Source: Sphingomonas sanguinis
Lineage (GTDB): Bacteria; Pseudomonadota; Alphaproteobacteria; Sphingomonadales; Sphingomonadaceae
Direction: 5' to 3'
NCBI RefSeq assembly: GCF_019297835.1
Contig: NZ_CP079203.1
Span: 3,290,001-3,354,000 of the forward strand
Length of the DNA stretch: 64,000 nucleotides
Made by a program: the position numbers and the translations under genes
Shown here: positions 1-64,000 of the stretch, one piece after another
Numbering within the stretch: the first letter of the stretch is position 1
How the letters are laid out: each line of letters opens with the position of its first letter
Notes under the pieces: generated by a model
Database searches by the model: none
Told to the model about the DNA's origin: nothing
The model's input: the letters and a program-made list of their open reading frames with translations, nothing else

Positions 1-1915
<1,915 letters not shown>

Positions 1916-2051
1916 AGCTCCACACCCCCACCATCAGCCCTGGGCTAGATGGCAATACGGGTGCGGTCATCAATACAGCCAGTGCACGCATCGATTTTAT
2001 ACCCACACACCCTCGAGCCAACCCTCGAGGGTCAGTATTCGCGGACTCTAT

Positions 2052-2169
2052 TGCCTGGTGGCCATAGCGTCGGTGTCCCACCCGATCCCATCCCGAACTC
2101 GGCCGTGAAACCCGACTGCGCCAATGGTACTACTGCTCAAGCAGTGGAAGAGTAGGGCGTCGCCAGGCA
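2052..2169 (+). rRNA. rrf: 5S ribosomal RNA
   Basis: The ends TGCCTGG and CCAGGCA pair as helix I, and the internal CCCGAACTCGG block is typical of 5S rRNA. The gene lies about 136 bases after 23S in the same operon. A 13-bp perfect inverted repeat flanks it (2035-2047 with 2174-2186), which would form an RNase III-type processing stem around the precursor. A second stem-loop (CCTCGAG pairing with CTCGAGG, about 2012-2031) sits in the 23S-5S spacer. Confidence 0.96.
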
Positions 2170-2288
2170 TTACAGTCCGCGAATACACACAAAACCCATT
2201 CACTCGTCTCCTCGGGCCAATCCAGCCCGGGGCGCTAAGCCCCACGACACCACGCGTGAAGCGTGCCGCCGTGCGGCTCAGCTAGCGT

Positions 2289-2365
<77 letters not shown>

Positions 2366-2384
2366 TTCCTCCCCACTACCATAA

Positions 2385-2413
2385 CCGCCCGGCATACCCC
2401 GTGGCGGCTTTTT
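2385..2413 (+). terminator. Rho-independent terminator of the rRNA operon
   Basis: The stem CCGCC/GGCGG (2385-2389 with 2403-2407) is followed by C and five T residues, 20 bases after tRNA-fMet. It is well placed to end the rRNA transcript. Confidence 0.75.
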
Positions 2414-2441
2414 GCGTTTGCCCACGCTCCCCATACGCCAA

Positions 2442-2471
2442 GGGCGGACATGGCATTCGCCATGTCCGCCC
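2442..2471. repeat. 30-bp perfect hairpin (13-bp arms, 4-base loop)
   Basis: The arms 2442-2454 and 2459-2471 are perfectly complementary around the loop ATTC. There is no T-run on either side. It lies between the rRNA terminator and the end of the DUF4142 remnant, and could be a bidirectional transcript end or a remnant of an inserted element. Confidence 0.7.
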
Positions 2472-2494
2472 CGTTTGCGGGCCAGCGGCCGAAG

Positions 2495-2770
2495 TTACGC
2501 CTTCAGGCCCTTCGCCATGTTCAGATGCGCCGTCACCGTCGGGATGAGGTCGCTGGCAAAGCTCTTCAAAGACGCCACGTCTCCCGTCGTCGCATACCCC
2601 TTCAGCGCATCCAGCGTCTGCTGATGCCCCGACCTCTGCGCCGCTATATACGCCGCGTCGAACGCCTCGCCCCGCAGCGACCTCAAACGCTCCACCACCG
2701 CCTGCTGCTCCGCGTTCAATACCGCCTCAGGCGTGAGAGCAGGCGTCAGGCCGGCGGAAGTGAACTGACC
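2495..2770 (-). pseudogene. DUF4142 family protein, N-terminally truncated remnant
   Basis: The open frame encodes the C-terminal half of a DUF4142 (ferritin-like predicted outer-membrane protein) domain, with the phrases AAFDAAYIAAQ-like and GHQQTLDALKGYA visible. Family members are normally about 170-200 residues with a signal peptide. Here an in-frame stop at 2771-2773 leaves about 91 codons, and no start or signal peptide precedes it. The nearest start codon is a TTG at 2719. The following bases up to about 3003 carry no recognisable gene and look less codon-biased than their surroundings. I read it as a decayed or rearranged gene next to the rRNA operon. Confidence 0.6.
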
Positions 2771-3003
2771 TCAAACGTAATGCTGAGCCAACCGGGAGAG
2801 GTAGTGATGGAGATACGCTGAATTCCCACCAGGCGTCCCATGCGGAACGGCTTTATCAAGCGTTTTAAGGGGGTATGCGAGGCGGTTTCGCTTCAACAGG
2901 TAACGTGACTGCCCGCCAAGATGAGGGGCGCACAATAGATGCCGCCTCATTGCTTGGCGGCGCTACATCCGCTGCTGGGGTGCCGGTTTCCGGCGTTCCC
3001 GGG

Positions 3004-3828
3004 CTACCTAACCTTGGAAGCCGTCAGGTCGAGCCATTCTCGCAAAAGCCCGTTGATACGCTCGGGCTCTTCAAGAGCCGCCATATGTCCGCACTGGTCG
3101 AAGATATGGAACGACGATCCTGGGATCGCGTCGTGCAATTCGCGGGCATGATCGACCGGCGTTATGCGGTCTTGCCGGCCGACGACGATCAGGGTGGGCA
3201 CGGCGATGTCGCCGAGATGGCCGCGGCTGTCGGGGCGATTCATGATCGCGCGTTGCTGGCGCAGGAAGGCGGTCTTGCCGACGCGGCCTGCCATGGCCTG
3301 CATGGCGGTGGCGACATCGTCTTCCCAATGATTGCGATGGACGAGATTGCGGAGCAGCGGGCGGGATACGCCCAGGAATCTGCCGCGTTCGAGCGATTGG
3401 ATCCCTCGCAGTCGCTCATGGGTTCGCTCGGGCGTGTCGGCGCGGGCGCTGGTGTCGATCAGGGCGAGGCGGCGGACCCGTTCGGGGGCCTGCCGCATGA
3501 TTTCCAGCGCGACATAACCGCCCATGGACAGCGCGACGAGCGAGAAGCTGGGCGGCGCGGCGGCCAGTGTTCGCACCGCCATCGCCGCTATGTCGTCGTC
3601 GAGCGTCAGGTCCGCGACGAAGGGGGCGCAGCGATCCGCCAGGGCGTCGATCTGGCTGCGCCACAACGATTGGTCGCAAAGCAGGCCGGGCAGGAACACC
3701 ACCGGCTCTAGGGGCGCCTGGGCGGTTCGTCGCGTCGTGCTGGGCGACGGGGTAGCGGGAATTTCTTCGCCGCCAATATAGGGAGTGAAAGGGCCGCCGT
3801 CCCGATGATGATCCAACATGGCTTGCAT
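3004..3828 (-). CDS. Alpha/beta-fold hydrolase
   Basis: Encodes 274 residues from the ATG at 3828, which is preceded by AAGGA; a TTG 30 bases upstream is a weaker alternative. The protein shows the alpha/beta hydrolase layout: an oxyanion segment VVFLPGLLCD near residues 43-52, nucleophile Ser101 in the elbow ALSMGGY, acid Asp220 in VVGRQDRITP and His248 in FDQCGHMA. No signal peptide is seen, so it is probably cytoplasmic. It lies 37 bp downstream of the MFS transporter gene on the same strand and is probably co-transcribed, perhaps acting on an ester or lactone brought in by the transporter. The substrate cannot be told from sequence. Similar proteins are often annotated as 3-oxoadipate enol-lactonase-like, but no ring-cleavage genes are nearby. 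Confidence 0.85.
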   Translation of the reverse strand: MQAMLDHHRDGGPFTPYIGGEEIPATPSPSTTRRTAQAPLEPVVFLPGLLCDQSLWRSQIDALADRCAPFVADLTLDDDIAAMAVRTLAAAPPSFSLVALSMGGYVALEIMRQAPERVRRLALIDTSARADTPERTHERLRGIQSLERGRFLGVSRPLLRNLVHRNHWEDDVATAMQAMAGRVGKTAFLRQQRAIMNRPDSRGHLGDIAVPTLIVVGRQDRITPVDHARELHDAIPGSSFHIFDQCGHMAALEEPERINGLLREWLDLTASKVR

Positions 3829-3865
3829 GACCCTGCGTCCTTCTCGAAACGGCGGCAATGGCGGC

Positions 3866-5185
3866 TCAGTCTTCGGTGATCAGGCTGTCCTGGCGGGTGT
3901 CGCGCATCCGCAGATACACGATCAGCGAGATGCCGATCATCGCGGTGACGTACCAATAGAAGCCCTGCTCCCACCCGGCGGCCTTGAACTTCAACGCGAC
4001 GAACTCGGCGGTGCCGCCGAAGATGGTGTTGGCCAGCGCATAGGGCAGGGCGACGCCCAAGGCCCGGATATGCGCGGGGAACATCTCGGCCTTCACCACC
4101 GCGTTGATCGAGGTGTAGCCCGTCACGATGATGAGGGCGGCCATGACCAGCAGGCCTGCGGTAAACATGTCCTGCGTGTGCTGGAGCGCGGTGAAGATCG
4201 GATAGGTGAACAGCACGCCCGAGATGCCGAAGGCGATCATCAGCGGCTTGCGCCCGATCTTGTCGCTCAGCGCACCGGCGACCGGCTGGAGCAGCATGAA
4301 GATGAACAGCGTGACGGCGTTGATCTGCGTCGCAGCTTCCTTGGTGAAGCCGCTGGTGTTGACCAGGAACTTCTGCATGTAGATCGAATAGGCGTAGAAG
4401 GCGAGCGTACCGCCGGCGGTCAGCAGCATGACCAGCGCGGTTTCCTTCGGGTGATAGCGCAGCAGGGTCAGGAAGCCCGACTTGGGCGCGTCGGCCGCCT
4501 TGGCGTTCTTGAAACTCTCGGTCTCCGCGAGGCCACGGCGCAGGCGGAACACGACGACAGCCAGCACCGCGCCGACCGCGAACGGGATACGCCAGCCCCA
4601 TTCCTCCAACGCGGGCTTGCCCATGACGTTCTGGAGCAGCAGCAGCAGCAGGATCGCGAGCAGCTGGCCCGAGATCAGCGTGACATATTGGAAGGACGAG
4701 AAGAAGCCGCGCCGATCCTTGCCCGCCATTTCGGACAGATAGGTCGCGCTGGCGCCATATTCGCCGCCCACCGACAGGCCCTGCATCAGGCGCGCGAGGA
4801 CGAGCAGTGCGGGCGCCATCACGCCGATCGTGGCGTAACCGGGGGTCAGCGCGATGATGAGTGAGCCGAGGCACATCAGCGTCACCGACAGGGTCAGGCC
4901 CGCCTTGCGGCCGTGGCGGTCGGAATAGACGCCCATCACCCAGGCCCCGATCGGCCGCATCACGAAACCGACCGCGAACACGGCGGCCGCGCTCAGTAGT
5001 TGGGCGGTCTGGTTGTCGCTGGGGAAGAAGTGCGGCGCGAAATAGAGGGTGAAGGCGGCATAGACATACCAGTCGAACCATTCGACCAGATTGCCGGTCG
5101 ATCCGCCGATGATCGATTTCAGCCGGGTGTTGGTGCTGGGCGGCGTGGCGGCCGCCAGAGGGGGTGTCATGGGTATCGTCGCCAT
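3866..5185 (-). CDS. MFS transporter, metabolite:H+ symporter type (alpha-ketoglutarate permease-like)
   Basis: Encodes 439 residues and about 12 hydrophobic segments. The start at 5185 is chosen because GGGAGAG precedes it and the protein then matches the usual family length of about 430; upstream in-frame ATGs lack this. Family marks are GNLVEWFDWYVYA at the N-terminus, the TM2-TM3 loop motif YSDRHGRKAG and RLMQGLSVGGEYGAS. These are typical of the metabolite:H+ symporter group that includes KgtP, ProP and ShiA. The resemblance is strongest to KgtP (2-oxoglutarate uptake), and divergence from a DctB/DctD-like pair supports a dicarboxylate substrate. The exact substrate is inferred. Confidence 0.87.
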   Translation of the reverse strand: MATIPMTPPLAAATPPSTNTRLKSIIGGSTGNLVEWFDWYVYAAFTLYFAPHFFPSDNQTAQLLSAAAVFAVGFVMRPIGAWVMGVYSDRHGRKAGLTLSVTLMCLGSLIIALTPGYATIGVMAPALLVLARLMQGLSVGGEYGASATYLSEMAGKDRRGFFSSFQYVTLISGQLLAILLLLLLQNVMGKPALEEWGWRIPFAVGAVLAVVVFRLRRGLAETESFKNAKAADAPKSGFLTLLRYHPKETALVMLLTAGGTLAFYAYSIYMQKFLVNTSGFTKEAATQINAVTLFIFMLLQPVAGALSDKIGRKPLMIAFGISGVLFTYPIFTALQHTQDMFTAGLLVMAALIIVTGYTSINAVVKAEMFPAHIRALGVALPYALANTIFGGTAEFVALKFKAAGWEQGFYWYVTAMIGISLIVYLRMRDTRQDSLITED

Positions 5186-5541
5186 GTCGTCTCTCCCATT
5201 ATGGTTCATTGTTCTCTCGGTATCGGAAGTGACCGCGTAGGGCCGGAGAGCGGCGCGGGCACCAGCCTGCGCAGCCATCAGATGGTCGTCATGGGCGGTG
5301 ATGATGGGCGGAATGAGCGCGTCGTTGTTGGCGACCAGCGATAGGGTCGAACGCCTGTCATTATGATCCGCGAACCTCGCCATCCCGTCCTTTCACGCCC
5401 GATGATTTCGGTGCCGGGTCAGGATGCGCGAGAGTGTGCACGGGGTAAATTGACCGCGAGAAAATCGTATTAATGTAGATATAACAGTATGTTAAAAGGT
5501 GAATTGTGTCTTGATCCACTCGATCCTGTGCAAAATTCTGC
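5186..5541. promoter_or_regulatory. Divergent promoter region between the transporter and the sensor kinase
   Basis: These 356 bases separate two head-to-head transcription units and hold no supported gene. AT content rises towards 5450-5520, where a promoter for the kinase operon would fit. At its right edge begins a pair of TGCA-N6-TGCA dyads, listed separately. Confidence 0.5.
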
Positions 5542-5574
5542 ATGGCGTCGGAAAGCAAAGTGCAGCATCCTGCA
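5529..5574. promoter_or_regulatory. Paired TGCA-N6-TGCA dyads, possible regulator sites
   Basis: Two copies of TGCA-N6-TGCA are visible, at 5529-5542 and 5561-5574. They start 32 bp apart, about three helical turns, so they would face the same side of the DNA. They overlap the start region of the DctB-like gene and could be DctD-like operators for autoregulation or for the divergent transporter. This is inference from pattern and position only. Confidence 0.35.
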
Positions 5575-7344
5575 AAAATGCCCGCTCGCCGCATCCTTCC
5601 TCTGATTCTGGCCGGGATTTTTTCCGGCCTGATCGGGCTGCTGGCCTGGCTCGCTGCCTCCGCCTGGCTGGGCCGAACCGCGCAGGACGATGTGCGCGAG
5701 GAGGCGGGGCGCGTGGCGCGGCAGCAGGTGCGCCTGTTTGCCAGCGATCTGGCGCAGTTCCGGCTGCTCCCGCTGGTGTTGGGCGAGTATAACGATTTGG
5801 GCGATGCGCTGCGCCAGGGCGACCCGGCCGCGCGGCGCCGCATGGACGGCAAGCTGCGTCTGCTCGCCGAGCGCACCGGCGCGCCGGTCCTTTATCTGAT
5901 CGACCGGGCGGGAAAGACGGTGTCCGCCTCCAACGCGGATACGGCCGAGAGCTTCGTCGGACGCAATTACCGGTTCCGCCCCTATTTCGTGCACGCCATG
6001 CGGGAGGGGGCGGCGGAATATTATGCGGTCGGCAATGTCAGCGGTCGCCCCGGCCTGTTCCTCGCCCGCCGCATCGGTCCCGCCGCCAGGCCGGACGGCG
6101 TGATCGTCGTGAAGGTCGAATTCGACAAGCTGGTGCGGATCTGGCGCACCGATCCGGGGCAGACGCTGGTGATGGATGGGCGCGGCATCGTCCTGTTCGC
6201 GACCGACCCGACCGAGCGGTTCCGCACGACCCGCCCACTGACCCCGGCCGAGCGGGCCGCCATCGCCAGCGCCGCACAGTTCGGGCAGGCGCCGCTGCGA
6301 CCCAGCCGCTACAGCCTGTCGGGGGACGGCTCTGCGGTCATGCCGGGCGGGGTACGGTCGGTCGCCGGATCGGTGGCGATGCCGGTGCCGGGCTGGAAGC
6401 TGGTCCATGTCATGCCGGTCGCGACCGCCTTGCGCAAAGCGGCCAATCTGGCGCGGCTGATCGGGCTGGTCGCGGCGCTGGTCAGCGGATTGGTCGCGGC
6501 ATTCGTCCTCTGGCGCGTCACCCGCGCCGCCGATGCCGCGCGCGAACGCGCCCGGCTGGAGGCCGCCGTTGCGAACCGCACCGCCGAGCTGCGTGCCGAG
6601 ATCGCCGAGCGGACCCGGATCGACCTGCGCTTTCGCGAGGCGCGCGAGGAACTGGCGCAGGCCAACCGGCTCGGCTCGCTGGGGTCGATCACCGCCGGGC
6701 TGGCACATGAGATCAACCAGCCGGTCGCCACCATCCGTACCCTGTCGGAGAATGCCCTTGCGCATCTGGCAGGTGGGCGGCCGGACCGGGTCGCGGCCAA
6801 TCTGGACACCGCGATCGGGCTGACCGCGAAGATCGGTGCCATCACGCAGGAGATGCGGCGTTTCGCGCGGCGGGGCACGGGCACGATCGAACCCGTGCCG
6901 CTGGATGCGGTGATCGCGGGCACGCGCCTGTTGATCGGCGACCGGTTCCGCGCAGCCGGGGTCGCGCTAGATTGGCCGGGGGCGGGCCAGCCGGGCGTGA
7001 TTGCGGGACGGGTGCGGCTGGAACAGGTGCTGGTCAACCTCCTCCAGAATGCGCTCGATGCGGTGGCCGGGGAAGAGGCGCCGCGGATCGCGCTGACCAT
7101 TGCGGTCGACGGCGACCGGGTCGCGCTGACCGTCGCCGACAATGGCCCCGGTATCGATCCGGCCATCGCCGACCAGATTTTCGAGCCCTTCGTTACCGGC
7201 AAGCCCGAGGGGTTGGGCCTGGGGCTGGGCATCGTCCGCGACATCATCAAGGCGTTCGACGGCACGGTATCGGTGGTGCCGTCGCCGCTGGGCGGTGCGG
7301 CCTTCCGGGTGACCGTCGCACGCGCCAAGGAGGAGATGGCATGA
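5542..7344 (+). CDS. DctB-like sensor histidine kinase
   Basis: Encodes 600 residues. One transmembrane helix lies near residues 18-40 and a second near 310-330. They flank a periplasmic region of about 270 residues resembling the double-Cache sensor of C4-dicarboxylate kinases (YLIDRAGKTVSASN and GRNYRFRPYF are typical). A coiled linker leads to the dimerisation domain with phospho-acceptor His389 in GLAHEINQPV. The N box (LLQNALDAV), G1 (DNGPGID) and G2 (GLGLGLGI) of the ATPase domain follow. It overlaps the response regulator by ATGA. Neither ATG 5542 nor ATG 5578 has a convincing ribosome site; a start at 5578 would leave the TGCA dyads outside the gene. It likely senses a dicarboxylate for the adjacent transporter. 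Confidence 0.88.
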   Translation: MASESKVQHPAKMPARRILPLILAGIFSGLIGLLAWLAASAWLGRTAQDDVREEAGRVARQQVRLFASDLAQFRLLPLVLGEYNDLGDALRQGDPAARRRMDGKLRLLAERTGAPVLYLIDRAGKTVSASNADTAESFVGRNYRFRPYFVHAMREGAAEYYAVGNVSGRPGLFLARRIGPAARPDGVIVVKVEFDKLVRIWRTDPGQTLVMDGRGIVLFATDPTERFRTTRPLTPAERAAIASAAQFGQAPLRPSRYSLSGDGSAVMPGGVRSVAGSVAMPVPGWKLVHVMPVATALRKAANLARLIGLVAALVSGLVAAFVLWRVTRAADAARERARLEAAVANRTAELRAEIAERTRIDLRFREAREELAQANRLGSLGSITAGLAHEINQPVATIRTLSENALAHLAGGRPDRVAANLDTAIGLTAKIGAITQEMRRFARRGTGTIEPVPLDAVIAGTRLLIGDRFRAAGVALDWPGAGQPGVIAGRVRLEQVLVNLLQNALDAVAGEEAPRIALTIAVDGDRVALTVADNGPGIDPAIADQIFEPFVTGKPEGLGLGLGIVRDIIKAFDGTVSVVPSPLGGAAFRVTVARAKEEMA

Positions 7345-8633
7345 AGGTTCTGCTGATCGACGACGATGACGAACTGCGCGCCGCCATCGCCGATACGTTC
7401 GAAATTGCGGGGATCGCGGTCGAGCCCCATGCCGACGCACGCGGCGCACTCGGCACGCTGGTACCGGACTATGAAGGGGTGGTCGTCACCGATATCCGGA
7501 TGCCGGGCATGGACGGCCATGCCGTGTTCGACGCGGTCCATGCCAGCGATCCCGAGCTGCCCGTCCTGCTGATGACCGGGCATGGCGACATCGCGATGGC
7601 GGTCGCGGCCATGGGGCAGGGCGCGTTCGACTTCATCGCCAAGCCCTTCGCCAGCGATCATCTGGTCGCCAGCGTCCGCCGCGCGCTGGAGACGCGCAGG
7701 CTGGTGCTGGAGAACCGGCGGTTGCGCGCCGCGCTGCCGGCGGCCGAAGAGGACTTCCCGCTGATCGGCACGACGCCCGCCATGTCGGCCTTGCGCGACG
7801 CGGTGCGCCAGCTGGCGCAGGTCGAGGTCGATGTGCTGATCGAGGGGGAGACCGGCACCGGCAAGGAACTGGTCGCGCGGATGTTGCATCGCTGGAGCAA
7901 GCGGCGCGGGCGCGAATTCGTGGCGATCGACTGCGCCGCCTTGCCCGATCAACTGGCCGACGAAGCGCTGTTCGGCGGGCGTATGCAGGGCGGCCGTATC
8001 GACGATGCCAATCGCGGAACGCTGTTCCTCGACGAGATCGACAGCATGTCCAGCGCGGTGCAGGGCAAGCTGCTGCGCGTGATCGAGGAGCGCGAACTGC
8101 CCCCCATCGGCGGCGGATCGCCGCGCAGCGTCGACCTGCGCATCGTCGCGGCGGCCAAGGGCGACCTGTCCCAGGCGGTCGCCGAGGGGCGGTTCCGCGA
8201 GGATCTGCTCTATCGTCTGGAAACCGTGCGCGTCCGCATCCCGCCCTTGCGCGAACGCCGGGCGGATGTGCCGTTGCTGTTCAGCTATTTCCTGCACGAA
8301 GCGGCGGAGCGTTTCGCGCGCCCGGTCCCGCCGCTGACCGCGACGGTCGAGGCCCGGCTGATGACCGATCCCTGGCGCGGCAATGTCCGGGCGCTGCGCA
8401 ACTTCGCCGTCCAGACCGTGCTCGCCCTGCCGGACACGGAGGGCGACGAGGACGGCCTGCCGCTCGCCGACCGGGTCGCCCGGTTCGAGGCGGCGGTCAT
8501 CGCGGAGGCGCTGCAAAAGGCGGCGGGCGATGTCGGTGTCGCCGCCGAAGCGCTGTCGATGTCCAAGCGCAGCCTTTACGACCGGCTCCAGCGCTACGGT
8601 CTGGACGCCAGCGAGCACCGCCGGTCGGGCTGA
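7341..8633 (+). CDS. DctD-like response regulator, NtrC family, lacking the GAFTGA loop
   Basis: Encodes 430 residues. The receiver domain has Asp51 (VVTDIRMPGMDG) as the phosphorylation site and Lys101 in AKPF. The AAA+ domain has Walker A GETGTGKE at 169-176, Walker B TLFLDEID at 227-234 and the arginine-rich FREDLLYRL segment. A Fis-type helix-turn-helix follows near 390-420 (SMSKRSLYDRLQRYG). After LFG at about residue 212 the family normally carries HExGAFTGA; here the text goes directly to GRMQGGRIDDANRGT, so the sigma-54-contacting loop is deleted. Family members without GAFTGA (for example Rhodobacter capsulatus NtrC) act with sigma-70 polymerase, so this protein probably does not activate sigma-54 promoters. 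It is preceded by AGGAG and overlaps dctB. Confidence 0.9.
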   Translation: MKVLLIDDDDELRAAIADTFEIAGIAVEPHADARGALGTLVPDYEGVVVTDIRMPGMDGHAVFDAVHASDPELPVLLMTGHGDIAMAVAAMGQGAFDFIAKPFASDHLVASVRRALETRRLVLENRRLRAALPAAEEDFPLIGTTPAMSALRDAVRQLAQVEVDVLIEGETGTGKELVARMLHRWSKRRGREFVAIDCAALPDQLADEALFGGRMQGGRIDDANRGTLFLDEIDSMSSAVQGKLLRVIEERELPPIGGGSPRSVDLRIVAAAKGDLSQAVAEGRFREDLLYRLETVRVRIPPLRERRADVPLLFSYFLHEAAERFARPVPPLTATVEARLMTDPWRGNVRALRNFAVQTVLALPDTEGDEDGLPLADRVARFEAAVIAEALQKAAGDVGVAAEALSMSKRSLYDRLQRYGLDASEHRRSG

Positions 8634-8820
8634 CCCATCGTTCCCATGGGGAAAGCCGGGGAGGTGCAGCCCGGTTCCTGATCCATGTTGGTGGATCGGG
8701 GGGATCAAGCGGCGTTGATCGCCGTTCGGCTGTCGATCGGTTCAGCTTGGCGTAGGATAGCGTGAATTAAAGCGCCGGTCCGACGACGACATGCCGACGA
8801 ACAGGGGCTATCATATCCGC

Positions 8821-10368
8821 ATGACCATATTGCCTTTCTCCGTTTCCCGCCCGTCCGTTGCCCGGCTGCTCGGTACGTTGGCGGCGGGGTCGATGATCGC
8901 GACTCCGCTGCTGGCGCAGGTTACCCCGCCGCCGGTCATGGTGCCCCCCGCTCCGGCGCAGACCCAGACCCCCGCGTCGCAGCCCCAGGTCGCGCCGCCC
9001 GCGATCGTGCAGCCCCTGCCGCAGGCGGCGCCCGCTATCGCCATCCCTGCGCTCTCGGACGCGCAGGCGCGACAGCTCGCGACGCTGATCGCCCAAGGCG
9101 AGGTGGCGCAGGGCTTGCGACAGGGGCCGCCGCGCGACCTGTCGACCCTGTCGCCCGCCGCGCTGACCCGCGTGGCGCTGGATTACGCCCATGCCGTGCA
9201 TGTCGGGCGACTCGATGCGGCGGACTTTACGAAGGACTGGGGCATCCGGCCGCAGCCCTATGATCCGGCCCCCGGCTTTGCCGAGGCGGTGCGGCGCGAC
9301 CGGCTGTCGGCGTGGATCGCCTCGCTGCCGCCGCCCTATGCGGGCTATGACGCGCTGGTGAAGGGGCTGGCCCGCTATCGCGCCATGGCGGCGGCGGGCG
9401 GCTGGTCGTCGCTCCCGTCGACCACCATCAACTTCGGCGCGAGCGGGCCGCAGGTGCTGGCCCTGCGCAAGCGGCTGGCGGTCGAAGACCCGGCGGTCAG
9501 CGCCACCGGCGAGAAGTTCGACGACGATCTGCTCGCGGCGGCGCGGCGGGCGCAGCGTCGCTATGGCCTGAACCCGGTCGGCACCGTCGGCAGCCGGACC
9601 ATCGCCGTGCTCAACGTGCCGGTGGCGCAGCGCATCCGCCAGATCATGGCGAATATGGAGCGCTGGCGCTGGTTGCCGCAGCAGCTGGAGGCCAAGCGCG
9701 TCCAGGTGAACATCGCCGCCGCCGTGCTGACCGTGTTCGACGGCGACAATCCGGTCATGTCGATGAAGGCGGTGACGGGGCGTCCGGGCAACGAGACGCC
9801 GATGCTGGTCTCGACCATCCGCAGCATCGTGCTGAACCCGCCCTGGAACGTGCCCAGCTCGATCGCGAACAAGGAGCTGTGGCCCAAGGAGCGGGCCAAT
9901 CCCGGCTATCTGAAGCGCGCGGGTTTCCGCATCATCGACAATGGCGACGGCTCCAAGCGGTTGCAGCAATCGTCGGAAAAGAGCGCGCTGGGCCGGTACA
10001 AGTTCGACTTCCCCAACGACTTCGCGGTCTATCTGCACGACACGCCCGCCCAGTCGGGCTTTTCCAAGTTCGACCGTCTGGCCAGCCATGGCTGCGTCCG
10101 GCTGGAAAAGCCCGCCGATCTGGCCTCGTTGATGCTGAAGACCACGCCCGAATGGCAACAGCCGCAGATCGATGCGGTCATCGCCTCTGGCAAGACGGTG
10201 CGCGCGACCATGGCGGAGCCGGTGGCGGTCTATCTGCTCTATTGGACCGCCTTTGCGAATGCCGATGGGCAGGTGGGCTTCCGCGAGGACCCGTATAGCT
10301 GGGATGCGCAGCTGGCGAGCAAGATCGAGGCGCGCTCGGCCGAGCGGGCACAGGCGACCAAGGACTAA
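8821..10368 (+). CDS. L,D-transpeptidase (YcbB/LdtD-like)
   Basis: Encodes 515 residues from the ATG at 8821 (an ATG at 8791 has no better ribosome site). An N-terminal export signal (residues 1-33, ending LLAQ) is followed by a Pro/Gln-rich linker. A peptidoglycan-binding module lies around residues 205-265 (GPQVLALRKRLAV). The YkuD catalytic domain follows, with the signature HDTP...SHGCVRLEK and catalytic Cys425. It is longer than simple ErfK-type enzymes and matches the large YcbB class that makes 3-3 cross-links in the periplasm. A small lipoprotein gene follows after 9 bp and is likely co-transcribed. Confidence 0.92.
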   Translation: MTILPFSVSRPSVARLLGTLAAGSMIATPLLAQVTPPPVMVPPAPAQTQTPASQPQVAPPAIVQPLPQAAPAIAIPALSDAQARQLATLIAQGEVAQGLRQGPPRDLSTLSPAALTRVALDYAHAVHVGRLDAADFTKDWGIRPQPYDPAPGFAEAVRRDRLSAWIASLPPPYAGYDALVKGLARYRAMAAAGGWSSLPSTTINFGASGPQVLALRKRLAVEDPAVSATGEKFDDDLLAAARRAQRRYGLNPVGTVGSRTIAVLNVPVAQRIRQIMANMERWRWLPQQLEAKRVQVNIAAAVLTVFDGDNPVMSMKAVTGRPGNETPMLVSTIRSIVLNPPWNVPSSIANKELWPKERANPGYLKRAGFRIIDNGDGSKRLQQSSEKSALGRYKFDFPNDFAVYLHDTPAQSGFSKFDRLASHGCVRLEKPADLASLMLKTTPEWQQPQIDAVIASGKTVRATMAEPVAVYLLYWTAFANADGQVGFREDPYSWDAQLASKIEARSAERAQATKD

Positions 10369-10377
10369 AGGGTACAG

Positions 10378-10725
10378 ATGATGAAGATTGCCACCAAGAG
10401 CGCCATGGCGCTGTTCGCTGCCGGGCTGTTGCTGGCGGGCTGCTCGCGCTCGTCGGAGGACCCGCCCGTGCCGGTCGAAAACGATACGCCGGTCGTGGAA
10501 GAGAATATGAGCGTGCCGGAGGAAACCCCGGTCATGACCGATGATGCGGAGTCGGTCGCGCCGGTCAATATGGCCGTCGACACCATCCCGCCGCCTCCGC
10601 CCGAACGCACGGTCGACCAGCAGATGCTGGACGATGCCTCGGCCACCGGCATGACCTCGCGTGTCCAGCGCACGCCCAGTGGCGATGCGCCTGGCGAGGG
10701 TATCGAGCCGAAGGACGGGCAGTAA
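10378..10725 (+). CDS. Small acidic lipoprotein, function unknown
   Basis: Encodes 115 residues. A short positive start and hydrophobic helix end in the lipobox LLAGC, with the lipidated Cys near position 22. The mature part is rich in Glu, Asp, Pro and Val with no recognisable fold and looks disordered. It starts 9 bp after the L,D-transpeptidase gene, so an envelope role is plausible but unproven. A second ATG directly follows the first. Confidence 0.75.
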   Translation: MMKIATKSAMALFAAGLLLAGCSRSSEDPPVPVENDTPVVEENMSVPEETPVMTDDAESVAPVNMAVDTIPPPPPERTVDQQMLDDASATGMTSRVQRTPSGDAPGEGIEPKDGQ

Positions 10726-10731
10726 CATAAG

Positions 10732-10860
10732 ATCCTCCCCGGCACGGGGAGGTGGCAGGCCGTAGGCCTGACGGAGGGGGGGCTTCCTCAAGGGACGTCC
10801 CGTGCGGCGATCCCCCTCCACCATCCTTCGGATGGTCCCCCTCCCCGTACCGGGGAGGAT
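10732..10860. repeat. Intergenic repeat family A, copy 1
   Basis: A 129-bp element bounded by ATCCTCCCCGG and its complement CCGGGGAGGAT, with an inner block GGTGGCAGG..GTAGGCCTGACGGAGGGG and a GC-rich second half that folds back on it. The same architecture recurs at 41880, 51829 and 60602. It lies between convergent genes. Confidence 0.85.
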
Positions 10861-12237
10861 TTATTGTGCGATCTCGCGGACCAGCGCAGCTCGCTGCGCC
10901 TCGGTCGGCTGCCACAGGCCCGCCATCGAACCGCCGTCCCCAAAGAGCGCATCCACGACCTGCGCCGCATCGCCCCGTTCGCACAGTGCGGCGAGTTCCG
11001 CCCGGCGCGGATCGGGCGAGGCGTCATTCCCTGTTCGGATGAAGCGCAGCCACGCTGCCAGTGCCGTCACCGTCGCAGGCGCCTCCCCGCCATGCGCCGC
11101 CAGCGAGGACAGCCAGCGTGGGCCAACCTTTTGCGATCCGTCGCTGGCGATCTGCGACAGGCGGTGTTCCAGCGTGCGGTTGGCGAAGCGGGCGAGCAGC
11201 GCGTCGGCATAAGGCTCCAGTGCCTGCCCCTCGGCGGCGGTGAAACTGGTCGCCGCCTCGTCCCGCATCAGCCGCTCGACCACCGGGCGGATGGCAGGAT
11301 CGGCGACCGCCTGGTGGACGAATTCATGCCCGAGCTCCAGGCCCAGATAGGCGAGTGCCGAATGCGCGCCGTTGAGCATGCGCAGCTTGGCGGTCTCATA
11401 GGGCGCGACATCGGCGACGAACTGCGCACCGCCTGCTTCCCAACGCGGACGGTCGCCCGCGAAATCATCCTCGATCACCCATTGGCGATAGGGCTCGGTG
11501 ATGACGGCGGCCTCGTCGCGCATCCCCAGCACCGCCTCGACGGCCGCACGATCGGCCTCGGTGACGGCGGGGACGATCCGGTCGACCATGGTGTTGGGGC
11601 AGCGCCAGTCGCGCTCGAACCATTGCCGTGCCGCCGTCTCGCCCTGATGGTCCAGAAACGCCGCCAGACCGGCGCGCAGCACCCGGCCATTGTCGGGAAG
11701 GTTGTCGCAGCTGACCAGCGTGAGGGGGCCGTGCCCCGCCGCAGCCCGCGCGACCACCGCCTGCGCCAGATAATGATAGATGCTGTTCCCGTCCGCGACG
11801 ATGCCCGCCAGATCGGTCGCACCATCGGGCCGCCTCCAATAGCCCTTTTCGGTGACGGTCAGCGTCACGACCCGCGTGTCGGGTGAGGCGAGGCGTCCGG
11901 CCAGTCGCTCGGGCGTCCTGGCCGCCACGATCACCTCGCGGATCGCGCCGATCAGGCGGACGGCTTCGCCCTCGCTCGACCGTTCGGTGACGGTATAGAG
12001 CCCGTCCTGCGGCGCCATCTGGTCATGCACGCCGCCCGAGCGCAGCGATGCCGCCGCGATTCCCCAGTGGCGGTCGCCCGCCGCCATCGCGTCGTCGGTA
12101 TAGACCGCCTGATGCGCGCGGTGGAACGCACCCAGCCCGATATGGACGATGCCGATCCGCTGGCCTGCCCGGTCATAGCCGGGGCGCGCCACGGCGTCGG
12201 GCAACGTCGCGGCGGTCGCCTCGCTCAGCCGCGTCAC
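10861..12237 (-). CDS. uxuB: D-mannonate oxidoreductase (fructuronate reductase), mannitol dehydrogenase family
   Basis: Encodes 458 residues. The N-terminal Rossmann segment IGLGAFHRAHQAVYTDD and the C-terminal KLRMLNGAHSALAYLG catalytic block are typical of the mannitol dehydrogenase/UxuB family. The reaction is NADH-dependent interconversion of D-fructuronate and D-mannonate in the cytoplasm. It starts with GTG, overlapping the uxaC stop as GTGA. Placement with uxaC and uxuA makes fructuronate reductase more likely than mannitol dehydrogenase; tagaturonate reductase (UxaB) is a weaker alternative. Confidence 0.92.
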   Translation of the reverse strand: MTRLSEATAATLPDAVARPGYDRAGQRIGIVHIGLGAFHRAHQAVYTDDAMAAGDRHWGIAAASLRSGGVHDQMAPQDGLYTVTERSSEGEAVRLIGAIREVIVAARTPERLAGRLASPDTRVVTLTVTEKGYWRRPDGATDLAGIVADGNSIYHYLAQAVVARAAAGHGPLTLVSCDNLPDNGRVLRAGLAAFLDHQGETAARQWFERDWRCPNTMVDRIVPAVTEADRAAVEAVLGMRDEAAVITEPYRQWVIEDDFAGDRPRWEAGGAQFVADVAPYETAKLRMLNGAHSALAYLGLELGHEFVHQAVADPAIRPVVERLMRDEAATSFTAAEGQALEPYADALLARFANRTLEHRLSQIASDGSQKVGPRWLSSLAAHGGEAPATVTALAAWLRFIRTGNDASPDPRRAELAALCERGDAAQVVDALFGDGGSMAGLWQPTEAQRAALVREIAQ

Positions 12238-13646
12238 AGTCGGTACGCCGTGCGGACCAGACCGTTGGTCAGCGCATGGGCTAGCTCGACCGCCTCATCC
12301 TCCTCCAGCCGGTGCTCGGCGACGAGGCGCGCGAGGAAGCCGCAGTCGATCCGCCGCGCGACGTCGTGCCGCGCTGGGATCGACAGGAAGGCGCGGGTGT
12401 CGTCGTTGAACCCGACCGTGTTGTAGAAGCCCGCCGTCTCGGTGGTCATCTCGCGGAAGCGGCGCATCCCCTCCGGGCTATCATGGAACCACCAGGCGGG
12501 GCCGAGCTTCAGGCAGGGATAATGCCCGGCCAGCGGCGCCAGTTCGCGCGCATAGACGCTCTCGTCGAGCGTGAAGAGGATGATGGTCAGGTCGCGCTCG
12601 TTGCCGACCACGTCCAGCATGGGCTTCAGCGCATGGACGTAATCGGTGCGCATCGGCATGTCCGCGCCCTTGTCGCGCCCATGGCTGGCGAACAGGCCCG
12701 CATTGTGGTTGCGGAACGAGCCCGGATGGATCTGCATCGTCATGCCGTCCGCGACGCTCATCTTCGCCATCTCGGTCAGCATCTGCGCGCGGAAGAGTTC
12801 GGCATCGGCGGGCGTCCAGTGGCCGCCGACGATGCGCGCGAACAGCGCCTCGCATTCGGCGGTCGACAGGTTCGCGGTCGCCGCCGTCGGATGGCCATGA
12901 TCGGTCGCGGTCGCGCCCAGCGCGCGGAAGGCGGCGCGGCGCTTGGCATGGGCCGCGAGATAGCCCGACCAGCTATGGACATCCTCGCCGGTCAGCTCGG
13001 CGAAGCGCTGCATCGCGCCTGTGAACTGTTCATGCTCGACATCGATCACGCTGTCGGGGCGATAGGTGGTGATGACGCGACCCTGCCAGCCCGAGGCCTG
13101 GATCGCCTGGTGATGGACCAGCGGATCGTCGGCGCCTTCGGTCGTCGCCAGGCACTCGATACGGAACTGCTCGAACAGCGCGCGCGGGCGGAAGGCGGGG
13201 GTGGCCAGCGCCTCGCCGATCGCGTCGAAATAGCGGTCGGCGGTCGCCGCCTCCAGCGCCTCGGTGAAACCGAATACCTCGGCAAAGACATGGTCCAGCC
13301 ACATGCGCGACGGCGTGCCGCGGAACAGGTGATAGTTCGAAGCGAACAGCTTCCAAGCCGCGCGCGGATCGGTCGTGGGGCGGCCGCCACGATGCGGGAT
13401 GCCCAGATCGTCGAGCGCGATGCCCTGGCTGTAGAGCATGCGGAAGACATAATGATCGGGTGCGAGCAGCAGGTCGCTGGCATCGGCCCAGGGCTCGTCG
13501 GTGGCGAACCAGCGCGGATCGGTATGGCCATGCGGGCTGATAATCGGCAGGTCCGCGACTTCGGCGTAAAGCGTCCGCGCGATGCCCCGCGTTGTCGGGT
13601 CGGCGGGCAGCAGCCGGTCGGGGTGAAGCTCCAGCTTGCGGGTCAT
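12234..13646 (-). CDS. uxaC: Glucuronate (uronate) isomerase
   Basis: Encodes 470 residues, the usual length for UxaC (amidohydrolase superfamily). The metal-binding motif is in ISPHGHTDPRWF near the N-terminus, and HPGSFRNHN is also characteristic. It converts D-glucuronate to D-fructuronate (or galacturonate to tagaturonate). It overlaps both neighbours by four bases (ATGA upstream, GTGA downstream), which implies tight co-translation in the order uxuA-uxaC-uxuB. Confidence 0.95.
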   Translation of the reverse strand: MTRKLELHPDRLLPADPTTRGIARTLYAEVADLPIISPHGHTDPRWFATDEPWADASDLLLAPDHYVFRMLYSQGIALDDLGIPHRGGRPTTDPRAAWKLFASNYHLFRGTPSRMWLDHVFAEVFGFTEALEAATADRYFDAIGEALATPAFRPRALFEQFRIECLATTEGADDPLVHHQAIQASGWQGRVITTYRPDSVIDVEHEQFTGAMQRFAELTGEDVHSWSGYLAAHAKRRAAFRALGATATDHGHPTAATANLSTAECEALFARIVGGHWTPADAELFRAQMLTEMAKMSVADGMTMQIHPGSFRNHNAGLFASHGRDKGADMPMRTDYVHALKPMLDVVGNERDLTIILFTLDESVYARELAPLAGHYPCLKLGPAWWFHDSPEGMRRFREMTTETAGFYNTVGFNDDTRAFLSIPARHDVARRIDCGFLARLVAEHRLEEDEAVELAHALTNGLVRTAYRL

Positions 13647-14845
13647 GCGGTCAGCTCCAGTTCGGCCGGAGCCGCGTTCGCGTTCAAGCCCAGCATATGC
13701 ACGATCCCCTGCTCCAGCCCGCGCAGCTCGGCCAGCCCGCGCATCCGGCCGAGAAGCGAATAGCCGGGATTGGAACTGCGATGAAGGTCGTCCATCATCC
13801 GGTGGCCATGGTCGGGGCGCATCACGATCGCACGGTTTTGCGCATGCGAAATCTCGACCACCGCCTGCATCACTTGCGTCATGCGGGCATGGCCGCCCAG
13901 ATGCTCGGCCTCATGGAAATTGCGCTCGCCCGCTTCCCATCCGACCGAGCGGAGGTGGAGGAAGTCGATCCGCTCGGCAAAGCGGCGGACCATCGCGGGC
14001 AGGTCGTTGTCCGGCCGCGCGCCGAACGAGCCGGTGCAGAAGCACAGTCCGTTCGCCAGCGAGGGCACGGCGGCATAGAGGTGATCCAGATCCTCCGTGG
14101 TACTGACCACGCGCGGCAGGCCGAAAATGGGGAAGGGGGGATCGTCGGGATGGACGACCAGTTTGATCCCGACCTCCTCGGCGATCGGGCAGACCGCGCG
14201 CAGGAAGGCGATGTGGTTCGCCCGCAGCGCCTCGGCGTCGATCCCCGCATAGGTGTCGATCGCACGCTGGAAGGCGGGCGAGTCGAAGCTCTCCTCGCTG
14301 CCCGGAAGCCCGGCGATGATCGTGCGTTCGAGCTTGTGGCGCTCCTCGGGCGTCATCGCGGCGAAGCGCTCGGCGGCGGCGGCGCGGACGCTTTCCGAAT
14401 AATCCGCCTCGGCACCCGGACGGCGCAGGATATGGATGTCATAGGCGGCCACTGCCGCCCATTCGAAGCGCAGTGCGGTCGCGCCGTCGGGCAGCTGCCA
14501 GTCCAGATCGGTGCGCGTCCAGTCGAGCAACGGCATGAAATTATAGGTGACGGTCCGCACGCCCTCGGCCGCCAGATTGCGCAGGCTGTCGCCATAAGCC
14601 TGGACGAGTTCGTTGGTCAGTTCGCCGCGCTTGATCGCGTCATGCACCGGCAGACTCTCGACCGTCGACCAGCCCAGCCCGGCCGCCTCGATCATCGCGC
14701 GCCGCTCGGCGATCGCCTCGCGCGGCCAGACGACGCCGTTGGGGATTTCATGCAGTGCGGTGACGACCTCGGTGGCGCCCGCCTGGCGAATATGGGACAA
14801 GGCGATCGGGTCGGCGGGTCCGAACCACCGCATAGACTGGATCAT
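13643..14845 (-). CDS. uxuA: Mannonate dehydratase
   Basis: Encodes about 400 residues from the ATG at 14845; family members are about 394 and begin just before the RWFGPADP-like segment. GTG and TTG codons lie in frame immediately upstream, and GAGGA is placed best for the GTG at 14851. Conserved segments include RWFGPADPIALSHIRQAGAT, HPDDPP (His ligand region) and DHGHRMMDD. The enzyme dehydrates D-mannonate to 2-keto-3-deoxygluconate, the substrate of the divergent kinase gene. It is the first gene of the reverse operon. Confidence 0.94.
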   Translation of the reverse strand: MIQSMRWFGPADPIALSHIRQAGATEVVTALHEIPNGVVWPREAIAERRAMIEAAGLGWSTVESLPVHDAIKRGELTNELVQAYGDSLRNLAAEGVRTVTYNFMPLLDWTRTDLDWQLPDGATALRFEWAAVAAYDIHILRRPGAEADYSESVRAAAAERFAAMTPEERHKLERTIIAGLPGSEESFDSPAFQRAIDTYAGIDAEALRANHIAFLRAVCPIAEEVGIKLVVHPDDPPFPIFGLPRVVSTTEDLDHLYAAVPSLANGLCFCTGSFGARPDNDLPAMVRRFAERIDFLHLRSVGWEAGERNFHEAEHLGGHARMTQVMQAVVEISHAQNRAIVMRPDHGHRMMDDLHRSSNPGYSLLGRMRGLAELRGLEQGIVHMLGLNANAAPAELELTA

Positions 14846-14984
14846 CAACACGTCCGCTATTCCTCGTCCCATATCGCATTTTTGCTGGGGTTAGCGGTAG
14901 CATTCGACATTCGGATTGACCAGTTACAAATTTTGGCCTTGCCACTATGCGGGCACGGTCGAAAATCGATAGGAGAGAAGTGGA

Positions 14985-15884
14985 ATGCGGATCGTCGTCG
15001 TCGGGGAAGGGATGATCGAATTGTCGCGGGCCGAGGGCGGCCTTTGGTGGCTGGGTCATGGTGGCGATACGCTGAACACCGCGATCCATCTGGCGCGGAT
15101 GGACCGCGACGTCCGCTATGTGACCGCACTGGGCGACGATCCGTTCAGCGCCACGCTGCTCCAGGACTGGGCGGCGGAGGGCATCGATACCAGCCTGACC
15201 CTGCGCGATCCGACCCGGATGCCGGGCCTGTACGCGATCACCACCGACGATGCGGGCGAGCGCAGCTTCTCCTATTGGCGCGGACAGAGTGCGGCGCGGC
15301 GTACCTTGTCCCTGCCGGGCAGCGAAGCGGTGATGGTGCAGGCCGAGCAGGCCGACCTGCTGCTCTACTCGCTCATCACGCTGGCGATTCTGGACGAGCC
15401 CAGCCGCGAGCATCTGTTCGATCTGGCGCAGCGGGTCCGCGCGCGGGGCGGGCGGGTCGCGTTCGACGGCAATTACCGCCCCCGCCTGTTCACCAGCCAG
15501 GATGAGGCGCGCGAACTATGCCGCCGGGCGATCAGCGGCTGTGACATCGGCCTGCCGACGCTGGAGGACGAGGCGATGCTGGTCGACGCCAAGTCCGCCG
15601 AAGAAGTGCGCGATCGCTGGCAGGGGCTGGGCGCAGGCGAGGTCGTCGTGAAGCTGGGTGCCGATGGCTGTCTGGTCACCGGGGTCGGCATCGTGCCTCC
15701 GCCTGAGCGCCTGAGCCCCCGCGATACCAGCGGGGCGGGGGACGCGTTCAACGCAGGCTATCTGGGGGCGCGGCTGGACGGTTTGTCACCGGCCGAGGCG
15801 GCGGTGCGGGGGCATCGGCTGGCCGGCTGGACAGTCATGCGCTCGGGCGCGATTCCTGCGCGGGATGATGACATGCCGCGCTGA
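14985..15884 (+). CDS. kdgK: 2-dehydro-3-deoxygluconokinase, PfkB family
   Basis: Encodes 299 residues, preceded by AGGAGAGAAG. The N-terminus GEGMIEL and GGDTLNTAIHLAR is characteristic of KDG kinases, and the PfkB C-terminal signature DTSGAGDAFNAGY carries catalytic Asp253. It phosphorylates 2-keto-3-deoxygluconate to KDPG for the Entner-Doudoroff aldolase. It is divergent from uxuA across about 140 bp, which must hold promoters for both units; I see no clear operator there. No uronate transporter or dedicated repressor gene is in this cluster. Confidence 0.94.
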   Translation: MRIVVVGEGMIELSRAEGGLWWLGHGGDTLNTAIHLARMDRDVRYVTALGDDPFSATLLQDWAAEGIDTSLTLRDPTRMPGLYAITTDDAGERSFSYWRGQSAARRTLSLPGSEAVMVQAEQADLLLYSLITLAILDEPSREHLFDLAQRVRARGGRVAFDGNYRPRLFTSQDEARELCRRAISGCDIGLPTLEDEAMLVDAKSAEEVRDRWQGLGAGEVVVKLGADGCLVTGVGIVPPPERLSPRDTSGAGDAFNAGYLGARLDGLSPAEAAVRGHRLAGWTVMRSGAIPARDDDMPR

Positions 15885-15935
15885 GGAGTATTTTGGACTG
15901 ACCAAAATCGATCTGGTGGTATGGGGTAGTCCGTT

Positions 15936-16034
15936 AAGCCCGTCCCCTTCAGGGGAGGGGTTGGGGTGGGCCTTTCCATTCAATGTCGGGCCTTTTGAAG
16001 CGCCCCCCGCCCCCCTGAAGGGGAGGGGAGCCAA
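15936..16034. repeat. Intergenic repeat family B-like, copy 1 (diverged)
   Basis: A GC-rich element with outer arms CGTCCCCTTCAGGGGAGGGG and CCCCCTGAAGGGGAGGGG, and GTTGGGGTGGG inside. Layout is like family B at 44545 and 46005, but the loops are TTCA rather than GCAAGC. It is placed just after kdgK. Confidence 0.6.
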
Positions 16035-16066
16035 TTGCGCTTGCCCCCATCGCCCAACCCACCCTT

Positions 16067-16152
16067 CGTTCGCACTGAGCGAAGTCGAAGTGCACGGGAT
16101 TCGTTTGCGGCGAGGCTGAAGCGTGGCCTTCGACTTCGCTCAGGCTGAACGG
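16067..16152. repeat. Intergenic repeat family C, copy 1
   Basis: The inverted arms GTTCGCACTGAGCGAAGTCG and CTTCGACTTCGCTCAGGCTG enclose a spacer of about 35 bp. The same arms recur at 20180, 21325, 28690, 36365 and 50642. Confidence 0.85.
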
Positions 16153-16190
16153 AGCGGGGGGAGGTGGGGGGCGCCTCCCCCTCACACACG

Positions 16191-16223
16191 AAAAAGGGGG
16201 CCGGAACCTCGGTTCCGACCCCC
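16191..16223 (-). terminator. Rho-independent terminator after rplA
   Basis: The 13-bp arms 16196-16208 and 16211-16223 (GGGGGCCGGAACC and near-complement) are followed on the minus strand by five T residues. It lies 32 bp past the rplA stop and closes the rplK-rplA unit, so rplJ/rplL are not part of this transcript. Confidence 0.85.
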
Positions 16224-16254
16224 TGATCCTATCAGCATGCGCTGGCGGCTGGTT

Positions 16255-16947
16255 TTACGCGCCCGGGATTTCCGAGACGTTCACCTTGATGCCGCGGCCC
16301 ATCGTCGACGAGACGGCCACCTTGCGGACATACTTGCCCTTGGCGCCCGACGGCTTGGCCTTGATGAGCGCATCGACCAGCGCGTCGAAGTTGGCGCGCA
16401 GGTCTTCCGCCGGGAACGACGCCTTGCCGATGCCCGAATGGATGATGCCGGCCTTTTCGACGCGGTACTCGACCTGGCCGCCCTTGGCCGCCTTTACGGC
16501 TTCGGCGACGTTCATGGTCACGGTGCCCAGCTTCGGGTTCGGCATCAGGCCCTTGGGGCCCAGCACCTTGCCGAGGCGGCCGACAACGCCCATCATGTCC
16601 GGGGTCGCGATGCAGCGATCGAAGTCGATGGTGCCGCCCTGGATGGTTTCCATCAGGTCCTCGGCGCCCACGACGTCGGCGCCAGCGGCGCGTGCCTCGT
16701 CGGCCTTCGCGCCCTTGGCGAACACGCCGACGCGAACGGTCTTGCCGGTGCCCTTGGGCAGCGTGACGACGCCGCGGACCATCTGGTCGGCGTGGCGCGG
16801 GTCAACGCCCAGGTTGACGGCGACTTCGATCGTCTCGTCGAACTTCGAGGTCGCGTTGGTACGAGCCAGCGTGATCGCTTCGTCGATGCCGTGCAGCTTC
16901 TCGGCGTCGATCTGGACGGCCTTCTGCTTCTTGGTCAGCTTCGCCAT
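16255..16947 (-). CDS. rplA: 50S ribosomal protein L1
   Basis: Encodes 230 residues, the normal length. Conserved stretches include [41 protein letters not shown] and the C-terminal [11 protein letters not shown]1 binds 23S rRNA at the L1 stalk and classically represses its own mRNA. It starts 4 bp after rplK and ends at a strong terminator. Unusually, the next genes on this strand are not rplJ, rplL and rpoB. Confidence 0.98.
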
Positions 16948-16951
16948 GATC

Positions 16952-17383
16952 TTAGCCCTCCACCACTTCGAGGCCCATCGCGCGGGCGGAGCCTTCGATG
17001 ATCTTGGTCGCAGCCTCGATATCGTTGGCGTTCAGGTCCTTCATCTTGACCTGGGCGATTTCCGCGAGCTTCGAGCGCGCGATCTTGCCCGCCGACACCT
17101 TGCCCGGCTCCTTCGAGCCCGACTTCAGGTTGGCCGCCTTCTTGATGAGGTAGGTCGCAGGCGCGGTCTTCGTCTCGAACGAGAACGAACGGTCGGCATA
17201 GACGGTGATGACGGTCGGCAGGGGCGTGCCCTTTTCGACTTCACCGGTCTGCGCGTTGAACGCCTTGCAGAATTCCATGATGTTCACACCGCGCTGACCC
17301 AGCGCCGGGCCGATCGGCGGCGAGGGGTTGGCGGCGCCTGCAGGGACCTGCAGCTTGATATAGCCGGTAATCTTCTTTGCCAT
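16952..17383 (-). CDS. rplK: 50S ribosomal protein L11
   Basis: Encodes 143 residues. The N-terminal [28 protein letters not shown] is the hallmark, cited here in part ([17 protein letters not shown]). L11 forms the GTPase-associated centre with 23S rRNA and is the substrate of PrmA, encoded at 61465 in this window. It is divergent from the exported-protein gene at 17628 instead of following nusG. Confidence 0.98.
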
Positions 17384-17627
17384 GTCACTCTCTTCTCGAG
17401 TCTAGCGGTCGTGACGGGCACGCGAGGCATGAGCCAGCGCACCCTCCCGCAAGGGTTCCGTCGCAAGATGCTAGGGAAGCGCGGGCCGATAGCCGAAAAG
17501 GGGAGAAATGGCAAGGCCAGCATTGCGCTTGTCACGGCCGATCCGGCCATGTCACTCTGGGTTCATGATGGACGACTCGGTCGAGGGAGCGACCGGTTCC
17601 GCCATCGCTCGAACGGGGGTTCGACAC

Positions 17628-18395
17628 ATGCGACGGGGATGGGGTGCGCTGGCCTGTGCGGCGGCGCTGACGTTGGTGGCCGCACCGCTGGCGGCGCAGG
17701 AAAAGACCGGCAACAAGCCCGGTTTCACGCTGGCCCCGGGCACTGCGACCATCGTCCTGATGCGGCCCGAAATCGCGGTCGGTGCGCAGTCGACCGGCGG
17801 ATCGTACGAACCCAATGCCGACTGGACCGATCAGGCGCGCGAGAATCTGGGCAGGGCGCTGGCCGAGACGCAGGGCAAGCTGGGCAACCGGGTCGTCACT
17901 CATGTCGAGCCGGTCGGGCAGGGTGCGGCCACGGCGCATGAATATCGCGCGCTGTTTACCGCGCTGGCCGATTCGGTCATCACCTATCAGTTCTTTCCCG
18001 GCAATCGTCTGCCGACCAAGAAGCGCGACGACAGCTTCCTGTGGTCGATCGGGTCCGAGGTGGCCAGGCTGCCTGGCGTGCAGGGAGCGGACTATGCGCT
18101 CTTCGTGACGACCGAGGATCATTACGGCTCGACCGGGCGTAAGCTGTTGCAAGTCTTTGCCGCCGGGGTGGCCGGTATTGGGGTCAGCGCGGGCGTGCAC
18201 AAGGGCTATGCAGGGCTGATTGATCTAAAGACCGGCGATCTGGTCTGGCTCAACGCCGATCTGGCGATGGGCGGCGATGTCCGCACGCCCGAGGGGGCGG
18301 CGAAGCGCGTGTCGCAATTGCTGGAGGGTTTTCCGGGCAAGCCGGTCGAGGCGCCGGTCGCTCCGGCGGCCCCGACCAAGACCGCCGCACGCTGA
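17628..18395 (+). CDS. Exported protein of unknown function
   Basis: Encodes 255 residues from the ATG at 17628, chosen because a clean signal peptide (residues 1-24, ending APLAAQ) follows; ATGs at 17565 and 17568 would add about 20 odd residues. The mature protein has mixed alpha/beta character and an Ala/Pro-rich C-terminal tail. I do not recognise the domain. It is the first of three closely spaced forward genes (gaps of 12 and -4 bp) with an M48 peptidase and another exported protein, all three with apparent export signals. Confidence 0.75.
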   Translation: MRRGWGALACAAALTLVAAPLAAQEKTGNKPGFTLAPGTATIVLMRPEIAVGAQSTGGSYEPNADWTDQARENLGRALAETQGKLGNRVVTHVEPVGQGAATAHEYRALFTALADSVITYQFFPGNRLPTKKRDDSFLWSIGSEVARLPGVQGADYALFVTTEDHYGSTGRKLLQVFAAGVAGIGVSAGVHKGYAGLIDLKTGDLVWLNADLAMGGDVRTPEGAAKRVSQLLEGFPGKPVEAPVAPAAPTKTAAR

Positions 18396-18407
18396 CGGGA
18401 GGCGATC

Positions 18408-19571
18408 ATGGCCGGATGGATCATCGCCGCTGCGCTCGCAGGGGCGGCTCTGGGCGCAGGCGCGTCCGACAGGCTCGCCCCGCTGCCGCCTTACGGCGCG
18501 GCTTATACGCCGACGACTGTAGACGAGCGCGGGCTGTGGCAACAGGCGGATGAGGCCGAGCGCGACCTGCGCGACTCGCCCGCCGTGGTACGCGATGCGG
18601 CGCTGAACGCCTATCTGACCAAGGTTCTCTGCCGTTCAGTGGGCGCGGATCGGTGTCGGGGCGTGCGGATTTATGTGGTGCGCGCGCCCTATTTCAACGC
18701 GTTCATGGCGCCCAACGGCATGATGGTGGTCTGGACCGGCGCCCTGCTGCGGTTGCGCGACGAGGCTGAACTGGCATCCGTGCTGGGTCACGAATTCGGC
18801 CATTTCGAGATGCGGCACAGCCTGGCGAGCTTTCGCCGGGCGCGGACGATCGGCGACATCATCGCCTGGACGGGTGTGGTCTCGCCCTACAGCCTGTTGC
18901 CGGTCAGCCTGATCCGGCTGCATTTCTCCTATAACCGCGCGCAGGAGACCGAGGCCGATCTGATGGGCCTGCGCTATCTGACGGCGGCCGGATATCGGCC
19001 GCTCGCCGCGTCGCATATCTGGGAGCGGCTGATGGCGGAGGAGGATGCAACCGCGCTGGGACGCAAGCGGCGCGTTACCCATCGTTATGCCGCAGGCTTT
19101 TTTGCCAGCCACCCGACCGAACTGACCCGCGCCACCTATCTGCGCGAGGTCGTGGGCACGGGGGGAGAGCAGGGCGACGAAGCACGGGACGCGTTCCTGA
19201 CAGCGATGCGCCCGTGGCGCGCGAGCTTCCTGGCCGACCAGATCAAGCTCAACGACTTCGGCGGCTCGGAATATCTGCTCGGCGAGCTGGCGGGTGGGCA
19301 GTGGACGCCCGATCTGCTGCTGACACGCGGCGAACTCTATCGCGAGCGCGGTAACCCCCGCGATCTGGTGAGCGCGGCGCAATTCTACCAACAGGCGATC
19401 GATGCGGGCTGCACTGACCCGATCGCCTGGCGCGGGCTGGGCCTGGCGCTGCTGCGCGGGCAGCAGGAGGCGGCGGGGCGGGCCGCATTGAAAACCTATC
19501 TGGAGCGCGCACCGCAGGCGAGCGACCGCGCGGCCATGGCGATGTTGATCGGGGAAGGGGGCGTGCAATGA
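18408..19571 (+). CDS. M48 family metallopeptidase, exported
   Basis: Encodes 387 residues with an N-terminal hydrophobic export signal of about 20 residues. The zinc site is HEFGH (His128, Glu129, His132), and the third ligand is in NRAQETEADLMGL, as in M48 peptidases. A TPR-like helical C-terminal part (AAQFYQQAIDAGCTDPIAWRGLG) resembles BepA-type periplasmic M48 proteins with TPRs. A role in outer-membrane protein quality control is plausible. It overlaps the next gene by four bases. Confidence 0.9.
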   Translation: MAGWIIAAALAGAALGAGASDRLAPLPPYGAAYTPTTVDERGLWQQADEAERDLRDSPAVVRDAALNAYLTKVLCRSVGADRCRGVRIYVVRAPYFNAFMAPNGMMVVWTGALLRLRDEAELASVLGHEFGHFEMRHSLASFRRARTIGDIIAWTGVVSPYSLLPVSLIRLHFSYNRAQETEADLMGLRYLTAAGYRPLAASHIWERLMAEEDATALGRKRRVTHRYAAGFFASHPTELTRATYLREVVGTGGEQGDEARDAFLTAMRPWRASFLADQIKLNDFGGSEYLLGELAGGQWTPDLLLTRGELYRERGNPRDLVSAAQFYQQAIDAGCTDPIAWRGLGLALLRGQQEAAGRAALKTYLERAPQASDRAAMAMLIGEGGVQ

Positions 19572-20155
19572 AGGGTTTGAGGATCGCGACGATCGGACTG
19601 GCACTGGTTGCGGCGCCGGTGCTGGCGGGCAACAAGCTGATTCCGGCGGGGCAGCCCGTGGCGGTCGCCAAATCGGTGCTGACGGTCACGCCTTCGGTCG
19701 AATGGAACAAGCTGGGCGCGCGACCGGGGCGCAATTCGGAGACGTGGACCTTCGATGGCGACGCGCTGAACGACCTGACCTTCTATGGCGGGATCGAACC
19801 CGAACAGACGCTGTTCCGCGAGGTCAGCAAGCGCACCAAGCCGCTGCCGCGCGTCAAGGCGACCATGCTCGTAACCGACATACCGACGCTGGTCGAGAAC
19901 AGCTATCGCATCGCGCTCAATACGCCGTTGTTCACCGTGGAGGGGATGGAGCCGATGGCCTTTGCGGGGAAGCCCGGCATCCGCTTCACCTATAGTTTCA
20001 CCCGGCCGAGCGAGGACCTGCCGCGCAAGGGCGAGGGGCGCGGCGCGATGATCGGCGGCAAGCTGTACCTGATCACCTTCGAGGCGCCCCGGCTGCATTA
20101 TTTCGACGCCGGGGTCGCGGCGTTTCGTCAGGTGGCGGACAGCGCGAAATTGTAA
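19568..20155 (+). CDS. Exported protein of unknown function
   Basis: Encodes 195 residues. The signal peptide is about 20 residues (ending APVLAG). The mature part is rich in beta segments (SETWTFDGDALNDLTFYGGI, GIRFTYSFTRP) with no recognised motif. The start overlaps the M48 peptidase stop (ATGA), so the two are translationally coupled. It could be a partner or substrate of the peptidase; this is only inferred from gene order. Confidence 0.75.
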   Translation: MKGLRIATIGLALVAAPVLAGNKLIPAGQPVAVAKSVLTVTPSVEWNKLGARPGRNSETWTFDGDALNDLTFYGGIEPEQTLFREVSKRTKPLPRVKATMLVTDIPTLVENSYRIALNTPLFTVEGMEPMAFAGKPGIRFTYSFTRPSEDLPRKGEGRGAMIGGKLYLITFEAPRLHYFDAGVAAFRQVADSAKL

Positions 20156-20179
20156 GGGGGGGTGTTTCTTCCAGCCCTC

Positions 20180-20266
20180 TGTTCGCACTGAGCGAAGTCG
20201 AAGTGTATGGGATTCGCTCAGCGGTGAGGTGGGAGCGTGGGCTTCGACTTCGCTCAGCCTGAACGG
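20180..20266. repeat. Intergenic repeat family C, copy 2
   Basis: The arms GTTCGCACTGAGCGAAGTCG and CTTCGACTTCGCTCAGCCTG enclose a spacer of about 35 bp, as at 16067. Confidence 0.85.
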
Positions 20267-20288
20267 GGGTGGGGGAGTGCCGGATACG

Positions 20289-20320
20289 AAAAAGGGCCGG
20301 TGGCGTCGCCGCCCCGGCCC
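20289..20320 (-). terminator. Rho-independent terminator after nusG
   Basis: On the minus strand GGGCCGG pairs with CCGGCCC around a GC-rich loop, followed by five T residues, about 24 bp beyond the nusG stop. It shows that secE-nusG is a separate transcript from rplK-rplA here. Confidence 0.75.
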
Positions 20321-20343
20321 CGTTTTCGTCGGATGGTCCGAAC

Positions 20344-20880
20344 TTACTTCGAGCGTTCGACCTGCTCGAAGTCCAGTTCCACCGGGGTGGCGCGACCGAA
20401 GATCGACACCGACACCTTGACCTTGGACTTGTCGAAATCCAGTTCCTCGACCACGCCATTGAAGCTGGCGAAGGGGCCTTCCAGCACCTTGACCGCGTCG
20501 CCGATCTCGTAATCGACCTTGACCTTGTGCTTCGGGGCGGCGGCGGCTTCTTCCTTGGAATTCAGCATCCGCGTGGCTTCCGCCTCGCTGATCGCCTGCG
20601 GCTTGCCCATCGCGCCCAGGAAGCCGGTCACCTTCGGCGTGTTCTTGACCAAGTGATAGACCTGGTCGGTCATGTCGAGCTTGGCCAACACATAGCCGGG
20701 CATGAACTTGCGCTCGACCGCGATCTTCTTGCCGCGACGGGCCTCGGTCACGGTCTCGGTCGGGACCTCGATCTGGTCGACCAGATGGTCGAGGCCCAAA
20801 CGGGTCGCCTCGGCCATGATCGAGTCGCGGACCTTGCCCTCGAAACCGGAATAAGCGTGGATGATGTACCAGCGCGCCAT
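20344..20880 (-). CDS. nusG: Transcription termination/antitermination protein NusG
   Basis: Encodes 178 residues. The NGN domain begins RWYIIHAYSGFEGKV and contains RKFMPGYVLAKL. The C-terminal KOW domain has IGDAVKVLEGPFASFNG. NusG binds RNA polymerase and links it to Rho or the ribosome. It lies 10 bp after secE. The usual downstream partner rplK is absent and the unit ends in a terminator. Confidence 0.98.
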   Translation of the reverse strand: MARWYIIHAYSGFEGKVRDSIMAEATRLGLDHLVDQIEVPTETVTEARRGKKIAVERKFMPGYVLAKLDMTDQVYHLVKNTPKVTGFLGAMGKPQAISEAEATRMLNSKEEAAAAPKHKVKVDYEIGDAVKVLEGPFASFNGVVEELDFDKSKVKVSVSIFGRATPVELDFEQVERSK

Positions 20881-20890
20881 GAGAACCCTT

Positions 20891-21088
20891 TTACTTCGCG
20901 AGCGACAGCAGGGTGCGGACCAGCGTCTCGAAGAACGAGTCGACCGCCAGGAAGAAGATGGCCAGGATCGTGGTCATCACGACCACCATCACACCGGTCA
21001 TCACCGTCTCACGCCGCGTCGGCCAGACGACCTTCTTAGTCTCGGTCTTGACCTGGTTGAGGAATTCGATGGGGGTCGTCTTCGCCAC
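20891..21088 (-). CDS. secE: Preprotein translocase subunit SecE
   Basis: Encodes 65 residues with a GTG start (VAKTTPIEF) at 21088. The conserved amphipathic segment QVKTETKKVVWPTRRET precedes a single transmembrane helix (VMVVVMTTILAIFFLAV), as in short alphaproteobacterial SecE. It forms the SecYEG channel. The in-frame sequence upstream is a repeat region and lacks a better start. No tRNA-Trp was found upstream. Confidence 0.95.
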   Translation of the reverse strand: MAKTTPIEFLNQVKTETKKVVWPTRRETVMTGVMVVVMTTILAIFFLAVDSFFETLVRTLLSLAK

Positions 21089-21259
21089 TCGTGCCGTTCC
21101 CGCACCTGCGTTGAAATTACTGTCAGCGGGGCATGGGTCCGCCGTCGCCTGCCCCAGGGGGCCTGCGACGAAAGGTCCGTCCGCGCTGTTCGGATGGGAA
21201 CGCGATGTAGCTGTGGCTCGGGTAAAAGGCAAGGGTGGGGGCGGAGACGGGATTTTGGG

Positions 21260-21557
21260 TTCACGCGAAGCCGCGATGGCGACGCAGAGGGTGAGCGGCA
21301 GGCTCTTACCGCCTCTTCCAAACCTCCGTTCAGCCTGAGCGCAGTCGAAGGCCAAGGGAAGGCGCAGCCCCGAAGATTTTCGAGTCGTAGGCTCAAGGAA
21401 CGCTGGAGCGTTCTGCGCGCGCGTGGCGGGTGTTATCCCGTGGCCTTCGACTGCGCTCAGGCCGAACGGAGGTGGTGGAATGCGCCCAATCTTTCCCTCC
21501 GCGTCTCCGCGCGAACCAACCTTTTTTCTTCTTTGCGTCGTCGCGGCTTCGCGTGAA
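21260..21557. repeat. Intergenic repeat family E, copy 1, with a family C element inside
   Basis: Terminal inverted repeats TTCACGCGAAGCCGCGA (21260) and CGCGGCTTCGCGTGAA (ending 21557) bound about 298 bp. Inner arms resemble CTCCGCGCGAACC near 21507. A family C repeat (21325-21470) lies inside it. The stretch 21089-21560 otherwise holds no gene. Confidence 0.8.
21325..21470. repeat. Intergenic repeat family C, copy 3 (nested in E copy 1)
   Basis: The arms TCCGTTCAGCCTGAGCGCAG and CTGCGCTCAGGCCGAACGGA are inverted around about 100 bp. Both arms carry the same G-to-C-type change (GCGCAG rather than GCGAAG), a compensatory pair relative to other copies. Confidence 0.8.
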
Positions 21558-21560
21558 CAA

Positions 21561-21743
21561 TCAGCAGCAGCGCCCGCCATTTTTCCCGCCATACCGCGCC
21601 TGTTGCCGCTCGCGGAAGAACGTCACCTCGTCCATCGGCTCCCGGTCGGGATGTTTCACCGCCATGTGCGCCACATAGGCGTCATAGCTGGGCATCCCGA
21701 CCATCGCATTGCCGATCTCGCGCAGGCGGCTGAGCCAAGTCAT
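21561..21743 (-). CDS. YbdD/YjiX family small protein
   Basis: Encodes 60 residues from the ATG at 21743. The pattern MVGMPSYDAYVAHMAVKHPD..PM and FFRERQQARYGGK..GRCC matches the YbdD/YjiX family, which is almost always encoded after CstA/BtsT transporters. It follows cstA by 10 bp and is likely an accessory of the transporter. Confidence 0.9.
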   Translation of the reverse strand: MTWLSRLREIGNAMVGMPSYDAYVAHMAVKHPDREPMDEVTFFRERQQARYGGKNGGRCC

Positions 21744-21753
21744 TCGGGCCAAC

Positions 21754-23799
21754 TCATTCGGCCGCCACCAGTTCGGGCGGCACCTCGGTCACGCTCGGCC
21801 GGTCGATACGGCGCGCGATCAGGCAGGTGCGCACCGCATAGATCAGGATCGCCAGCACCACGCCCAGGAAGATCGCGCACAGCCCGGCGTCGATCCGGTC
21901 GTTGAACACGATCCGTCCCATCTCCGCCATGGTCTTGGCGGGCGGCAGCACCTTGCCCGACGCCGCGGCGCTGGCGAACTTGTCGGCATGGGCCAGGAAA
22001 CCCACGCGCGGGTCGGCCGAGAAGATCTTCAGCCACCCGGCGGTCAGCGTGCAGGCGAGCAGCCAGACGGTCGGGATCACCGTGATCCAAGCGTAGCGAT
22101 CCTTCTTCATGCGGAACAGCACGACCGTCGCCAGCATCAGCGCCACGGCCGCCAGCATCTGGTTGGAGATGCCGAACAGCGGCCACAGCGTATTCACCCC
22201 GCCCAGTGGATCGGTGACGCCCTGATAGAGGAAGAAGCCCCAGGCTGCGACGCACAGGCCGGTCGCGATCAGACCCGGCGCGACCTTGCTCGATCCCCGG
22301 AAGCTGGGGACGACCAGCCCGATCAGGTCCTGGAGCATGAAACGCCCGGCGCGGGTGCCTGCATCGACGGCGGTCAAGATGAACAGCGCCTCGAACAGGA
22401 TGGCGAAGTGATACCAGAAGGCCTTCATCGCCTGTCCGCCGAACAGGTGGCTAAAGATTTCCGCCATCGCCACTGCCAGCGTCGGCGCGCCGCCCGCGCG
22501 GGAAATGATCGTATGCTCACCGACGTCCTTGGCGACCTGCGCCAGCGTATCGGCCGAAATGGGGAAGCCCATCGCGGTGACGGCGGCGGCGGCGCTGGCC
22601 GGATCGGTGCCCAGCACGGCGGCGGGCGCGTTCATCGCGAAATAGATGCCCGGATCGAGGATCGAGGCGGCAACCAGCGCCATGATCGCGACCGCGCTTT
22701 CCATCAGCATCGCGCCGTAGCCGATGAAGGGCGCGTCCTTCTCGCTGGCGATCAGCTTGGGCGTGGTGCCGCTGGCGATGAGGGCGTGGAAGCCCGACAC
22801 CGCGCCGCACGCGATGGTGATGAACAGGAAGGGGAAGAGCGGCCCCGCCCAGACCGGGCCGCTGCCGTCGATGAATTTGGTGAGGGCAGGCATCTTCAGC
22901 GGCGGCGCCATGATGACGATGCCGATGGCCAGCGCCACGATCGCGCCGATCTTGAGGAAGGTCGACAGATAGTCGCGCGGCGCGAGCAACAGCCATACCG
23001 GCAGGACCGAGGCGACCGCGCCATATCCGATCAGCAGGAAGCAGAGCTGCACCGGCGTGAAGGTGAACAGCGGCGCGAGCACCGCCGACTGCGCGATCGA
23101 CTGGCCATAGACGATCGCCAGGATCAGGCCGATGAACCCGATGATCGACACCTCGCCGATCTTCCCCGGTCGCACCCAACGGGTATAGCCGCCCATCAGC
23201 ATCGCCAGCGGCACGGTGGCGGCCACGGTGAACAGGCCCCAGGGGCTTTCGGCCAATGCCCGCACGACGATCAGCGCCAGCACCGCCAGGATGATGACCA
23301 TGATCATGAAGGCACCGAACAGCGCGATGGTGCCCGCCACGGGGCCCATCTCCATGCGGATCAACTCGCCCAGCGAACGTCCGTCACGCCGCATCGACAG
23401 GAACAGGACGAGAAAATCCTGCACCGCCCCGGCCAGCACCACGCCCGCCAAAATCCACAAGGTTCCGGGCAGATAGCCCATCTGCGCCGCCAGCACCGGC
23501 CCGACGAGCGGCCCGGCACCCGCGATCGCCGCGAAGTGATGGCCGAACAGCACCGTCCGGTCGGTCGCCACATAGTCGAGGCCGTCGGCCCGGCGGATGG
23601 CCGGGGTGGGGCGGCTGGGGTCGATGCCGATCACCCGCGCGATGAACAGCGCATAGTAACGATAGGCGATCAGATAGACCGAGACGGCGGCGGCCACGAT
23701 CCACAGCGCGTTGATCGGTTCGCCCCGTACCGTGGCGACCACGCCCAGCGCGCCTGCTCCGACGATCGCCAGTGCGATCCAGGGAAGGTGTTTCGTCAT
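21754..23799 (-). CDS. cstA: Carbon starvation protein A / pyruvate-peptide transporter
   Basis: Encodes 681 residues with many (about 16-18) transmembrane helices. The N-terminal block RTVLFGHHFAAIAGAGPLVGP and VQDFLVLFLSMRRDGRSLGE is diagnostic of the CstA family, which includes E. coli CstA and BtsT. These proteins import pyruvate or peptides during carbon limitation. It is paired with ybdD. Whether the substrate is peptide or pyruvate cannot be judged here. Confidence 0.94.
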   Translation of the reverse strand: MTKHLPWIALAIVGAGALGVVATVRGEPINALWIVAAAVSVYLIAYRYYALFIARVIGIDPSRPTPAIRRADGLDYVATDRTVLFGHHFAAIAGAGPLVGPVLAAQMGYLPGTLWILAGVVLAGAVQDFLVLFLSMRRDGRSLGELIRMEMGPVAGTIALFGAFMIMVIILAVLALIVVRALAESPWGLFTVAATVPLAMLMGGYTRWVRPGKIGEVSIIGFIGLILAIVYGQSIAQSAVLAPLFTFTPVQLCFLLIGYGAVASVLPVWLLLAPRDYLSTFLKIGAIVALAIGIVIMAPPLKMPALTKFIDGSGPVWAGPLFPFLFITIACGAVSGFHALIASGTTPKLIASEKDAPFIGYGAMLMESAVAIMALVAASILDPGIYFAMNAPAAVLGTDPASAAAAVTAMGFPISADTLAQVAKDVGEHTIISRAGGAPTLAVAMAEIFSHLFGGQAMKAFWYHFAILFEALFILTAVDAGTRAGRFMLQDLIGLVVPSFRGSSKVAPGLIATGLCVAAWGFFLYQGVTDPLGGVNTLWPLFGISNQMLAAVALMLATVVLFRMKKDRYAWITVIPTVWLLACTLTAGWLKIFSADPRVGFLAHADKFASAAASGKVLPPAKTMAEMGRIVFNDRIDAGLCAIFLGVVLAILIYAVRTCLIARRIDRPSVTEVPPELVAAE

Positions 23800-24065
23800 G
23801 CCCCGCTCGGTCCTCCCGTTATGCTGTTATTGGCCCTTCTAACCCCCCGGCGGGCGGGCGCCACCCCGAAAGTCAGCTTCGATCATGATGGGCCAACGCG
23901 GGTTATTTTCCGGCCGCTCTTGTAGATTTGGATCAGGAGGCCCACATATCAGGCTGCTAAAGTCGCAAATCGACGGTTCTCTGCTTTGCGGCTCGTTCCT
24001 TCTTTCCCTGCACCGCGGCCCCGAATCCGGCCCAGCGTCTGGTTCAACACTATGAAGGAACGAAA

Positions 24066-24275
24066 ATGAGCATCACCGGAACCGTCAAATTCTTCAACGC
24101 CGACAAGGGTTATGGCTTCATCGCCCCCGAAAACGGCGGCGCGGACGCCTTTGTCCATATCAGCGCGGTCGAGCGCGCAGGGATGATCACGCTGAACCAG
24201 GATCAGCGGGTCAGCTACGAACTGGAGCAGGATCGCCGCGGAAAGATGGCGGCGGTCAACCTTCAGCCCGCCTGA
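24066..24275 (+). CDS. Cold-shock domain protein (CspA family)
   Basis: Encodes 69 residues with a ribosome site AAGGA. RNP1 (KGYGFI) and RNP2 (FVHIS) of the cold-shock domain are intact, and the protein is a single OB fold that binds single-stranded RNA or DNA. The 266 bp upstream, shared with divergent cstA, leave room for a long regulatory leader such as cold-shock genes often have. A strong terminator follows 8 bp after the stop. Confidence 0.96.
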   Translation: MSITGTVKFFNADKGYGFIAPENGGADAFVHISAVERAGMITLNQDQRVSYELEQDRRGKMAAVNLQPA

Positions 24276-24283
24276 ATGTCGAA

Positions 24284-24314
24284 AGCGGTAGCCGGTCCGG
24301 CTACCGCTTTTTTT
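24284..24314 (+). terminator. Rho-independent terminator after the cold-shock gene
   Basis: The perfect 10-bp stem AGCGGTAGCC/GGCTACCGCT with loop GGTCC is followed by a run of T residues. The small gene at 24334 starts just beyond it. Confidence 0.92.
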
Positions 24315-24333
24315 GTGGTCGAAAGGATAATCC

Positions 24334-24519
24334 ATGTCGCGTGATGCCATCTTCTTCCGCAACCAGGCCGAAATCGAACGCAACAACGCCGCCGATGCGA
24401 CATTGCAGAATGTCCGCGACCGTTGCGAGCGTGCCGCCGCTTCCTGGGACGCCATGGCCGTCCGGGCCGAGCGCGCGGAACTGGGACGCGCCGCCGCCGC
24501 GGCCCGCTCGGCGCTATAG
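24334..24519 (+). CDS. Small helical protein of unknown function
   Basis: Encodes 61 residues, preceded by AAAGGA. It is rich in Ala, Arg and Glu (RNQAEIERNNAADATLQNVR, RCERAAASWDAMA) and probably forms a helical hairpin. It lies 20 bp after the cold-shock terminator, so it may be read by leak-through. The end overlaps the converging MipA-like gene by six bases. I do not recognise a named family. Confidence 0.65.
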   Translation: MSRDAIFFRNQAEIERNNAADATLQNVRDRCERAAASWDAMAVRAERAELGRAAAAARSAL

Positions 24520-25362
24520 GCCGAAGCGAAACCCGTAACCCAGCCCCAGCGTCGTCTGCAGCCGCTGCCCCCGCTGACGGATCAGCGGAGAATCGGCGGC
24601 CGGGCCGCCCAGCCGCTCCAGGCTGGTGAACAGCGTCAGCGCGCTGCGCCGGTTCAGCGGGCGAACGACATTGCCGCCCAGGCCATAGGACAGCACCCCG
24701 CCATCCGCGCGATAGGGCGTCAAGCCGGTGCGCGCCGATTGCGCTGCCGAAATACCGAAATAGGTCTGCATGAAAGTCGCGCTGGCCAGCGTCATGCGCG
24801 GCCCCGCACTGACGATCGCACGGCCGATCCGGGTGCGATAGGCCGCCGACAGGTCCGCGACCACGCCGTCATGCCCGCCAAAGCCCTGCCGCACCTCTGC
24901 CCGTGCGCGCCACGCCCGGCGCGGGCCGAACGACTTCTCGACGAAGCCGCCGACTTCGCCCGCCGCCTTGATATTGCCCATGCCCTCCAGCGCGTCGCTG
25001 CCGCCGGTGATCAGGAAGGGCGAGCCGCCATTGCGCTCGTTGCGGCCGAAGCGGATCTTCACCAGCGGCCCGCCGCGCCAGCCGTCGCGGCGCACCGCAT
25101 TCCAGCCGATCCCGTCGGGCACCGATGCGAAGAGCGTGTCGCCGTAATTCACCCTCAGGTCGGGAAACAGCGATAGCGCCATGTCGCGCGATCCTTGCCA
25201 AGCCGGGCCAAGGACGGGCGCCGCGCCGATGGTGATGCTCCAGCCACCGGGGGCGGCGGGTGCGCCGGCCGCGACGCCGGGGGGCGGGCCGCTTTGACGC
25301 ACCTCCTGCGCCGCCGCCGGACAGGCGCATAGCGTGGCGATCCCCAAAGCCCAGACACGCAT
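24514..25362 (-). CDS. MipA/OmpV family outer-membrane protein
   Basis: Encodes 282 residues with a signal peptide (residues 1-18, ending CPAAAQ). The mature sequence has repeated amphipathic beta strands, the family-type segment GAAPVLGPAWQGSRD, LFPDLRVNYGDTLFAS, and an aromatic-ended C-terminal strand (LGYGFRFGL). This fits the MipA/OmpV beta-barrels, reported as MltA-interacting scaffold proteins or porins. It is monocistronic on this strand. Confidence 0.85.
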   Translation of the reverse strand: MRVWALGIATLCACPAAAQEVRQSGPPPGVAAGAPAAPGGWSITIGAAPVLGPAWQGSRDMALSLFPDLRVNYGDTLFASVPDGIGWNAVRRDGWRGGPLVKIRFGRNERNGGSPFLITGGSDALEGMGNIKAAGEVGGFVEKSFGPRRAWRARAEVRQGFGGHDGVVADLSAAYRTRIGRAIVSAGPRMTLASATFMQTYFGISAAQSARTGLTPYRADGGVLSYGLGGNVVRPLNRRSALTLFTSLERLGGPAADSPLIRQRGQRLQTTLGLGYGFRFGL

Positions 25363-25473
25363 CCTTCATCTCCCTGTCATCTGGGATAGGGCGAGACCTC
25401 CACGCTCGCAACCGGACGCAGGCCGCAAACTTAGCGCTTGCTCCGCCATGCCGTCCGGGGTGAAAGGCTCGGC

Positions 25474-26067
25474 ATGGCCAGCGCATCCTCTTCCCCGCTC
25501 GTCGTCGGCATCGGCGGCACGATCGGCAGCGTCTCCTCGACCGAGCGCGCGCTGCGCACCGCGATGACGGCGGCGGCGGACGAGGGGTTCCGCACCCATG
25601 TCTTTGGCGGCGAGGATCTGGCGCGCCTGCCGCTCTACAACCCGCGCGCGGGCGAGCGGACCGAGGCGGAGCGCGTGTTCGTCGACACCGTGCGACAGGC
25701 GTCGGCGATCATCATCGCCAGCCCCGGCTATCATGGCAGCATCTCGGGGCTGGTGAAGAACGCGCTCGACCTGCTCGAGGAAACGGCGAAGGACGACCGG
25801 CCCTATTTCGCCGACCTGCCCGTGGGGCTGATCGCCACCGCCTATGGCTGGCAGGCGACGGGTTCGACCATCGCGGCGCTGCGCTCGATCGTCCATGCGC
25901 TGCGGGGCTGGCCGACACCCTTCGCGGCGGCGGTGAACACGCAGCAGACGCGCTTCGACGCGGAAGGGCGGATCAGCGATCCGGCGGTCGAGGGGCAGTT
26001 GCGCCTCGTCGGCCAACAGGTCGCCCGCTTCGCGCCGCTGGCGGGGACGATCCGCGCGTCGAATTGA
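25474..26067 (+). CDS. NADPH-dependent FMN reductase family protein
   Basis: Encodes 197 residues from the ATG at 25474; the in-frame stretch upstream lies before a plausible ribosome site. The flavodoxin-like fold is indicated by the phosphate loop GIGGTIGSVSSTERAL and the conserved SPGYHGSISGLVKNALD. It probably reduces FMN or quinone-type substrates with NAD(P)H in the cytoplasm. It stands alone, divergent from the MipA-like gene across about 110 bp. Confidence 0.88.
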   Translation: MASASSSPLVVGIGGTIGSVSSTERALRTAMTAAADEGFRTHVFGGEDLARLPLYNPRAGERTEAERVFVDTVRQASAIIIASPGYHGSISGLVKNALDLLEETAKDDRPYFADLPVGLIATAYGWQATGSTIAALRSIVHALRGWPTPFAAAVNTQQTRFDAEGRISDPAVEGQLRLVGQQVARFAPLAGTIRASN

Positions 26068-26088
26068 GGGGTAGGGCCGGGATTTTGG

Positions 26089-26291
26089 TTCACGCGAAGC
26101 CGCGAAGCCGCGAAGAGTTTTATCTCGCGCGGAGTCGCGGAGGACGCGGAGAAGTATCGCGCGCGGCGGCGCGCAGTCCCCTTTCCCTGATCGCTTGAGG
26201 GGGACGGGCTGCAAGAGCCGCAAGCACGACACCTCCGCCTCCTCCGCGCGAACCAAATCTTCTCTCTTCGCGGCATCGCGGCTTCGCGTGA
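26089..26291. repeat. Intergenic repeat family E, copy 2
   Basis: Terminal arms TTCACGCGAAGCCGCGA and CGCGGCTTCGCGTGA bound about 203 bp, with inner CTCCGCGCGAACC. The ten bases before it (GGGATTTTGG) match those before copy 1. Confidence 0.85.
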
Positions 26292-26308
26292 GATAGAGAT
26301 TACATCCG

Positions 26309-26434
26309 TTCCCCGGCGAAGGCCGGGGCCCAGTTCCTTCCAAGCCGGTAGCGCGTCGAAACGTTGCGTGGGAGGCCAATGCCTTGCGCATATCGATAGC
26401 GCCTAGAAACTGGACCCCGGCCTTCGCCGGGGAA
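26309..26434. repeat. Intergenic repeat family D, copy 1
   Basis: The arms TTCCCCGGCGAAGGCCGGGG and CCCCGGCCTTCGCCGGGGAA are inverted around about 86 bp; each arm is itself a small palindrome. Copies recur at 28537, 35294 and 36528. This and copy E2 fill the 389-bp gap. Confidence 0.88.
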
Positions 26435-26456
26435 CAGTTAAGTCGCCGGGAAACAG

Positions 26457-27128
26457 CTAGCGAAGGCGTTCCATCGCCAGCGCCGTGATCTCGTCCGCAA
26501 TCACCGCCGGGTCGCGCAAGGCGCCGCCCGCGACGGTCGACACCGTCACCCATTCCCCCAGCATCGCCCCGTCCGCCATCGCGGCGTAATTGGAGCGCAC
26601 CCGCGCCTGAAGCCCCAGATCGGCCTCGTACGCGTCATAGGTGTCGTCGGTATAAGTCCGCTTGCGCTTGCGGGCGATCAGGTCGCGCGCGACGTCGAGC
26701 GGCGTGTCGAGATAGACCGACAGATGCGGGGCGGGCAGGCGGAACTGCACCGTCTCCAGTTGCTCGATCCATTGCAGCAGCGCGGGGGCCTGGTCGGGCG
26801 CCACCTGCGCCGCCTGATAGGCCATGTTCGACGCGATATAGCGGTCGAACACGATGACGTCATGCGCCTCCGCCAGCTCGATCAGATGCGGGCGCGATTC
26901 GAATCGGTCCAGTGCATAGAGCGTCGCCGCCGTCTCGGGCGCGGCGGCATGGGGCAGGCGGCCTGCCAGATACTCGCCCAGCGCCCAGCCGCCGACCGTC
27001 TCGGCATAGCGCGGAAAGGACAGCCCCGCCGCCGACAGCCCGGCGGCGTTCAGCCGCTCGGTGACGGCCGCCGTCGCGGTCGCCTTGCCTGCACCGTCGG
27101 CACCCTCGATCGCCAGCAGAAAGGCCAT
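26457..27128 (-). CDS. Thymidylate kinase-like protein (actinobacterial-type P-loop)
   Basis: Encodes 223 residues. The N-terminus is LAIEGADGAGKATATAAV, so the residue after the P-loop Lys is Ala rather than Ser/Thr, then Thr. Mycobacterial dTMP kinase similarly has GKRT. Further matches to that type are FPRYAETV, LYALDR and FDRYIASNMAYQAAQ. It would phosphorylate dTMP to dTDP. It overlaps the chorismate mutase gene by ATGA, which is an unusual pairing. A standard tmk may exist elsewhere in the genome, which cannot be seen here. Confidence 0.82.
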   Translation of the reverse strand: MAFLLAIEGADGAGKATATAAVTERLNAAGLSAAGLSFPRYAETVGGWALGEYLAGRLPHAAAPETAATLYALDRFESRPHLIELAEAHDVIVFDRYIASNMAYQAAQVAPDQAPALLQWIEQLETVQFRLPAPHLSVYLDTPLDVARDLIARKRKRTYTDDTYDAYEADLGLQARVRSNYAAMADGAMLGEWVTVSTVAGGALRDPAVIADEITALAMERLR

Positions 27129-27406
27129 CAGCCGCGCAGTCGCTCATGGTGGCGGATCACCTCGTCGATGATGAAGCGCAGGAATTTCTCGGAAAATTCG
27201 GGGTCCAGCTGCGCATCGCTCGCCAGCTGGCGCAGCCGGGCGATCTGCGATTCCTCGCGGCCGGGATCGGCCGGGGGCAGTTCGTTCTCCGCCTTGTAGC
27301 GTCCGACCGCCTGGGTGATCTTGAACCGCTCGGCCAGCATGAAGACCAGCGCGGCGTCGATATTGTCGATCGACTGGCGATAGCCGGTCAGCACGGTGTC
27401 GGACAT
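27128..27406 (-). CDS. Chorismate mutase, AroQ class
   Basis: Encodes 92 residues from the ATG at 27406, with GGGAGA upstream. The all-helical AroQ pattern is clear: IDNIDAALVFMLAERFKITQ, VGRYKAENELPPADPGREE and FLRFIIDEVIRHHE. It converts chorismate to prephenate for Phe/Tyr synthesis. It is a free-standing small enzyme with no fused dehydratase, and is translationally coupled to the kinase-like gene downstream. Confidence 0.92.
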   Translation of the reverse strand: MSDTVLTGYRQSIDNIDAALVFMLAERFKITQAVGRYKAENELPPADPGREESQIARLRQLASDAQLDPEFSEKFLRFIIDEVIRHHERLRG

Positions 27407-27516
27407 GATCGGTCTGTCTCCCTCTGGCGGCCCGCGCCGCACATGAATTCGCGCGGGCCCTTTCGCGCTTAGGCTTGCGTTCGGCAAGCGTTGTCGCCAG
27501 AGGCTCTTACCTGCCC

Positions 27517-28527
27517 ATGACCGTAACCGCCACCCGCCTCGCCAAGCCCGCGCCCTCGCTGGACCCGATGATCCGGCTGGTGGCCGACGACATGAACGCC
27601 GTGAACCAGGTCATCATCGACCGGATGCGGTCGGAGATCCCGCTGATCCCGCAACTGGCCGGGCACCTGATCTCGGGCGGCGGCAAGCGGATGCGCCCGA
27701 TGCTGACGCTGGCAAGCGCGCAGCTGCTGGGTTATCAGGGCACCAGCCACCATGTCCTGGCGGCGGCGGTCGAGTTCATTCACACCGCCACGCTGCTGCA
27801 CGACGATGTCGTCGACGGATCGGACCTGCGGCGCGGACGGCGTACCGCCAACATCATCTGGGGCAATCCCGCCAGCGTGCTGGTCGGCGACTTCCTGTTC
27901 AGCCGGTCGTTCCAGCTGATGGTCGATGCGGGCAGCCTGAAGGTGCTGAACATCCTGTCGGGTGCCTCGGCGGTGATCGCCGAGGGCGAGGTGAACCAGC
28001 TGACCGCCGTGCGGCAGGTGGGTCTGGCCGAAGAACGTTATCTGTCGATCATCGACGCCAAGACCGCCGCGCTGTTCGCCGCCGCCTGTCGTATTTCGGC
28101 GGTCATCGCCGAGCGGCCCGAGGCGGAGGAACTGGCGCTGGAGGCCTATGGCCGGAACCTGGGCATCGCGTTCCAGCTGATCGACGATGCGATCGACTAT
28201 GTCTCGGACGCAGGGACCATGGGCAAGGACGCGGGCGACGACTTCCGCGAGGGCAAGATGACCCTGCCGGTGATCTTGGCCTATGCGCGGGCGAACGACG
28301 AAGAGCGTACCTTCTGGAAGGACGCGGTCGAGGGGCGGCGGACGTCGGACGAGGACTTCGCCCACGCCATCGCGCTGGTCCGCAAGAGCCGGGCGGTCGA
28401 CGACACGATGGCGCGTGCGCGGCATTATGGCGGCCTGGCGATCGAGGCGATCCGGGGGTTCGCGGATGGTCCGGCTAAGGCGGCGATGATCGAAGCCGTC
28501 GAATTCGCGGTGGCGCGGGCTTACTGA
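27517..28527 (+). CDS. Polyprenyl (probably octa-/decaprenyl) diphosphate synthase
   Basis: Encodes 336 residues from the ATG at 27517. The first Asp-rich motif is DDVVD (96-100) in TATLLHDDVVDGSDLRRG, and the second is DDAID (223-227) in AFQLIDDAIDYVSD. GGGKRMRP near residue 52 is the substrate phosphate contact. It is a trans-type long-chain synthase supplying the ubiquinone side chain; sphingomonads typically make Q-10, so decaprenyl is likely but not provable. It is divergent from the chorismate mutase gene. Confidence 0.93.
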   Translation: MTVTATRLAKPAPSLDPMIRLVADDMNAVNQVIIDRMRSEIPLIPQLAGHLISGGGKRMRPMLTLASAQLLGYQGTSHHVLAAAVEFIHTATLLHDDVVDGSDLRRGRRTANIIWGNPASVLVGDFLFSRSFQLMVDAGSLKVLNILSGASAVIAEGEVNQLTAVRQVGLAEERYLSIIDAKTAALFAAACRISAVIAERPEAEELALEAYGRNLGIAFQLIDDAIDYVSDAGTMGKDAGDDFREGKMTLPVILAYARANDEERTFWKDAVEGRRTSDEDFAHAIALVRKSRAVDDTMARARHYGGLAIEAIRGFADGPAKAAMIEAVEFAVARAY

Positions 28528-28536
28528 CCCTCTTTC

Positions 28537-28662
28537 GACCCCGGCGGAGGCCGGGGCCCAGTTGTTGTGCAGTGTCGAAGGCGCGACGGAGTTTGCCTCC
28601 CCCGCGTCGTGTGGCGCGCCACAAGCTTGATGGAGCCTGGGCCCCGGCCTCCGCCGGGGAAC
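28537..28662. repeat. Intergenic repeat family D, copy 2
   Basis: The arms CCCCGGCGGAGGCCGGGGCC and GGCCCCGGCCTCCGCCGGGG lie about 9 bp after the polyprenyl synthase stop. Both arms have GGAGG instead of GAAGG, a matched change relative to copy 1. Confidence 0.88.
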
Positions 28663-28689
28663 GGCTTCGCTGCGAGCATATCCTACCCC

Positions 28690-28782
28690 CCGTTCAGCCT
28701 GAGCGAAGTCGAAGGCCAAGGGAATCCCCGTCCGCTGGGCGAATGTAGGGGCGTGGGCTTCGATTTCGCTCAGCCTGAACGG
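28690..28782. repeat. Intergenic repeat family C, copy 4
   Basis: The arms CGTTCAGCCTGAGCGAAGTC and its near-complement CTTCGATTTCGCTCAGCCTG are separated by about 50 bp. Together with D copy 2 it fills the gap before hrpB. Confidence 0.85.
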
Positions 28783-28838
28783 AAGGGGGGAATGGCGAGG
28801 TCCTTCACCCCGCCCCCCAAACCCCCTATCGCACCCGC

Positions 28839-31289
28839 ATGACCCTGCCCGTCACCGCCGTCCTGCCCGATCTGCTGACCGCGCTCGCCGACGCCCCCAA
28901 CGCCGTCCTCGTCGCGCCCCCCGGTGCGGGCAAGACCACCGCCGTCGCGCCCGCGCTGCTCGACCAGCCCTGGTGTACCGGCGAAGTCCTGCTCCTCTCC
29001 CCCCGCCGTCTTGCCGCCCGCGCCGCCGCCGAGCGCATGGCGGCGCTGGCCGAGGAGCCGGTCGGCCGCACCTTCGGCTATGCCACGCGCATGGATACGA
29101 AGGTCAGCGCCACGACGCGCGTGACCGTCGTCACCGAAGGCATCTTCGTCGCGCGCATCCAGGCCGATCCCGAACTGGCGGGCGTCTCGGCGGTGCTGTT
29201 CGACGAGGTTCATGAACGCAGCCTCGACGGCGATTTCGGTCTGGCTTTGGCACTCGACGCGCAGGCGGGCCTGCGCCCCGACCTGCGGCTGGTCGCGATG
29301 TCCGCGACGCTCGACGGTCGCCGCTTCTCCAGCCTGATGGGCGACGCGCCCGTGATCGAGAGCGAGGGGCGCAGCTATCCGCTGACCCTGCGCCATCTCG
29401 GCCGGGCGGCGGAGGCGCGAATCGAGGATTCGGTCGCCGCCGCCATCCGCCGCGCGTTGCAGGACGAGGCGGAGGGCGACATCCTCGCCTTCCTGCCCGG
29501 CACCGCCGAGATCGCGCGTACCGCCGAGCGACTGACGAACCTGCCCTCCGCCATCGCGATCCACGAGCTCCACGGCTCGCTCGACCCGGCGGCGCAGCGC
29601 GCGGCGATCAGGCGTGATCCGGAGGGACGGCGGCGGATCGTGCTGGCCACCTCGATCGCGGAGACCAGCCTGACGCTCGACGGCGTGCGGATCGTCGTCG
29701 ATTCGGGGCTGGCCCGCCGTCCGCGCTACGACCGTGCGGCGGGCATGACCCGCCTCGTCACCGAGCGCGCCAGCCAGGCCGCCGTCATCCAGCGTGCGGG
29801 CCGCGCCGCGCGCCAGTCGCCCGGCGTCGCCTATCGCCTGTGGGAAGAGGCCGCGACGGCGGGCCTGCCGCGCTTCGACCCGCCCGAGATCCTTGAGGCG
29901 GACCTGTCGGCGCTGCTGCTCGGCACCGCGCTCTGGGGCGTCAGCGATCCGCGCTCGCTCCCATGGCTCGACCCGCCGCCTGAAGCTGCCGTCGCCGAAG
30001 CCCGTGCGCGCCTCACCGTCCTGGAGGCCTTGGACGACACTGGCCGCCCCACCGCGCATGGCAAGGCGATCGCGAAACTGCCGATGCCGCCGCGCCTGGC
30101 GCATATGCTGATCCGCAGCGGCGAGCGCGGGCTGGCGTCGACCGCCGCCGAGGTCGCGGTGCTGCTCGGCGAGCGTGGCATCGGCGGGCAGGATGTCGAT
30201 GTCGAACAGCGCCTGCGTCGCTGGCGGACCGAGCGTGGCCCCAAGGCGGAGGCGGCGCGGGCGATGGCGAAACGCTGGACCGGCCTCGCCCCCAAACCGG
30301 TCGAGCAGGAGGTTTGGGACCATGCGGCGGGCGTCTGCCTCGCGCTCGCCTATCCCGATCGGGTGGCGCGGCGGCGTGACGCCACGGGCGAGAATTGGGC
30401 GAGTGTGGGGGGCAGGGGCTTCCGGCTCGATCCCGCCTCTGGGCTGGCCAGTTCGGAATGGCTGGCGGTGGGCGAGACGCAAGGCGCGGCCTCGGGCGCA
30501 CGCATCCTGTCCGCCGCGCCGCTCGACCTCGCCATCGTCGAGGCGCTGTTCGCCGATCTGATCGAGACGCGGCGGACCGTCACCTTCAACCCGGCAACGG
30601 GCGGCATCGAGGCGTTGCGCGAACGGCGGCTGGGCGGGCTTCGCCTGTCGAGCGGCCCCGATTCGGGGGCGTCATCCGACACCATCGCTGAGGCGCTGGT
30701 CGAGGTAGTGCGGACGCATGGGCTGTCGCTGCTGCCCTGGAGCGACGGGGCGGGGGCTTACCGGGCGCGGGCGGCCTATGCCGGGGTGGCGCTGGACGAC
30801 GAGACGCTGCTCGAACGGCTGGACGACTGGCTGCCCGCATTGGTCGCGGGCAAGCGACGGCTGGATGCGCTGGCACCGGGCGCGCTGACCGAGGCGATCC
30901 GCAATCTGGTGGACTGGAACGACCAAAGGCGGATCGACTCGATGGCGCCGTCGCACTTCACCAGTCCGGCGGGCAGTAGCCATGCGATTGATTATGCAGC
31001 CGAAGGTGGGCCGCGCGTCGAACTGCGCGTGCAGGCGCTGTTCGGCCTCGCCGAGCATCCGGTGATCGGGACGCAGCGCGTGCCCTTGGTCCTCAGCCTC
31101 ACCTCACCCGCCGGGCGGCCGATCCAGACGACGCGCGACCTGCCCGGTTTCTGGGCGGGAAGCTGGAGCGCGGTGGCCAAGGAAATGCGCGGCCGCTATC
31201 CCCGCCATCCCTGGCCCGACGACCCCGCAGCGGCCTCCGCGACGCTGCGCACGAAAAAGGCGGATGCAAGAGCCGCCGGTTCGCGATAA
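28839..31289 (+). CDS. hrpB: ATP-dependent helicase HrpB
   Basis: Encodes 816 residues, usual for HrpB (about 800-840). Walker A APPGAGKTT is at 26-34, the DEVH box is in LFDEVHERSLDGDFG, motif III is MSATLDG, and motif VI is QRAGRAAR. The HrpB-specific C-terminal domain ends with the conserved WxxxGRYPRHPWPDDP pattern. It is a DEAH-family RNA helicase of unclear cellular role. The NDUFS4-like gene follows 12 bp downstream. Confidence 0.95.
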   Translation: MTLPVTAVLPDLLTALADAPNAVLVAPPGAGKTTAVAPALLDQPWCTGEVLLLSPRRLAARAAAERMAALAEEPVGRTFGYATRMDTKVSATTRVTVVTEGIFVARIQADPELAGVSAVLFDEVHERSLDGDFGLALALDAQAGLRPDLRLVAMSATLDGRRFSSLMGDAPVIESEGRSYPLTLRHLGRAAEARIEDSVAAAIRRALQDEAEGDILAFLPGTAEIARTAERLTNLPSAIAIHELHGSLDPAAQRAAIRRDPEGRRRIVLATSIAETSLTLDGVRIVVDSGLARRPRYDRAAGMTRLVTERASQAAVIQRAGRAARQSPGVAYRLWEEAATAGLPRFDPPEILEADLSALLLGTALWGVSDPRSLPWLDPPPEAAVAEARARLTVLEALDDTGRPTAHGKAIAKLPMPPRLAHMLIRSGERGLASTAAEVAVLLGERGIGGQDVDVEQRLRRWRTERGPKAEAARAMAKRWTGLAPKPVEQEVWDHAAGVCLALAYPDRVARRRDATGENWASVGGRGFRLDPASGLASSEWLAVGETQGAASGARILSAAPLDLAIVEALFADLIETRRTVTFNPATGGIEALRERRLGGLRLSSGPDSGASSDTIAEALVEVVRTHGLSLLPWSDGAGAYRARAAYAGVALDDETLLERLDDWLPALVAGKRRLDALAPGALTEAIRNLVDWNDQRRIDSMAPSHFTSPAGSSHAIDYAAEGGPRVELRVQALFGLAEHPVIGTQRVPLVLSLTSPAGRPIQTTRDLPGFWAGSWSAVAKEMRGRYPRHPWPDDPAAASATLRTKKADARAAGSR

Positions 31290-31301
31290 GGGACAAGAAT
31301 T

Positions 31302-31583
31302 ATGGCCACTGCTCGCATCTTCCAGCGCCCCAAGAACGCGATGCAATCCGGCAAGTACCGGACCGATCGCTGGCAACTCGAATTCGAACCGACCGAGGCG
31401 AAAAAGCCCGATCCCCTGACCGGCTGGGCCGGCAGCGGCGACACGCAGGAGCAGGTCCGCCTGACCTTCGCGACGCTGGAAGAGGCGATCGCCTATTGCC
31501 AGCGCGAAGGGCTCGACCACCATGTCGTGCCGACACCGCAAAAGACGCTGAAGCTGCAGAGCTACGCCGACAATTTCCGCTGA
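31302..31583 (+). CDS. NDUFS4-like accessory subunit of NADH:ubiquinone oxidoreductase
   Basis: Encodes 93 residues. The pattern ARIFQRPKNAMQSGKYRTDRW followed by WAGSGDTQEQVRLTF (each cited within 20 residues of itself) and the late KSYADNFR-type ending match the 'ETC complex I subunit conserved region' family. Alphaproteobacteria share it with mitochondria (NDUFS4, 18 kDa). It binds the NADH-oxidising arm. It lies away from any nuo cluster, following hrpB, with a terminator after it. Confidence 0.9.
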   Translation: MATARIFQRPKNAMQSGKYRTDRWQLEFEPTEAKKPDPLTGWAGSGDTQEQVRLTFATLEEAIAYCQREGLDHHVVPTPQKTLKLQSYADNFR

Positions 31584-31589
31584 GCTTGG

Positions 31590-31623
31590 AGCGCTCCGGT
31601 TGAAACCGGGGCGCTTTCCTTTC
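31590..31623 (+). terminator. Rho-independent terminator after the NDUFS4-like gene
   Basis: AGCGCTCCGGTT pairs with ACCGGGGCGCT around GAA, with TTTCCTTT after it, starting 6 bp past the stop codon. Confidence 0.75.
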
Positions 31624-31625
31624 GC

Positions 31626-31808
31626 GCGCAGCGCCTAAGAAGGCCGGTTAGCGCGGAGACGCGGAGGTGTCTCGCCCGACGGCATCGGGATAGCATCATA
31701 AACGGCCTGTTGGACCGGTGTGTCACTTGCGCGACCCCATCCTTTCTGCGCTTCTGCGCGAACAGACCTTCTTGGTGCCTTCTGTCAGTTCCGGCGTGTC
31801 GCCATTCG
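31626..31808. repeat. Intergenic repeat family E-related, copy 4 (degenerate)
   Basis: It has the inner features of family E (GCGCGGAGACGCGGAGG and TTCTGCGCGAACAGACC) but the terminal TTCACGCGAAGCC arm is missing on the left. It sits directly beside the intact copy 3, so this gap (31584-32008) is wholly repeat-derived. Confidence 0.55.
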
Positions 31809-32007
31809 TTCACGCGAAGCCGCGATGCCGCGAAGAATTTTTAAATTGGTTCGCGCAGAGGCGCAGAGCACCCGGACGTGACGTGTCCGGTGGCATCGGA
31901 CACGCACGACAAACGGCGTGTTGAAGAGATATATGGCTGCCGCGAGCACGGCCTCTCCGCGCCTCCGCGCGATAAATCGTCTTCGCGTCCTCGCGGCTTC
32001 GCGTGAA
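31809..32007. repeat. Intergenic repeat family E, copy 3
   Basis: Terminal arms TTCACGCGAAGCCGCGA and CGCGGCTTCGCGTGAA bound 199 bp. The right end stops 1 bp before the NUDIX gene's stop codon. Confidence 0.85.
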
Positions 32008-32008
32008 C

Positions 32009-32542
32009 TCAAAGGCCCAGTATGCCGCCCCCCAGCAACAGCAGCAGCTTGGCGTCCATCACCACGCCCGCCATACGTCGTTCGGCGATGAAGGTAGGAA
32101 CCTCCGACAACTTTACCCGGTAGACGGTAATCTGCTCATCCGAATCGCCCCCGCCGTCTCCGACCTTCACCAAGCCGCTCGCACGGACCAAAGTGAAACG
32201 CTCCGACGTCATGCCCGGTGAGGAGCAGAACTCCCCCAGGGGCTCGATCCGGGCGGGGCGATAGCCGGTTTCCTCTTCCAGCTCGCGTGCGGCGCCGTCG
32301 AGCACCGCTTCGCCCTCGGTCTCGTCACCGATCAATCCGGCGGGCATTTCCAGACAGGGCGCGCCCAGCGGAATACGAAATTGCTCGACCAGCAGGATAT
32401 GGTCGTCTTCGATCGCCAGGATCACCGCAGCGCGGATGTCGCGGGGTCGGTCGGCATATTCCCAGGTGCCGCGCTTGCGCAGCGCGAGGAAACGCCCCTC
32501 GGCCAGGGTTTCGAGGGGGGCGTCCATACGGGGATCGGTCAT
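32009..32542 (-). CDS. NUDIX hydrolase, ADP-ribose pyrophosphatase type
   Basis: Encodes 177 residues. The complete Nudix box GDETEGEAVLDGAARELEEE lies at residues 72-91 (GX5EX7REUXEEXGU fits). The N-terminal strand EQFRIPLGAPCLEMPAGLI is typical of ADP-ribose/NDP-sugar pyrophosphatases. It would hydrolyse ADP-ribose or a related nucleoside diphosphate. It overlaps the TPM gene by ATGA, ending a four-gene reverse run lemA-TPM-TPM-nudix. Confidence 0.9.
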   Translation of the reverse strand: MTDPRMDAPLETLAEGRFLALRKRGTWEYADRPRDIRAAVILAIEDDHILLVEQFRIPLGAPCLEMPAGLIGDETEGEAVLDGAARELEEETGYRPARIEPLGEFCSSPGMTSERFTLVRASGLVKVGDGGGDSDEQITVYRVKLSEVPTFIAERRMAGVVMDAKLLLLLGGGILGL

Positions 32543-33204
32543 AGCGAGATCGGTCTGTCCGGCAGTTCGTTGGTGTCGGCCGCCGTCTTGGGGAAATGTG
32601 TCGCCAGCACAAGCCCGATGCGCTCGACCGCCGCGCTCAGCCCCTCGCCGACATGGCCCTTGGCGACATGCGGCAGCATCACCGCCATCACCTTGCCCCA
32701 GGTTTCTGGCCCGACCTTGCCGGTCAGCCCGGAGTCGGCGACGATCTCGGCCATATGCTCGTCCTCCGAGAGGTAGAGCAGAACGCCGTAGCGACTGTCG
32801 GTCCGTCGCTCGGCCGAGACGCGGAACAGCAGGACGGCGCGGGCGCGGACGCGGGCATGGCGGATGCTCTTGGGCACCAGCGCGATCCGGCGCGACACGG
32901 GGGCGAGCAGCGCGAAGACTAGACCGAAGACCAGAATTTGCGCGATCATCACGGCGCCCAGGATCAGGTCCTCGCCCGGCGCGCTCCATGCGTCATGGAC
33001 CAGTGCGAGCAGCTTCAACCCCAGATCGGGAAATAGTGCGGCGAGCAGCGGCACCAGCAGCATGGCGGCGGCCGCATACCACAAGGCGATATCGCGATAT
33101 TGGTCCGACCGGGGCGCGACGATGGTGACGATCTCCGCGTCGGTCGTCGCCTCCGCGCGCGCGACGGCGGCGGTGACCAAGTCGCTATCGGCTTCGCTCA
33201 ACAT
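32539..33204 (-). CDS. TPM domain protein, membrane-anchored
   Basis: Encodes 221 residues from the ATG at 33204; longer in-frame readings upstream are the other strand's glycine-rich gene in another frame. The first 35 residues start a TPM fold (SEADSDLVTAAVARAEATTD, EIVTIVAP). Two hydrophobic segments (about 40-60 and 82-102) interrupt it, and the TPM core continues (RYGVLLYLSEDEHMAEIVAD). This matches the second TPM protein that usually accompanies YgcG/LemA. It starts 2 bp after the previous gene. Confidence 0.8.
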   Translation of the reverse strand: MLSEADSDLVTAAVARAEATTDAEIVTIVAPRSDQYRDIALWYAAAAMLLVPLLAALFPDLGLKLLALVHDAWSAPGEDLILGAVMIAQILVFGLVFALLAPVSRRIALVPKSIRHARVRARAVLLFRVSAERRTDSRYGVLLYLSEDEHMAEIVADSGLTGKVGPETWGKVMAVMLPHVAKGHVGEGLSAAVERIGLVLATHFPKTAADTNELPDRPISL

Positions 33205-33205
33205 C

Positions 33206-34105
33206 TCACCAATCCCCCGATGCGCCGCCGCCGCCGAAATCGCCGCCGCCGCCGCCGGTAAAGCCGCCGCCGAACCATGATCCGTCGCTGCCGCCGCCGG
33301 ACGATCCGCCGCCCGAACTCCAGCCACCACCCGATCCGCCGCCGCTGCCCCAGCCTGGACCCCAGAGGATGATCGGCCAGCCGCCGCCGCGACGCCCACC
33401 GCCGCCGCCACGATCATCGTCGTCATCGTCGTGGAAACGCTGGCCCTGTCTGCGGCGCAGGATCGACAGAAGGACGAAGCCGCCGATGAAGATCACCAAT
33501 ATGATGACGATCGGGAAGCCGTTGGAATCGCTGCCGCCGCGGCGATGCTCGCGGTCGAACTGCTTGGCGGCCTCGGCCACCTTGGCCTGGGCTTCCTCGG
33601 GCGAGGCGCGAAGCTGGGCGATGACCGCATCCGCGCCCGCGTTCAGGGCACCCGATATGTCGCTCGATTCCCGAAGGCGTGGGATCATCAACGTGCGGAT
33701 CATCTGCGACGACCAGGCGTCGGTCAGGATCGGCTCCAGTCCACGCCCGACCTCCAACCGGGGGCCGCGCTGGCCTTTGCCCTCATTGGGCGCGACGAAC
33801 AGGATCGCACCGTTGTTCGCGTCCTTCAGGCCGACGCCCCAGGCCCGGCCCAGCCGATAGCCATAATCCTCGATCGGATAGCCCTGCAGGTCGGGAATCG
33901 TCGCGACCACCAGCTGGCGGCCGGTATCCTTTTGCAGGGACTCCAGCTTCGCCTCTAACTGCGCCTTGGTCGCGGGGTCGATCTTGCCCGCCGCGTCGAC
34001 GACCAGCCCGTCGAGCTTGGGAAAGGTCTGCGCCATCACGGGGACGGCGCAGAGGATCAGCCAGAACCCGAGGACCGGGCGAAACAACCGGGTGAGCCGT
34101 GGCAT
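33206..34105 (-). CDS. YgcG-like TPM domain protein with glycine-rich tail
   Basis: Encodes 299 residues. Signal peptide 1-26 (ending PVMAQ), TPM domain about 28-150 (DGLVVDAAGKIDP, QLVVATIPDLQGYPIEDYGY, NNGAILFVAPNEG), a transmembrane helix near 200-218, an Asp run, then a long Gly/Ser/Trp-rich tail ending SGDW. TPM proteins (YgcG/Psb32/MOLO1) are associated with membrane protein assembly or repair. The gene lies 10 bp downstream of lemA, the usual arrangement. Confidence 0.9.
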   Translation of the reverse strand: MPRLTRLFRPVLGFWLILCAVPVMAQTFPKLDGLVVDAAGKIDPATKAQLEAKLESLQKDTGRQLVVATIPDLQGYPIEDYGYRLGRAWGVGLKDANNGAILFVAPNEGKGQRGPRLEVGRGLEPILTDAWSSQMIRTLMIPRLRESSDISGALNAGADAVIAQLRASPEEAQAKVAEAAKQFDREHRRGGSDSNGFPIVIILVIFIGGFVLLSILRRRQGQRFHDDDDDDRGGGGGRRGGGWPIILWGPGWGSGGGSGGGWSSGGGSSGGGSDGSWFGGGFTGGGGGDFGGGGASGDW

Positions 34106-34115
34106 GAGGATACGA

Positions 34116-34709
34116 TCAGGCGCCGAAATTCACCTTGGGCGCATTCTCGGCGCCCGGCGTGGTCGCCTGATAGGGGGTCTTGGGCTTGGCGCCGTAGAAC
34201 ACCTTGGCACCGATCGCGTCGGGGAAGGTGCGGATGCGGGTATTATAGGCCTGCACCGCCTTGTTGTAGTCGCCGATCGCGATGTTGATGCGGTTTTCGG
34301 TGCCCTCTAACTGGCTCATCAGTGTCTGGAAATTGTCCTGGCTCTTCAGGTTCGGATAGGCCTCGACATTGGCGAGCAGACGGCCGAGCGAACCGCTGAG
34401 CTGACCCTGGGCCTGGGCGAACTGCTGCATCTTGGCGGGATCGGACAGGTCGGCGCTGTTCACTTGGACCGAGGTCGCCTTGGCGCGCGCGTTGACCACC
34501 TCGGTCAGGATGGACTTTTCCGAGGCGGCGGCGCCCTTCACGGTCGCCTCAAGATTGGGGATCAGGTTGGCGCGGCGCTGATAGGCGGCCTGAACGTCGG
34601 CCCATTTCGCGTTCACATTTTCCTCCGCCGTGGGCACGCTGTTCATGCCGCAGCCGGACAGGGCGACGGCCATCACGACCGGGGTCAGGGCAAGAACGGG
34701 ACGACGCAT
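34116..34709 (-). CDS. LemA family protein
   Basis: Encodes 197 residues. The N-terminal lipobox ALSGC suggests lipidation near Cys20. The core NVNAKWADVQAAYQRRANLIPNLE..VKG is the LemA signature (cited in parts), and helical segments follow. LemA proteins are envelope-anchored helical bundles of unclear function, usually encoded with TPM-domain proteins as here. It is the first gene of the reverse run. Confidence 0.92.
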   Translation of the reverse strand: MRRPVLALTPVVMAVALSGCGMNSVPTAEENVNAKWADVQAAYQRRANLIPNLEATVKGAAASEKSILTEVVNARAKATSVQVNSADLSDPAKMQQFAQAQGQLSGSLGRLLANVEAYPNLKSQDNFQTLMSQLEGTENRINIAIGDYNKAVQAYNTRIRTFPDAIGAKVFYGAKPKTPYQATTPGAENAPKVNFGA

Positions 34710-34817
34710 TCGAATATTCCTCCGTCAACTGTCTGGTCTATATAAGACGCACGATGCGCTTGGCGAAGGGCAAAAGCGACGATACCCTGAAGCAACGGAA
34801 ATCAGAGGGATTTGGCG

Positions 34818-35270
34818 ATGCTCAAGGAATTTCGCGCCTTCATCGCGCGGGGCAATGTCCTCGACCTGGCGGTGGCGGTCATCATCGGGGCGGCGTTCAG
34901 CAAGATCGTGACCTCGCTGACCGACGATGTGCTGATGCCGGTGATCGGCAAGATCTTCGGAGGGCTGGATTTCAGCAGCTATTTCCTGCGCATGGGGCCG
35001 ATCCCGGCGACCTATACCGGATCGTTGACCGACTATGCCGCCTTGAAGAAAGCGGGTGTGCCGCTGCTCGGATACGGGGCGTTCGTGACGCAGGCGGTCA
35101 ATTTCGTGATCGTCGCCTTCATCATCTTCCTGCTGATCCGCACGGTGAACCGGGCGACCGCGATGTTCGAGAAGCAGAAGGCCGAAGTGCCCGCCGAGCC
35201 CAAGGCGGAACCCGCCGATGTCGCGCTGCTCCGCGAAATTCGCGACGAACTGCGCGCGCGGCGTTCTTAA
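34818..35270 (+). CDS. mscL: Large-conductance mechanosensitive channel MscL
   Basis: Encodes 150 residues from the ATG at 34818, preceded by AGAGGGA; a TTG six bases earlier is in frame but not needed. FRAFIARGNVLDLAVAVIIG with FSKIVTSLTDDVLMP is the first helix, and AVNFVIVAFIIFLLIRTVN is the second. It is a homopentamer that opens on hypo-osmotic shock. It is divergent from lemA. Confidence 0.96.
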   Translation: MLKEFRAFIARGNVLDLAVAVIIGAAFSKIVTSLTDDVLMPVIGKIFGGLDFSSYFLRMGPIPATYTGSLTDYAALKKAGVPLLGYGAFVTQAVNFVIVAFIIFLLIRTVNRATAMFEKQKAEVPAEPKAEPADVALLREIRDELRARRS

Positions 35271-35293
35271 GTTGCCCGATTGGAAGGCTGGTG

Positions 35294-35416
35294 TTCCCCG
35301 GCGAAGGCCGGGGTCCAGTCGCCACGAAGCTGATGGCGCGTGTCGAAGTTGCGTGGGAGGGAAAGGCATCCCGCCTTCGCTACTTCACCGAAACCGGACC
35401 CCGGCCTTCGCCGGGG
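35294..35416. repeat. Intergenic repeat family D, copy 3
   Basis: The arms TTCCCCGGCGAAGGCCGGGG and CCCCGGCCTTCGCCGGGG are separated by about 85 bp, between mscL and the converging Rrf2 gene. Confidence 0.88.
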
Positions 35417-35446
35417 TGGCGCGTTTTGCCTAAGCGGTGAGGAAAG

Positions 35447-35878
35447 TTACGCCGCCGCCAGCTTCTTGGCCGTCGCATCCGCCAGGCTGGTACCGTCCAG
35501 GATTCGCGCCGTCTCGTCGCGCACGCGCATCATCGCATGGCGGATGGCGCAGTCGGCTTCGCTCTTGCAGTCGTTGCACGGGCGGTACGCCGTCCGGCTG
35601 ACGCAGGGGACCAGCGCCAGCGGCCCCTCGATCGTGCGGATGATGTCGCCGAGCGAAATCAGGTGCGCCGCGCGGGCGAGGCGATACCCGCCCATCTTGC
35701 CCCGCTGGCTGTCGAGCAGCTGCGCGCCCTTCAGATCGGCGAGGATCAGCTCCAGGAACTTGCGCGGCACGTTCGCCTCGGCCGCGATGCGCGTCATCGA
35801 GGTCGGCGGACCGGCAGGCGGCATCTCCGCCAGGAACAGCATCGCGCGCAGTGCATAACGGGACCGCTGGGTCAACAT
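35447..35878 (-). CDS. Rrf2 family transcriptional regulator with cysteine cluster
   Basis: Encodes 143 residues from the ATG at 35878, which has GGGGAA just upstream. The winged-helix N-terminus reads RSRYALRAMLFLAEM, followed by the recognition region ANVPRKFLELILADLKGAQL. Cys92, Cys101, Cys104 and Cys110 form a cluster suited to an Fe-S group, as in IscR, NsrR and RirA, although the spacing (8, 2 and 5 residues between) is not exactly that of E. coli IscR. It probably senses Fe-S status, NO or redox state. It is divergent from ssrA and not next to isc/suf genes. Confidence 0.88.
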   Translation of the reverse strand: MLTQRSRYALRAMLFLAEMPPAGPPTSMTRIAAEANVPRKFLELILADLKGAQLLDSQRGKMGGYRLARAAHLISLGDIIRTIEGPLALVPCVSRTAYRPCNDCKSEADCAIRHAMMRVRDETARILDGTSLADATAKKLAAA

Positions 35879-35984
35879 GCGGTTCCCCATGAACCTAAAT
35901 TGGGGCGAGCGAAAGGCATTTGCGTAATGCCGCCGGGCTTCCTATATCCCCGATTGCCGGGTTTCACCCGGCTATGACGATAAA

Positions 35985-36310
35985 CTGCGGCGAGTAATAG
36001 ACGCAGCGGACCCGGGGGCAGTACCCGGCGGCTCCACCATAAAAGGTGGTGTACTTGGACACCGTTTCTGACGGGGCCGAACCAGGATCGACGTGTGTTG
36101 AAAAGCGCTGTTTTCGTTCGGAATGGGACCACCGTAACGGCCCATTACACACAAGTGCCAACGATAACGAAGCACTCGCGATTGCGGCGTAATTGAGGGC
36201 CTCACGGCCTGACATTACACCAAAATAGCGCGGTCGGACCCCACCGGGCAACAGAAGGGGAATCCAGCGGTACGGGGAGCACCGGGCAACAGAAGCTCCC
36301 CACTTTCCTG
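35985..36310 (+). ncRNA. ssrA: Two-piece (permuted) transfer-messenger RNA
   Basis: The acceptor piece comes first and ends in GGCTCCACCA at 36039. After a short intervening segment (36040-36072, removed by processing) the coding piece starts with GGGGCCG at 36073, which pairs over 7 bp with CGGCTCC before the CCA. The tag frame 36157-36192 encodes ANDNEALAIAA then TAA. The T-arm is CCGGG-GGCAGTA-CCCGG, with an unusual loop. This circularly permuted form is characteristic of alphaproteobacteria. tmRNA rescues stalled ribosomes with SmpB. The outer boundaries are approximate. Confidence 0.92.
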
Positions 36311-36316
36311 TTTTTT
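36274..36316 (+). terminator. Rho-independent terminator of ssrA
   Basis: GGGGAGC pairs with GCTCCCC (36274-36280 with 36295-36301), followed by ACTTTCCTG and six T residues. The loop repeats a 16-base text, CACCGGGCAACAGAAG, also found at 36242-36257. Confidence 0.8.
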
Positions 36317-36364
36317 GTGATGCGGGCCGAGGCGCTCCATTCATGCCCGATCAGCTTCCCACCC

Positions 36365-36507
36365 TCCGTTCGCACTTAGCCCTTCGGCTGGCTGGCAAGC
36401 CAGCCGCTCAGGATAAACTTCGGCGGATAGCGCCGAAGTCGAAGTGCACGGGATTCGCGTGCGGCTGGGCGAGGGGCGTGGCCTTCGACTTCGCTCAGGC
36501 TGAACGG
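36365..36507. repeat. Intergenic repeat family C, copy 5 (expanded)
   Basis: The outer arms are CCGTTCGCACTTAGC and GCTCAGGCTGAACGG. The inner half has an additional small palindrome (GGCTGGCAAGCCAGCC near 36389), so this copy is longer than the others. Confidence 0.75.
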
Positions 36508-36527
36508 GGGAAGTTTCCCCTTTCCGT

Positions 36528-36650
36528 ACCCCGGCGAAGGCCGGGGCCCAGGTGCCACCAAGTTTATGGCGCGCTATCCGGCGCGGGGGAGGCAAACCGC
36601 ACCGGCCCACTGCACATTCATCGCAACTGGGCCCCGGCCTCCTCCGGGGC
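36528..36650. repeat. Intergenic repeat family D, copy 4
   Basis: The arms CCCCGGCGAAGGCCGGGGCC and GGCCCCGGCCTCCTCCGGGG are inverted around about 85 bp, adjacent to C copy 5 and 12 bp from the mutS stop. The right arm has diverged at the hairpin loop. Confidence 0.85.
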
Positions 36651-36662
36651 ACGAAAAGGGAC

Positions 36663-39251
36663 TTACCCCTCCCGCGTTAACGCCTTCAGCTTATACAGTG
36701 CATCCAGTGCCTCGCGCGGGGACAGGCTGTCGACGTCGAGCTTCTCCACCTCCGCCCGGATCGCGTCGCATTGCTCCTCTTCGATCTGTGCAGCGGCCGC
36801 AAACAGGGGCAGGTCGTCCAGCCCCGCGGCCAGCCCGCCGGTCTTGGCGCGCCCCGCCTCCAGCTTCGCCAGCACTGATTTGGCGCGCGCCACCGTCGTC
36901 GGCGGCATCCCAGCGAGGCGCGCCACCGCCAGACCGTAGGAGCGATCGGCCGGCCCTTCCGAAACCTCGTGCAGCAGGACCAGTTCGCCCTTCCACTCAC
37001 GCGCACGGACATGGTGGAGCGACAGCGCCTCACACCGCTCGGCCAGCCGGGTCAGCTCGTGATAGTGAGTCGCGAACAGGCAGCGGCAGCGATTATCCTC
37101 ATGGATCGCCTCGACCACCGCCCAGGCGATCGCCAGGCCGTCATAGGTCGAGGTGCCGCGCCCGACCTCGTCGAGGATCACGAAGCTGCGCGGCGTCGCC
37201 TGGGCGAGGATCGCGGCGGTCTCGACCATCTCGACCATGAAGGTCGAGCGTCCGCGTGCGAGATTGTCCGAGGCGCCGACCCGGCTGAACAGCCGGTCGA
37301 CCAGGCCGATCCTAGCATGGGTGGCGGGCACATAAGACCCCGATTGCGCCAGCACCGCGATCAGCGCGTTCTGGCGCAAAAAGGTCGACTTGCCGCCCAT
37401 GTTCGGCCCCGTGACCAGCCAGAGCCGCGAGCTTTCCGACAGCGAACAGTCATTGGCGACGAACCGCTCGCCCGAGCGCGCCACCGCGGCCTCGACCACC
37501 GGATGACGGCCGCCCGTCACATCGAACCAGGCATGGTCGACCAGTTCGGGCCTGACCCAGCCGCCCTCGACCGCACGTTCCGCAAGGCCGCTCGCGACGT
37601 CCAGCCGGGCGAGCGCATCCGCCGTCGCGGCGATCCCTTCGCGCGAGGCGAGCGCGGCGGCGGTCAGTTCCTCCAGATGCGCGGCCTCGGCGGCCAGAGC
37701 ATGGGCGCCTGCCTGCGCGACCTTGCTGGCGACCTCATGCAACTCGGGCGTGTTGAAGCGGACCACCCCCGCCAGCGTCTGGCGATGGGTAAAGCCCGAG
37801 TCCGGTTTCATCAGCGCATCGGCCGAGCGCGCGGGCACCTCGACATGATAGCCCAGCACGCCGTTATGGCGTATCTTCAGCGCGGTGATGCCGGTCTTCT
37901 GGCGGAACTCGGCCTCCAGCGCGGCGATGGCGCGGCGTCCGCCCGCACCCGCATCGCGCAGATCGTCGAGCGCCACGTCATAGCCCGCCGCGATATAGCC
38001 GCCCTCGCTCGCCTCGATCGGCGGCGAGGGGACAAGCGCGCGGCGGAGCAGGTCGATCAGGGCGCCATGGCCGCGCAAACGGGGTGTCGTCTCGCGGAGC
38101 AGGGGAGGGCCGTCGGTCAGTTGCTCGGACAACGCCCAGGCCCCATCGAGACCATCCCGCAGCTGCCCCAGATCGCGCGGGGACCCCCGCCCCGCCGCGA
38201 TCCGGCCGATGGCACGGCCGATATCGGGCAGCGCCCGCAAGGCCGCACGCAAACGCTCGCGAAGCGCGGCATCGTCATGGAAATGCTGCACCAGATCGAG
38301 CCGCGCCTCGATCGCATCGGGGTCCATCAGCGGTGCGCCGATATCCCCCGCCAGCGCCCGCGCACCCGCGCCCGTCACCGTCCGGTCGACCGCATCGAGC
38401 AGCGAGCCCTTGCGCTGGCCGTTGGCGGTCTGGGTCAGCTCCAGGCTCTCGCGCGTCGCCGCGTCGATCGCCATGGCTCCGGCCGCTTGGCTCAGCACGG
38501 GCGGACGGAGGAAGGGCAGGGCCCCCTTGGCGGTGTGGTCGAGATAGGCGACCAGTCCGCCCGCCGCCGACAGCCCGGCACGGCTGAACTGGCCGAACCC
38601 GTCGAGCGTGGCGACGCCGTACAGCCGCTTCAGCCGGTCCTCGCCGCTACCGCTGTCGAAGGTCGAAGAGGGGCGCAACGTCGTCGCGGCATCGGCATGG
38701 GCCGCGTTCTCGGCGGCGACCACTTCGGCGGCGGCCAGGCGGGCGAGTTCGGCCCCCAGTGCGTCGGCCTTCACGTCGATCACGACGAACCGCCCGGTCG
38801 AGATGTCGGCGGCGGCCAGCGCCACCGCGCCGCCCGCTTCGCCGATCGCGACGCACCAATTGTCGCATTTGGCATCGAGCAGCGCCTCTTCGGTCAGCGT
38901 GCCCGCGGTGACAACCCGCACGATTCCGCGCGCGACCAGCGCCTTGGACCCGCCGCGTGCCTTGGCTTCGGCAGGCGTCTCGGTCTGTTCGGCGATGGCG
39001 ACGCGGTGCCCGGCCTTGATCAGGCGCTGCAGATAGGCAGTCGCGGCATGGACCGGCACGCCGCACATCGGAATCTTCTCGCCTTCATGCTCCCCGCGCG
39101 AGGTCAGCGCGATGTCGAGCACGCCCGAGGCGATGCGCGCATCGTCGAAGAACAACTCGAAGAAATCGCCCATCCGGTAAAAGAGCAGGCAATCCTCGGC
39201 CTCGGCCTTCAGCGTCAGATACTGCGCCATCATCGGGGTGGGGGTGGTCAT
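36663..39251 (-). CDS. mutS: DNA mismatch repair protein MutS
   Basis: Encodes 862 residues. The mismatch-reading motif is F30-F31-E32 in YRMGDFFELFFDDA. The ATPase has Walker A TGPNMGGKSTFLRQ, Walker B-type VILDEVGRGTSTYDG and LFATHYHEL. Length and domain order are normal for MutS. It binds mismatches and recruits MutL. It is monocistronic here and divergent from the malic enzyme gene. Confidence 0.98.
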   Translation of the reverse strand: MTTPTPMMAQYLTLKAEAEDCLLFYRMGDFFELFFDDARIASGVLDIALTSRGEHEGEKIPMCGVPVHAATAYLQRLIKAGHRVAIAEQTETPAEAKARGGSKALVARGIVRVVTAGTLTEEALLDAKCDNWCVAIGEAGGAVALAAADISTGRFVVIDVKADALGAELARLAAAEVVAAENAAHADAATTLRPSSTFDSGSGEDRLKRLYGVATLDGFGQFSRAGLSAAGGLVAYLDHTAKGALPFLRPPVLSQAAGAMAIDAATRESLELTQTANGQRKGSLLDAVDRTVTGAGARALAGDIGAPLMDPDAIEARLDLVQHFHDDAALRERLRAALRALPDIGRAIGRIAAGRGSPRDLGQLRDGLDGAWALSEQLTDGPPLLRETTPRLRGHGALIDLLRRALVPSPPIEASEGGYIAAGYDVALDDLRDAGAGGRRAIAALEAEFRQKTGITALKIRHNGVLGYHVEVPARSADALMKPDSGFTHRQTLAGVVRFNTPELHEVASKVAQAGAHALAAEAAHLEELTAAALASREGIAATADALARLDVASGLAERAVEGGWVRPELVDHAWFDVTGGRHPVVEAAVARSGERFVANDCSLSESSRLWLVTGPNMGGKSTFLRQNALIAVLAQSGSYVPATHARIGLVDRLFSRVGASDNLARGRSTFMVEMVETAAILAQATPRSFVILDEVGRGTSTYDGLAIAWAVVEAIHEDNRCRCLFATHYHELTRLAERCEALSLHHVRAREWKGELVLLHEVSEGPADRSYGLAVARLAGMPPTTVARAKSVLAKLEAGRAKTGGLAAGLDDLPLFAAAAQIEEEQCDAIRAEVEKLDVDSLSPREALDALYKLKALTREG

Positions 39252-39561
39252 CGAGACGTCGGTTCCAGATTCAAAACGGCCATTGGAAGGGCCGATCGAT
39301 CGCGACGGCCCGGTCCATGGAAGGGGATGGCCGGCTATAGCGGCGGGTGGATCGACTGGCGAGGCTCAGCTCCAGTCTCCTCGCTATCCAGCTTGTCGAT
39401 GTTGCGACGCAGCATCACTGGTCATGAAACAGCTGAGCCAATCGCCACCATAATCCGGCTTGTTCGAACGGCAAAACTCCCGCGTGACAGGGTTGTCAGC
39501 CACGCCCGAAAGCTTCAAGAGCCGTAGCGTCCTTGTATCCACAGCATCGAAGGCCGCGCGC
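39252..39561. other. 310-bp divergent intergenic region, mutS / malic enzyme
   Basis: No gene, RNA or family A-E repeat is seen. It must contain promoters for both flanking genes; no clear boxes could be assigned by eye. Confidence 0.6.
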
Positions 39562-41820
39562 ATGTCCGACGAACCCACCGACCAGTTCTCCGAGCGCGAG
39601 GCCCTGCTGTTCCATTCCGAGGGACGCCCCGGCAAGATCGAGATCATCGCGTCCAAGCCGATGGCGACGCAGCGTGATCTAGCGCTGGCCTATTCGCCCG
39701 GCGTCGCGGTGCCGGTGCTGGCCATCGCCGAAGACCCCGCCACCGCGTACGACTATACCGCCAAGGGCAATCTGGTCGCGGTCATCTCCAACGGCACCGC
39801 GATCCTGGGTCTCGGCAATCTGGGCGCGCTGGCGTCCAAGCCGGTGATGGAAGGCAAGGCGGTGCTCTTCAAGCGCTTCGCCGATGTCGACTCGATCGAC
39901 ATCGAGCTGAAGACCGAGGATGTCGACCGGATCATCGACGCGATCGAGCTTATGGAGCCGAGCTTCGGCGGCATCAACCTGGAAGACATCAAGGCCCCCG
40001 AATGCTTCATCATCGAGCAGACCCTGCGCGAGCGGATGAACATTCCGGTCTTCCATGACGACCAGCACGGCACCGCGATCATCTGCGCGGCGGGCCTCAT
40101 CAATGCCTGTCTGCTGACCAAGCGGCGGCTGGACGAGATCAAGGTCGTCGTCAACGGCGCGGGCGCGGCGGCGATCGCCTGCACCGAGCTGATGAAGGCG
40201 ATGGGCGTGCGCCACGACAACGTCATCATGTGCGACCGCACCGGCGTGATCTATCAGGGTCGCGACGACATCAACCAGTGGCAGTCGGCGCACGCCGCCG
40301 CCACCGATCGCCGCACCCTGACCGAGGCGCTGCACGGCGCCGACGTGTTCCTGGGCCTGTCGGCGGCGGGTGCGCTGAAGCCCGAGATGGTCAAGGACAT
40401 GGCCCCCTCGCCGATCATCTTCGCGATGGCCAATCCGGAGCCGGAAATCCGCCCCGAGCTGGCGAAGGCCGCGCGCCCCGACGCGATCGTGGCGACCGGG
40501 CGTTCGGACTATCCGAACCAGGTCAACAACGTCATCGGCTTCCCCTTCATCTTCCGCGGCGCGCTCGACGTGCGCGCGACCGGCATCAATGACGAGATGA
40601 AGATCGCCGCCGCCAACGCGATCGCCGAACTGGCGCGCCAGCGCGTGCCGGAGGAAGTGGCGCTGGCCTATGGCACGCAGCACAGCTTCGGCCCGGAATA
40701 TATCATCCCGGCGCCGTTCGATCCGCGCCTGATGGAGCTGGTCCCCTCGGCGGTGGCCAAGGCGGCGATGGACTCGGGCGTGGCGACGCGACCGATCCTG
40801 GACATGGATGCCTATCGCCAGAAGCTGCGTGCGCGCCTGAACCCGACGACCTCGGTGCTGACACTCGCTTACGAGGGGGCCCGCGCGCACCCGAAGCGCG
40901 TGCTCTTCGCCGAGGGCGAAGAGGAAGTCGTGCTGCGCGCCGCCATCGCCTTCAAGGAGGGCGGTTACGGCACGCCGGTGCTGGTCGGTCGCGACGACGT
41001 CTATGACCGCTTGGCCGCGCTGGGCGTCACCAACCCCAAGGAATATGAAGTCCATAACAGCCGCACCTCCGAGATGGTGCCGCAGATGGTCGACTTCCTC
41101 TACGAGCGTCTCCAGCGCCGCGGTTATCTGCGTCGCGACGCAGAGCGGATGATCAACCAGGACCGCAACATTTTCGGCTCGGTCATGCTTCAGCTGGGCC
41201 AGGCCGATGCGATGATCACCGGCATCACCCGCACCTATGCGCAGAGCTTCCGCGAAATCCGCCGGGTCATCGATCCCGTCGATGGCAAGGTGCCGTTCGG
41301 CATCCATCTGCTCGTCGGGCAGAGCCACACCGTCTTCATCGCCGACACCACGGTCAACGAGCGTCCCTCGGGCGAGGAACTGGCCGACATCGCCGAGCGC
41401 ACCGCTGCGGTGGCGCGTCGCATGGGGCATGAGCCGCGCGTAGCGTTCCTGTCCTATTCGACCTTCGGCAATCCCGAAGGCCAGTGGATCGACAATGTCC
41501 GCGACGGCGTGGCGGCGCTCGACAAGCGGCAGGTCGGTTTCGAATATGAAGGCGACATGTCGCCCGACGTCGCGCTGAACCCGAAGCAGATGGCGAACTT
41601 CCCCTTCTCGCGCCTGTCGGGTCCGGCGAACGTCCTCATCATGCCGGGTCTCCAGTCGGCCAATATTTCGGCCAAGCTGCTCCGCGAACTCGGCGGCGAC
41701 AGCATGATCGGCCCGATGCTGATCGGCATGGAAAAGCCGGTGCAGATCGCGCCGATGACCTCGACGGCGGGGGACTTGGTGACGCTGGCGGTGCTGGCGG
41801 CGGGCGGCATCGCGCGCTGA
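39562..41820 (+). CDS. maeB: NADP-dependent malic enzyme fused to phosphotransacetylase-like domain
   Basis: Encodes 752 residues from the ATG at 39562, where the MaeB-like N-terminus begins. Residues 1 to about 420 are the malic enzyme (SPGVAVPVLAI, AFSxxHDDQHGTAI-type FHDDQHGTAIICAAG, VNGAGAAAIACTELM). The C-terminal half is a phosphate acetyltransferase-like domain (RVLFAEGEEEVVLRAA, LFxSYSTFGNPEG-type). It decarboxylates malate to pyruvate with NADP+; the C-terminal domain is usually regulatory, binding acetyl-CoA. A terminator follows. Confidence 0.95.
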   Translation: MSDEPTDQFSEREALLFHSEGRPGKIEIIASKPMATQRDLALAYSPGVAVPVLAIAEDPATAYDYTAKGNLVAVISNGTAILGLGNLGALASKPVMEGKAVLFKRFADVDSIDIELKTEDVDRIIDAIELMEPSFGGINLEDIKAPECFIIEQTLRERMNIPVFHDDQHGTAIICAAGLINACLLTKRRLDEIKVVVNGAGAAAIACTELMKAMGVRHDNVIMCDRTGVIYQGRDDINQWQSAHAAATDRRTLTEALHGADVFLGLSAAGALKPEMVKDMAPSPIIFAMANPEPEIRPELAKAARPDAIVATGRSDYPNQVNNVIGFPFIFRGALDVRATGINDEMKIAAANAIAELARQRVPEEVALAYGTQHSFGPEYIIPAPFDPRLMELVPSAVAKAAMDSGVATRPILDMDAYRQKLRARLNPTTSVLTLAYEGARAHPKRVLFAEGEEEVVLRAAIAFKEGGYGTPVLVGRDDVYDRLAALGVTNPKEYEVHNSRTSEMVPQMVDFLYERLQRRGYLRRDAERMINQDRNIFGSVMLQLGQADAMITGITRTYAQSFREIRRVIDPVDGKVPFGIHLLVGQSHTVFIADTTVNERPSGEELADIAERTAAVARRMGHEPRVAFLSYSTFGNPEGQWIDNVRDGVAALDKRQVGFEYEGDMSPDVALNPKQMANFPFSRLSGPANVLIMPGLQSANISAKLLRELGGDSMIGPMLIGMEKPVQIAPMTSTAGDLVTLAVLAAGGIAR

Positions 41821-41841
41821 TCTTCGTCGGACGTTAGGAAA

Positions 41842-41880
41842 GGGGGGCTGGGTAGCGAGGGTTGCCCGGCCCCCTTTTTA
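41842..41880 (+). terminator. Rho-independent terminator after maeB
   Basis: The arms GGGGGCTGGG and CCCGGCCCCC are followed by TTTTTA, about 20 bp past the stop. A family A repeat begins at its end. Confidence 0.88.
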
Positions 41881-42009
41881 TTCCTCCCCGGCACGGGGAG
41901 GGGGACCATGCGCAGCATGGTGGAGGGGGATCGCCACAAAGGTAGATCCTTGTGGAAGCCCCCCTCCGTCAGGGCTGCGCCCTGCCACCTCCCCGTGTCG
42001 GGGAGGATT
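41880..42009. repeat. Intergenic repeat family A, copy 2
   Basis: A 130-bp element from ATTCCTCCCCGGCACGGGG to CCCCGTGTCGGGGAGGATT. The inner parts are the same as copy 1 but in reverse order (GGTGGAGGGG before CTCCGTCAGGGCTGCGCCC), so it is inserted in the opposite orientation. Confidence 0.85.
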
Positions 42010-42132
42010 GTGCCCGTAAAACCACAACTCTACCCAGTCACATTCCGGTCATTACGCTGTCGTGCGCGTGTCACGCACCGGCCCCATGCGCCCGCCCCAT
42101 AGGTTAACAAAAGCCATTGGGGGCCAGAGTAG

Positions 42133-44523
42133 ATGGTAAAGTTTCTGATCGGTGTCGCGCCGCTGGCGCTGATCGCATCGGGTGCGTCGGCGCAGACGCT
42201 GCCCGCACAAGCCGCCGTTACCGGAGCCACCGCCGATCCGGTCGCGACCGACCCCACGCCGCCCGAGGGGGAGCAGGCCAATATACCGGCCGATGTCGTC
42301 GTGCTCGGCTTCGGCCAGAGCCGCCAGGTGCAGACGATCACCGCCGCCGATCTCGACCGGCTGACTCCGGGCACCTCGCCGCTGAAGGCCATTTCCAAGC
42401 TGCCGGGCGTCAATTTCCAGTCGGCCGATCCGTTCGGTGCCTATGAATGGTCGACCCGCATCTCGCTTCGCGGGTTCAACCAGAACCAGCTGGGCTTCAC
42501 GCTCGACGGCGTGCCGCTGGGCGACATGAGCTATGGCCCGACGAACGGCCTGCACATCAGCCGCGCGATCATTTCCGAGAATATCGCCTCGACCAGCGTG
42601 GCGCAGGGCGCGGGCGCGCTCGGCACCGCCTCGACCAGCAATCTGGGCGGCACCATCCAGTTCACCAGCCGCGCGCCGTCCGACACCGCCGCGCTCGCCG
42701 CCTCGGGCACCTATGGCAGCAACGACACGATCCGCGCCTTCGTCCGTGCCGACAGCGGCGATCTGGGCGGCGGCTTGAAGGGCTATCTGAGCTATTCCTA
42801 TCTGACCACCGACAAGTGGAAGGGTTTCGGCAGCCAGCGCCAGCATCAGGCCAATGCCAAGATCGTGAAGGACTTCGGCGACCGGGGATCGATCACCGGC
42901 TTCTTCAATTTCTCGGATCGTCGCGAGAACGACTATCAGGACCTGAGCCTCGATATCATCAAGCGTCGCGGCTATTATAACGACAACATCACCAACGATT
43001 ATCCGCTCGCGATCCTCTATGCCAAGCAGGCGACCAACGGCGCGGCGGCCGCGGCCTATGCGCGCGCCAATAACGGGTCGCTGACCGGCTTTTCCGCGCC
43101 CTATGCAGGGATCGGCATCGGCCTGCCGACCGGCATCACGCTGGACGACGGCTATTATGACGCGGCGGGGCTGCGCCGCGACTATCTGGGCGGCGTGACC
43201 TTTGCGGCCAAGCTGACCGAGGCGCTGTCGCTGACCTCGACCAGCTATTATCACCATAACAAGGGCCAGGGTTCGTGGATCACGCCCTACAGCCCGACGG
43301 TAGCGGGCGCGCCCAATGCCGATGGCACGCCGATCACCAACCCCGCGCCGCTGTCGTTCCGCACGACCGAGTACAGCCTCGACCGCGCGGGCACGATCGC
43401 CAAGCTGGCACTGACCACCGGCGCGAACAAGCTGGAACTGACCGGCTGGTATGAGAGCAACACGCTGCACCAGGCGCGTCGCCTCTATGGCATGACCGAC
43501 ACCGCGACGCCGAACCGCAACGCACTGGATTTCCAGAGCAATCCGATGGCGACCACCTGGAACGGCAAGTACGACACCGAGACGCTGCAATATTCGGTCG
43601 GCGACACGCTCGACATCGGCCAGCTGACCCTCAACGGCGGCTGGAAGGGGATGCGGGTCCGCAATCAGGCGAATACGCTGGCCGGCACGCTGGCACGCGG
43701 CCGGATCAAGAGCGAGGACTGGTTCCTGCCCCAGGTCGGCGCGGTGCTGCACCTGGGCAACCAGGCCGAAGTCTTCGCCAGCTATACCGAGAATATGCGC
43801 GCCTTCATCGCGGCGGCGACGGCGGCGCCCTTCTCGATCAGCCAGGCGGCGTTCAATTCGGTCGCGGGCACCGTGCGGCCTGAAAAGTCGAAGACGGCCG
43901 AAGGCGGCGTCCGCTACCGTACCGGCGGGCTGCAGCTGTCGGCGGTCGGTTATTATATCGACTTTTCCGACCGTCTTCTGACCTATTCGGTCGGCACCGC
44001 GATCCAGGGAATTCCGCCGACGCTGAACAATGTCGGCGGCGTGGAAAGCTATGGCGCGGAGGTTTCGGCCTTTTACCGCCTGACCTCGGCCTTCTCGGTG
44101 CTGGCCAGCTATTCCTACAACCATGCCACCTATCAGCAGACGGTGCGCGACGGCTCGGGCAATCTGCTCGCCGAAAAGGGGCGTTACGTCGTCGACACGC
44201 CGCAGAACATGGTCAAGGGCGAGCTGGTCTATGACGACAGCCGGTTCTTCGGCCGGGTCGGCGCGGACTATATGTCGAAGCGCTACTTCACCTATCTGAA
44301 CGACCAGTCGGTCGCGGGCCGCGTGCTGGTCGATGCCAGCATCGGCTATCGCTTCCCCAAGGAATGGGGCGCCTTCTCGATCGAGGGCAGCGTGATTAAC
44401 CTGACCGACAAGCGGTACATCTCGACCATCGGCACCAACGGCTACACCGCCAGCGGCGACAACCAGACGCTGCTCGCGGGCGCGCCGCGCCAGTGGTTCG
44501 TGACGCTGAAGAAGGGGTTCTGA
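42133..44523 (+). CDS. TonB-dependent outer-membrane receptor
   Basis: Encodes 796 residues. The signal peptide is 1-21 (ending GASAQ). The plug domain includes ITAADLDRLTPGTSPLKAI, LPGVNFQSADPFG and SLRGFNQNQLGFTLDGVPLG. The rest is a 22-strand-type barrel ending in Phe (QWFVTLKKGF), needed for outer-membrane insertion. The substrate is unknown; there are no transport or sigma/anti-sigma genes next to it to help. The TonB box is probably in the segment around residue 55-60 (DVVVLGF). Confidence 0.92.
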   Translation: MVKFLIGVAPLALIASGASAQTLPAQAAVTGATADPVATDPTPPEGEQANIPADVVVLGFGQSRQVQTITAADLDRLTPGTSPLKAISKLPGVNFQSADPFGAYEWSTRISLRGFNQNQLGFTLDGVPLGDMSYGPTNGLHISRAIISENIASTSVAQGAGALGTASTSNLGGTIQFTSRAPSDTAALAASGTYGSNDTIRAFVRADSGDLGGGLKGYLSYSYLTTDKWKGFGSQRQHQANAKIVKDFGDRGSITGFFNFSDRRENDYQDLSLDIIKRRGYYNDNITNDYPLAILYAKQATNGAAAAAYARANNGSLTGFSAPYAGIGIGLPTGITLDDGYYDAAGLRRDYLGGVTFAAKLTEALSLTSTSYYHHNKGQGSWITPYSPTVAGAPNADGTPITNPAPLSFRTTEYSLDRAGTIAKLALTTGANKLELTGWYESNTLHQARRLYGMTDTATPNRNALDFQSNPMATTWNGKYDTETLQYSVGDTLDIGQLTLNGGWKGMRVRNQANTLAGTLARGRIKSEDWFLPQVGAVLHLGNQAEVFASYTENMRAFIAAATAAPFSISQAAFNSVAGTVRPEKSKTAEGGVRYRTGGLQLSAVGYYIDFSDRLLTYSVGTAIQGIPPTLNNVGGVESYGAEVSAFYRLTSAFSVLASYSYNHATYQQTVRDGSGNLLAEKGRYVVDTPQNMVKGELVYDDSRFFGRVGADYMSKRYFTYLNDQSVAGRVLVDASIGYRFPKEWGAFSIEGSVINLTDKRYISTIGTNGYTASGDNQTLLAGAPRQWFVTLKKGF

Positions 44524-44544
44524 GCCTCAACCTATCCGTATGAC

Positions 44545-44653
44545 GCTCCCCTCCCGCAAGCGGGAGGGGATGGGGGAGGGCAGGAGTCTCACCGAGACCA
44601 TCGCTTGCGGCTTGCCCCCACCCCAAACCCCTCCCCCCTGCCGGGAGGAGGGG
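44545..44653. repeat. Intergenic repeat family B, copy 2
   Basis: The left arm CTCCCCTCCCGCAAGCGGG is a hairpin of its own. A middle block contains GTCTCACCGAGACCATCGC, and the right arm is CCCCTCCCCCCTGCCGGGAGG. It lies between converging genes. Confidence 0.82.
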
Positions 44654-44656
44654 CTT

Positions 44657-45940
44657 TTACACCGCCCAAGACCCGATATCCGCCTGCTCCCCGATCAACG
44701 CCAGGCCATGCGCGATCGAAGTCAGTTCCCCCCCGGTTGCGATCTTCTCGCCCCCGAAGCGCAGCTCGAACATTCGCCGGATCGCGGGCATCAGCGAGGT
44801 GCCGCCGGTCAGGAAAACCCGGTCGATCGCGCCCGCCTCGGTCGCGGCGGCGGTCAGTGCCCGGTCGACCGCCTGCTCGATCCGCGCCAGGTCGGGCGCG
44901 ATCCAGCTCTCGAAATCCTTGCGGGCCACATCCGCCTGGATCGACAGGCCGCCGCCCTCGAAGCGGAACTTCGCCTCCTCCGCCGCCGACAGGTCGCGCT
45001 TCACCCGGCCGACCGCATCGTAGAGGCGGTATCCCTGCTCCTCCTCGATGATTGCGATCATCCGTCCGATGGCGTCGGGGTCGAGCGCGGCGCGGCGCAG
45101 CTTTTCCAGTTCCGCCAGCGTCTTGCGATTGCGCATCAGCGCCAGCCGCGACCAGTCGCCGAAATCGGCGAAATAACCGCGCGGAATTTCCAGGACCTTG
45201 TCGAACGAGCGATATTTTCCGCCTGCGCCCAGCAGCGGCAGGACCAGATGGTCGATCAGCTTCTGGTCGAACCGGTCGCCCGCGATCCCGACACCGGCAT
45301 GGCCCAGCGGCTCGCACCGCCGATCCGCGCCGGGGGCGGCGATACGCACGACCGAAAAGTCGCTGGTGCCGCCGCCGAAATCGGCGACCAGCACGGTGGC
45401 AGGCTCGGTGATCCGCGAAGCATAGCTGAATGCCGCGCCCAGCGGTTCATAGACATAATGGATTTCGGCCCCGAGCCGCGCGAACATCGCGTCGTAACGC
45501 TGGCGGGCCAAGGCCTCGTCGGGCCGGTGCCCGGCATATTCGACCGGTCGCCCGACGACGATCCGTGTCGCCCTGCCGTCGAGCGCACCGCCGCTGCGTG
45601 CCGCCATCCGGTCCAGAAAGGCGCGACCCAGTTCCTCGAAGCGATAGCGTTTGTCGAACACGGTCGCGTGCTCGAAGACGGGCGAGGCGGCGACCGACTT
45701 GAACGACTGGATGAACCGGCTGCCGCCCGGAAAGTCGAGATATTCGGCGATGGCCCATGGCCCCGCCTCGACCTCGATCCCGTCATCCTCCCAGAAGCAC
45801 AGGGCCGAACGGAAGACGGGGTCTTCGCCCTTCGGTGCCTTGAGGGGGACGAGATGCGATTCGCCCCCGTCGGCGCGGGCGACGACCGAATTGGTGGTGC
45901 CGAAGTCGATACCGAGGCTGCGGGGCGGAGTGTCGGTCAT
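44657..45940 (-). CDS. YegD-like Hsp70 family protein (actin-fold ATPase)
   Basis: Encodes 427 residues. The nucleotide site is marked by GIDFGTTNSVVARADGG at the N-terminus, VADFGGGTSDFSV in the middle and FLTGGTSLMPAIRRMF near the C-terminus. The protein ends after the ATPase domain, with no peptide-binding domain, as in E. coli YegD. The client or function is unknown. It is monocistronic between family B repeats. Confidence 0.9.
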   Translation of the reverse strand: MTDTPPRSLGIDFGTTNSVVARADGGESHLVPLKAPKGEDPVFRSALCFWEDDGIEVEAGPWAIAEYLDFPGGSRFIQSFKSVAASPVFEHATVFDKRYRFEELGRAFLDRMAARSGGALDGRATRIVVGRPVEYAGHRPDEALARQRYDAMFARLGAEIHYVYEPLGAAFSYASRITEPATVLVADFGGGTSDFSVVRIAAPGADRRCEPLGHAGVGIAGDRFDQKLIDHLVLPLLGAGGKYRSFDKVLEIPRGYFADFGDWSRLALMRNRKTLAELEKLRRAALDPDAIGRMIAIIEEEQGYRLYDAVGRVKRDLSAAEEAKFRFEGGGLSIQADVARKDFESWIAPDLARIEQAVDRALTAAATEAGAIDRVFLTGGTSLMPAIRRMFELRFGGEKIATGGELTSIAHGLALIGEQADIGSWAV

Positions 45941-46004
45941 GCGGCGTCCGCTACACGATGCGGGCGCTGAGGGGAGGGGGTTTTGTTCGCGACAAGGCTC
46001 TTCT

Positions 46005-46113
46005 GCTCCCCCTCCCGCAGGCGGGAGGGGGGTGGGGGGGGGGGCATGAGTCTCACCGAGACCAACGCTTGTGGCCTTGCCCTCCCCCGGCCCCTCCCGC
46101 TTGCGGGAGGGGA
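46005..46113. repeat. Intergenic repeat family B, copy 3
   Basis: The arms CCCCTCCCGCAGGCGGGAGG and CCCCTCCCGCTTGCGGGAGG are both self-complementary hairpins, with the middle block GTCTCACCGAGACCAACGC. This is the cleanest uninterrupted copy and shows what the insertion site in copies 4 and 6 looks like when empty. Confidence 0.85.
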
Positions 46114-46121
46114 GAAGAAGG

Positions 46122-47702
46122 TCAGCGTGCAGTTGTTGGCGCCTCCACCACCCCCAAATCCGGCCACCGCTCCAGCATCGCCGCCGTCACGCCGTTGGTC
46201 CAGCCGAAGCCGTCCTGCGTCGGATATTCTCCGCCGCCGCCGGGCTTGCGTTCCTCAACGTCGTATTTCTCCAGCAGCTTGCCCGTCTCGGCATAGGTGC
46301 GCGCGACGGTGGCGATCCAGCGGCGGGCGATGTCCTTGGCCAGCGCCTCATCACCGTACCGCCCCAGCCCCTCGACCGCGATCCATTGCAGCGGCGCCCA
46401 GCCATTGGGCGCATCCCATTGCTGACCGGTGCGCAGGCCCGTGGTGCGCAGGCCGCCTTCGCCGATCAGCGTGGCACGGGTCGTGGCGGCGACCGCACGC
46501 GCCTGGTCCGCGCTGGCGAGTCCGGCGAACAGCGGAAAGAGCGAGGCGGCGGTCTTCGCCCGGGTGGGCCGCCGCGCCACCCGGTCCCAGTCGGCATAGC
46601 GCTTCTCGCCCGCGACCCAGAGATAGCGATCGATCGCCGCCTTGCGCCGCGCCGCCATCTCGGTGAAGCGCTTCGCCGTCGCCGCATCTCCGGCAGCGGT
46701 CGCGCGGGCGGCGATACGGGTTTCGGCCATCCACAACAGGCTGTTGAGATCGATCGGCACGATATCGGTGGTATGAATCGTCTCCAGCCGCATCGGATCG
46801 GCCAGCCAGCGCGAACTGAAGTCCCAGCCCGATTCCGCCGCCGCCCGCAGGTCGCGCTGGACGACGCCAGCGGCACGCGGCGCGGCCTTGGCGGCGGTTT
46901 CGCGGTCCTCGCGCCAGCTTTCGTCGCGAGGGCTTTCGCGCGCATCCCAATAGCGGTTGAGCAGGCTGCCATCGGGCATCCGCACGACATGGGCGCAGGC
47001 CCCTGAGGCATTGAGGCAGCTTGTCCCCGCCATCCAGTAATCATGCTCGCGCACCAGCGCCGCCAGCCGCCGCTTCGCCAGTACGGGATCGCGATTGTCC
47101 GACAGGTCCATCATCAGCGCGAGGAAAGGCGGCTGAGACCGGCTGAGATAATAGGTCCGCGTGCCGTTGGGGACATGGCCGTAACGCTCGACCAGATCGA
47201 CGAAATCGGCCAGCATCGCCTCGATCAGCGGGGCCTGACCGTCCGCTTTCAGGCCCAGCATCGTGAAATAGCTGTCCCAGTAATAAATCTCCTGGAACCG
47301 GTCGCCGGGCACGACATAGCCATGGTCGAGCCCCAGCGCCGACGATCCCGTCACCGGCGCAAAAGGCGCGCGGCCCAGGATCGGCCAGAGTTCGCGGATT
47401 CGCTCGCGGAGCGGCGGCTTTCCTTGCGTGTCGCCGCGCACCGAGAAATATTGGTGGACGAAGGCGGCCAGCGCCGCCTTACCGACCGGCTTTTCGCGGG
47501 CATAGGCGGCCATGATCGCTTTCGGGTCCTCGCGCGGCACCGCGTCGGCAAAGGTCTTGCCGTCGGGAAACACCTGCGCCTCCTGCACCGCGCCGAAGAG
47601 CGGGCCATAAATATCGGCAGGGGAGGGCGGCGCGTTCTGCGCCTGGAGCAGCAGGGCCAGTGCGGGCAGCAGGACCAGCGGGCGCAAGCGGTTGGCGATC
47701 AT
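46122..47702 (-). CDS. treA: Periplasmic trehalase (GH37)
   Basis: Encodes 526 residues from the ATG at 47702 (AGGAG six bases upstream); another ATG directly precedes it. The signal peptide is about 23 residues. GH37 signatures are PGDRFQEIYYWDSYF and QWDAPNGWAPLQW. It hydrolyses periplasmic trehalose to two glucoses. It lies 26 bp downstream of a histidine kinase gene on the same strand, so it looks like the third gene of a regulator-kinase-trehalase operon. Confidence 0.94.
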   Translation of the reverse strand: MIANRLRPLVLLPALALLLQAQNAPPSPADIYGPLFGAVQEAQVFPDGKTFADAVPREDPKAIMAAYAREKPVGKAALAAFVHQYFSVRGDTQGKPPLRERIRELWPILGRAPFAPVTGSSALGLDHGYVVPGDRFQEIYYWDSYFTMLGLKADGQAPLIEAMLADFVDLVERYGHVPNGTRTYYLSRSQPPFLALMMDLSDNRDPVLAKRRLAALVREHDYWMAGTSCLNASGACAHVVRMPDGSLLNRYWDARESPRDESWREDRETAAKAAPRAAGVVQRDLRAAAESGWDFSSRWLADPMRLETIHTTDIVPIDLNSLLWMAETRIAARATAAGDAATAKRFTEMAARRKAAIDRYLWVAGEKRYADWDRVARRPTRAKTAASLFPLFAGLASADQARAVAATTRATLIGEGGLRTTGLRTGQQWDAPNGWAPLQWIAVEGLGRYGDEALAKDIARRWIATVARTYAETGKLLEKYDVEERKPGGGGEYPTQDGFGWTNGVTAAMLERWPDLGVVEAPTTAR

Positions 47703-47728
47703 CATCCTCTCCTGATTATTCGGCCTGA

Positions 47729-49087
47729 TTATTCGGCGCGCGCGGCGCGGGGCAGCAGGACGCTGGCGGACAGGCCGCCGCCCGGTGCTTCGTCCAGGAC
47801 TAGCCGACCGCCATGCAGTTCGGCCAGTTCGCGCGCGATCGCCAAGCCGAAGCCATGTCCGTCGCCACGCTCGTCCAGCCGCGCACCGGCTTGCGTCGCG
47901 CGAAGCCGGTCGGCCTGGGGGATGCCGGGGCCGTCATCGGTGACGCTGAGGCGAACCTGCCGCCCCTCCACCATCGCCGCGATGGTCACTTGGCTGCGGG
48001 CATGGCGGGCGGCATTGTCGACCAGATTGCCCGCCACCTCGTCCAGATCCTGCGCGTCCATCGTGACCGACAGATCGTCGGCGATGTCGGTGGTGATGCG
48101 CACGCCGCGTTCGGCATGGATGCGTGCGATCGCATCGGCAAGGTCGGCCATTGCGGGGCGCAGCAGCGTTGCGGCGCGACTCGTGCCCAGCTGCACCCGC
48201 GCGCGCGCGAGGTGGTGGCGGATGGTGTCATCGATCCGCGCGACCTGCGCGGCGCGGGGCGGATCGTCCGCCAGATCGAGCGCCAGCGTCGCCACCGGCG
48301 TCTTGAGCGCATGCGCCAGATTGGCCGCCGAGGCGCGGGCGGCCGCCAGCGCGCGCTCGCTGTCGGCGGTCAGCGCGTTCAGCTCGGCGGCGAGCGGCTG
48401 GAGTTCGGCAGGCTGATCCTCGTCGACGCGGGTCCGCTCGCCGGTACGGATGGCGGCGACCTGTTCGCGCAGCCGCCGTAAGGGGCGCAGGCCGAGCCGC
48501 AGCTGGATCAGGCTGGCGGCGGCGAGCAGCACGCCCAGCCCCGCCAGCATCGCGAGCAGCGGCACCAGCGCGGCACGGATCGGCCGCGCGACGACCGCGC
48601 GCGGCGCGGCGGCGGTGATCGTCACCGCCCCGCGTGTCGAGGGGATGGTGACCTGTCGGGCATGGACGCGGACGCCCTGTTCGGTGCGGCCCTCGGCGGG
48701 GCGGGGCGGCTCGACGAGCGTGGGACCGCCGGGCGGAGGGGCAGGGGGCCGACCGCCCTCGACAGGCCCCGGCGGATGCGGCGCGGCGAGTGGCGGAAAG
48801 TCGCCCGATCCGATCACCCCGTCCGGTCCCGCGATCCGCCAGCGCCAGCCGGGTTCGGGCTCCAGCAAACCGCGTCGCTGGTCGATGCGCCCCCGGTCCA
48901 CCTTACCCTGTCTGTCGACGGCCGACGCCAGCACGGCGATCTCCGAATCGAGCCTCTGGTCCAGCCCGCGCGTGACGATCCCCTCCAGCGCCCCCGCCAG
49001 CCCCCAGCCCGCCAGCAGCAACGCTGCCAGAATCGCCGCGCCCGAAATCAGGATCATCCGGCCATGTATCGACTGGGGCAGCCTCAC
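47729..49087 (-). CDS. Sensor histidine kinase of a PhoQ/QseC-like pair
   Basis: Encodes 452 residues. A transmembrane helix lies near 12-34, with a periplasmic part carrying a Pro-rich loop (about 100-135). The second helix near 170-195 leads into a HAMP-like segment. His259 in ANLAHALKTPVATL is the phospho-acceptor. The ATPase domain has LVDNAARHA, DDGPGIPQ and GHGFGLAIARELAELHGG. The LAHALKTP form of the H box is typical of PhoQ-type kinases. It overlaps the response regulator by ATGA. Confidence 0.92.
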   Translation of the reverse strand: MRLPQSIHGRMILISGAAILAALLLAGWGLAGALEGIVTRGLDQRLDSEIAVLASAVDRQGKVDRGRIDQRRGLLEPEPGWRWRIAGPDGVIGSGDFPPLAAPHPPGPVEGGRPPAPPPGGPTLVEPPRPAEGRTEQGVRVHARQVTIPSTRGAVTITAAAPRAVVARPIRAALVPLLAMLAGLGVLLAAASLIQLRLGLRPLRRLREQVAAIRTGERTRVDEDQPAELQPLAAELNALTADSERALAAARASAANLAHALKTPVATLALDLADDPPRAAQVARIDDTIRHHLARARVQLGTSRAATLLRPAMADLADAIARIHAERGVRITTDIADDLSVTMDAQDLDEVAGNLVDNAARHARSQVTIAAMVEGRQVRLSVTDDGPGIPQADRLRATQAGARLDERGDGHGFGLAIARELAELHGGRLVLDEAPGGGLSASVLLPRAARAE

Positions 49088-49752
49088 GCCGCGTCTCCGG
49101 CGGTCAGGCGATAGCCCATGCCCCGCACCGTCTCGATCAGGTCGGCACCGATCTTCTTGCGCAGGCGGCCGACGATCACCTCCAGGCTGTTGGAATCGAC
49201 ATCGGCATCGCCTTCATAGACGCGCTCCAGCAGTTCCAGCCGGGGAATGACCGCCTCCTTGCGCAGCATCAGCGCGGACAGGACGCGCCACTCGAACGCG
49301 GTCAGCTTCAGCGGCAGGCCGTCCAGCTCGAACTGCCCGGTCTGGCTGTCGAAGGAGAGGGGCCCGCAGGTCAGGCGCGGCTGGGCATGGCCCGCCGCAC
49401 GGCGGACCAGCGCGCGCAGGCGCATGACCAGTTCCTCGATGCGGAAAGGCTTGGTCAGATAATCGTCCGCGCCCGCCTTGAACCCGGCCACCTTGTCCGA
49501 CCAGCCATCGCGTGCGGTCAGGATCAGCACGGGCAGGGCGCGACCCGCCTCTCGCCATTGACGCAACAAGGTCATGCCGTCCCCATCGGGCAGGCCCAGG
49601 TCGAGCACGGCGGCGTCATAGATTTCGGTATCGCCCGCATGGCCGGCATCGACGCCGCTGTCGAACAGGTCGACCGCGCATTGCTCGGCACGCAAGGCTC
49701 GCGCGATGGCGGGGCCCAGTGCGGGATCATCCTCGACCAGCAGAATCCGCAT
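49084..49752 (-). CDS. OmpR/PhoP family response regulator
   Basis: Encodes 222 residues. The receiver has Asp51 in AAVLDLGLPDGDGM, and Lys near 101 in LTKPFRIEELVMR. The winged-helix DNA-binding domain is in LTAFEWRVLSALMLRKEAV and EVIVGRLRKKIG. It is the first gene of the regulator-kinase-trehalase operon and is divergent from the exported Pro-rich gene at 49880, which is a natural candidate target. Confidence 0.94.
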   Translation of the reverse strand: MRILLVEDDPALGPAIARALRAEQCAVDLFDSGVDAGHAGDTEIYDAAVLDLGLPDGDGMTLLRQWREAGRALPVLILTARDGWSDKVAGFKAGADDYLTKPFRIEELVMRLRALVRRAAGHAQPRLTCGPLSFDSQTGQFELDGLPLKLTAFEWRVLSALMLRKEAVIPRLELLERVYEGDADVDSNSLEVIVGRLRKKIGADLIETVRGMGYRLTAGDAA

Positions 49753-49879
49753 GACGTGTCCGTTATCCCCTTATCGCCCCGCTATCGTCGCATAGCCTAA
49801 ACCCAATCTGAACCGCGCGGTTCAGCGGGCATCGGGGCGAATCACCTAAAAGCATCTCCATCAACCAAGGAGATCGACA

Positions 49880-50569
49880 ATGTCTCGTTTCCATATTCCG
49901 ACCCCCCGCTTGCAGGGCAAGGCACCGCTGGCCGCCGCCGCTGCGGTCCTGATCGCACTGGGTGCTGGCGGTGGCGCCGCCGCCGTCTCGATGACCCGGC
50001 CCAGCGTCACCATGGCGCCGACCGTCCAGACGCCGATCGCCAAGCTGGCCTCGACCAGCGGCGTCGTCACCGCCAAGGGGCGGGTGGCCGAAGTCTTCGG
50101 CGACCGTTTCGTGGTGCAGGACGGCACCGGCCGGGCGATGGTCGCCAGCAACCGCGACGCGATGCCGGCGGTCGGCAGCAATGTGATGGTGCAGGGCCGC
50201 TATGACGACGGCATCATGCACGCCCAATATCTGGTTGGCCCGCAGGGGACGGTCACCCCGGTCGGCCCGCCTCCGCCCCCGCCGGGCGGTCCGCGTGGCC
50301 CCGATGGCGGCCCCGGTGGCCCGCGTGGTGACGGCCCGCCGCCGCCTCCGCCGCCCCCCGGCGGTCCGGGCGGACCCGGTGCCCCGGGTGGTCCGGGCGC
50401 CCCGCCGCCGCCCCCGCCGGGTGGTTGCGCACCGGGTGCCGTGCCCCCGCCACCTCCGCCTGCGCCGGTGAACGGTGCGGCACCACAGGGTGCGCCGGTT
50501 CCGCCGCCCCCGCCGCCCGCCGGTGCTCCGGCTCCTGCCCCCACCGGGGCGGTGCGTCCGGCGCGGTGA
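49880..50569 (+). CDS. Exported OB-fold-like protein with long Pro/Gly-rich tail
   Basis: Encodes 229 residues, with AAGGAG upstream. An N-terminal hydrophobic segment (about 17-36) serves as signal or anchor. Residues about 60-118 form a small beta domain (SGVVTAKGRVAEVFGDRFVV, GSNVMVQGRYDDGIMHAQYL) resembling CcmE or a bacterial OB fold. Residues about 125-229 are runs of Pro and Gly with a single Cys. It lies divergent from a PhoP/PhoQ-like pair across 127 bp. The function is unknown; the tail could span peptidoglycan or the periplasm. Confidence 0.8.
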   Translation: MSRFHIPTPRLQGKAPLAAAAAVLIALGAGGGAAAVSMTRPSVTMAPTVQTPIAKLASTSGVVTAKGRVAEVFGDRFVVQDGTGRAMVASNRDAMPAVGSNVMVQGRYDDGIMHAQYLVGPQGTVTPVGPPPPPPGGPRGPDGGPGGPRGDGPPPPPPPPGGPGGPGAPGGPGAPPPPPPGGCAPGAVPPPPPPAPVNGAAPQGAPVPPPPPPAGAPAPAPTGAVRPAR

Positions 50570-50585
50570 TCGGGATTTGACGAAG

Positions 50586-50617
50586 ACGCCTTCCGGCTTT
50601 GGTCGGGGGGCGTTTTT
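50586..50617 (+). terminator. Probable terminator after the Pro-rich gene
   Basis: ACGCC pairs with GGCGT around an 18-base loop, followed by TTTTT, about 15 bp after the stop codon. Confidence 0.6.
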
Positions 50618-50641
50618 GTCTTGGGGCAAGGTAGTGGCGTG

Positions 50642-50713
50642 GCCTTCGACTTCGCTCAGGCTGAACGGGTTTCAGTACCTATGTCCGTTCAGCCTGAGCG
50701 AAGTCGAAGGCCA
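50642..50713. repeat. Intergenic repeat family C, copy 6 (inverted arm order)
   Basis: The arms CCTTCGACTTCGCTCAGGCT and AGCCTGAGCGAAGTCGAAGG occur in the opposite order to copies 1-5, separated by only about 26 bp. Confidence 0.85.
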
Positions 50714-50766
50714 AGGGAATCCCGCCCCCACAAGGAACCTTCGCCCCTCCCACCCTTTAGCTCCCC

Positions 50767-51870
50767 ATGCGCTGGCTTCGATCGCTCGACATTCCGGCCG
50801 AATGGCTGTGGCTCCAAAACGTAACAATCATTGCGGTCGCGATCCTGGTCGCCGTGCTGGTGCATAGCATCGCGATGCGGATCGCCGGGCACGCCGCGCG
50901 GCGGACGGCCAGCCAGAGCGACGATCTGGTCCTGGCCCATATCCGTCAGCCCCTGCGCTGGGTCGCGATCGCCATCGCGGTCAGCTTCGCGATGCGTCTC
51001 GTTCCGATGTCGAGCGACGGGCGTGAAATCTGGCGGCAGGCCTTGGGTTTCTGTGTGCCCGCCCTGCTCGGCTGGCTGGCGGTATCCGCGCTGCGCGCGC
51101 TTCAGGGCGTGGTCTATCTGCGCGCGGATATCAGCGTCGAGGACAATCTCCGCGCCCGGCGAAAGCGGACGCGGGCGGAGATATTGGGGCGGATCGGCAT
51201 CTTCCTGATCGTGTTCCTGACCGTCTGCCTGATGCTGCTCAGCGTGCCGGGCATCCGCACCATCGGCGTCACGCTGATGGCCTCGGCGGGTATCGCAGGG
51301 TTGGTCGTCGGTGCCGCCGCGCAGCCTGCGCTCAAGAACCTGATCGCGGGCGTGCAGATGGCCTTTACCGAGCCGATCCGCCTCGACGATGTGGTCATCA
51401 TCGACAATGAATGGGGGCGGATCGAGCAGATCCACCTGACCTTCGTCGTGGTCCGCATCTGGGACGAGCGGCGGCTGGTCGTGCCCGTCGCCAAGTTCCT
51501 GGAGAACAGCTTCCAGAACTGGACGCGCGAGACCAGCCAGTTGCTGGGATCGGTCTTCTGGTATCTCGATCCGGCGGCAGACATTCCACGCCTGCGCGAG
51601 AAGATGGGTCAGCTGGTCGAGGCCAGCCCGCGCTGGGACCGGCGGTTCTTCAACATGCAGGTGACGGATGTGAAGCCGGACTCGATCGAGGTGCGCGGCC
51701 TGATGACCGCGCGCGATGCCGCGATCGCGTTCGATCTGCGCTGTGAGATTCGGGAAGGGTTGCTGGACTATATCCGGCGCGAGATGCCGGAGGCCTTGCC
51801 CCGGCGACGGCTGGAGCACCATCCGCAAATTCCTCCCGTGCAAGGGGAAGTGGCAGGGCGTCAGCCCTGA
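50767..51870 (+). CDS. MscS family small-conductance mechanosensitive channel
   Basis: Encodes 367 residues. About four transmembrane segments precede the pore helix and MscS core (MASAGIAGLVVGAAAQPALKN, then AFTEPIRLDDVVII, WGRIEQIHLTFVVVRIWDER), and a cytoplasmic C-terminal domain follows. The last 13 residues (355-367, IPPVQGEVAGRQP) are encoded by a family A repeat that begins at 51829, so the native C-terminus was probably near HHPQ or earlier. It is a tension-gated channel that probably relieves hypo-osmotic stress. Confidence 0.9.
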   Translation: MRWLRSLDIPAEWLWLQNVTIIAVAILVAVLVHSIAMRIAGHAARRTASQSDDLVLAHIRQPLRWVAIAIAVSFAMRLVPMSSDGREIWRQALGFCVPALLGWLAVSALRALQGVVYLRADISVEDNLRARRKRTRAEILGRIGIFLIVFLTVCLMLLSVPGIRTIGVTLMASAGIAGLVVGAAAQPALKNLIAGVQMAFTEPIRLDDVVIIDNEWGRIEQIHLTFVVVRIWDERRLVVPVAKFLENSFQNWTRETSQLLGSVFWYLDPAADIPRLREKMGQLVEASPRWDRRFFNMQVTDVKPDSIEVRGLMTARDAAIAFDLRCEIREGLLDYIRREMPEALPRRRLEHHPQIPPVQGEVAGRQP

Positions 51871-51950
51871 CGGAGGGGTGTCACGCTATCGAGAGGGGGA
51901 CACCCCTCCGACGCGCTATGCGCGCCACCTCCCCTTAAAGGGGAGGAATT
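51829..51950. repeat. Intergenic repeat family A, copy 3 (overlaps the MscS gene end)
   Basis: A 122-bp element from ATTCCTCCCGTGCAAGGGG to CCCCTTAAAGGGGAGGAAT with the shared inner block GTGGCAGGGCG..CCCTGACGGAGGGG. Its first 42 bases are read as MscS codons including the stop, and its right end is 1 bp from the otsA stop codon. Confidence 0.85.
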
Positions 51951-51951
51951 T

Positions 51952-53367
51952 TTAGGATGCCGCCGCCTCGATCGCCTTGGCTTCTTCCTTCACCCCATCC
52001 CCGCGCAGCGCGGCGAGGAAAAGTTCGCACCACCAGAACACGTCCTCGCGCCGGACATTGTCGATCAGGCTTTCCCAGCGCCGGATACGCTCGGCGCGCG
52101 GCATGGCCAGCGCCTGGACGATCGCGTCGGACATTTCCTCGGCGCTGTACGGGTTGATGAGCACCGCGTCCTTCAGCTGCTCGGCGGCACCGGCGAAGCG
52201 CGACAGGATCAGCACGCCGGGGTCTTCCGGGTCCTGCGCCGCGACATATTCCTTGGCAACCAGGTTCATCCCGTCGCGCAAAGGCGTGACCAGCCCGATC
52301 CGCGCCGCGCGGTAGATGCCCGCCAGCACCGGCCGGGGAAAGCCCTTGTTGACGTAGCGGATCGGTACCCAGTCGATATCGGCATATTCGCCGTTGATCC
52401 GCCCCGACAGCGAATCGAGATTGGCGCGAATCTCCTGATAGGTATTCACCTTCTCGCGGCTGGGCGGTGCGATCTGAAGCATATAGACCAGCGCCCGCCG
52501 TTCCGGATTCTGTGCCAGGAAGCGCTCGTAACCCAGGAAACGCTCGGCCAGTCCCTTGGAATAATCCAGCCGGTCGACGCCGACGATCAGGCTGCGCCCC
52601 GTGGCCGACATATACATGCGCTCGCGCGCGAAACGGGCATCATGGCCGTTCGCGGCGTCCTCGAACTCCCGGGTCTCGATGCCGATCGGCGCGCGGATCG
52701 CCTGGATCGTCTTGCCGTTCCACGTCACTTCGCCATTCTCGCCGAGCGTCCCGCCCAGTTCCTTGGTCACATAGTCACGGAAGCTGTCCAGCCAGTCCTC
52801 GGTATGGAAACCCACCACGTCATAGGCGAACAGCGACTCGACCAGTTTGCGATGGCTGGGCAGCGACATCAGCAGCCGTACCGGCGGCCACGGGATGTGG
52901 AGGAAAAAGCCCATCCGGTTCTTGAACCCCCGCTTGCGCAGGTCGCGGCCCAGCGGGATCAGATGATAGTCATGCACCCAGACCAGATCGTCCGGCTCGA
53001 TCAGCGGCTGCACCGTTTCGGCGAAGCGATCGTTGACGCGGGCATAGCCGGAATCGAAATCACGCTCGAACTCGGTCAGGTCGATCCGGTAGTGGAAGAG
53101 CGGCCAGAGCGTCCGGTTGGCGTAACCGTTATAATATTCGTCGATATCCTGCTCTTCCAGGTCGATGGTGGCAGTCGTCACGCCGCCGCCCTGCTGGAAG
53201 TTGATATGGCCGCTGAACTGGTCGGTGGTTTCCCCCGACCAGCCGAACCAGATGCCGCCCTGTTCGCGCAAGGCGGCGAGGAGTGCGACCGCCAGCCCGC
53301 CCTGATTTCCGCCCGGCCCGGTGGTGGGCGGCTGGACCCGGTTCGAGATGACGATCAGGCGACTCAT
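51952..53367 (-). CDS. otsA: Trehalose-6-phosphate synthase
   Basis: Encodes 471 residues (E. coli OtsA is 474). The start at 53367 has GGAGTG upstream and overlaps the GH15 stop by ATGA. The GT20 N-terminal loop SNRVQPP..GGNQGGLAVALL, VWVHDYHLIPLG, GVDRLDYSKGL and RDGMNLVAKEYVA are all present. It joins UDP-glucose and glucose-6-phosphate. It is the last gene of the operon otsB-GH15-otsA. Confidence 0.97.
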   Translation of the reverse strand: MSRLIVISNRVQPPTTGPGGNQGGLAVALLAALREQGGIWFGWSGETTDQFSGHINFQQGGGVTTATIDLEEQDIDEYYNGYANRTLWPLFHYRIDLTEFERDFDSGYARVNDRFAETVQPLIEPDDLVWVHDYHLIPLGRDLRKRGFKNRMGFFLHIPWPPVRLLMSLPSHRKLVESLFAYDVVGFHTEDWLDSFRDYVTKELGGTLGENGEVTWNGKTIQAIRAPIGIETREFEDAANGHDARFARERMYMSATGRSLIVGVDRLDYSKGLAERFLGYERFLAQNPERRALVYMLQIAPPSREKVNTYQEIRANLDSLSGRINGEYADIDWVPIRYVNKGFPRPVLAGIYRAARIGLVTPLRDGMNLVAKEYVAAQDPEDPGVLILSRFAGAAEQLKDAVLINPYSAEEMSDAIVQALAMPRAERIRRWESLIDNVRREDVFWWCELFLAALRGDGVKEEAKAIEAAAS

Positions 53368-55142
53368 CGCACGGCACTCCATGGTTTACTCAGCAGGACG
53401 GCGCAGTTGATCAGGCCGACCAGCGAATAGGTTTGCGGATAATTCCCCCACAGCTCGCCCGTATTCGGGTCGATATCCTCGGACAGAAGCCCGGCGGGGG
53501 TGCAGCGCGCCACCATCTCCTCGAACAGCGCGCGGGCGTCCTCATGACGCCCGGTGACATACAACGCTTCGATCAGCCAAAAAGTGCAGACATTGAAGGC
53601 GGTATGCGGCAGGCCGAAGTCATCCTCGGTCGCATAGCGCAGCATGTGGCTGCCCCGGCGTAGTCCCTTTTCGACCGCATCCAGCGTCGAGCGGAAGCGG
53701 GGATCGTCGGGCGACAGGAAGCGCAGGTCGAGCAGCTGGATGATGCTGGCGTCCAGATCGTCGCCGCCGAAGGTCGCCGACATGCGCTGCGTTTCCTCGC
53801 GCCACGCCGATTGCTCGATCGTCTCGCGCATCAGGTCAGCCCGCTCCTGCCAGAAGGCGCGGCGTTCCTCCAGGCCCAGCGCCTGCGCGGCGTTGGCGAG
53901 GCGGTCGCACGCCGCCCAGCACATGGCGGCGGAATAGGTATGGACGTGGCTCTTGGTGCGCAGTTCCCACAGCCCCGCGTCCGGCTGGTCGTATTTGGCC
54001 CAGGCCCGTTCGCCGACGCGCTCCAGCGAGTGGAAGTCCTCGACGCCCGACATGCGGAACAGGCGGGTGTCGAAGAACGCCTGCACGTCGGACAGCACGA
54101 TCTGGCCGTACGCATCGTGCTGGATCTGCTCATAGGCCTGGTTGCCGATGCGCACCGGTCCCATCGCGCGATAGCCGGGGAGCTTGGTCTCGATCCGCTC
54201 GACCAGGGTCGCTTCGCCACCGACGCCGTAAAGCGGCTGGATATGTCCGCCGCGCGCGGCATCGACGATATTGCGGAGATATTCCAGATACCCCTCCAGC
54301 ACGTCTAGCGCACCCAATCGGTTGAGCGCCTGTACCGTGTAATAGGCGTCGCGAATCCAGCAGTAGCGATAGTCCCAGTTGCGCCCCGAATCGGCATGTT
54401 CGGGCAGCGAGGTCGTCAGCGCGGCGACGATCGCGCCGGTTTCCTCATGCTGGCACAGCTTCAGCGTGATCGCGGCGCGGATGACCACCGCCTGCCACTC
54501 GACGGGGGTGGCGAGACCGCGCACCCAGTGATGCCATTCATGGGTGGTGCGCTCCAGCATGGCGCGGCTCGCCTCGCTGAGCACGCCTGCAAAGCTCTCG
54601 TCCGGGCCGAGGAACATGTGGATCGGGCGTTCGAGGCGGAACCATTGTTCGGCGGCGATATGGCCGACCGGTGCGTCGGTGGTCAGGCGCAGCGTCTGCT
54701 GGGTCATCAGATAGCGGATATGGTTGGACCCCTGGGTCCGCTCGGTCGGATTGCCCCAGTCGGTGGCCACGCGGAGCGCGATGCGAATACGCGGAGAGCC
54801 GATCGGCCGGACGATCCGCACATAGCTGGTCGGGCGGTAGACGCGGCCCTCACGCGAGAAGCGCGGGCAGAAATCGGTGATCTCGATGCCGTTGCCCCGG
54901 TCGTCCATATGCGTGGTGACCAGGATCGGCGTGTTGCGCAGATAGCCTTGCGTGGTCGAGACCCGGTCCTCCAGGTCGATCGCCCAATAGCCGGTCTCCG
55001 GCTCGCCATCGCCGAGCAATGCGCAAAAGGCCGGGTCGCCATCGACGCGCGGCACACAGCCCCAGACGAAGCGGCCTGCCGAATCGACCAGCGCGGAAAC
55101 CTGGCAATTGCCGATCGGCCAGAGGTTCATGTCCTGTTGCAT
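53364..55142 (-). CDS. Glycoside hydrolase family 15 protein (glucoamylase/trehalase type)
   Basis: Encodes 592 residues from the ATG at 55142, sharing a base with the otsB stop (TAATG). The GH15 features are an N-terminal beta domain (PIGNCQVSALVDSAGRFVWG), the (alpha/alpha)6 barrel beginning RNWDYRYCWIRDAYYTVQAL with a catalytic-type acid, and LLSEDIDPNTGELWGNYPQ near the end. Bacterial GH15 members of this form include trehalases as well as glucoamylases. Sitting between otsB and otsA, it may cleave trehalose, tuning its level; the substrate remains inferred. Confidence 0.9.
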   Translation of the reverse strand: MQQDMNLWPIGNCQVSALVDSAGRFVWGCVPRVDGDPAFCALLGDGEPETGYWAIDLEDRVSTTQGYLRNTPILVTTHMDDRGNGIEITDFCPRFSREGRVYRPTSYVRIVRPIGSPRIRIALRVATDWGNPTERTQGSNHIRYLMTQQTLRLTTDAPVGHIAAEQWFRLERPIHMFLGPDESFAGVLSEASRAMLERTTHEWHHWVRGLATPVEWQAVVIRAAITLKLCQHEETGAIVAALTTSLPEHADSGRNWDYRYCWIRDAYYTVQALNRLGALDVLEGYLEYLRNIVDAARGGHIQPLYGVGGEATLVERIETKLPGYRAMGPVRIGNQAYEQIQHDAYGQIVLSDVQAFFDTRLFRMSGVEDFHSLERVGERAWAKYDQPDAGLWELRTKSHVHTYSAAMCWAACDRLANAAQALGLEERRAFWQERADLMRETIEQSAWREETQRMSATFGGDDLDASIIQLLDLRFLSPDDPRFRSTLDAVEKGLRRGSHMLRYATEDDFGLPHTAFNVCTFWLIEALYVTGRHEDARALFEEMVARCTPAGLLSEDIDPNTGELWGNYPQTYSLVGLINCAVLLSKPWSAVR

Positions 55143-55915
55143 TACTTGGCATTCTCCAGCGCTTGGGCGAGCCATATATGGACGGCGGCGACATCGGGCA
55201 GGCGGTAACGGGCGGCGGTCTGACGCATCGGGCCGACCAGCACACCCGCGCCGCCCAGCGCGGCGGCGGCGGCGAAGCCGTCCTCGTCGGTCACGTCGTC
55301 GCCGAAGAAGATCGGGACCGTGCCCTGCATCGCGGGGGCCTGCATCAGCGTCTCGATCGCCCGGCCTTTGTCGCCGGGCAGGCGGATCTCGACCATCATC
55401 TTGCCGGGTTGCAAGGTCAGGCCGTGACGCTCGGCGATGGCGGTGGCTTCGCGGATCGCGAGCGGTTCGGCTTGCGGATTGCGGCGATAATGGAGGCCCG
55501 CACCGAAGCTCTTGGTTTCGAAATACAGGTCGTTGGCCTCGGCGACGGCGCGCATTTCGTCGGTCGCGGTGGCAAGATGGTCGGGCTTGTCGGGCTGGAC
55601 ATGGCCGTCCTCCGGCGAGCGGCGTTCGGCGCCGTGACTCCCAGCGAGGGTGAAATGCTCGGCTTGGGGGCCGAACAGCGCGTCGAGCTGTGCGATCGAA
55701 CGGCCGCTGACGATGGCGAGACGGCCCGGCATATGTGCGGCCAGCGCGTCCAGCCGGTCGGCGAGCTCGGTGCTGACATGCACCCCCTCCGGGTTGTCGG
55801 CGAGGTCGACCAGCGTGCCGTCGAAGTCGAGGAACAGGCTGTCGGTGGCGGACAGGCGGGGCGGGGGCGGGGCAAGGTCGGCCAGCATGGGCGAAAGCAT
55901 AGCGGATGCGGACAT
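55142..55915 (-). CDS. otsB: Trehalose-6-phosphate phosphatase
   Basis: Encodes about 257 residues. The HAD catalytic motif is FLDFDGTLVDLA; motif II is IVSGRS; the acidic motif is FFGDDVTDEDGF. It removes phosphate from trehalose-6-phosphate. Candidate starts are ATG 55930, 55915 and 55888; 55915 is chosen as having the best-spaced purine-rich stretch, with low certainty. It heads the trehalose operon. Confidence 0.94.
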   Translation of the reverse strand: MSASAMLSPMLADLAPPPPRLSATDSLFLDFDGTLVDLADNPEGVHVSTELADRLDALAAHMPGRLAIVSGRSIAQLDALFGPQAEHFTLAGSHGAERRSPEDGHVQPDKPDHLATATDEMRAVAEANDLYFETKSFGAGLHYRRNPQAEPLAIREATAIAERHGLTLQPGKMMVEIRLPGDKGRAIETLMQAPAMQGTVPIFFGDDVTDEDGFAAAAALGGAGVLVGPMRQTAARYRLPDVAAVHIWLAQALENAK

Positions 55916-56023
55916 GCCAAGTGAACCCATCCCCGCCGCTGGCGTTCCGCTGCGCTGCCGAAATGATTACGGAAGGGGGGGCGCCGGGAGAACAAGCAGG
56001 TTCCATCGCTGGAGTCTGGGCGC

Positions 56024-56187
56024 ACCCCCTCCCGCAAGCGGGAGGGGGATGGGGGAGGGGCCTTTCCACGGGCGACGTCGCTTGTGGCTTTTCCCTCCCC
56101 CGGCCCAGTTTCAGGTAAACGATGCCCCGCATCGTTTAGGTCATGCCGGGGGCATGACCGACCTGAAACTCGCTTGCGGGAGGGGAG
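56024..56187. repeat. Intergenic repeat family B, copy 4, interrupted by the 64-bp module
   Basis: The left hairpin ACCCCCTCCCGCAAGCGGGA, a middle block ending in TCGCTTGTGGC, and the right hairpin CGCTTGCGGGAGGGG. Compared with copy 3, the right arm is split by the module at 56107-56170. Confidence 0.82.
56107..56170 (+). repeat. 64-bp double-hairpin module, copy 1
   Basis: The terminal inverted repeats AGTTTCAGGT and ACCTGAAACT are perfect 10-bp arms. Inside are two perfect hairpins side by side: AAACGATG/CATCGTTT (56117-56124 with 56130-56137) and GGTCATGCC/GGCATGACC (56139-56147 with 56151-56159). One unpaired base separates them and one follows. The folded single strand would be a three-way junction. 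All 64 bases equal the reverse complement of 62424-62487. Confidence 0.93.
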
Positions 56188-56236
56188 AAGAAGGGGGCTG
56201 GCGGTGTGGATCAATTCCGGCGCTTGCCGCTTGGCA

Positions 56237-56341
56237 CACCCCCTCCCGCAGGCGGGAGGGGGATGGGGGGAGGGTCGTTCCCACGGGCGACATCGCTTGT
56301 GACTTTCCCTCCCCCAACCCCTCCCGCCTGCGGGAGGGGAG
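56237..56341. repeat. Intergenic repeat family B, copy 5
   Basis: The arms CCCCCTCCCGCAGGCGGGAG and CCCCTCCCGCCTGCGGGAGG with a middle block like copy 4 (CCACGGGCGACATCGCTTG). It is a tandem neighbour of copy 4; the two fill most of the gap 55916-56405. Confidence 0.85.
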
Positions 56342-56347
56342 TAAGAA

Positions 56348-56378
56348 GAAAAAAGGGCTGGCGATCGCTCGCCAGCCC
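56348..56378 (-). terminator. Rho-independent terminator after sdhA
   Basis: On the minus strand GGGCTGGCG pairs perfectly with CGCCAGCCC around six bases, followed by a run of T residues. It lies about 27 bp past the sdhA stop, so the operon ends without sdhB. Confidence 0.92.
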
Positions 56379-56405
56379 CTCTTTTCCGAACCTTGGATAC
56401 AGGCC

Positions 56406-58214
56406 TTAGTACACCCGCTTCTTCGGCTTGATATACTCGATATCGTCGGTCAGCGTGTAATCATGCACCGGGCGATAGTCGATCTCGACCCCGCCGCCCT
56501 GGCCGCCCCATCCGTCGAAGGTCGCGACGGTGTGCTTCATCCAGTTGGCGTCGTCGCGATCGGGGAAGTCCTCGTTCACATGCGCGCCGCGGCTTTCCTT
56601 GCGGTTCAGCGCCGATTCCATCGTCACGACCGCCTGGCTGATCAGATTGTCCAGCTCCAGCGTCTCGACCAGATCGGTGTTCCAGATCAGCGAGCGATCC
56701 TTGATGCCGATGTCCTTCATCCGGTCATAGGTGGCGCGGATCATCTGGCGGCCTTCGGTCAGCAGCTCGTCGGTACGGAACACGGCGCAGTGGCGCTGCA
56801 TCGTCTTCTGCATCTCGCTGCGCACCGAGGCGGTGGTCGAGCTGCCGGCGGCGTTGCGGAAGTGGTCCAGGCGGCCCAGCGCCAGCTCTTCCGAACCGGC
56901 GGGCAGCGGCGCATGCGGCGTGCCGGGCTTCAGCGTGTCCTTGATGCGCAGGCCGGTCGCACGGCCGAACACGACGAGGTCGATCAGCGAGTTGGAGCCC
57001 AGGCGGTTCGCGCCGTGCACCGATACGCAGGCCGCTTCGCCGACCGCGAACAGGCCGGGGACGACCGAATCCGGGTTGCCGTCCTTCAGGCGGACGACTT
57101 CGCCGTGATAGTTGGTCGGAATGCCGCCCATATTATAGTGGACGGTCGGCGTGACGGGCAGCGGCTGGCGGGTCAGGTCGACACCGGCGAAGATCTTGCC
57201 GGTCTCGGTGATGCCGGGCAGGCGCTCGGCCAGGACCTTCGGGTCGATATGATCGAGATGGAGGTAGATATGATCCCCCTCCTTGCCGACGCCGCGCCCT
57301 TCGCGGATTTCCATCGCCATCGAACGCGACACGACGTCGCGGCTGGCGAGATCCTTGGCCGACGGCGCATAGCGCTCCATGAAGCGCTCGCCCTCGGAGT
57401 TGGTCAGGTAGCCGCCTTCGCCACGCGCACCCTCGGTGATGAGGACGCCCGCGCCGTAGATGCCGGTCGGGTGGAACTGCACGAACTCCATGTCCTGGAG
57501 CGGCAGGCCTGCGCGCAGCACCATGCCGCCGCCGTCACCCGTGCAGGTGTGCGCCGAGGTGGCCGAGAAATAGCAGCGGCCATAGCCGCCGGTCGCCAGC
57601 ACGACGTTATGCGCGCGGAACCGGTGGATCGAGCCGTCTTCCATGCACAGCGCGATGACGCCGCGGCAATTGCCCTGATCGTCCATGATCAGGTCGAGCG
57701 CGAAATATTCGATGAAGAAGTCCGCGTCATACTTCAGCGACTGCTGGTACAGCGCGTGCAGCATGGCGTGGCCGGTACGGTCGGCGGCGGCGCAGGTGCG
57801 CTGCGCAGGCGGACCCTCGCCCATATTCTGCATCATGCCGCCGAAGGGGCGCTGATAGATCTTGCCCTCTTCGGTGCGGCTGAACGGCACGCCCGCATGC
57901 TCCAGCTCGTACACGGCGGCGGGCGCCTCGCGGCACAGATATTCGATCGCGTCCTGGTCGCCCAGCCAGTCCGACCCCTTGACGGTGTCGTACATGTGCC
58001 AGGTCCAGTGGTCCGGACCCATGTTGCCCAGCGAGGCGGCGATGCCGCCCTGCGCGGCAACGGTATGGCTGCGCGTCGGGAACACCTTGGTGATGCAGGC
58101 GGTCTTCAGACCCGCCTCGGCGATACCCATGGTGGCGCGCAGGCCCGAGCCGCCCGCACCCACGACGACGGCGTCATAGGTGTGGTCGATGATCTTGTAG
58201 GCGGCAGCGGACAT
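56406..58214 (-). CDS. sdhA: Succinate dehydrogenase flavoprotein subunit
   Basis: Encodes 602 residues from the ATG at 58214, which overlaps sdhD by ATGA. The FAD-binding N-terminus is [15 protein letters not shown]. The covalent-flavin His is in [14 protein letters not shown]. Active-site segments [20 protein letters not shown] and [17 protein letters not shown] are intact. It oxidises succinate in complex II. Downstream is a terminator rather than sdhB. Confidence 0.98.
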
Positions 58215-58597
58215 CAGGCAGCGGCTCCGAAGGCGATCTTGAGGATCGAGAAGATGGCGACGGCGGCGATCGTGAAGACGAACAGGTTCATGACGACGAG
58301 CATCGCGACCCGGTTCTGGTCCTGCTCGTAATCCTCGATCACGACCTGGAGGCCGAGGCGCATGTGATAGAAGACCGAGGCGACCAGCATCACCATCGGG
58401 ATGGCGGCCCAGGGATTGGCCAGCCACAGCCGCATCGCGGCATAGTCGTAGGAAGGCTGACGCAGGATCGAGATCAGCAGCCAGACGACCAGCAGGAAGT
58501 TCGATCCCGCCGTCAGGCGCTGGTTCAGCCAGTGATGGGTGCCCGACTTGGCCGAGCCCAGGCCGCGCACGCGGCCGATCGCGGTTCCGGAACGCAT
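58214..58597 (-). CDS. sdhD: Succinate dehydrogenase membrane anchor SdhD
   Basis: Encodes 127 residues with three transmembrane helices (about 34-46, 62-80 and 98-121). The pattern [21 protein letters not shown] and the haem/quinone-side [13 protein letters not shown] are typical. It starts ATG at 58597, overlapping the sdhC stop. Confidence 0.93.
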
Positions 58598-59007
58598 CAC
58601 TTGATCCCCAGATAGAGCCAGAAGGCCACCGTCATTACGACGGCGAAGATGATGGTGGCTTGCGCCTGCAGCTTGTTCGACTTCAGCTCGAAGCCCGCCC
58701 CCACATCCATGAACAGGTGGCGGATGCCGTTGGCCATGTGCTGGAACAGCGAGGCGGTCAGGCCGATGCCGACCACATAGCCCAGGATGTTCAGCTTGCC
58801 CGACGATACGGTGAAGACGTCGCGGAACGTCGCATAGCTTTCGGGACCGGCAGCGATAGCCGCCAGGAACCAGACGAGAAGCGCCGCGCCCACGGTCGCC
58901 ATGCCCGTGCCGGTGGCACGATGCAGAATGGAGACCAGCATGTTGGGACCCCATTTCCAGATCTGGAGGTGCGGGGAGAGCGGGCGTGCGGTGTTGCGGG
59001 CGGCCAA
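58597..59007 (-). CDS. sdhC: Succinate dehydrogenase cytochrome b556 subunit SdhC (TTG start)
   Basis: Encodes 136 residues from a TTG at 59007, with GAGGA seven bases before it. This start gives the family-typical N-terminus [20 protein letters not shown] followed by ILHRATGTG. No ATG or GTG lies closer except the internal Met at the MLVS position, which would cut off the conserved LSPHLQIW. Three transmembrane helices follow, and the haem ligand His is in [17 protein letters not shown]. It is the first gene of sdhCDA. Confidence 0.9.
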
Positions 59008-59212
59008 GGGCAGATCCTCGAACAGTCTAAAGTCGGGCTGGTTTGCGGATACGCCTATGGTGAAGACGTCGTCAGGATGCAAGCCGCGAGGCGAGATTCG
59101 TGCCCTGAGGCGATGGGAACGGCAGGAGGCGAACGCGGCTAACCCGCCCTTAACGCTTTGCGCGGCACAGTCGGCGCGATCACGTTCCGATTGCCTGAAA
59201 GCGGAAGCCGAT

Positions 59213-60595
59213 ATGCCCGAGCGGGAAAATAATGTTGCCAGGACCGATCTGCCGCCGCCCACCGAGATTACCGCGGGGATCGATCTCGACGCGCGGGTTC
59301 GTGCCTTCGACGGAGGCGACGGCTCGCTGACGCGCCTCGCCGCCGATCTCTGGCCTGCCATCGAGGCGCGCGCTGATGAGGTGACCGAGGCGTATTGGAA
59401 TCACTGGCGCCTTGCCAATCCGGGGGAGCCCGACTGGACCAAGCTGGACCGCGAGCGGCAGCTGACGGCAGGGCGCGCCTATCTGCGCAACCGCTTTTGC
59501 AATCTGTCGGGACGCGACTGGGTCGAGTCGCTGGGGCGTTCGGTCGCCTCGGCCTATGGCGCCGGGGTGCCGCCGATGGATGTGCTGGCCATGTCCTGCG
59601 CCAGCGACCGGGCGGCGTTGAAGGTGCTGCTGCAAGAGGTGCCCCTCGACGACCCGCGCCGCGAGGTGATGATCGACACGCTGCTCCGCCTGTTCGGCAT
59701 GGAGACCGAGCTGACCGTCGAGCTATTCGCGGGCTTTGCCGACTGGAGCGCCGAGCGCGAGCGCGAGCGGCTGGCGGGGGACTTCCGCAACGGCATCGCC
59801 GCGGTGGTGGAAAATGCGTCGGTCGAGGGGCAGGATCTGCGACGCCAGGCGCAGGAGGCGTCGATGTCGACGCGCGGGATGCTGGGCAAGTCGAGCGAAG
59901 TCGCCGCCGCCGCCGAACAGTCGGCCGTCGCGATGCGCGAGGCGGCACAGACCGCCGCCGGGCTGATCCGCGCGATCGAGGATGCCCGGACCGAGGTCGA
60001 CCAGGCTGCCGATGTTGCCAACCGCGCCGCCGATCAGGCAGGGCAGGCGGTCGGCATGTCGGAGATGTTGTCCGACCATGCCAAGTCGATCGAATCGATC
60101 CTGGGCCTGATCCGCGACATCGCCGGGCAGACCAACCTCCTTGCGCTCAACGCCACCATCGAGGCGGCGCGCGCGGGCGATGCGGGCCGGGGCTTCGCGG
60201 TCGTCGCGCAGGAGGTGAAGAGCCTCGCCAGCCAGACCGCGCGCGCCACCGACGACATCGCCACCAAGATCGCCGCGATCCAGGCCGCGACCCGCTCGAC
60301 GGTCGAGACCAACGCCTCGATCAAGGCCACGGTCCATGAGGTGCAGGTCTCGGCCGAGCGCATCCGCCACGCCATGGAGGCGCAGGCTCAGACCGTCACC
60401 GCGATCACGGCGGCGGTCGACGAAACCGCTTTGGCCGCCGACTCGATGTCGCACACCATCGCCGCGATCCGCCAGGATACCGAGCATGTCGCGCAGGAGA
60501 TCGACCGGGTCGGGCGCGGCTTCGACCATCTCGATACGCAGCTGGGCGACCTGAAGACTAGCGCCAGCCAGTTCGTCGCGCGAGTCGCGGCCTGA
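59213..60595 (+). CDS. Soluble methyl-accepting receptor with globin-sensor-like N-terminal domain
   Basis: Encodes 460 residues from the ATG at 59213 (GGAAG upstream). No transmembrane segment is present. Residues about 23-180 are helical and resemble a globin-coupled sensor domain. Where these normally have the proximal haem His (AHxRIG), this protein reads [11 protein letters not shown], placing Tyr115 there. Residues 200-460 are a chemoreceptor signalling domain with the hairpin tip [20 protein letters not shown] and [15 protein letters not shown]. It is a cytoplasmic sensor, possibly not chemotactic since no che genes are nearby. Confidence 0.82.
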
Positions 60596-60601
60596 TCCCT
60601 G

Positions 60602-60732
60602 ATCCTCCCCGGTCACGGGGAGGTGGCAGGGCGTAGCCCTGACGGAGGGGGGCTTCCTCAACGGGTACCCCTAGCGGCACGCCCCCTCCACCACCGCTTC
60701 GCGGCGGTTCCCCTCCCCGTGCCGGGGAGGAT
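60602..60732. repeat. Intergenic repeat family A, copy 4
   Basis: A 131-bp element from ATCCTCCCCGGTCACGGGG to CCCCGTGCCGGGGAGGAT, in the same order as copy 1, including the shared GGGGGGCTTCCTCAA. It lies 6 bp after the receptor gene's stop. Confidence 0.88.
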
Positions 60733-60779
60733 CGATCCAGCTGGTTGACGCATCGGCCCTCGCCCGGCACGGCAGGGGC

Positions 60780-61475
60780 ATGACGACGATATTGGTAACG
60801 GGCAGCAGCCGAGGCATCGGCGCAGCCATCGCATCGAGCCTGGGCGACCTGCCCGACACGCGGGTCCTGGGCCATGCCACACGCACCGGCATCGCGACGG
60901 ACCTGTCGGAGGAGGGCGCCGCCGCGCGGCTCTGGGCCGCCGCGCTGGCCGAAGCGGGCGGCGCGATCGACATCCTTGTCAACAATGCCGGGATTTTCGA
61001 GGCCAGCCCGCTCGACGCCGATGACTGGTCGGACAGCTGGGCGCGGACCATGCAGATCAACCTGACCGCCTCGGCCGAGCTGTGCCGCCTGGCCGTGCTG
61101 CACTGGCAGGGGCGGGGCGTCGGGGGCCGCATCGTCAACATCGCCAGTCGCGCCGCCTATCGCGGCGACTCGCCCGCCCACTGGCATTATGCCGCGTCCA
61201 AGGGCGGTATGGTCGCGATGACCAAGACCATCGCGCGGGGCTATGCCGCGCAAGGAATCCTGGCCTTCGCCGTTTGCCCCGGCTTCACCATGACCGGCAT
61301 GGCGGACGATTATCTGGCCAGCCGGGGCGGCGACAAGCTGCTCGCCGACATTCCGCTGGGCCGGGTCGCCAGCCCTGAGGAAGTCGCCACAACCGTCCGT
61401 TTCCTGTGCATCGACGCACCCCCTTCGATGACCGGCGCGGTCCTCGACTTGAATGGAGCCAGCTATGTCCGCTGA
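60780..61475 (+). CDS. Short-chain dehydrogenase/reductase
   Basis: Encodes 231 residues. The cofactor motif TGSSRGIGAAIA is at the N-terminus; NNAG, the NIAS catalytic Ser region and YAASK (Tyr and Lys) are intact. The Rossmann-fold enzyme uses NAD(P)H; FabG-like paralogues are common and the substrate cannot be told. It overlaps prmA by 11 bp and is probably co-transcribed with it. Confidence 0.92.
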   Translation: MTTILVTGSSRGIGAAIASSLGDLPDTRVLGHATRTGIATDLSEEGAAARLWAAALAEAGGAIDILVNNAGIFEASPLDADDWSDSWARTMQINLTASAELCRLAVLHWQGRGVGGRIVNIASRAAYRGDSPAHWHYAASKGGMVAMTKTIARGYAAQGILAFAVCPGFTMTGMADDYLASRGGDKLLADIPLGRVASPEEVATTVRFLCIDAPPSMTGAVLDLNGASYVR

Positions 61476-62397
61476 CAGCTGGAAGCTGACCCTGCCCTGC
61501 ACCCGCGACGAGGCGGAGGCGATCGACGCCGCCGACGACCTGGCGATCGAGGCGGTTATCATGACCACCGAGGAGGTGGAGGACGATCGCGAGCATTGGC
61601 GACTCGACGCCTATTTCGAGGCCGAGCCAGATGCCGCCACCATCGAAGCGATCCGCGCGCTGGTGCCGAGCGCGGGCGACCATCCCGCCACGGTCGAGCA
61701 TCTGGCGGCGCAGGACTGGGTGACGATGAGCCAGGCGGGGCTGGCGCCGCTCTCGGTCGGGCGCTTCTTCGTCCACACCGGCGACGAGGCGGTGCCGGAG
61801 GGCTTGCGCGGTTTCCATATCCCGGCGGGCCGGGCATTCGGCACCGGGCATCACGAGACCACCAGCGGTTGCCTCGCGATGCTCGACGGGATGGCTTCGC
61901 AGACGGTTGGGAACGCCATCGATGTCGGCACCGGCACCGGCCTGCTCGCCTTTGCGGCGCGGCATCTCTGGCCCGAGGCCAAGGTCGTCGCGACCGATAT
62001 CGACCCCATCGCGATCGACGTGACCGCCGAGAATGCGGCGATCAACGGCGTGGACGGCGTCGAGCTGATCGTCGCCGATGGGGCGCTGGCCGACCCGATC
62101 ATGGCGGGCGCGCCCTATGATCTGGTCATTGCCAATATCCTGGCCGGTCCGCTGATCTCCATGGCGCCCGAACTGGCGGCGATCGCGGGATCGGGGGCGA
62201 CTCTGGTGCTGGCGGGCCTGCTGGAGACGCAGCGCGCCGATGTGGTCGCCGCCTATGAGGCGTGCGGTTGTGCGCTGGAGACGGTCGACCGGCGCGGCGA
62301 CTGGAGCGTGTTGCGGTTGCGGGCGGGAGCGGAGCGATTCGTGCCGAACGCGCCTTTCGATCCCAAGGGGCGGAACGGCTGGGCGTTGGATATCTGA
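61465..62397 (+). CDS. prmA: Ribosomal protein L11 methyltransferase
   Basis: Encodes 310 residues from the ATG at 61465, preceded by GGAG and overlapping the SDR gene. The family segment FGTGHHETTSGCLAML, motif I IDVGTGTGLLAFAA, TDIDPIAIDVTAENAAIN and the NILAGPL catalytic loop are all present. It trimethylates Lys and the N-terminus of L11, the product of rplK at 16952. The N-terminal substrate-recognition domain is as usual. Confidence 0.95.
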   Translation: MSADSWKLTLPCTRDEAEAIDAADDLAIEAVIMTTEEVEDDREHWRLDAYFEAEPDAATIEAIRALVPSAGDHPATVEHLAAQDWVTMSQAGLAPLSVGRFFVHTGDEAVPEGLRGFHIPAGRAFGTGHHETTSGCLAMLDGMASQTVGNAIDVGTGTGLLAFAARHLWPEAKVVATDIDPIAIDVTAENAAINGVDGVELIVADGALADPIMAGAPYDLVIANILAGPLISMAPELAAIAGSGATLVLAGLLETQRADVVAAYEACGCALETVDRRGDWSVLRLRAGAERFVPNAPFDPKGRNGWALDI

Positions 62398-62406
62398 CCT
62401 TCTTTA

Positions 62407-62574
62407 CTCCCCTCCCGCAGGCGAGTTTCAGGTCGGTCATGCCCCCGGCATGACCTAAACGATGCGGGGCATCGTTTACCTGAAACTGGGCTGGGGGAGG
62501 GCAAGGCCACGAGCGATGGTCTCGGTGAGACTCCCAACCCTCCCCCCAACCCCCTCCCGCCTGCGGGAGGGGGA
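62407..62574. repeat. Intergenic repeat family B, copy 6 (reverse orientation), interrupted by the 64-bp module
   Basis: The left arm CCCCTCCCGCAGGCG is broken by the module at 62424-62487. Then GGGCTGGGGGAGGGCAAGG, the block GCGATGGTCTCGGTGAGAC (reverse of copies 2 and 3) and the right hairpin CCCCTCCCGCCTGCGGGAGG follow. It fills the gap between prmA and the carboxylase gene. Confidence 0.85.
62424..62487 (-). repeat. 64-bp double-hairpin module, copy 2
   Basis: Identical over all 64 bases to the reverse complement of copy 1 at 56107-56170. It has the same perfect terminal arms AGTTTCAGGT/ACCTGAAACT and two inner hairpins. Confidence 0.93.
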
Positions 62575-62676
62575 GCTTAGTTCACCCTCCTTCCCCTTAC
62601 GAAAACGGAAATCCCCGCGATTGCCATCCCCTACGCCAGTCGGGCATAAGCCCCGGCAAAGACGTAAGGAGAGGTC

Positions 62677-64000
62677 ATGGCATCGACGATGGTCGAACTG
62701 GAACGCCGCCGCGAAGGCGCGCGGGCCGGTGGTGGCGAAAAGCGCGTCGCCGCGCAGCACGCCAAGGGCAAGCTGACCGCGCGCGAGCGGCTCGATGTGC
62801 TGCTGGACGAGGGCAGCTTCGAGGAACTCGACATGTTCGTCGAGCATAACTGCACCGACTTCGGCATGACCGAACAGGTCATCCCCGGCGACGGCGTCGT
62901 GACCGGCTCGGGCACGATCAACGGGCGGCTGGTCTTCGTCTTCAGCCAGGACTTCACCGTCTTCGGCGGCTCGCTCTCCGAGCGCCATGCGCAGAAGATC
63001 TGCAAGATCATGGACATGGCGATGAAGGTCGGCGCGCCCGTCATCGGCCTGAACGACAGCGGTGGTGCGCGCATCCAGGAGGGCGTGGCTAGCCTCGGCG
63101 GTTATGCCGAGGTGTTCCAGCGCAACGTGCTGGCATCGGGCGTGGTGCCGCAGCTCAGCCTCATCATGGGCCCTTGCGCGGGTGGCGCGGTCTACAGCCC
63201 GGCGATGACCGACTTCATCTTCATGGTGAAGGATTCGAGCTATATGTTCGTCACCGGACCCGATGTGGTGAAGACGGTGACGAACGAGGTCGTCACCCAG
63301 GAAGCGCTCGGCGGCGCGGTGACGCACACGACGAAGACCGGGGTCGCCGACGTCGCGTTCGAGGACGATATCGAGGCGCTGCTGGCGGCGCGCGACTTCA
63401 TCGACTTCCTGCCCGCCAACAATCGCGAAGGCGTGCCCGAGCGGCCGACCGCCGACGCCTGGGACCGTATCGAGGAAAGCCTCGACACGCTGATCCCGGC
63501 CAGCGCCAACCAGCCCTATGACATGCACGAGCTGATCGCCAAGGTCGTCGACGAGGGCGATTTCTTCGAGGTGCAGCCCGCCCACGGCGCCAACATCATC
63601 ACCGGTTTCGGCCGGATCGAGGGGCGGACGGTCGGTTTCGTCGCCAACCAGCCGATGGTGCTGGCGGGCGTGCTCGACATCAATGCCAGCCGCAAGGCGG
63701 CGCGCTTCGTGCGCTTCTGCGACGCGTTCGAGATTCCGATCGTGACCTTCGTCGACGTACCCGGCTTCCTGCCCGGTACCGCCCAAGAGCATAACGGCAT
63801 CATCAAGCATGGCGCCAAGCTGCTCTTCGCCTATGCCGAGGCGACGGTGCCGAAGATTACGGTCATCACCCGCAAGGCTTACGGCGGCGCGTACGACGTG
63901 ATGGCGTCCAAGCATCTGCGCGGCGACCTCAACTATGCCTGGCCGACCGCCGAAATCGCAGTGATGGGCGCCAAGGGCGCGGTCGAGATCATCTTCCGCG
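62677..64000 (+). CDS. pccB: Acyl-CoA (propionyl-CoA) carboxylase beta subunit, partial
   Basis: Runs off the window end; 441 complete codons are visible of about 510 expected. It starts ATG at 62677 after AAGGAGAGG. The carboxyltransferase features are [19 protein letters not shown], the acyl-CoA site [25 protein letters not shown], and the biotin-site [20 protein letters not shown]. It transfers CO2 from biotin to propionyl-CoA, making methylmalonyl-CoA. Methylcrotonyl- or acetyl-CoA carboxylase relatives are alternatives, but the overall match is to PccB. Confidence 0.94.

Follow-up and report, generated by a model that had tools for sequence, protein, structure and literature searches.

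Within a 64,000-bp stretch of the Sphingomonas sanguinis genome, analyzed as a whole and referred to below as the window, two identical 64-bp units lie in opposite orientations, each interrupting a palindromic host repeat. This locus raises the question of what kind of unit this is, how it entered the repeats, and what, if anything, moves it. The features relevant to that question are listed here with their positions and strands.

56024..56186, no strand: host of copy 1, an inverted REP pair, REPIN-like, limits approximate; copy 1 replaces CTCC in the right-hand REP
56107..56170, + strand: element copy 1 (64 bp), P2-first orientation
56107..56116, + strand: P1 stem, 5' arm, AGTTTCAGGT, partner of 56161-56170
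56117..56137, + strand: P2 hairpin, 9 bp, loop CCC
56139..56159, + strand: P3 hairpin, 9 bp, loop GGG, the stem with the least variation
56161..56170, + strand: P1 stem, 3' arm, ACCTGAAACT
62408..62573, no strand: host REP pair of copy 2, limits approximate; copy 2 replaces GGAG in the left-hand REP
62424..62487, − strand: element copy 2 (64 bp), reverse complement of and identical to copy 1
46094..46097, + strand: CTCC, the 4 bp kept in the empty repeat of the window
55142..55930, − strand: trehalose-phosphatase family gene (Pfam PF02358), adjoining copy 1
56406..58427, − strand: FAD-binding flavoprotein of the succinate dehydrogenase/fumarate reductase type (Pfam PF00890, PF02910), adjoining copy 1
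61453..62397, + strand: ribosomal protein L11 methyltransferase gene (Pfam PF06325), adjoining copy 2

The identity of 56107-56170 with the reverse complement of 62424-62487, reported in an earlier sequence-only reading of this DNA, holds at 64/64 positions. The flanks of the two copies are REP sequence, similar and non-identical, with 13 of 14 adjacent bases agreeing on one side. Copy 1 is located past the 3' end of the flavoprotein gene at 56406..58427, and copy 2 starts 26 bp past the stop of the L11 methyltransferase gene. The terminal arms of 10 bp given in that reading stand; of the inner hairpins, described as 8 and 9 bp, the first has 9 bp as well (AAACGATGC/GCATCGTTT, loop CCC). The unit can thus be folded into a three-way junction in the shape of a T, with P1 of 10 bp and P2 and P3 of 9 bp each, and with single-base joints between the helices that read A, then G, on the P2-first strand. 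Its geometry resembles that of a T-shaped hairpin end. All 28 pairs of P1, P2 and P3 in copy 1 are Watson-Crick, and when every 64-mer of the window's + strand was scanned for the same 28-pair geometry (copy 2, in the reverse layout, is unscored there), every other 64-mer reached 19 pairs or fewer. Folded as DNA, the complement of copy 1 reaches an energy z-score of -8.9, none of 200 shuffles matching its stability, and copy 1 with its flanks, folded as RNA, lies 7.8 s.d. beyond shuffles in stability.

Where the 64 bp sit at the fetched loci, comparison of the flanks with empty repeats finds 4 bp gone. As a rule, the 64 bp take the place of exactly 4 bp of the host repeat, usually GGAG/CTCC. 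This replacement is a new fact, unforeseen in the sequence-only reading, which had given the empty copy in the window only a few bases at this point; these can now be specified as exactly CTCC (46094-46097). A collection of 3125 raw hits was reduced to 204 rows, then to 184 unique rows and 169 canonical copies, with hits containing N, duplicates and reverse-register rows dropped; these 169 are not mutually independent, as many come from related genomes, and the fixed-length scan misses copies with an indel, such as L009. A strict test, demanding an exact match of 11+11 flanking bases elsewhere, could be applied to 66 of the 169. A 4-base gap is among the gaps in 61 of these (4 only in 51, 4 or 5 in 8, 3 or 4 in 2), and the five copies without any such gap show 5 only (four copies) or 9 only (one). 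When up to two mismatches per flank are allowed, 165 copies are resolved and 4 are not; the modal gap is 4 in 114 of the 165, and another value in 51, many of which reflect weak or ambiguous flank matches.

Read on the P2-first strand, the tetranucleotide in those 114 copies is CTCC in 60, GGAG in 16, CTCT in 9, CTTC in 8, CGCT in 7, AGAG in 6 and others in 8. Tetranucleotides thus come from either strand (84 CTCC/CTCT/CTTC/CGCT versus 23 GGAG/AGAG/GAAG), indicating insertion in both orientations. The hosts include REP hairpins of several loop types, CCCTCTCCC/GGGAGAGGG hairpins, in which either arm may be used, and a GGCACCGGCC...CCCCCACCCGGC repeat, so that the filled copies occupy several non-homologous host positions. 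REP type II has only 4 bp (31 cases) or 64 bp (17 cases) at its GGAG site. At the corresponding site of REP type I, where the gap count is ambiguous because of a G-run and matches running into the next REP were set aside, there are 3-5 bases, members of the element family of 63-65, or one derivative lacking P3. No other type of insert of up to 160 bases was found at the GGAG site of either type, and the length of the element is nearly constant.

Presence and absence of the unit at orthologous sites point to mobility. At site 2, the window reads CAGGCG-[64]-GGG, while the same repeat in the relative G122 reads CAGGCG-GGAG-GGG (locus L209, CAGGCG-GGAG-GGGTTGGGGGAGGG). At site 1, the relative G134 (L216) is empty, with CAGCCC-CTCC-CGCTTGCGG, and shares the unique downstream flank with the window; in the same region, different REPs are filled in G141, G282, G140 and G248. 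Site 2 is also empty in G264 and G282 and filled in G134 and G293. On a tree of the relatives, itself weakly supported, filled and empty states lie scattered, which would fit repeated gain, loss through conversion or a mixture of the two. Dispersal and the 4-bp rule are well supported by these comparisons. The explanation we prefer, with a probability of roughly 55%, is that the unit is a non-autonomous mobile DNA element, recognized as a folded strand and moved by a putative enzyme acting in trans.

It may instead be that the spread is passive, with rare founding insertions, copying of the filled state between REPs by gene conversion, template switching that keeps the stems perfect, and no dedicated enzyme today. 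The scattered states of site 2 would fit such a history, as would stem sequences that are typical of clades: the commonest P1, AGTTTCAGGT, accounts for 27 of the 184 unique rows and predominates in the window's own genome. Template switching is reported to be able to create and maintain hairpins (PMC8794818), and REP hairpins carry the same matched changes as the element (below). Conversion is harder to reconcile with the flanks. Their variants start 3-5 bases from the element, which leaves little homology for conversion, and on either side they correspond to different REP subtypes. In a set comprising the window and 37 stretches of its own genome (68 empty REPs with tail, 9 filled copies), left and right flank subtypes are linked in the empty REPs. 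Five of the nine filled copies have a left/right combination exactly as in an empty REP, which favors separate insertions over copying of one filled unit; the remaining four have no such counterpart. Two more copies in this genome (L263 and L264) have a different repeat as host. As the 4-bp rule is also common to different repeat types and to both orientations, we consider passive spread rather unlikely. The window's own genome has 104 exact CTCCCGCNNGCGGGAG palindromes. Among those listed for the 4.28-Mb contig C1 (to 2.83 Mb), the first is at 995,878, and none falls in the first megabase.

The search of this and related genomes that the sequence-only reading had proposed finds many further copies, and these occupy varied host positions and flank combinations rather than one duplicated segment. 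The window's own genome has 10 copies by BLAST and 13 matches by a covariance model, R1, built from 36 BLAST-gathered copies. BLAST finds matches in 12 of 41 genomes in the set of relatives, and R1 in 217 of 295 genomes of the genus. Matches per genome within the genus range from 0 to at least 17 (17 candidates were scored per genome, and in some genomes one place is counted on both strands). Beyond the genus, a draw from the order gives 59 positives among 396 genomes, all 59 in the window's own family and spread over 10 of 84 genera, with 3 of the 59 positive only at E >1e-4. A draw from the class, which overlaps that from the order, gives 3 positives among 289: the genome of the window, a congener and a single distant genome, the sole match outside the family, whose E of 1.4e-4 is as weak as the weakest match within it. 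Exact P3 matches occur in at least 120 stretches of named genomes, and the 80 listed are mostly from Sphingomonas, with a few from Sphingobium and one from Sphingopyxis. In a plasmid collection, 8 records have matches, all from Sphingomonas parapaucimobilis, and one of these matches sits under an annotated cysteine desulfurase gene. Five stretches of viral contigs have a match, and a phage collection has none. At one locus (L218, G141:C203), the contig terminates precisely where a copy of the element ends; repeats of this kind can interrupt an assembly, and draft genomes may therefore undercount the copies.

The stems vary, and they vary in concert. In an alignment of 36 sequences, 97.1% of cells pair, compared with 27-39% in slid controls, and 159 cells are doubly changed, compared with 43.6 in shuffles. 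The 139 distinct cores contain 620 double changes versus 29 G-T, 48 A-C and 41 other mismatches, in a set where the choice of 120 stretches by the exact P3 pattern and the scan threshold of 22 of 28 pairs favor perfect stems and constant loops. Compensatory changes in both inner stems, which the sequence-only reading had suggested looking for, are thus present in the alignment and in the cores, and every stem (P1, P2 and P3) varies by matched double changes; the outer seven pairs of P1 are variable in the 139 cores, mostly in this manner. Nearest neighbors one event apart (n=53) differ by a matched pair in 34 cases, a single stem change in 18 and a loop or joint in 1, and 10 of the 34 matched pairs are of the transversion type, for which there is no route through G-U.

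Other positions hardly vary. The alignment gathered by BLAST shows at least 90% constancy in the two loops, the two joints, the inner bases of P1 and some parts of P2 and P3, so that invariant columns occur within the P2 and P3 stems as well as in the loops and at the junction. The ends of the element carry no GTAG or GGAG, and a conserved GGT precedes P2. Host REPs provide a control: in 228 of them, 95 double changes and 11 mismatches were counted at the three inner stem pairs. Matched changes alone are therefore no proof of function; they need no special intermediate, and copying from arm to arm may act on any such hairpin. That such changes may reflect arm-to-arm copying rather than RNA function is a warning for other hairpins as well. 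Arm-to-arm copying alone leaves the constant loops and joints unexplained.

The 4-bp loss could also be produced by RNA-templated insertion, in which a folded 64-nt RNA is copied by target-primed reverse transcription at two nicks 4 bp apart, deleting the bases between them. A small target deletion of fixed size would be expected from two offset nicks in target-primed insertion, and RNA intermediates have reportedly been proposed for small Nostoc repeats. However, wobble pairs are not favored on the P2-first strand (29 G-T versus 48 A-C cells), which speaks for structure at the level of DNA, and the excess on the other strand is only 48 to 29. There is also no clear bias with respect to gene sense: of the 76 tandem contexts, as judged from heuristic gene calls, 31 have the P2-first strand in sense and 45 have it in antisense. 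An RNA template is accordingly an unlikely source of these insertions.

The same gene calls bear on the idea that the unit is mainly a selected RNA or DNA structure of 3' regions, for example a terminator or a site for a protein, with REPs as its carriers. The element is mostly intergenic; the contexts of the 169 copies are tandem in 76, convergent in 41, divergent in 9, overlapping with a called reading frame in 34 and without a neighbor in 9. The excess of convergent over divergent positions and the constant loops and junction bases would suit a selected structure, although REPs themselves may cause that excess. Presence is polymorphic at orthologous sites, however, there is no clear strand bias, and neither copy matches an Rfam family at the gathering threshold, with only sub-threshold hits around copy 1. 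We hold this explanation to be very improbable. Known structured RNAs were considered and rejected, since the five Rfam 15 matches in the window are rRNA, tRNA and tmRNA, none of them on the element, and no tRNA-like identity was found in the 4 loci examined. Elsewhere in the window, ARAGORN calls a tRNA-Tyr with the unusual anticodon ATA at 24464-24550 (−), possibly a mis-call, and a two-piece (permuted) tmRNA gene of the alphaproteobacterial type is present at 35916-36283 (+).

If the unit is a mobile element acted on in trans, as we prefer, then a mover must be sought. The sequence-only reading had proposed a small non-autonomous element moved by a REP-associated (Y1/HUH-like) transposase. 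Its first half, a small element with conserved structure in REP-like repeats, agrees with the present data, and the second is not supported by them: Y1_Tnp (PF01797) has 0 matches in the window's own genome (G000), is present in 2 of 25 genus genomes and has no match in 15 of the 20 high-copy genomes (16-17 matches). Eight Y1 loci of the genus, scanned for perfect hairpins with a stem of 8 or more, have them in 3 cases, and none of these hairpins resembles either the element or a host REP. No deletion of bases is known for insertion of the IS200/IS605 type. A Y1 enzyme since lost from most carriers would account for Y1_Tnp being present in 5 of the 20 high-copy genomes and in none of the 20 zero-match genomes of the chosen set, an association that is weak and possibly due to genome size, in which the two groups differ. 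The replaced tetranucleotide is also reminiscent of the one that serves as a guide at the foot of REPs (PMC6006769). Overall, a Y1 mover seems quite improbable. A version made autonomous by a gene lying between the hairpins was also considered and rejected; among the P3-like matches of the loci scanned for it, the only candidates are 8 without clean P1 and P2, all decayed, length-shifted or truncated.

Comparison with known systems suggests where the element may belong. MITEs have sequence-conserved ends and generate target duplications. Like them, the element is short and non-autonomous with inverted terminal arms; unlike them, its ends covary rather than forming conserved terminal inverted repeats, its target is shortened by 4 bp, and there is no target-site duplication at the two orthologous sites. 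The small dispersed repeats (SDRs) of Nostoc, reportedly described by Elhai et al. in 2008, are 21-27 nt long, show compensatory changes and occur in another phylum, whereas the element is a 64-nt three-way junction. Both are very small and foldable and sit at a fixed position within a second repeat (PMC4390886), and the element shares with SDRs a common structure backed by compensatory changes. REPs and REPINs are non-autonomous units of a hairpin and a tetranucleotide associated with RAYT (TnpA_REP) of the IS200/IS605 superfamily (PMC6006769). The element is likewise short, palindromic and non-autonomous. It differs in being an insert into REP-like hosts, in its variable terminal arms, in the replacement of 4 bp and in that the search of the genome found no Y1 gene, and no repeat of its kind flanks the transposase gene among the perfect hairpins of the 8 Y1 loci. 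A fixed insertion point inside REPs is also known for insertion sequences, including the IS110 family, ISPsy8, ISRm22, ISPpu9 and others; these have a transposase, and ISPsy8 and ISRm22 are described with direct repeats rather than a 4-bp loss (PMC1525189). No recombinase gene of the IS110 type lies within the 64-bp unit, and the scan for inserts reached up to 160 bases. By analogy, then, the element appears to work like the small nested repeats of Nostoc, and it lacks features that were tested for MITEs and for RAYT-moved REPs. A literature search of titles and abstract openings recognized no description of a 64-bp element of this kind.

For the mobile element moved in trans, we infer a folded intermediate and a mechanism of the following form. 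The recognized form would be a folded single strand or an extruded cruciform with a three-way junction. The putative enzyme would bind the constant parts, namely both loops of 3 nt, both single-base joints and the GGT/ACC next to the junction. Insertion would then occur in either orientation at a tetranucleotide (mostly GGAG/CTCC) on the edge of a host palindromic repeat, which would be lost, with 64 nt in its place. In the folded state, a stem mismatch may be copied from arm to arm, a correction that would yield matched double changes and keep the stems perfect. A bolder version, which we entertain only tentatively, is a class of mobile DNA in which the fold, and not the sequence of the ends, is what is inherited: a T-shaped strand of 64 nt would be swapped for a tetranucleotide, have its arms corrected in each cycle and evolve by whole base pairs.

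If this mechanism is right, the element is among the smallest mobile DNA units and a natural case of DNA folding as a recognition signal, and the 4-bp replacement has no recognized match among described transposition chemistries. The range of 0 to at least 17 matches per genome within one genus makes a search for the enzyme tractable by comparison of gene content.

Some loci have unusual arrangements. The site 1 orthologue in L222 (G310) holds a derivative without P3 and the joints, a single long P1+P2 hairpin in a REP. In L220 (G265), the site 1 orthologue has several near-identical REP pairs in tandem, with 997 bp between the anchor genes, which suggests fast tandem amplification. In L033, 63 bp separate two diverged element copies of opposite orientation (1374-1437 and 1501-1564).
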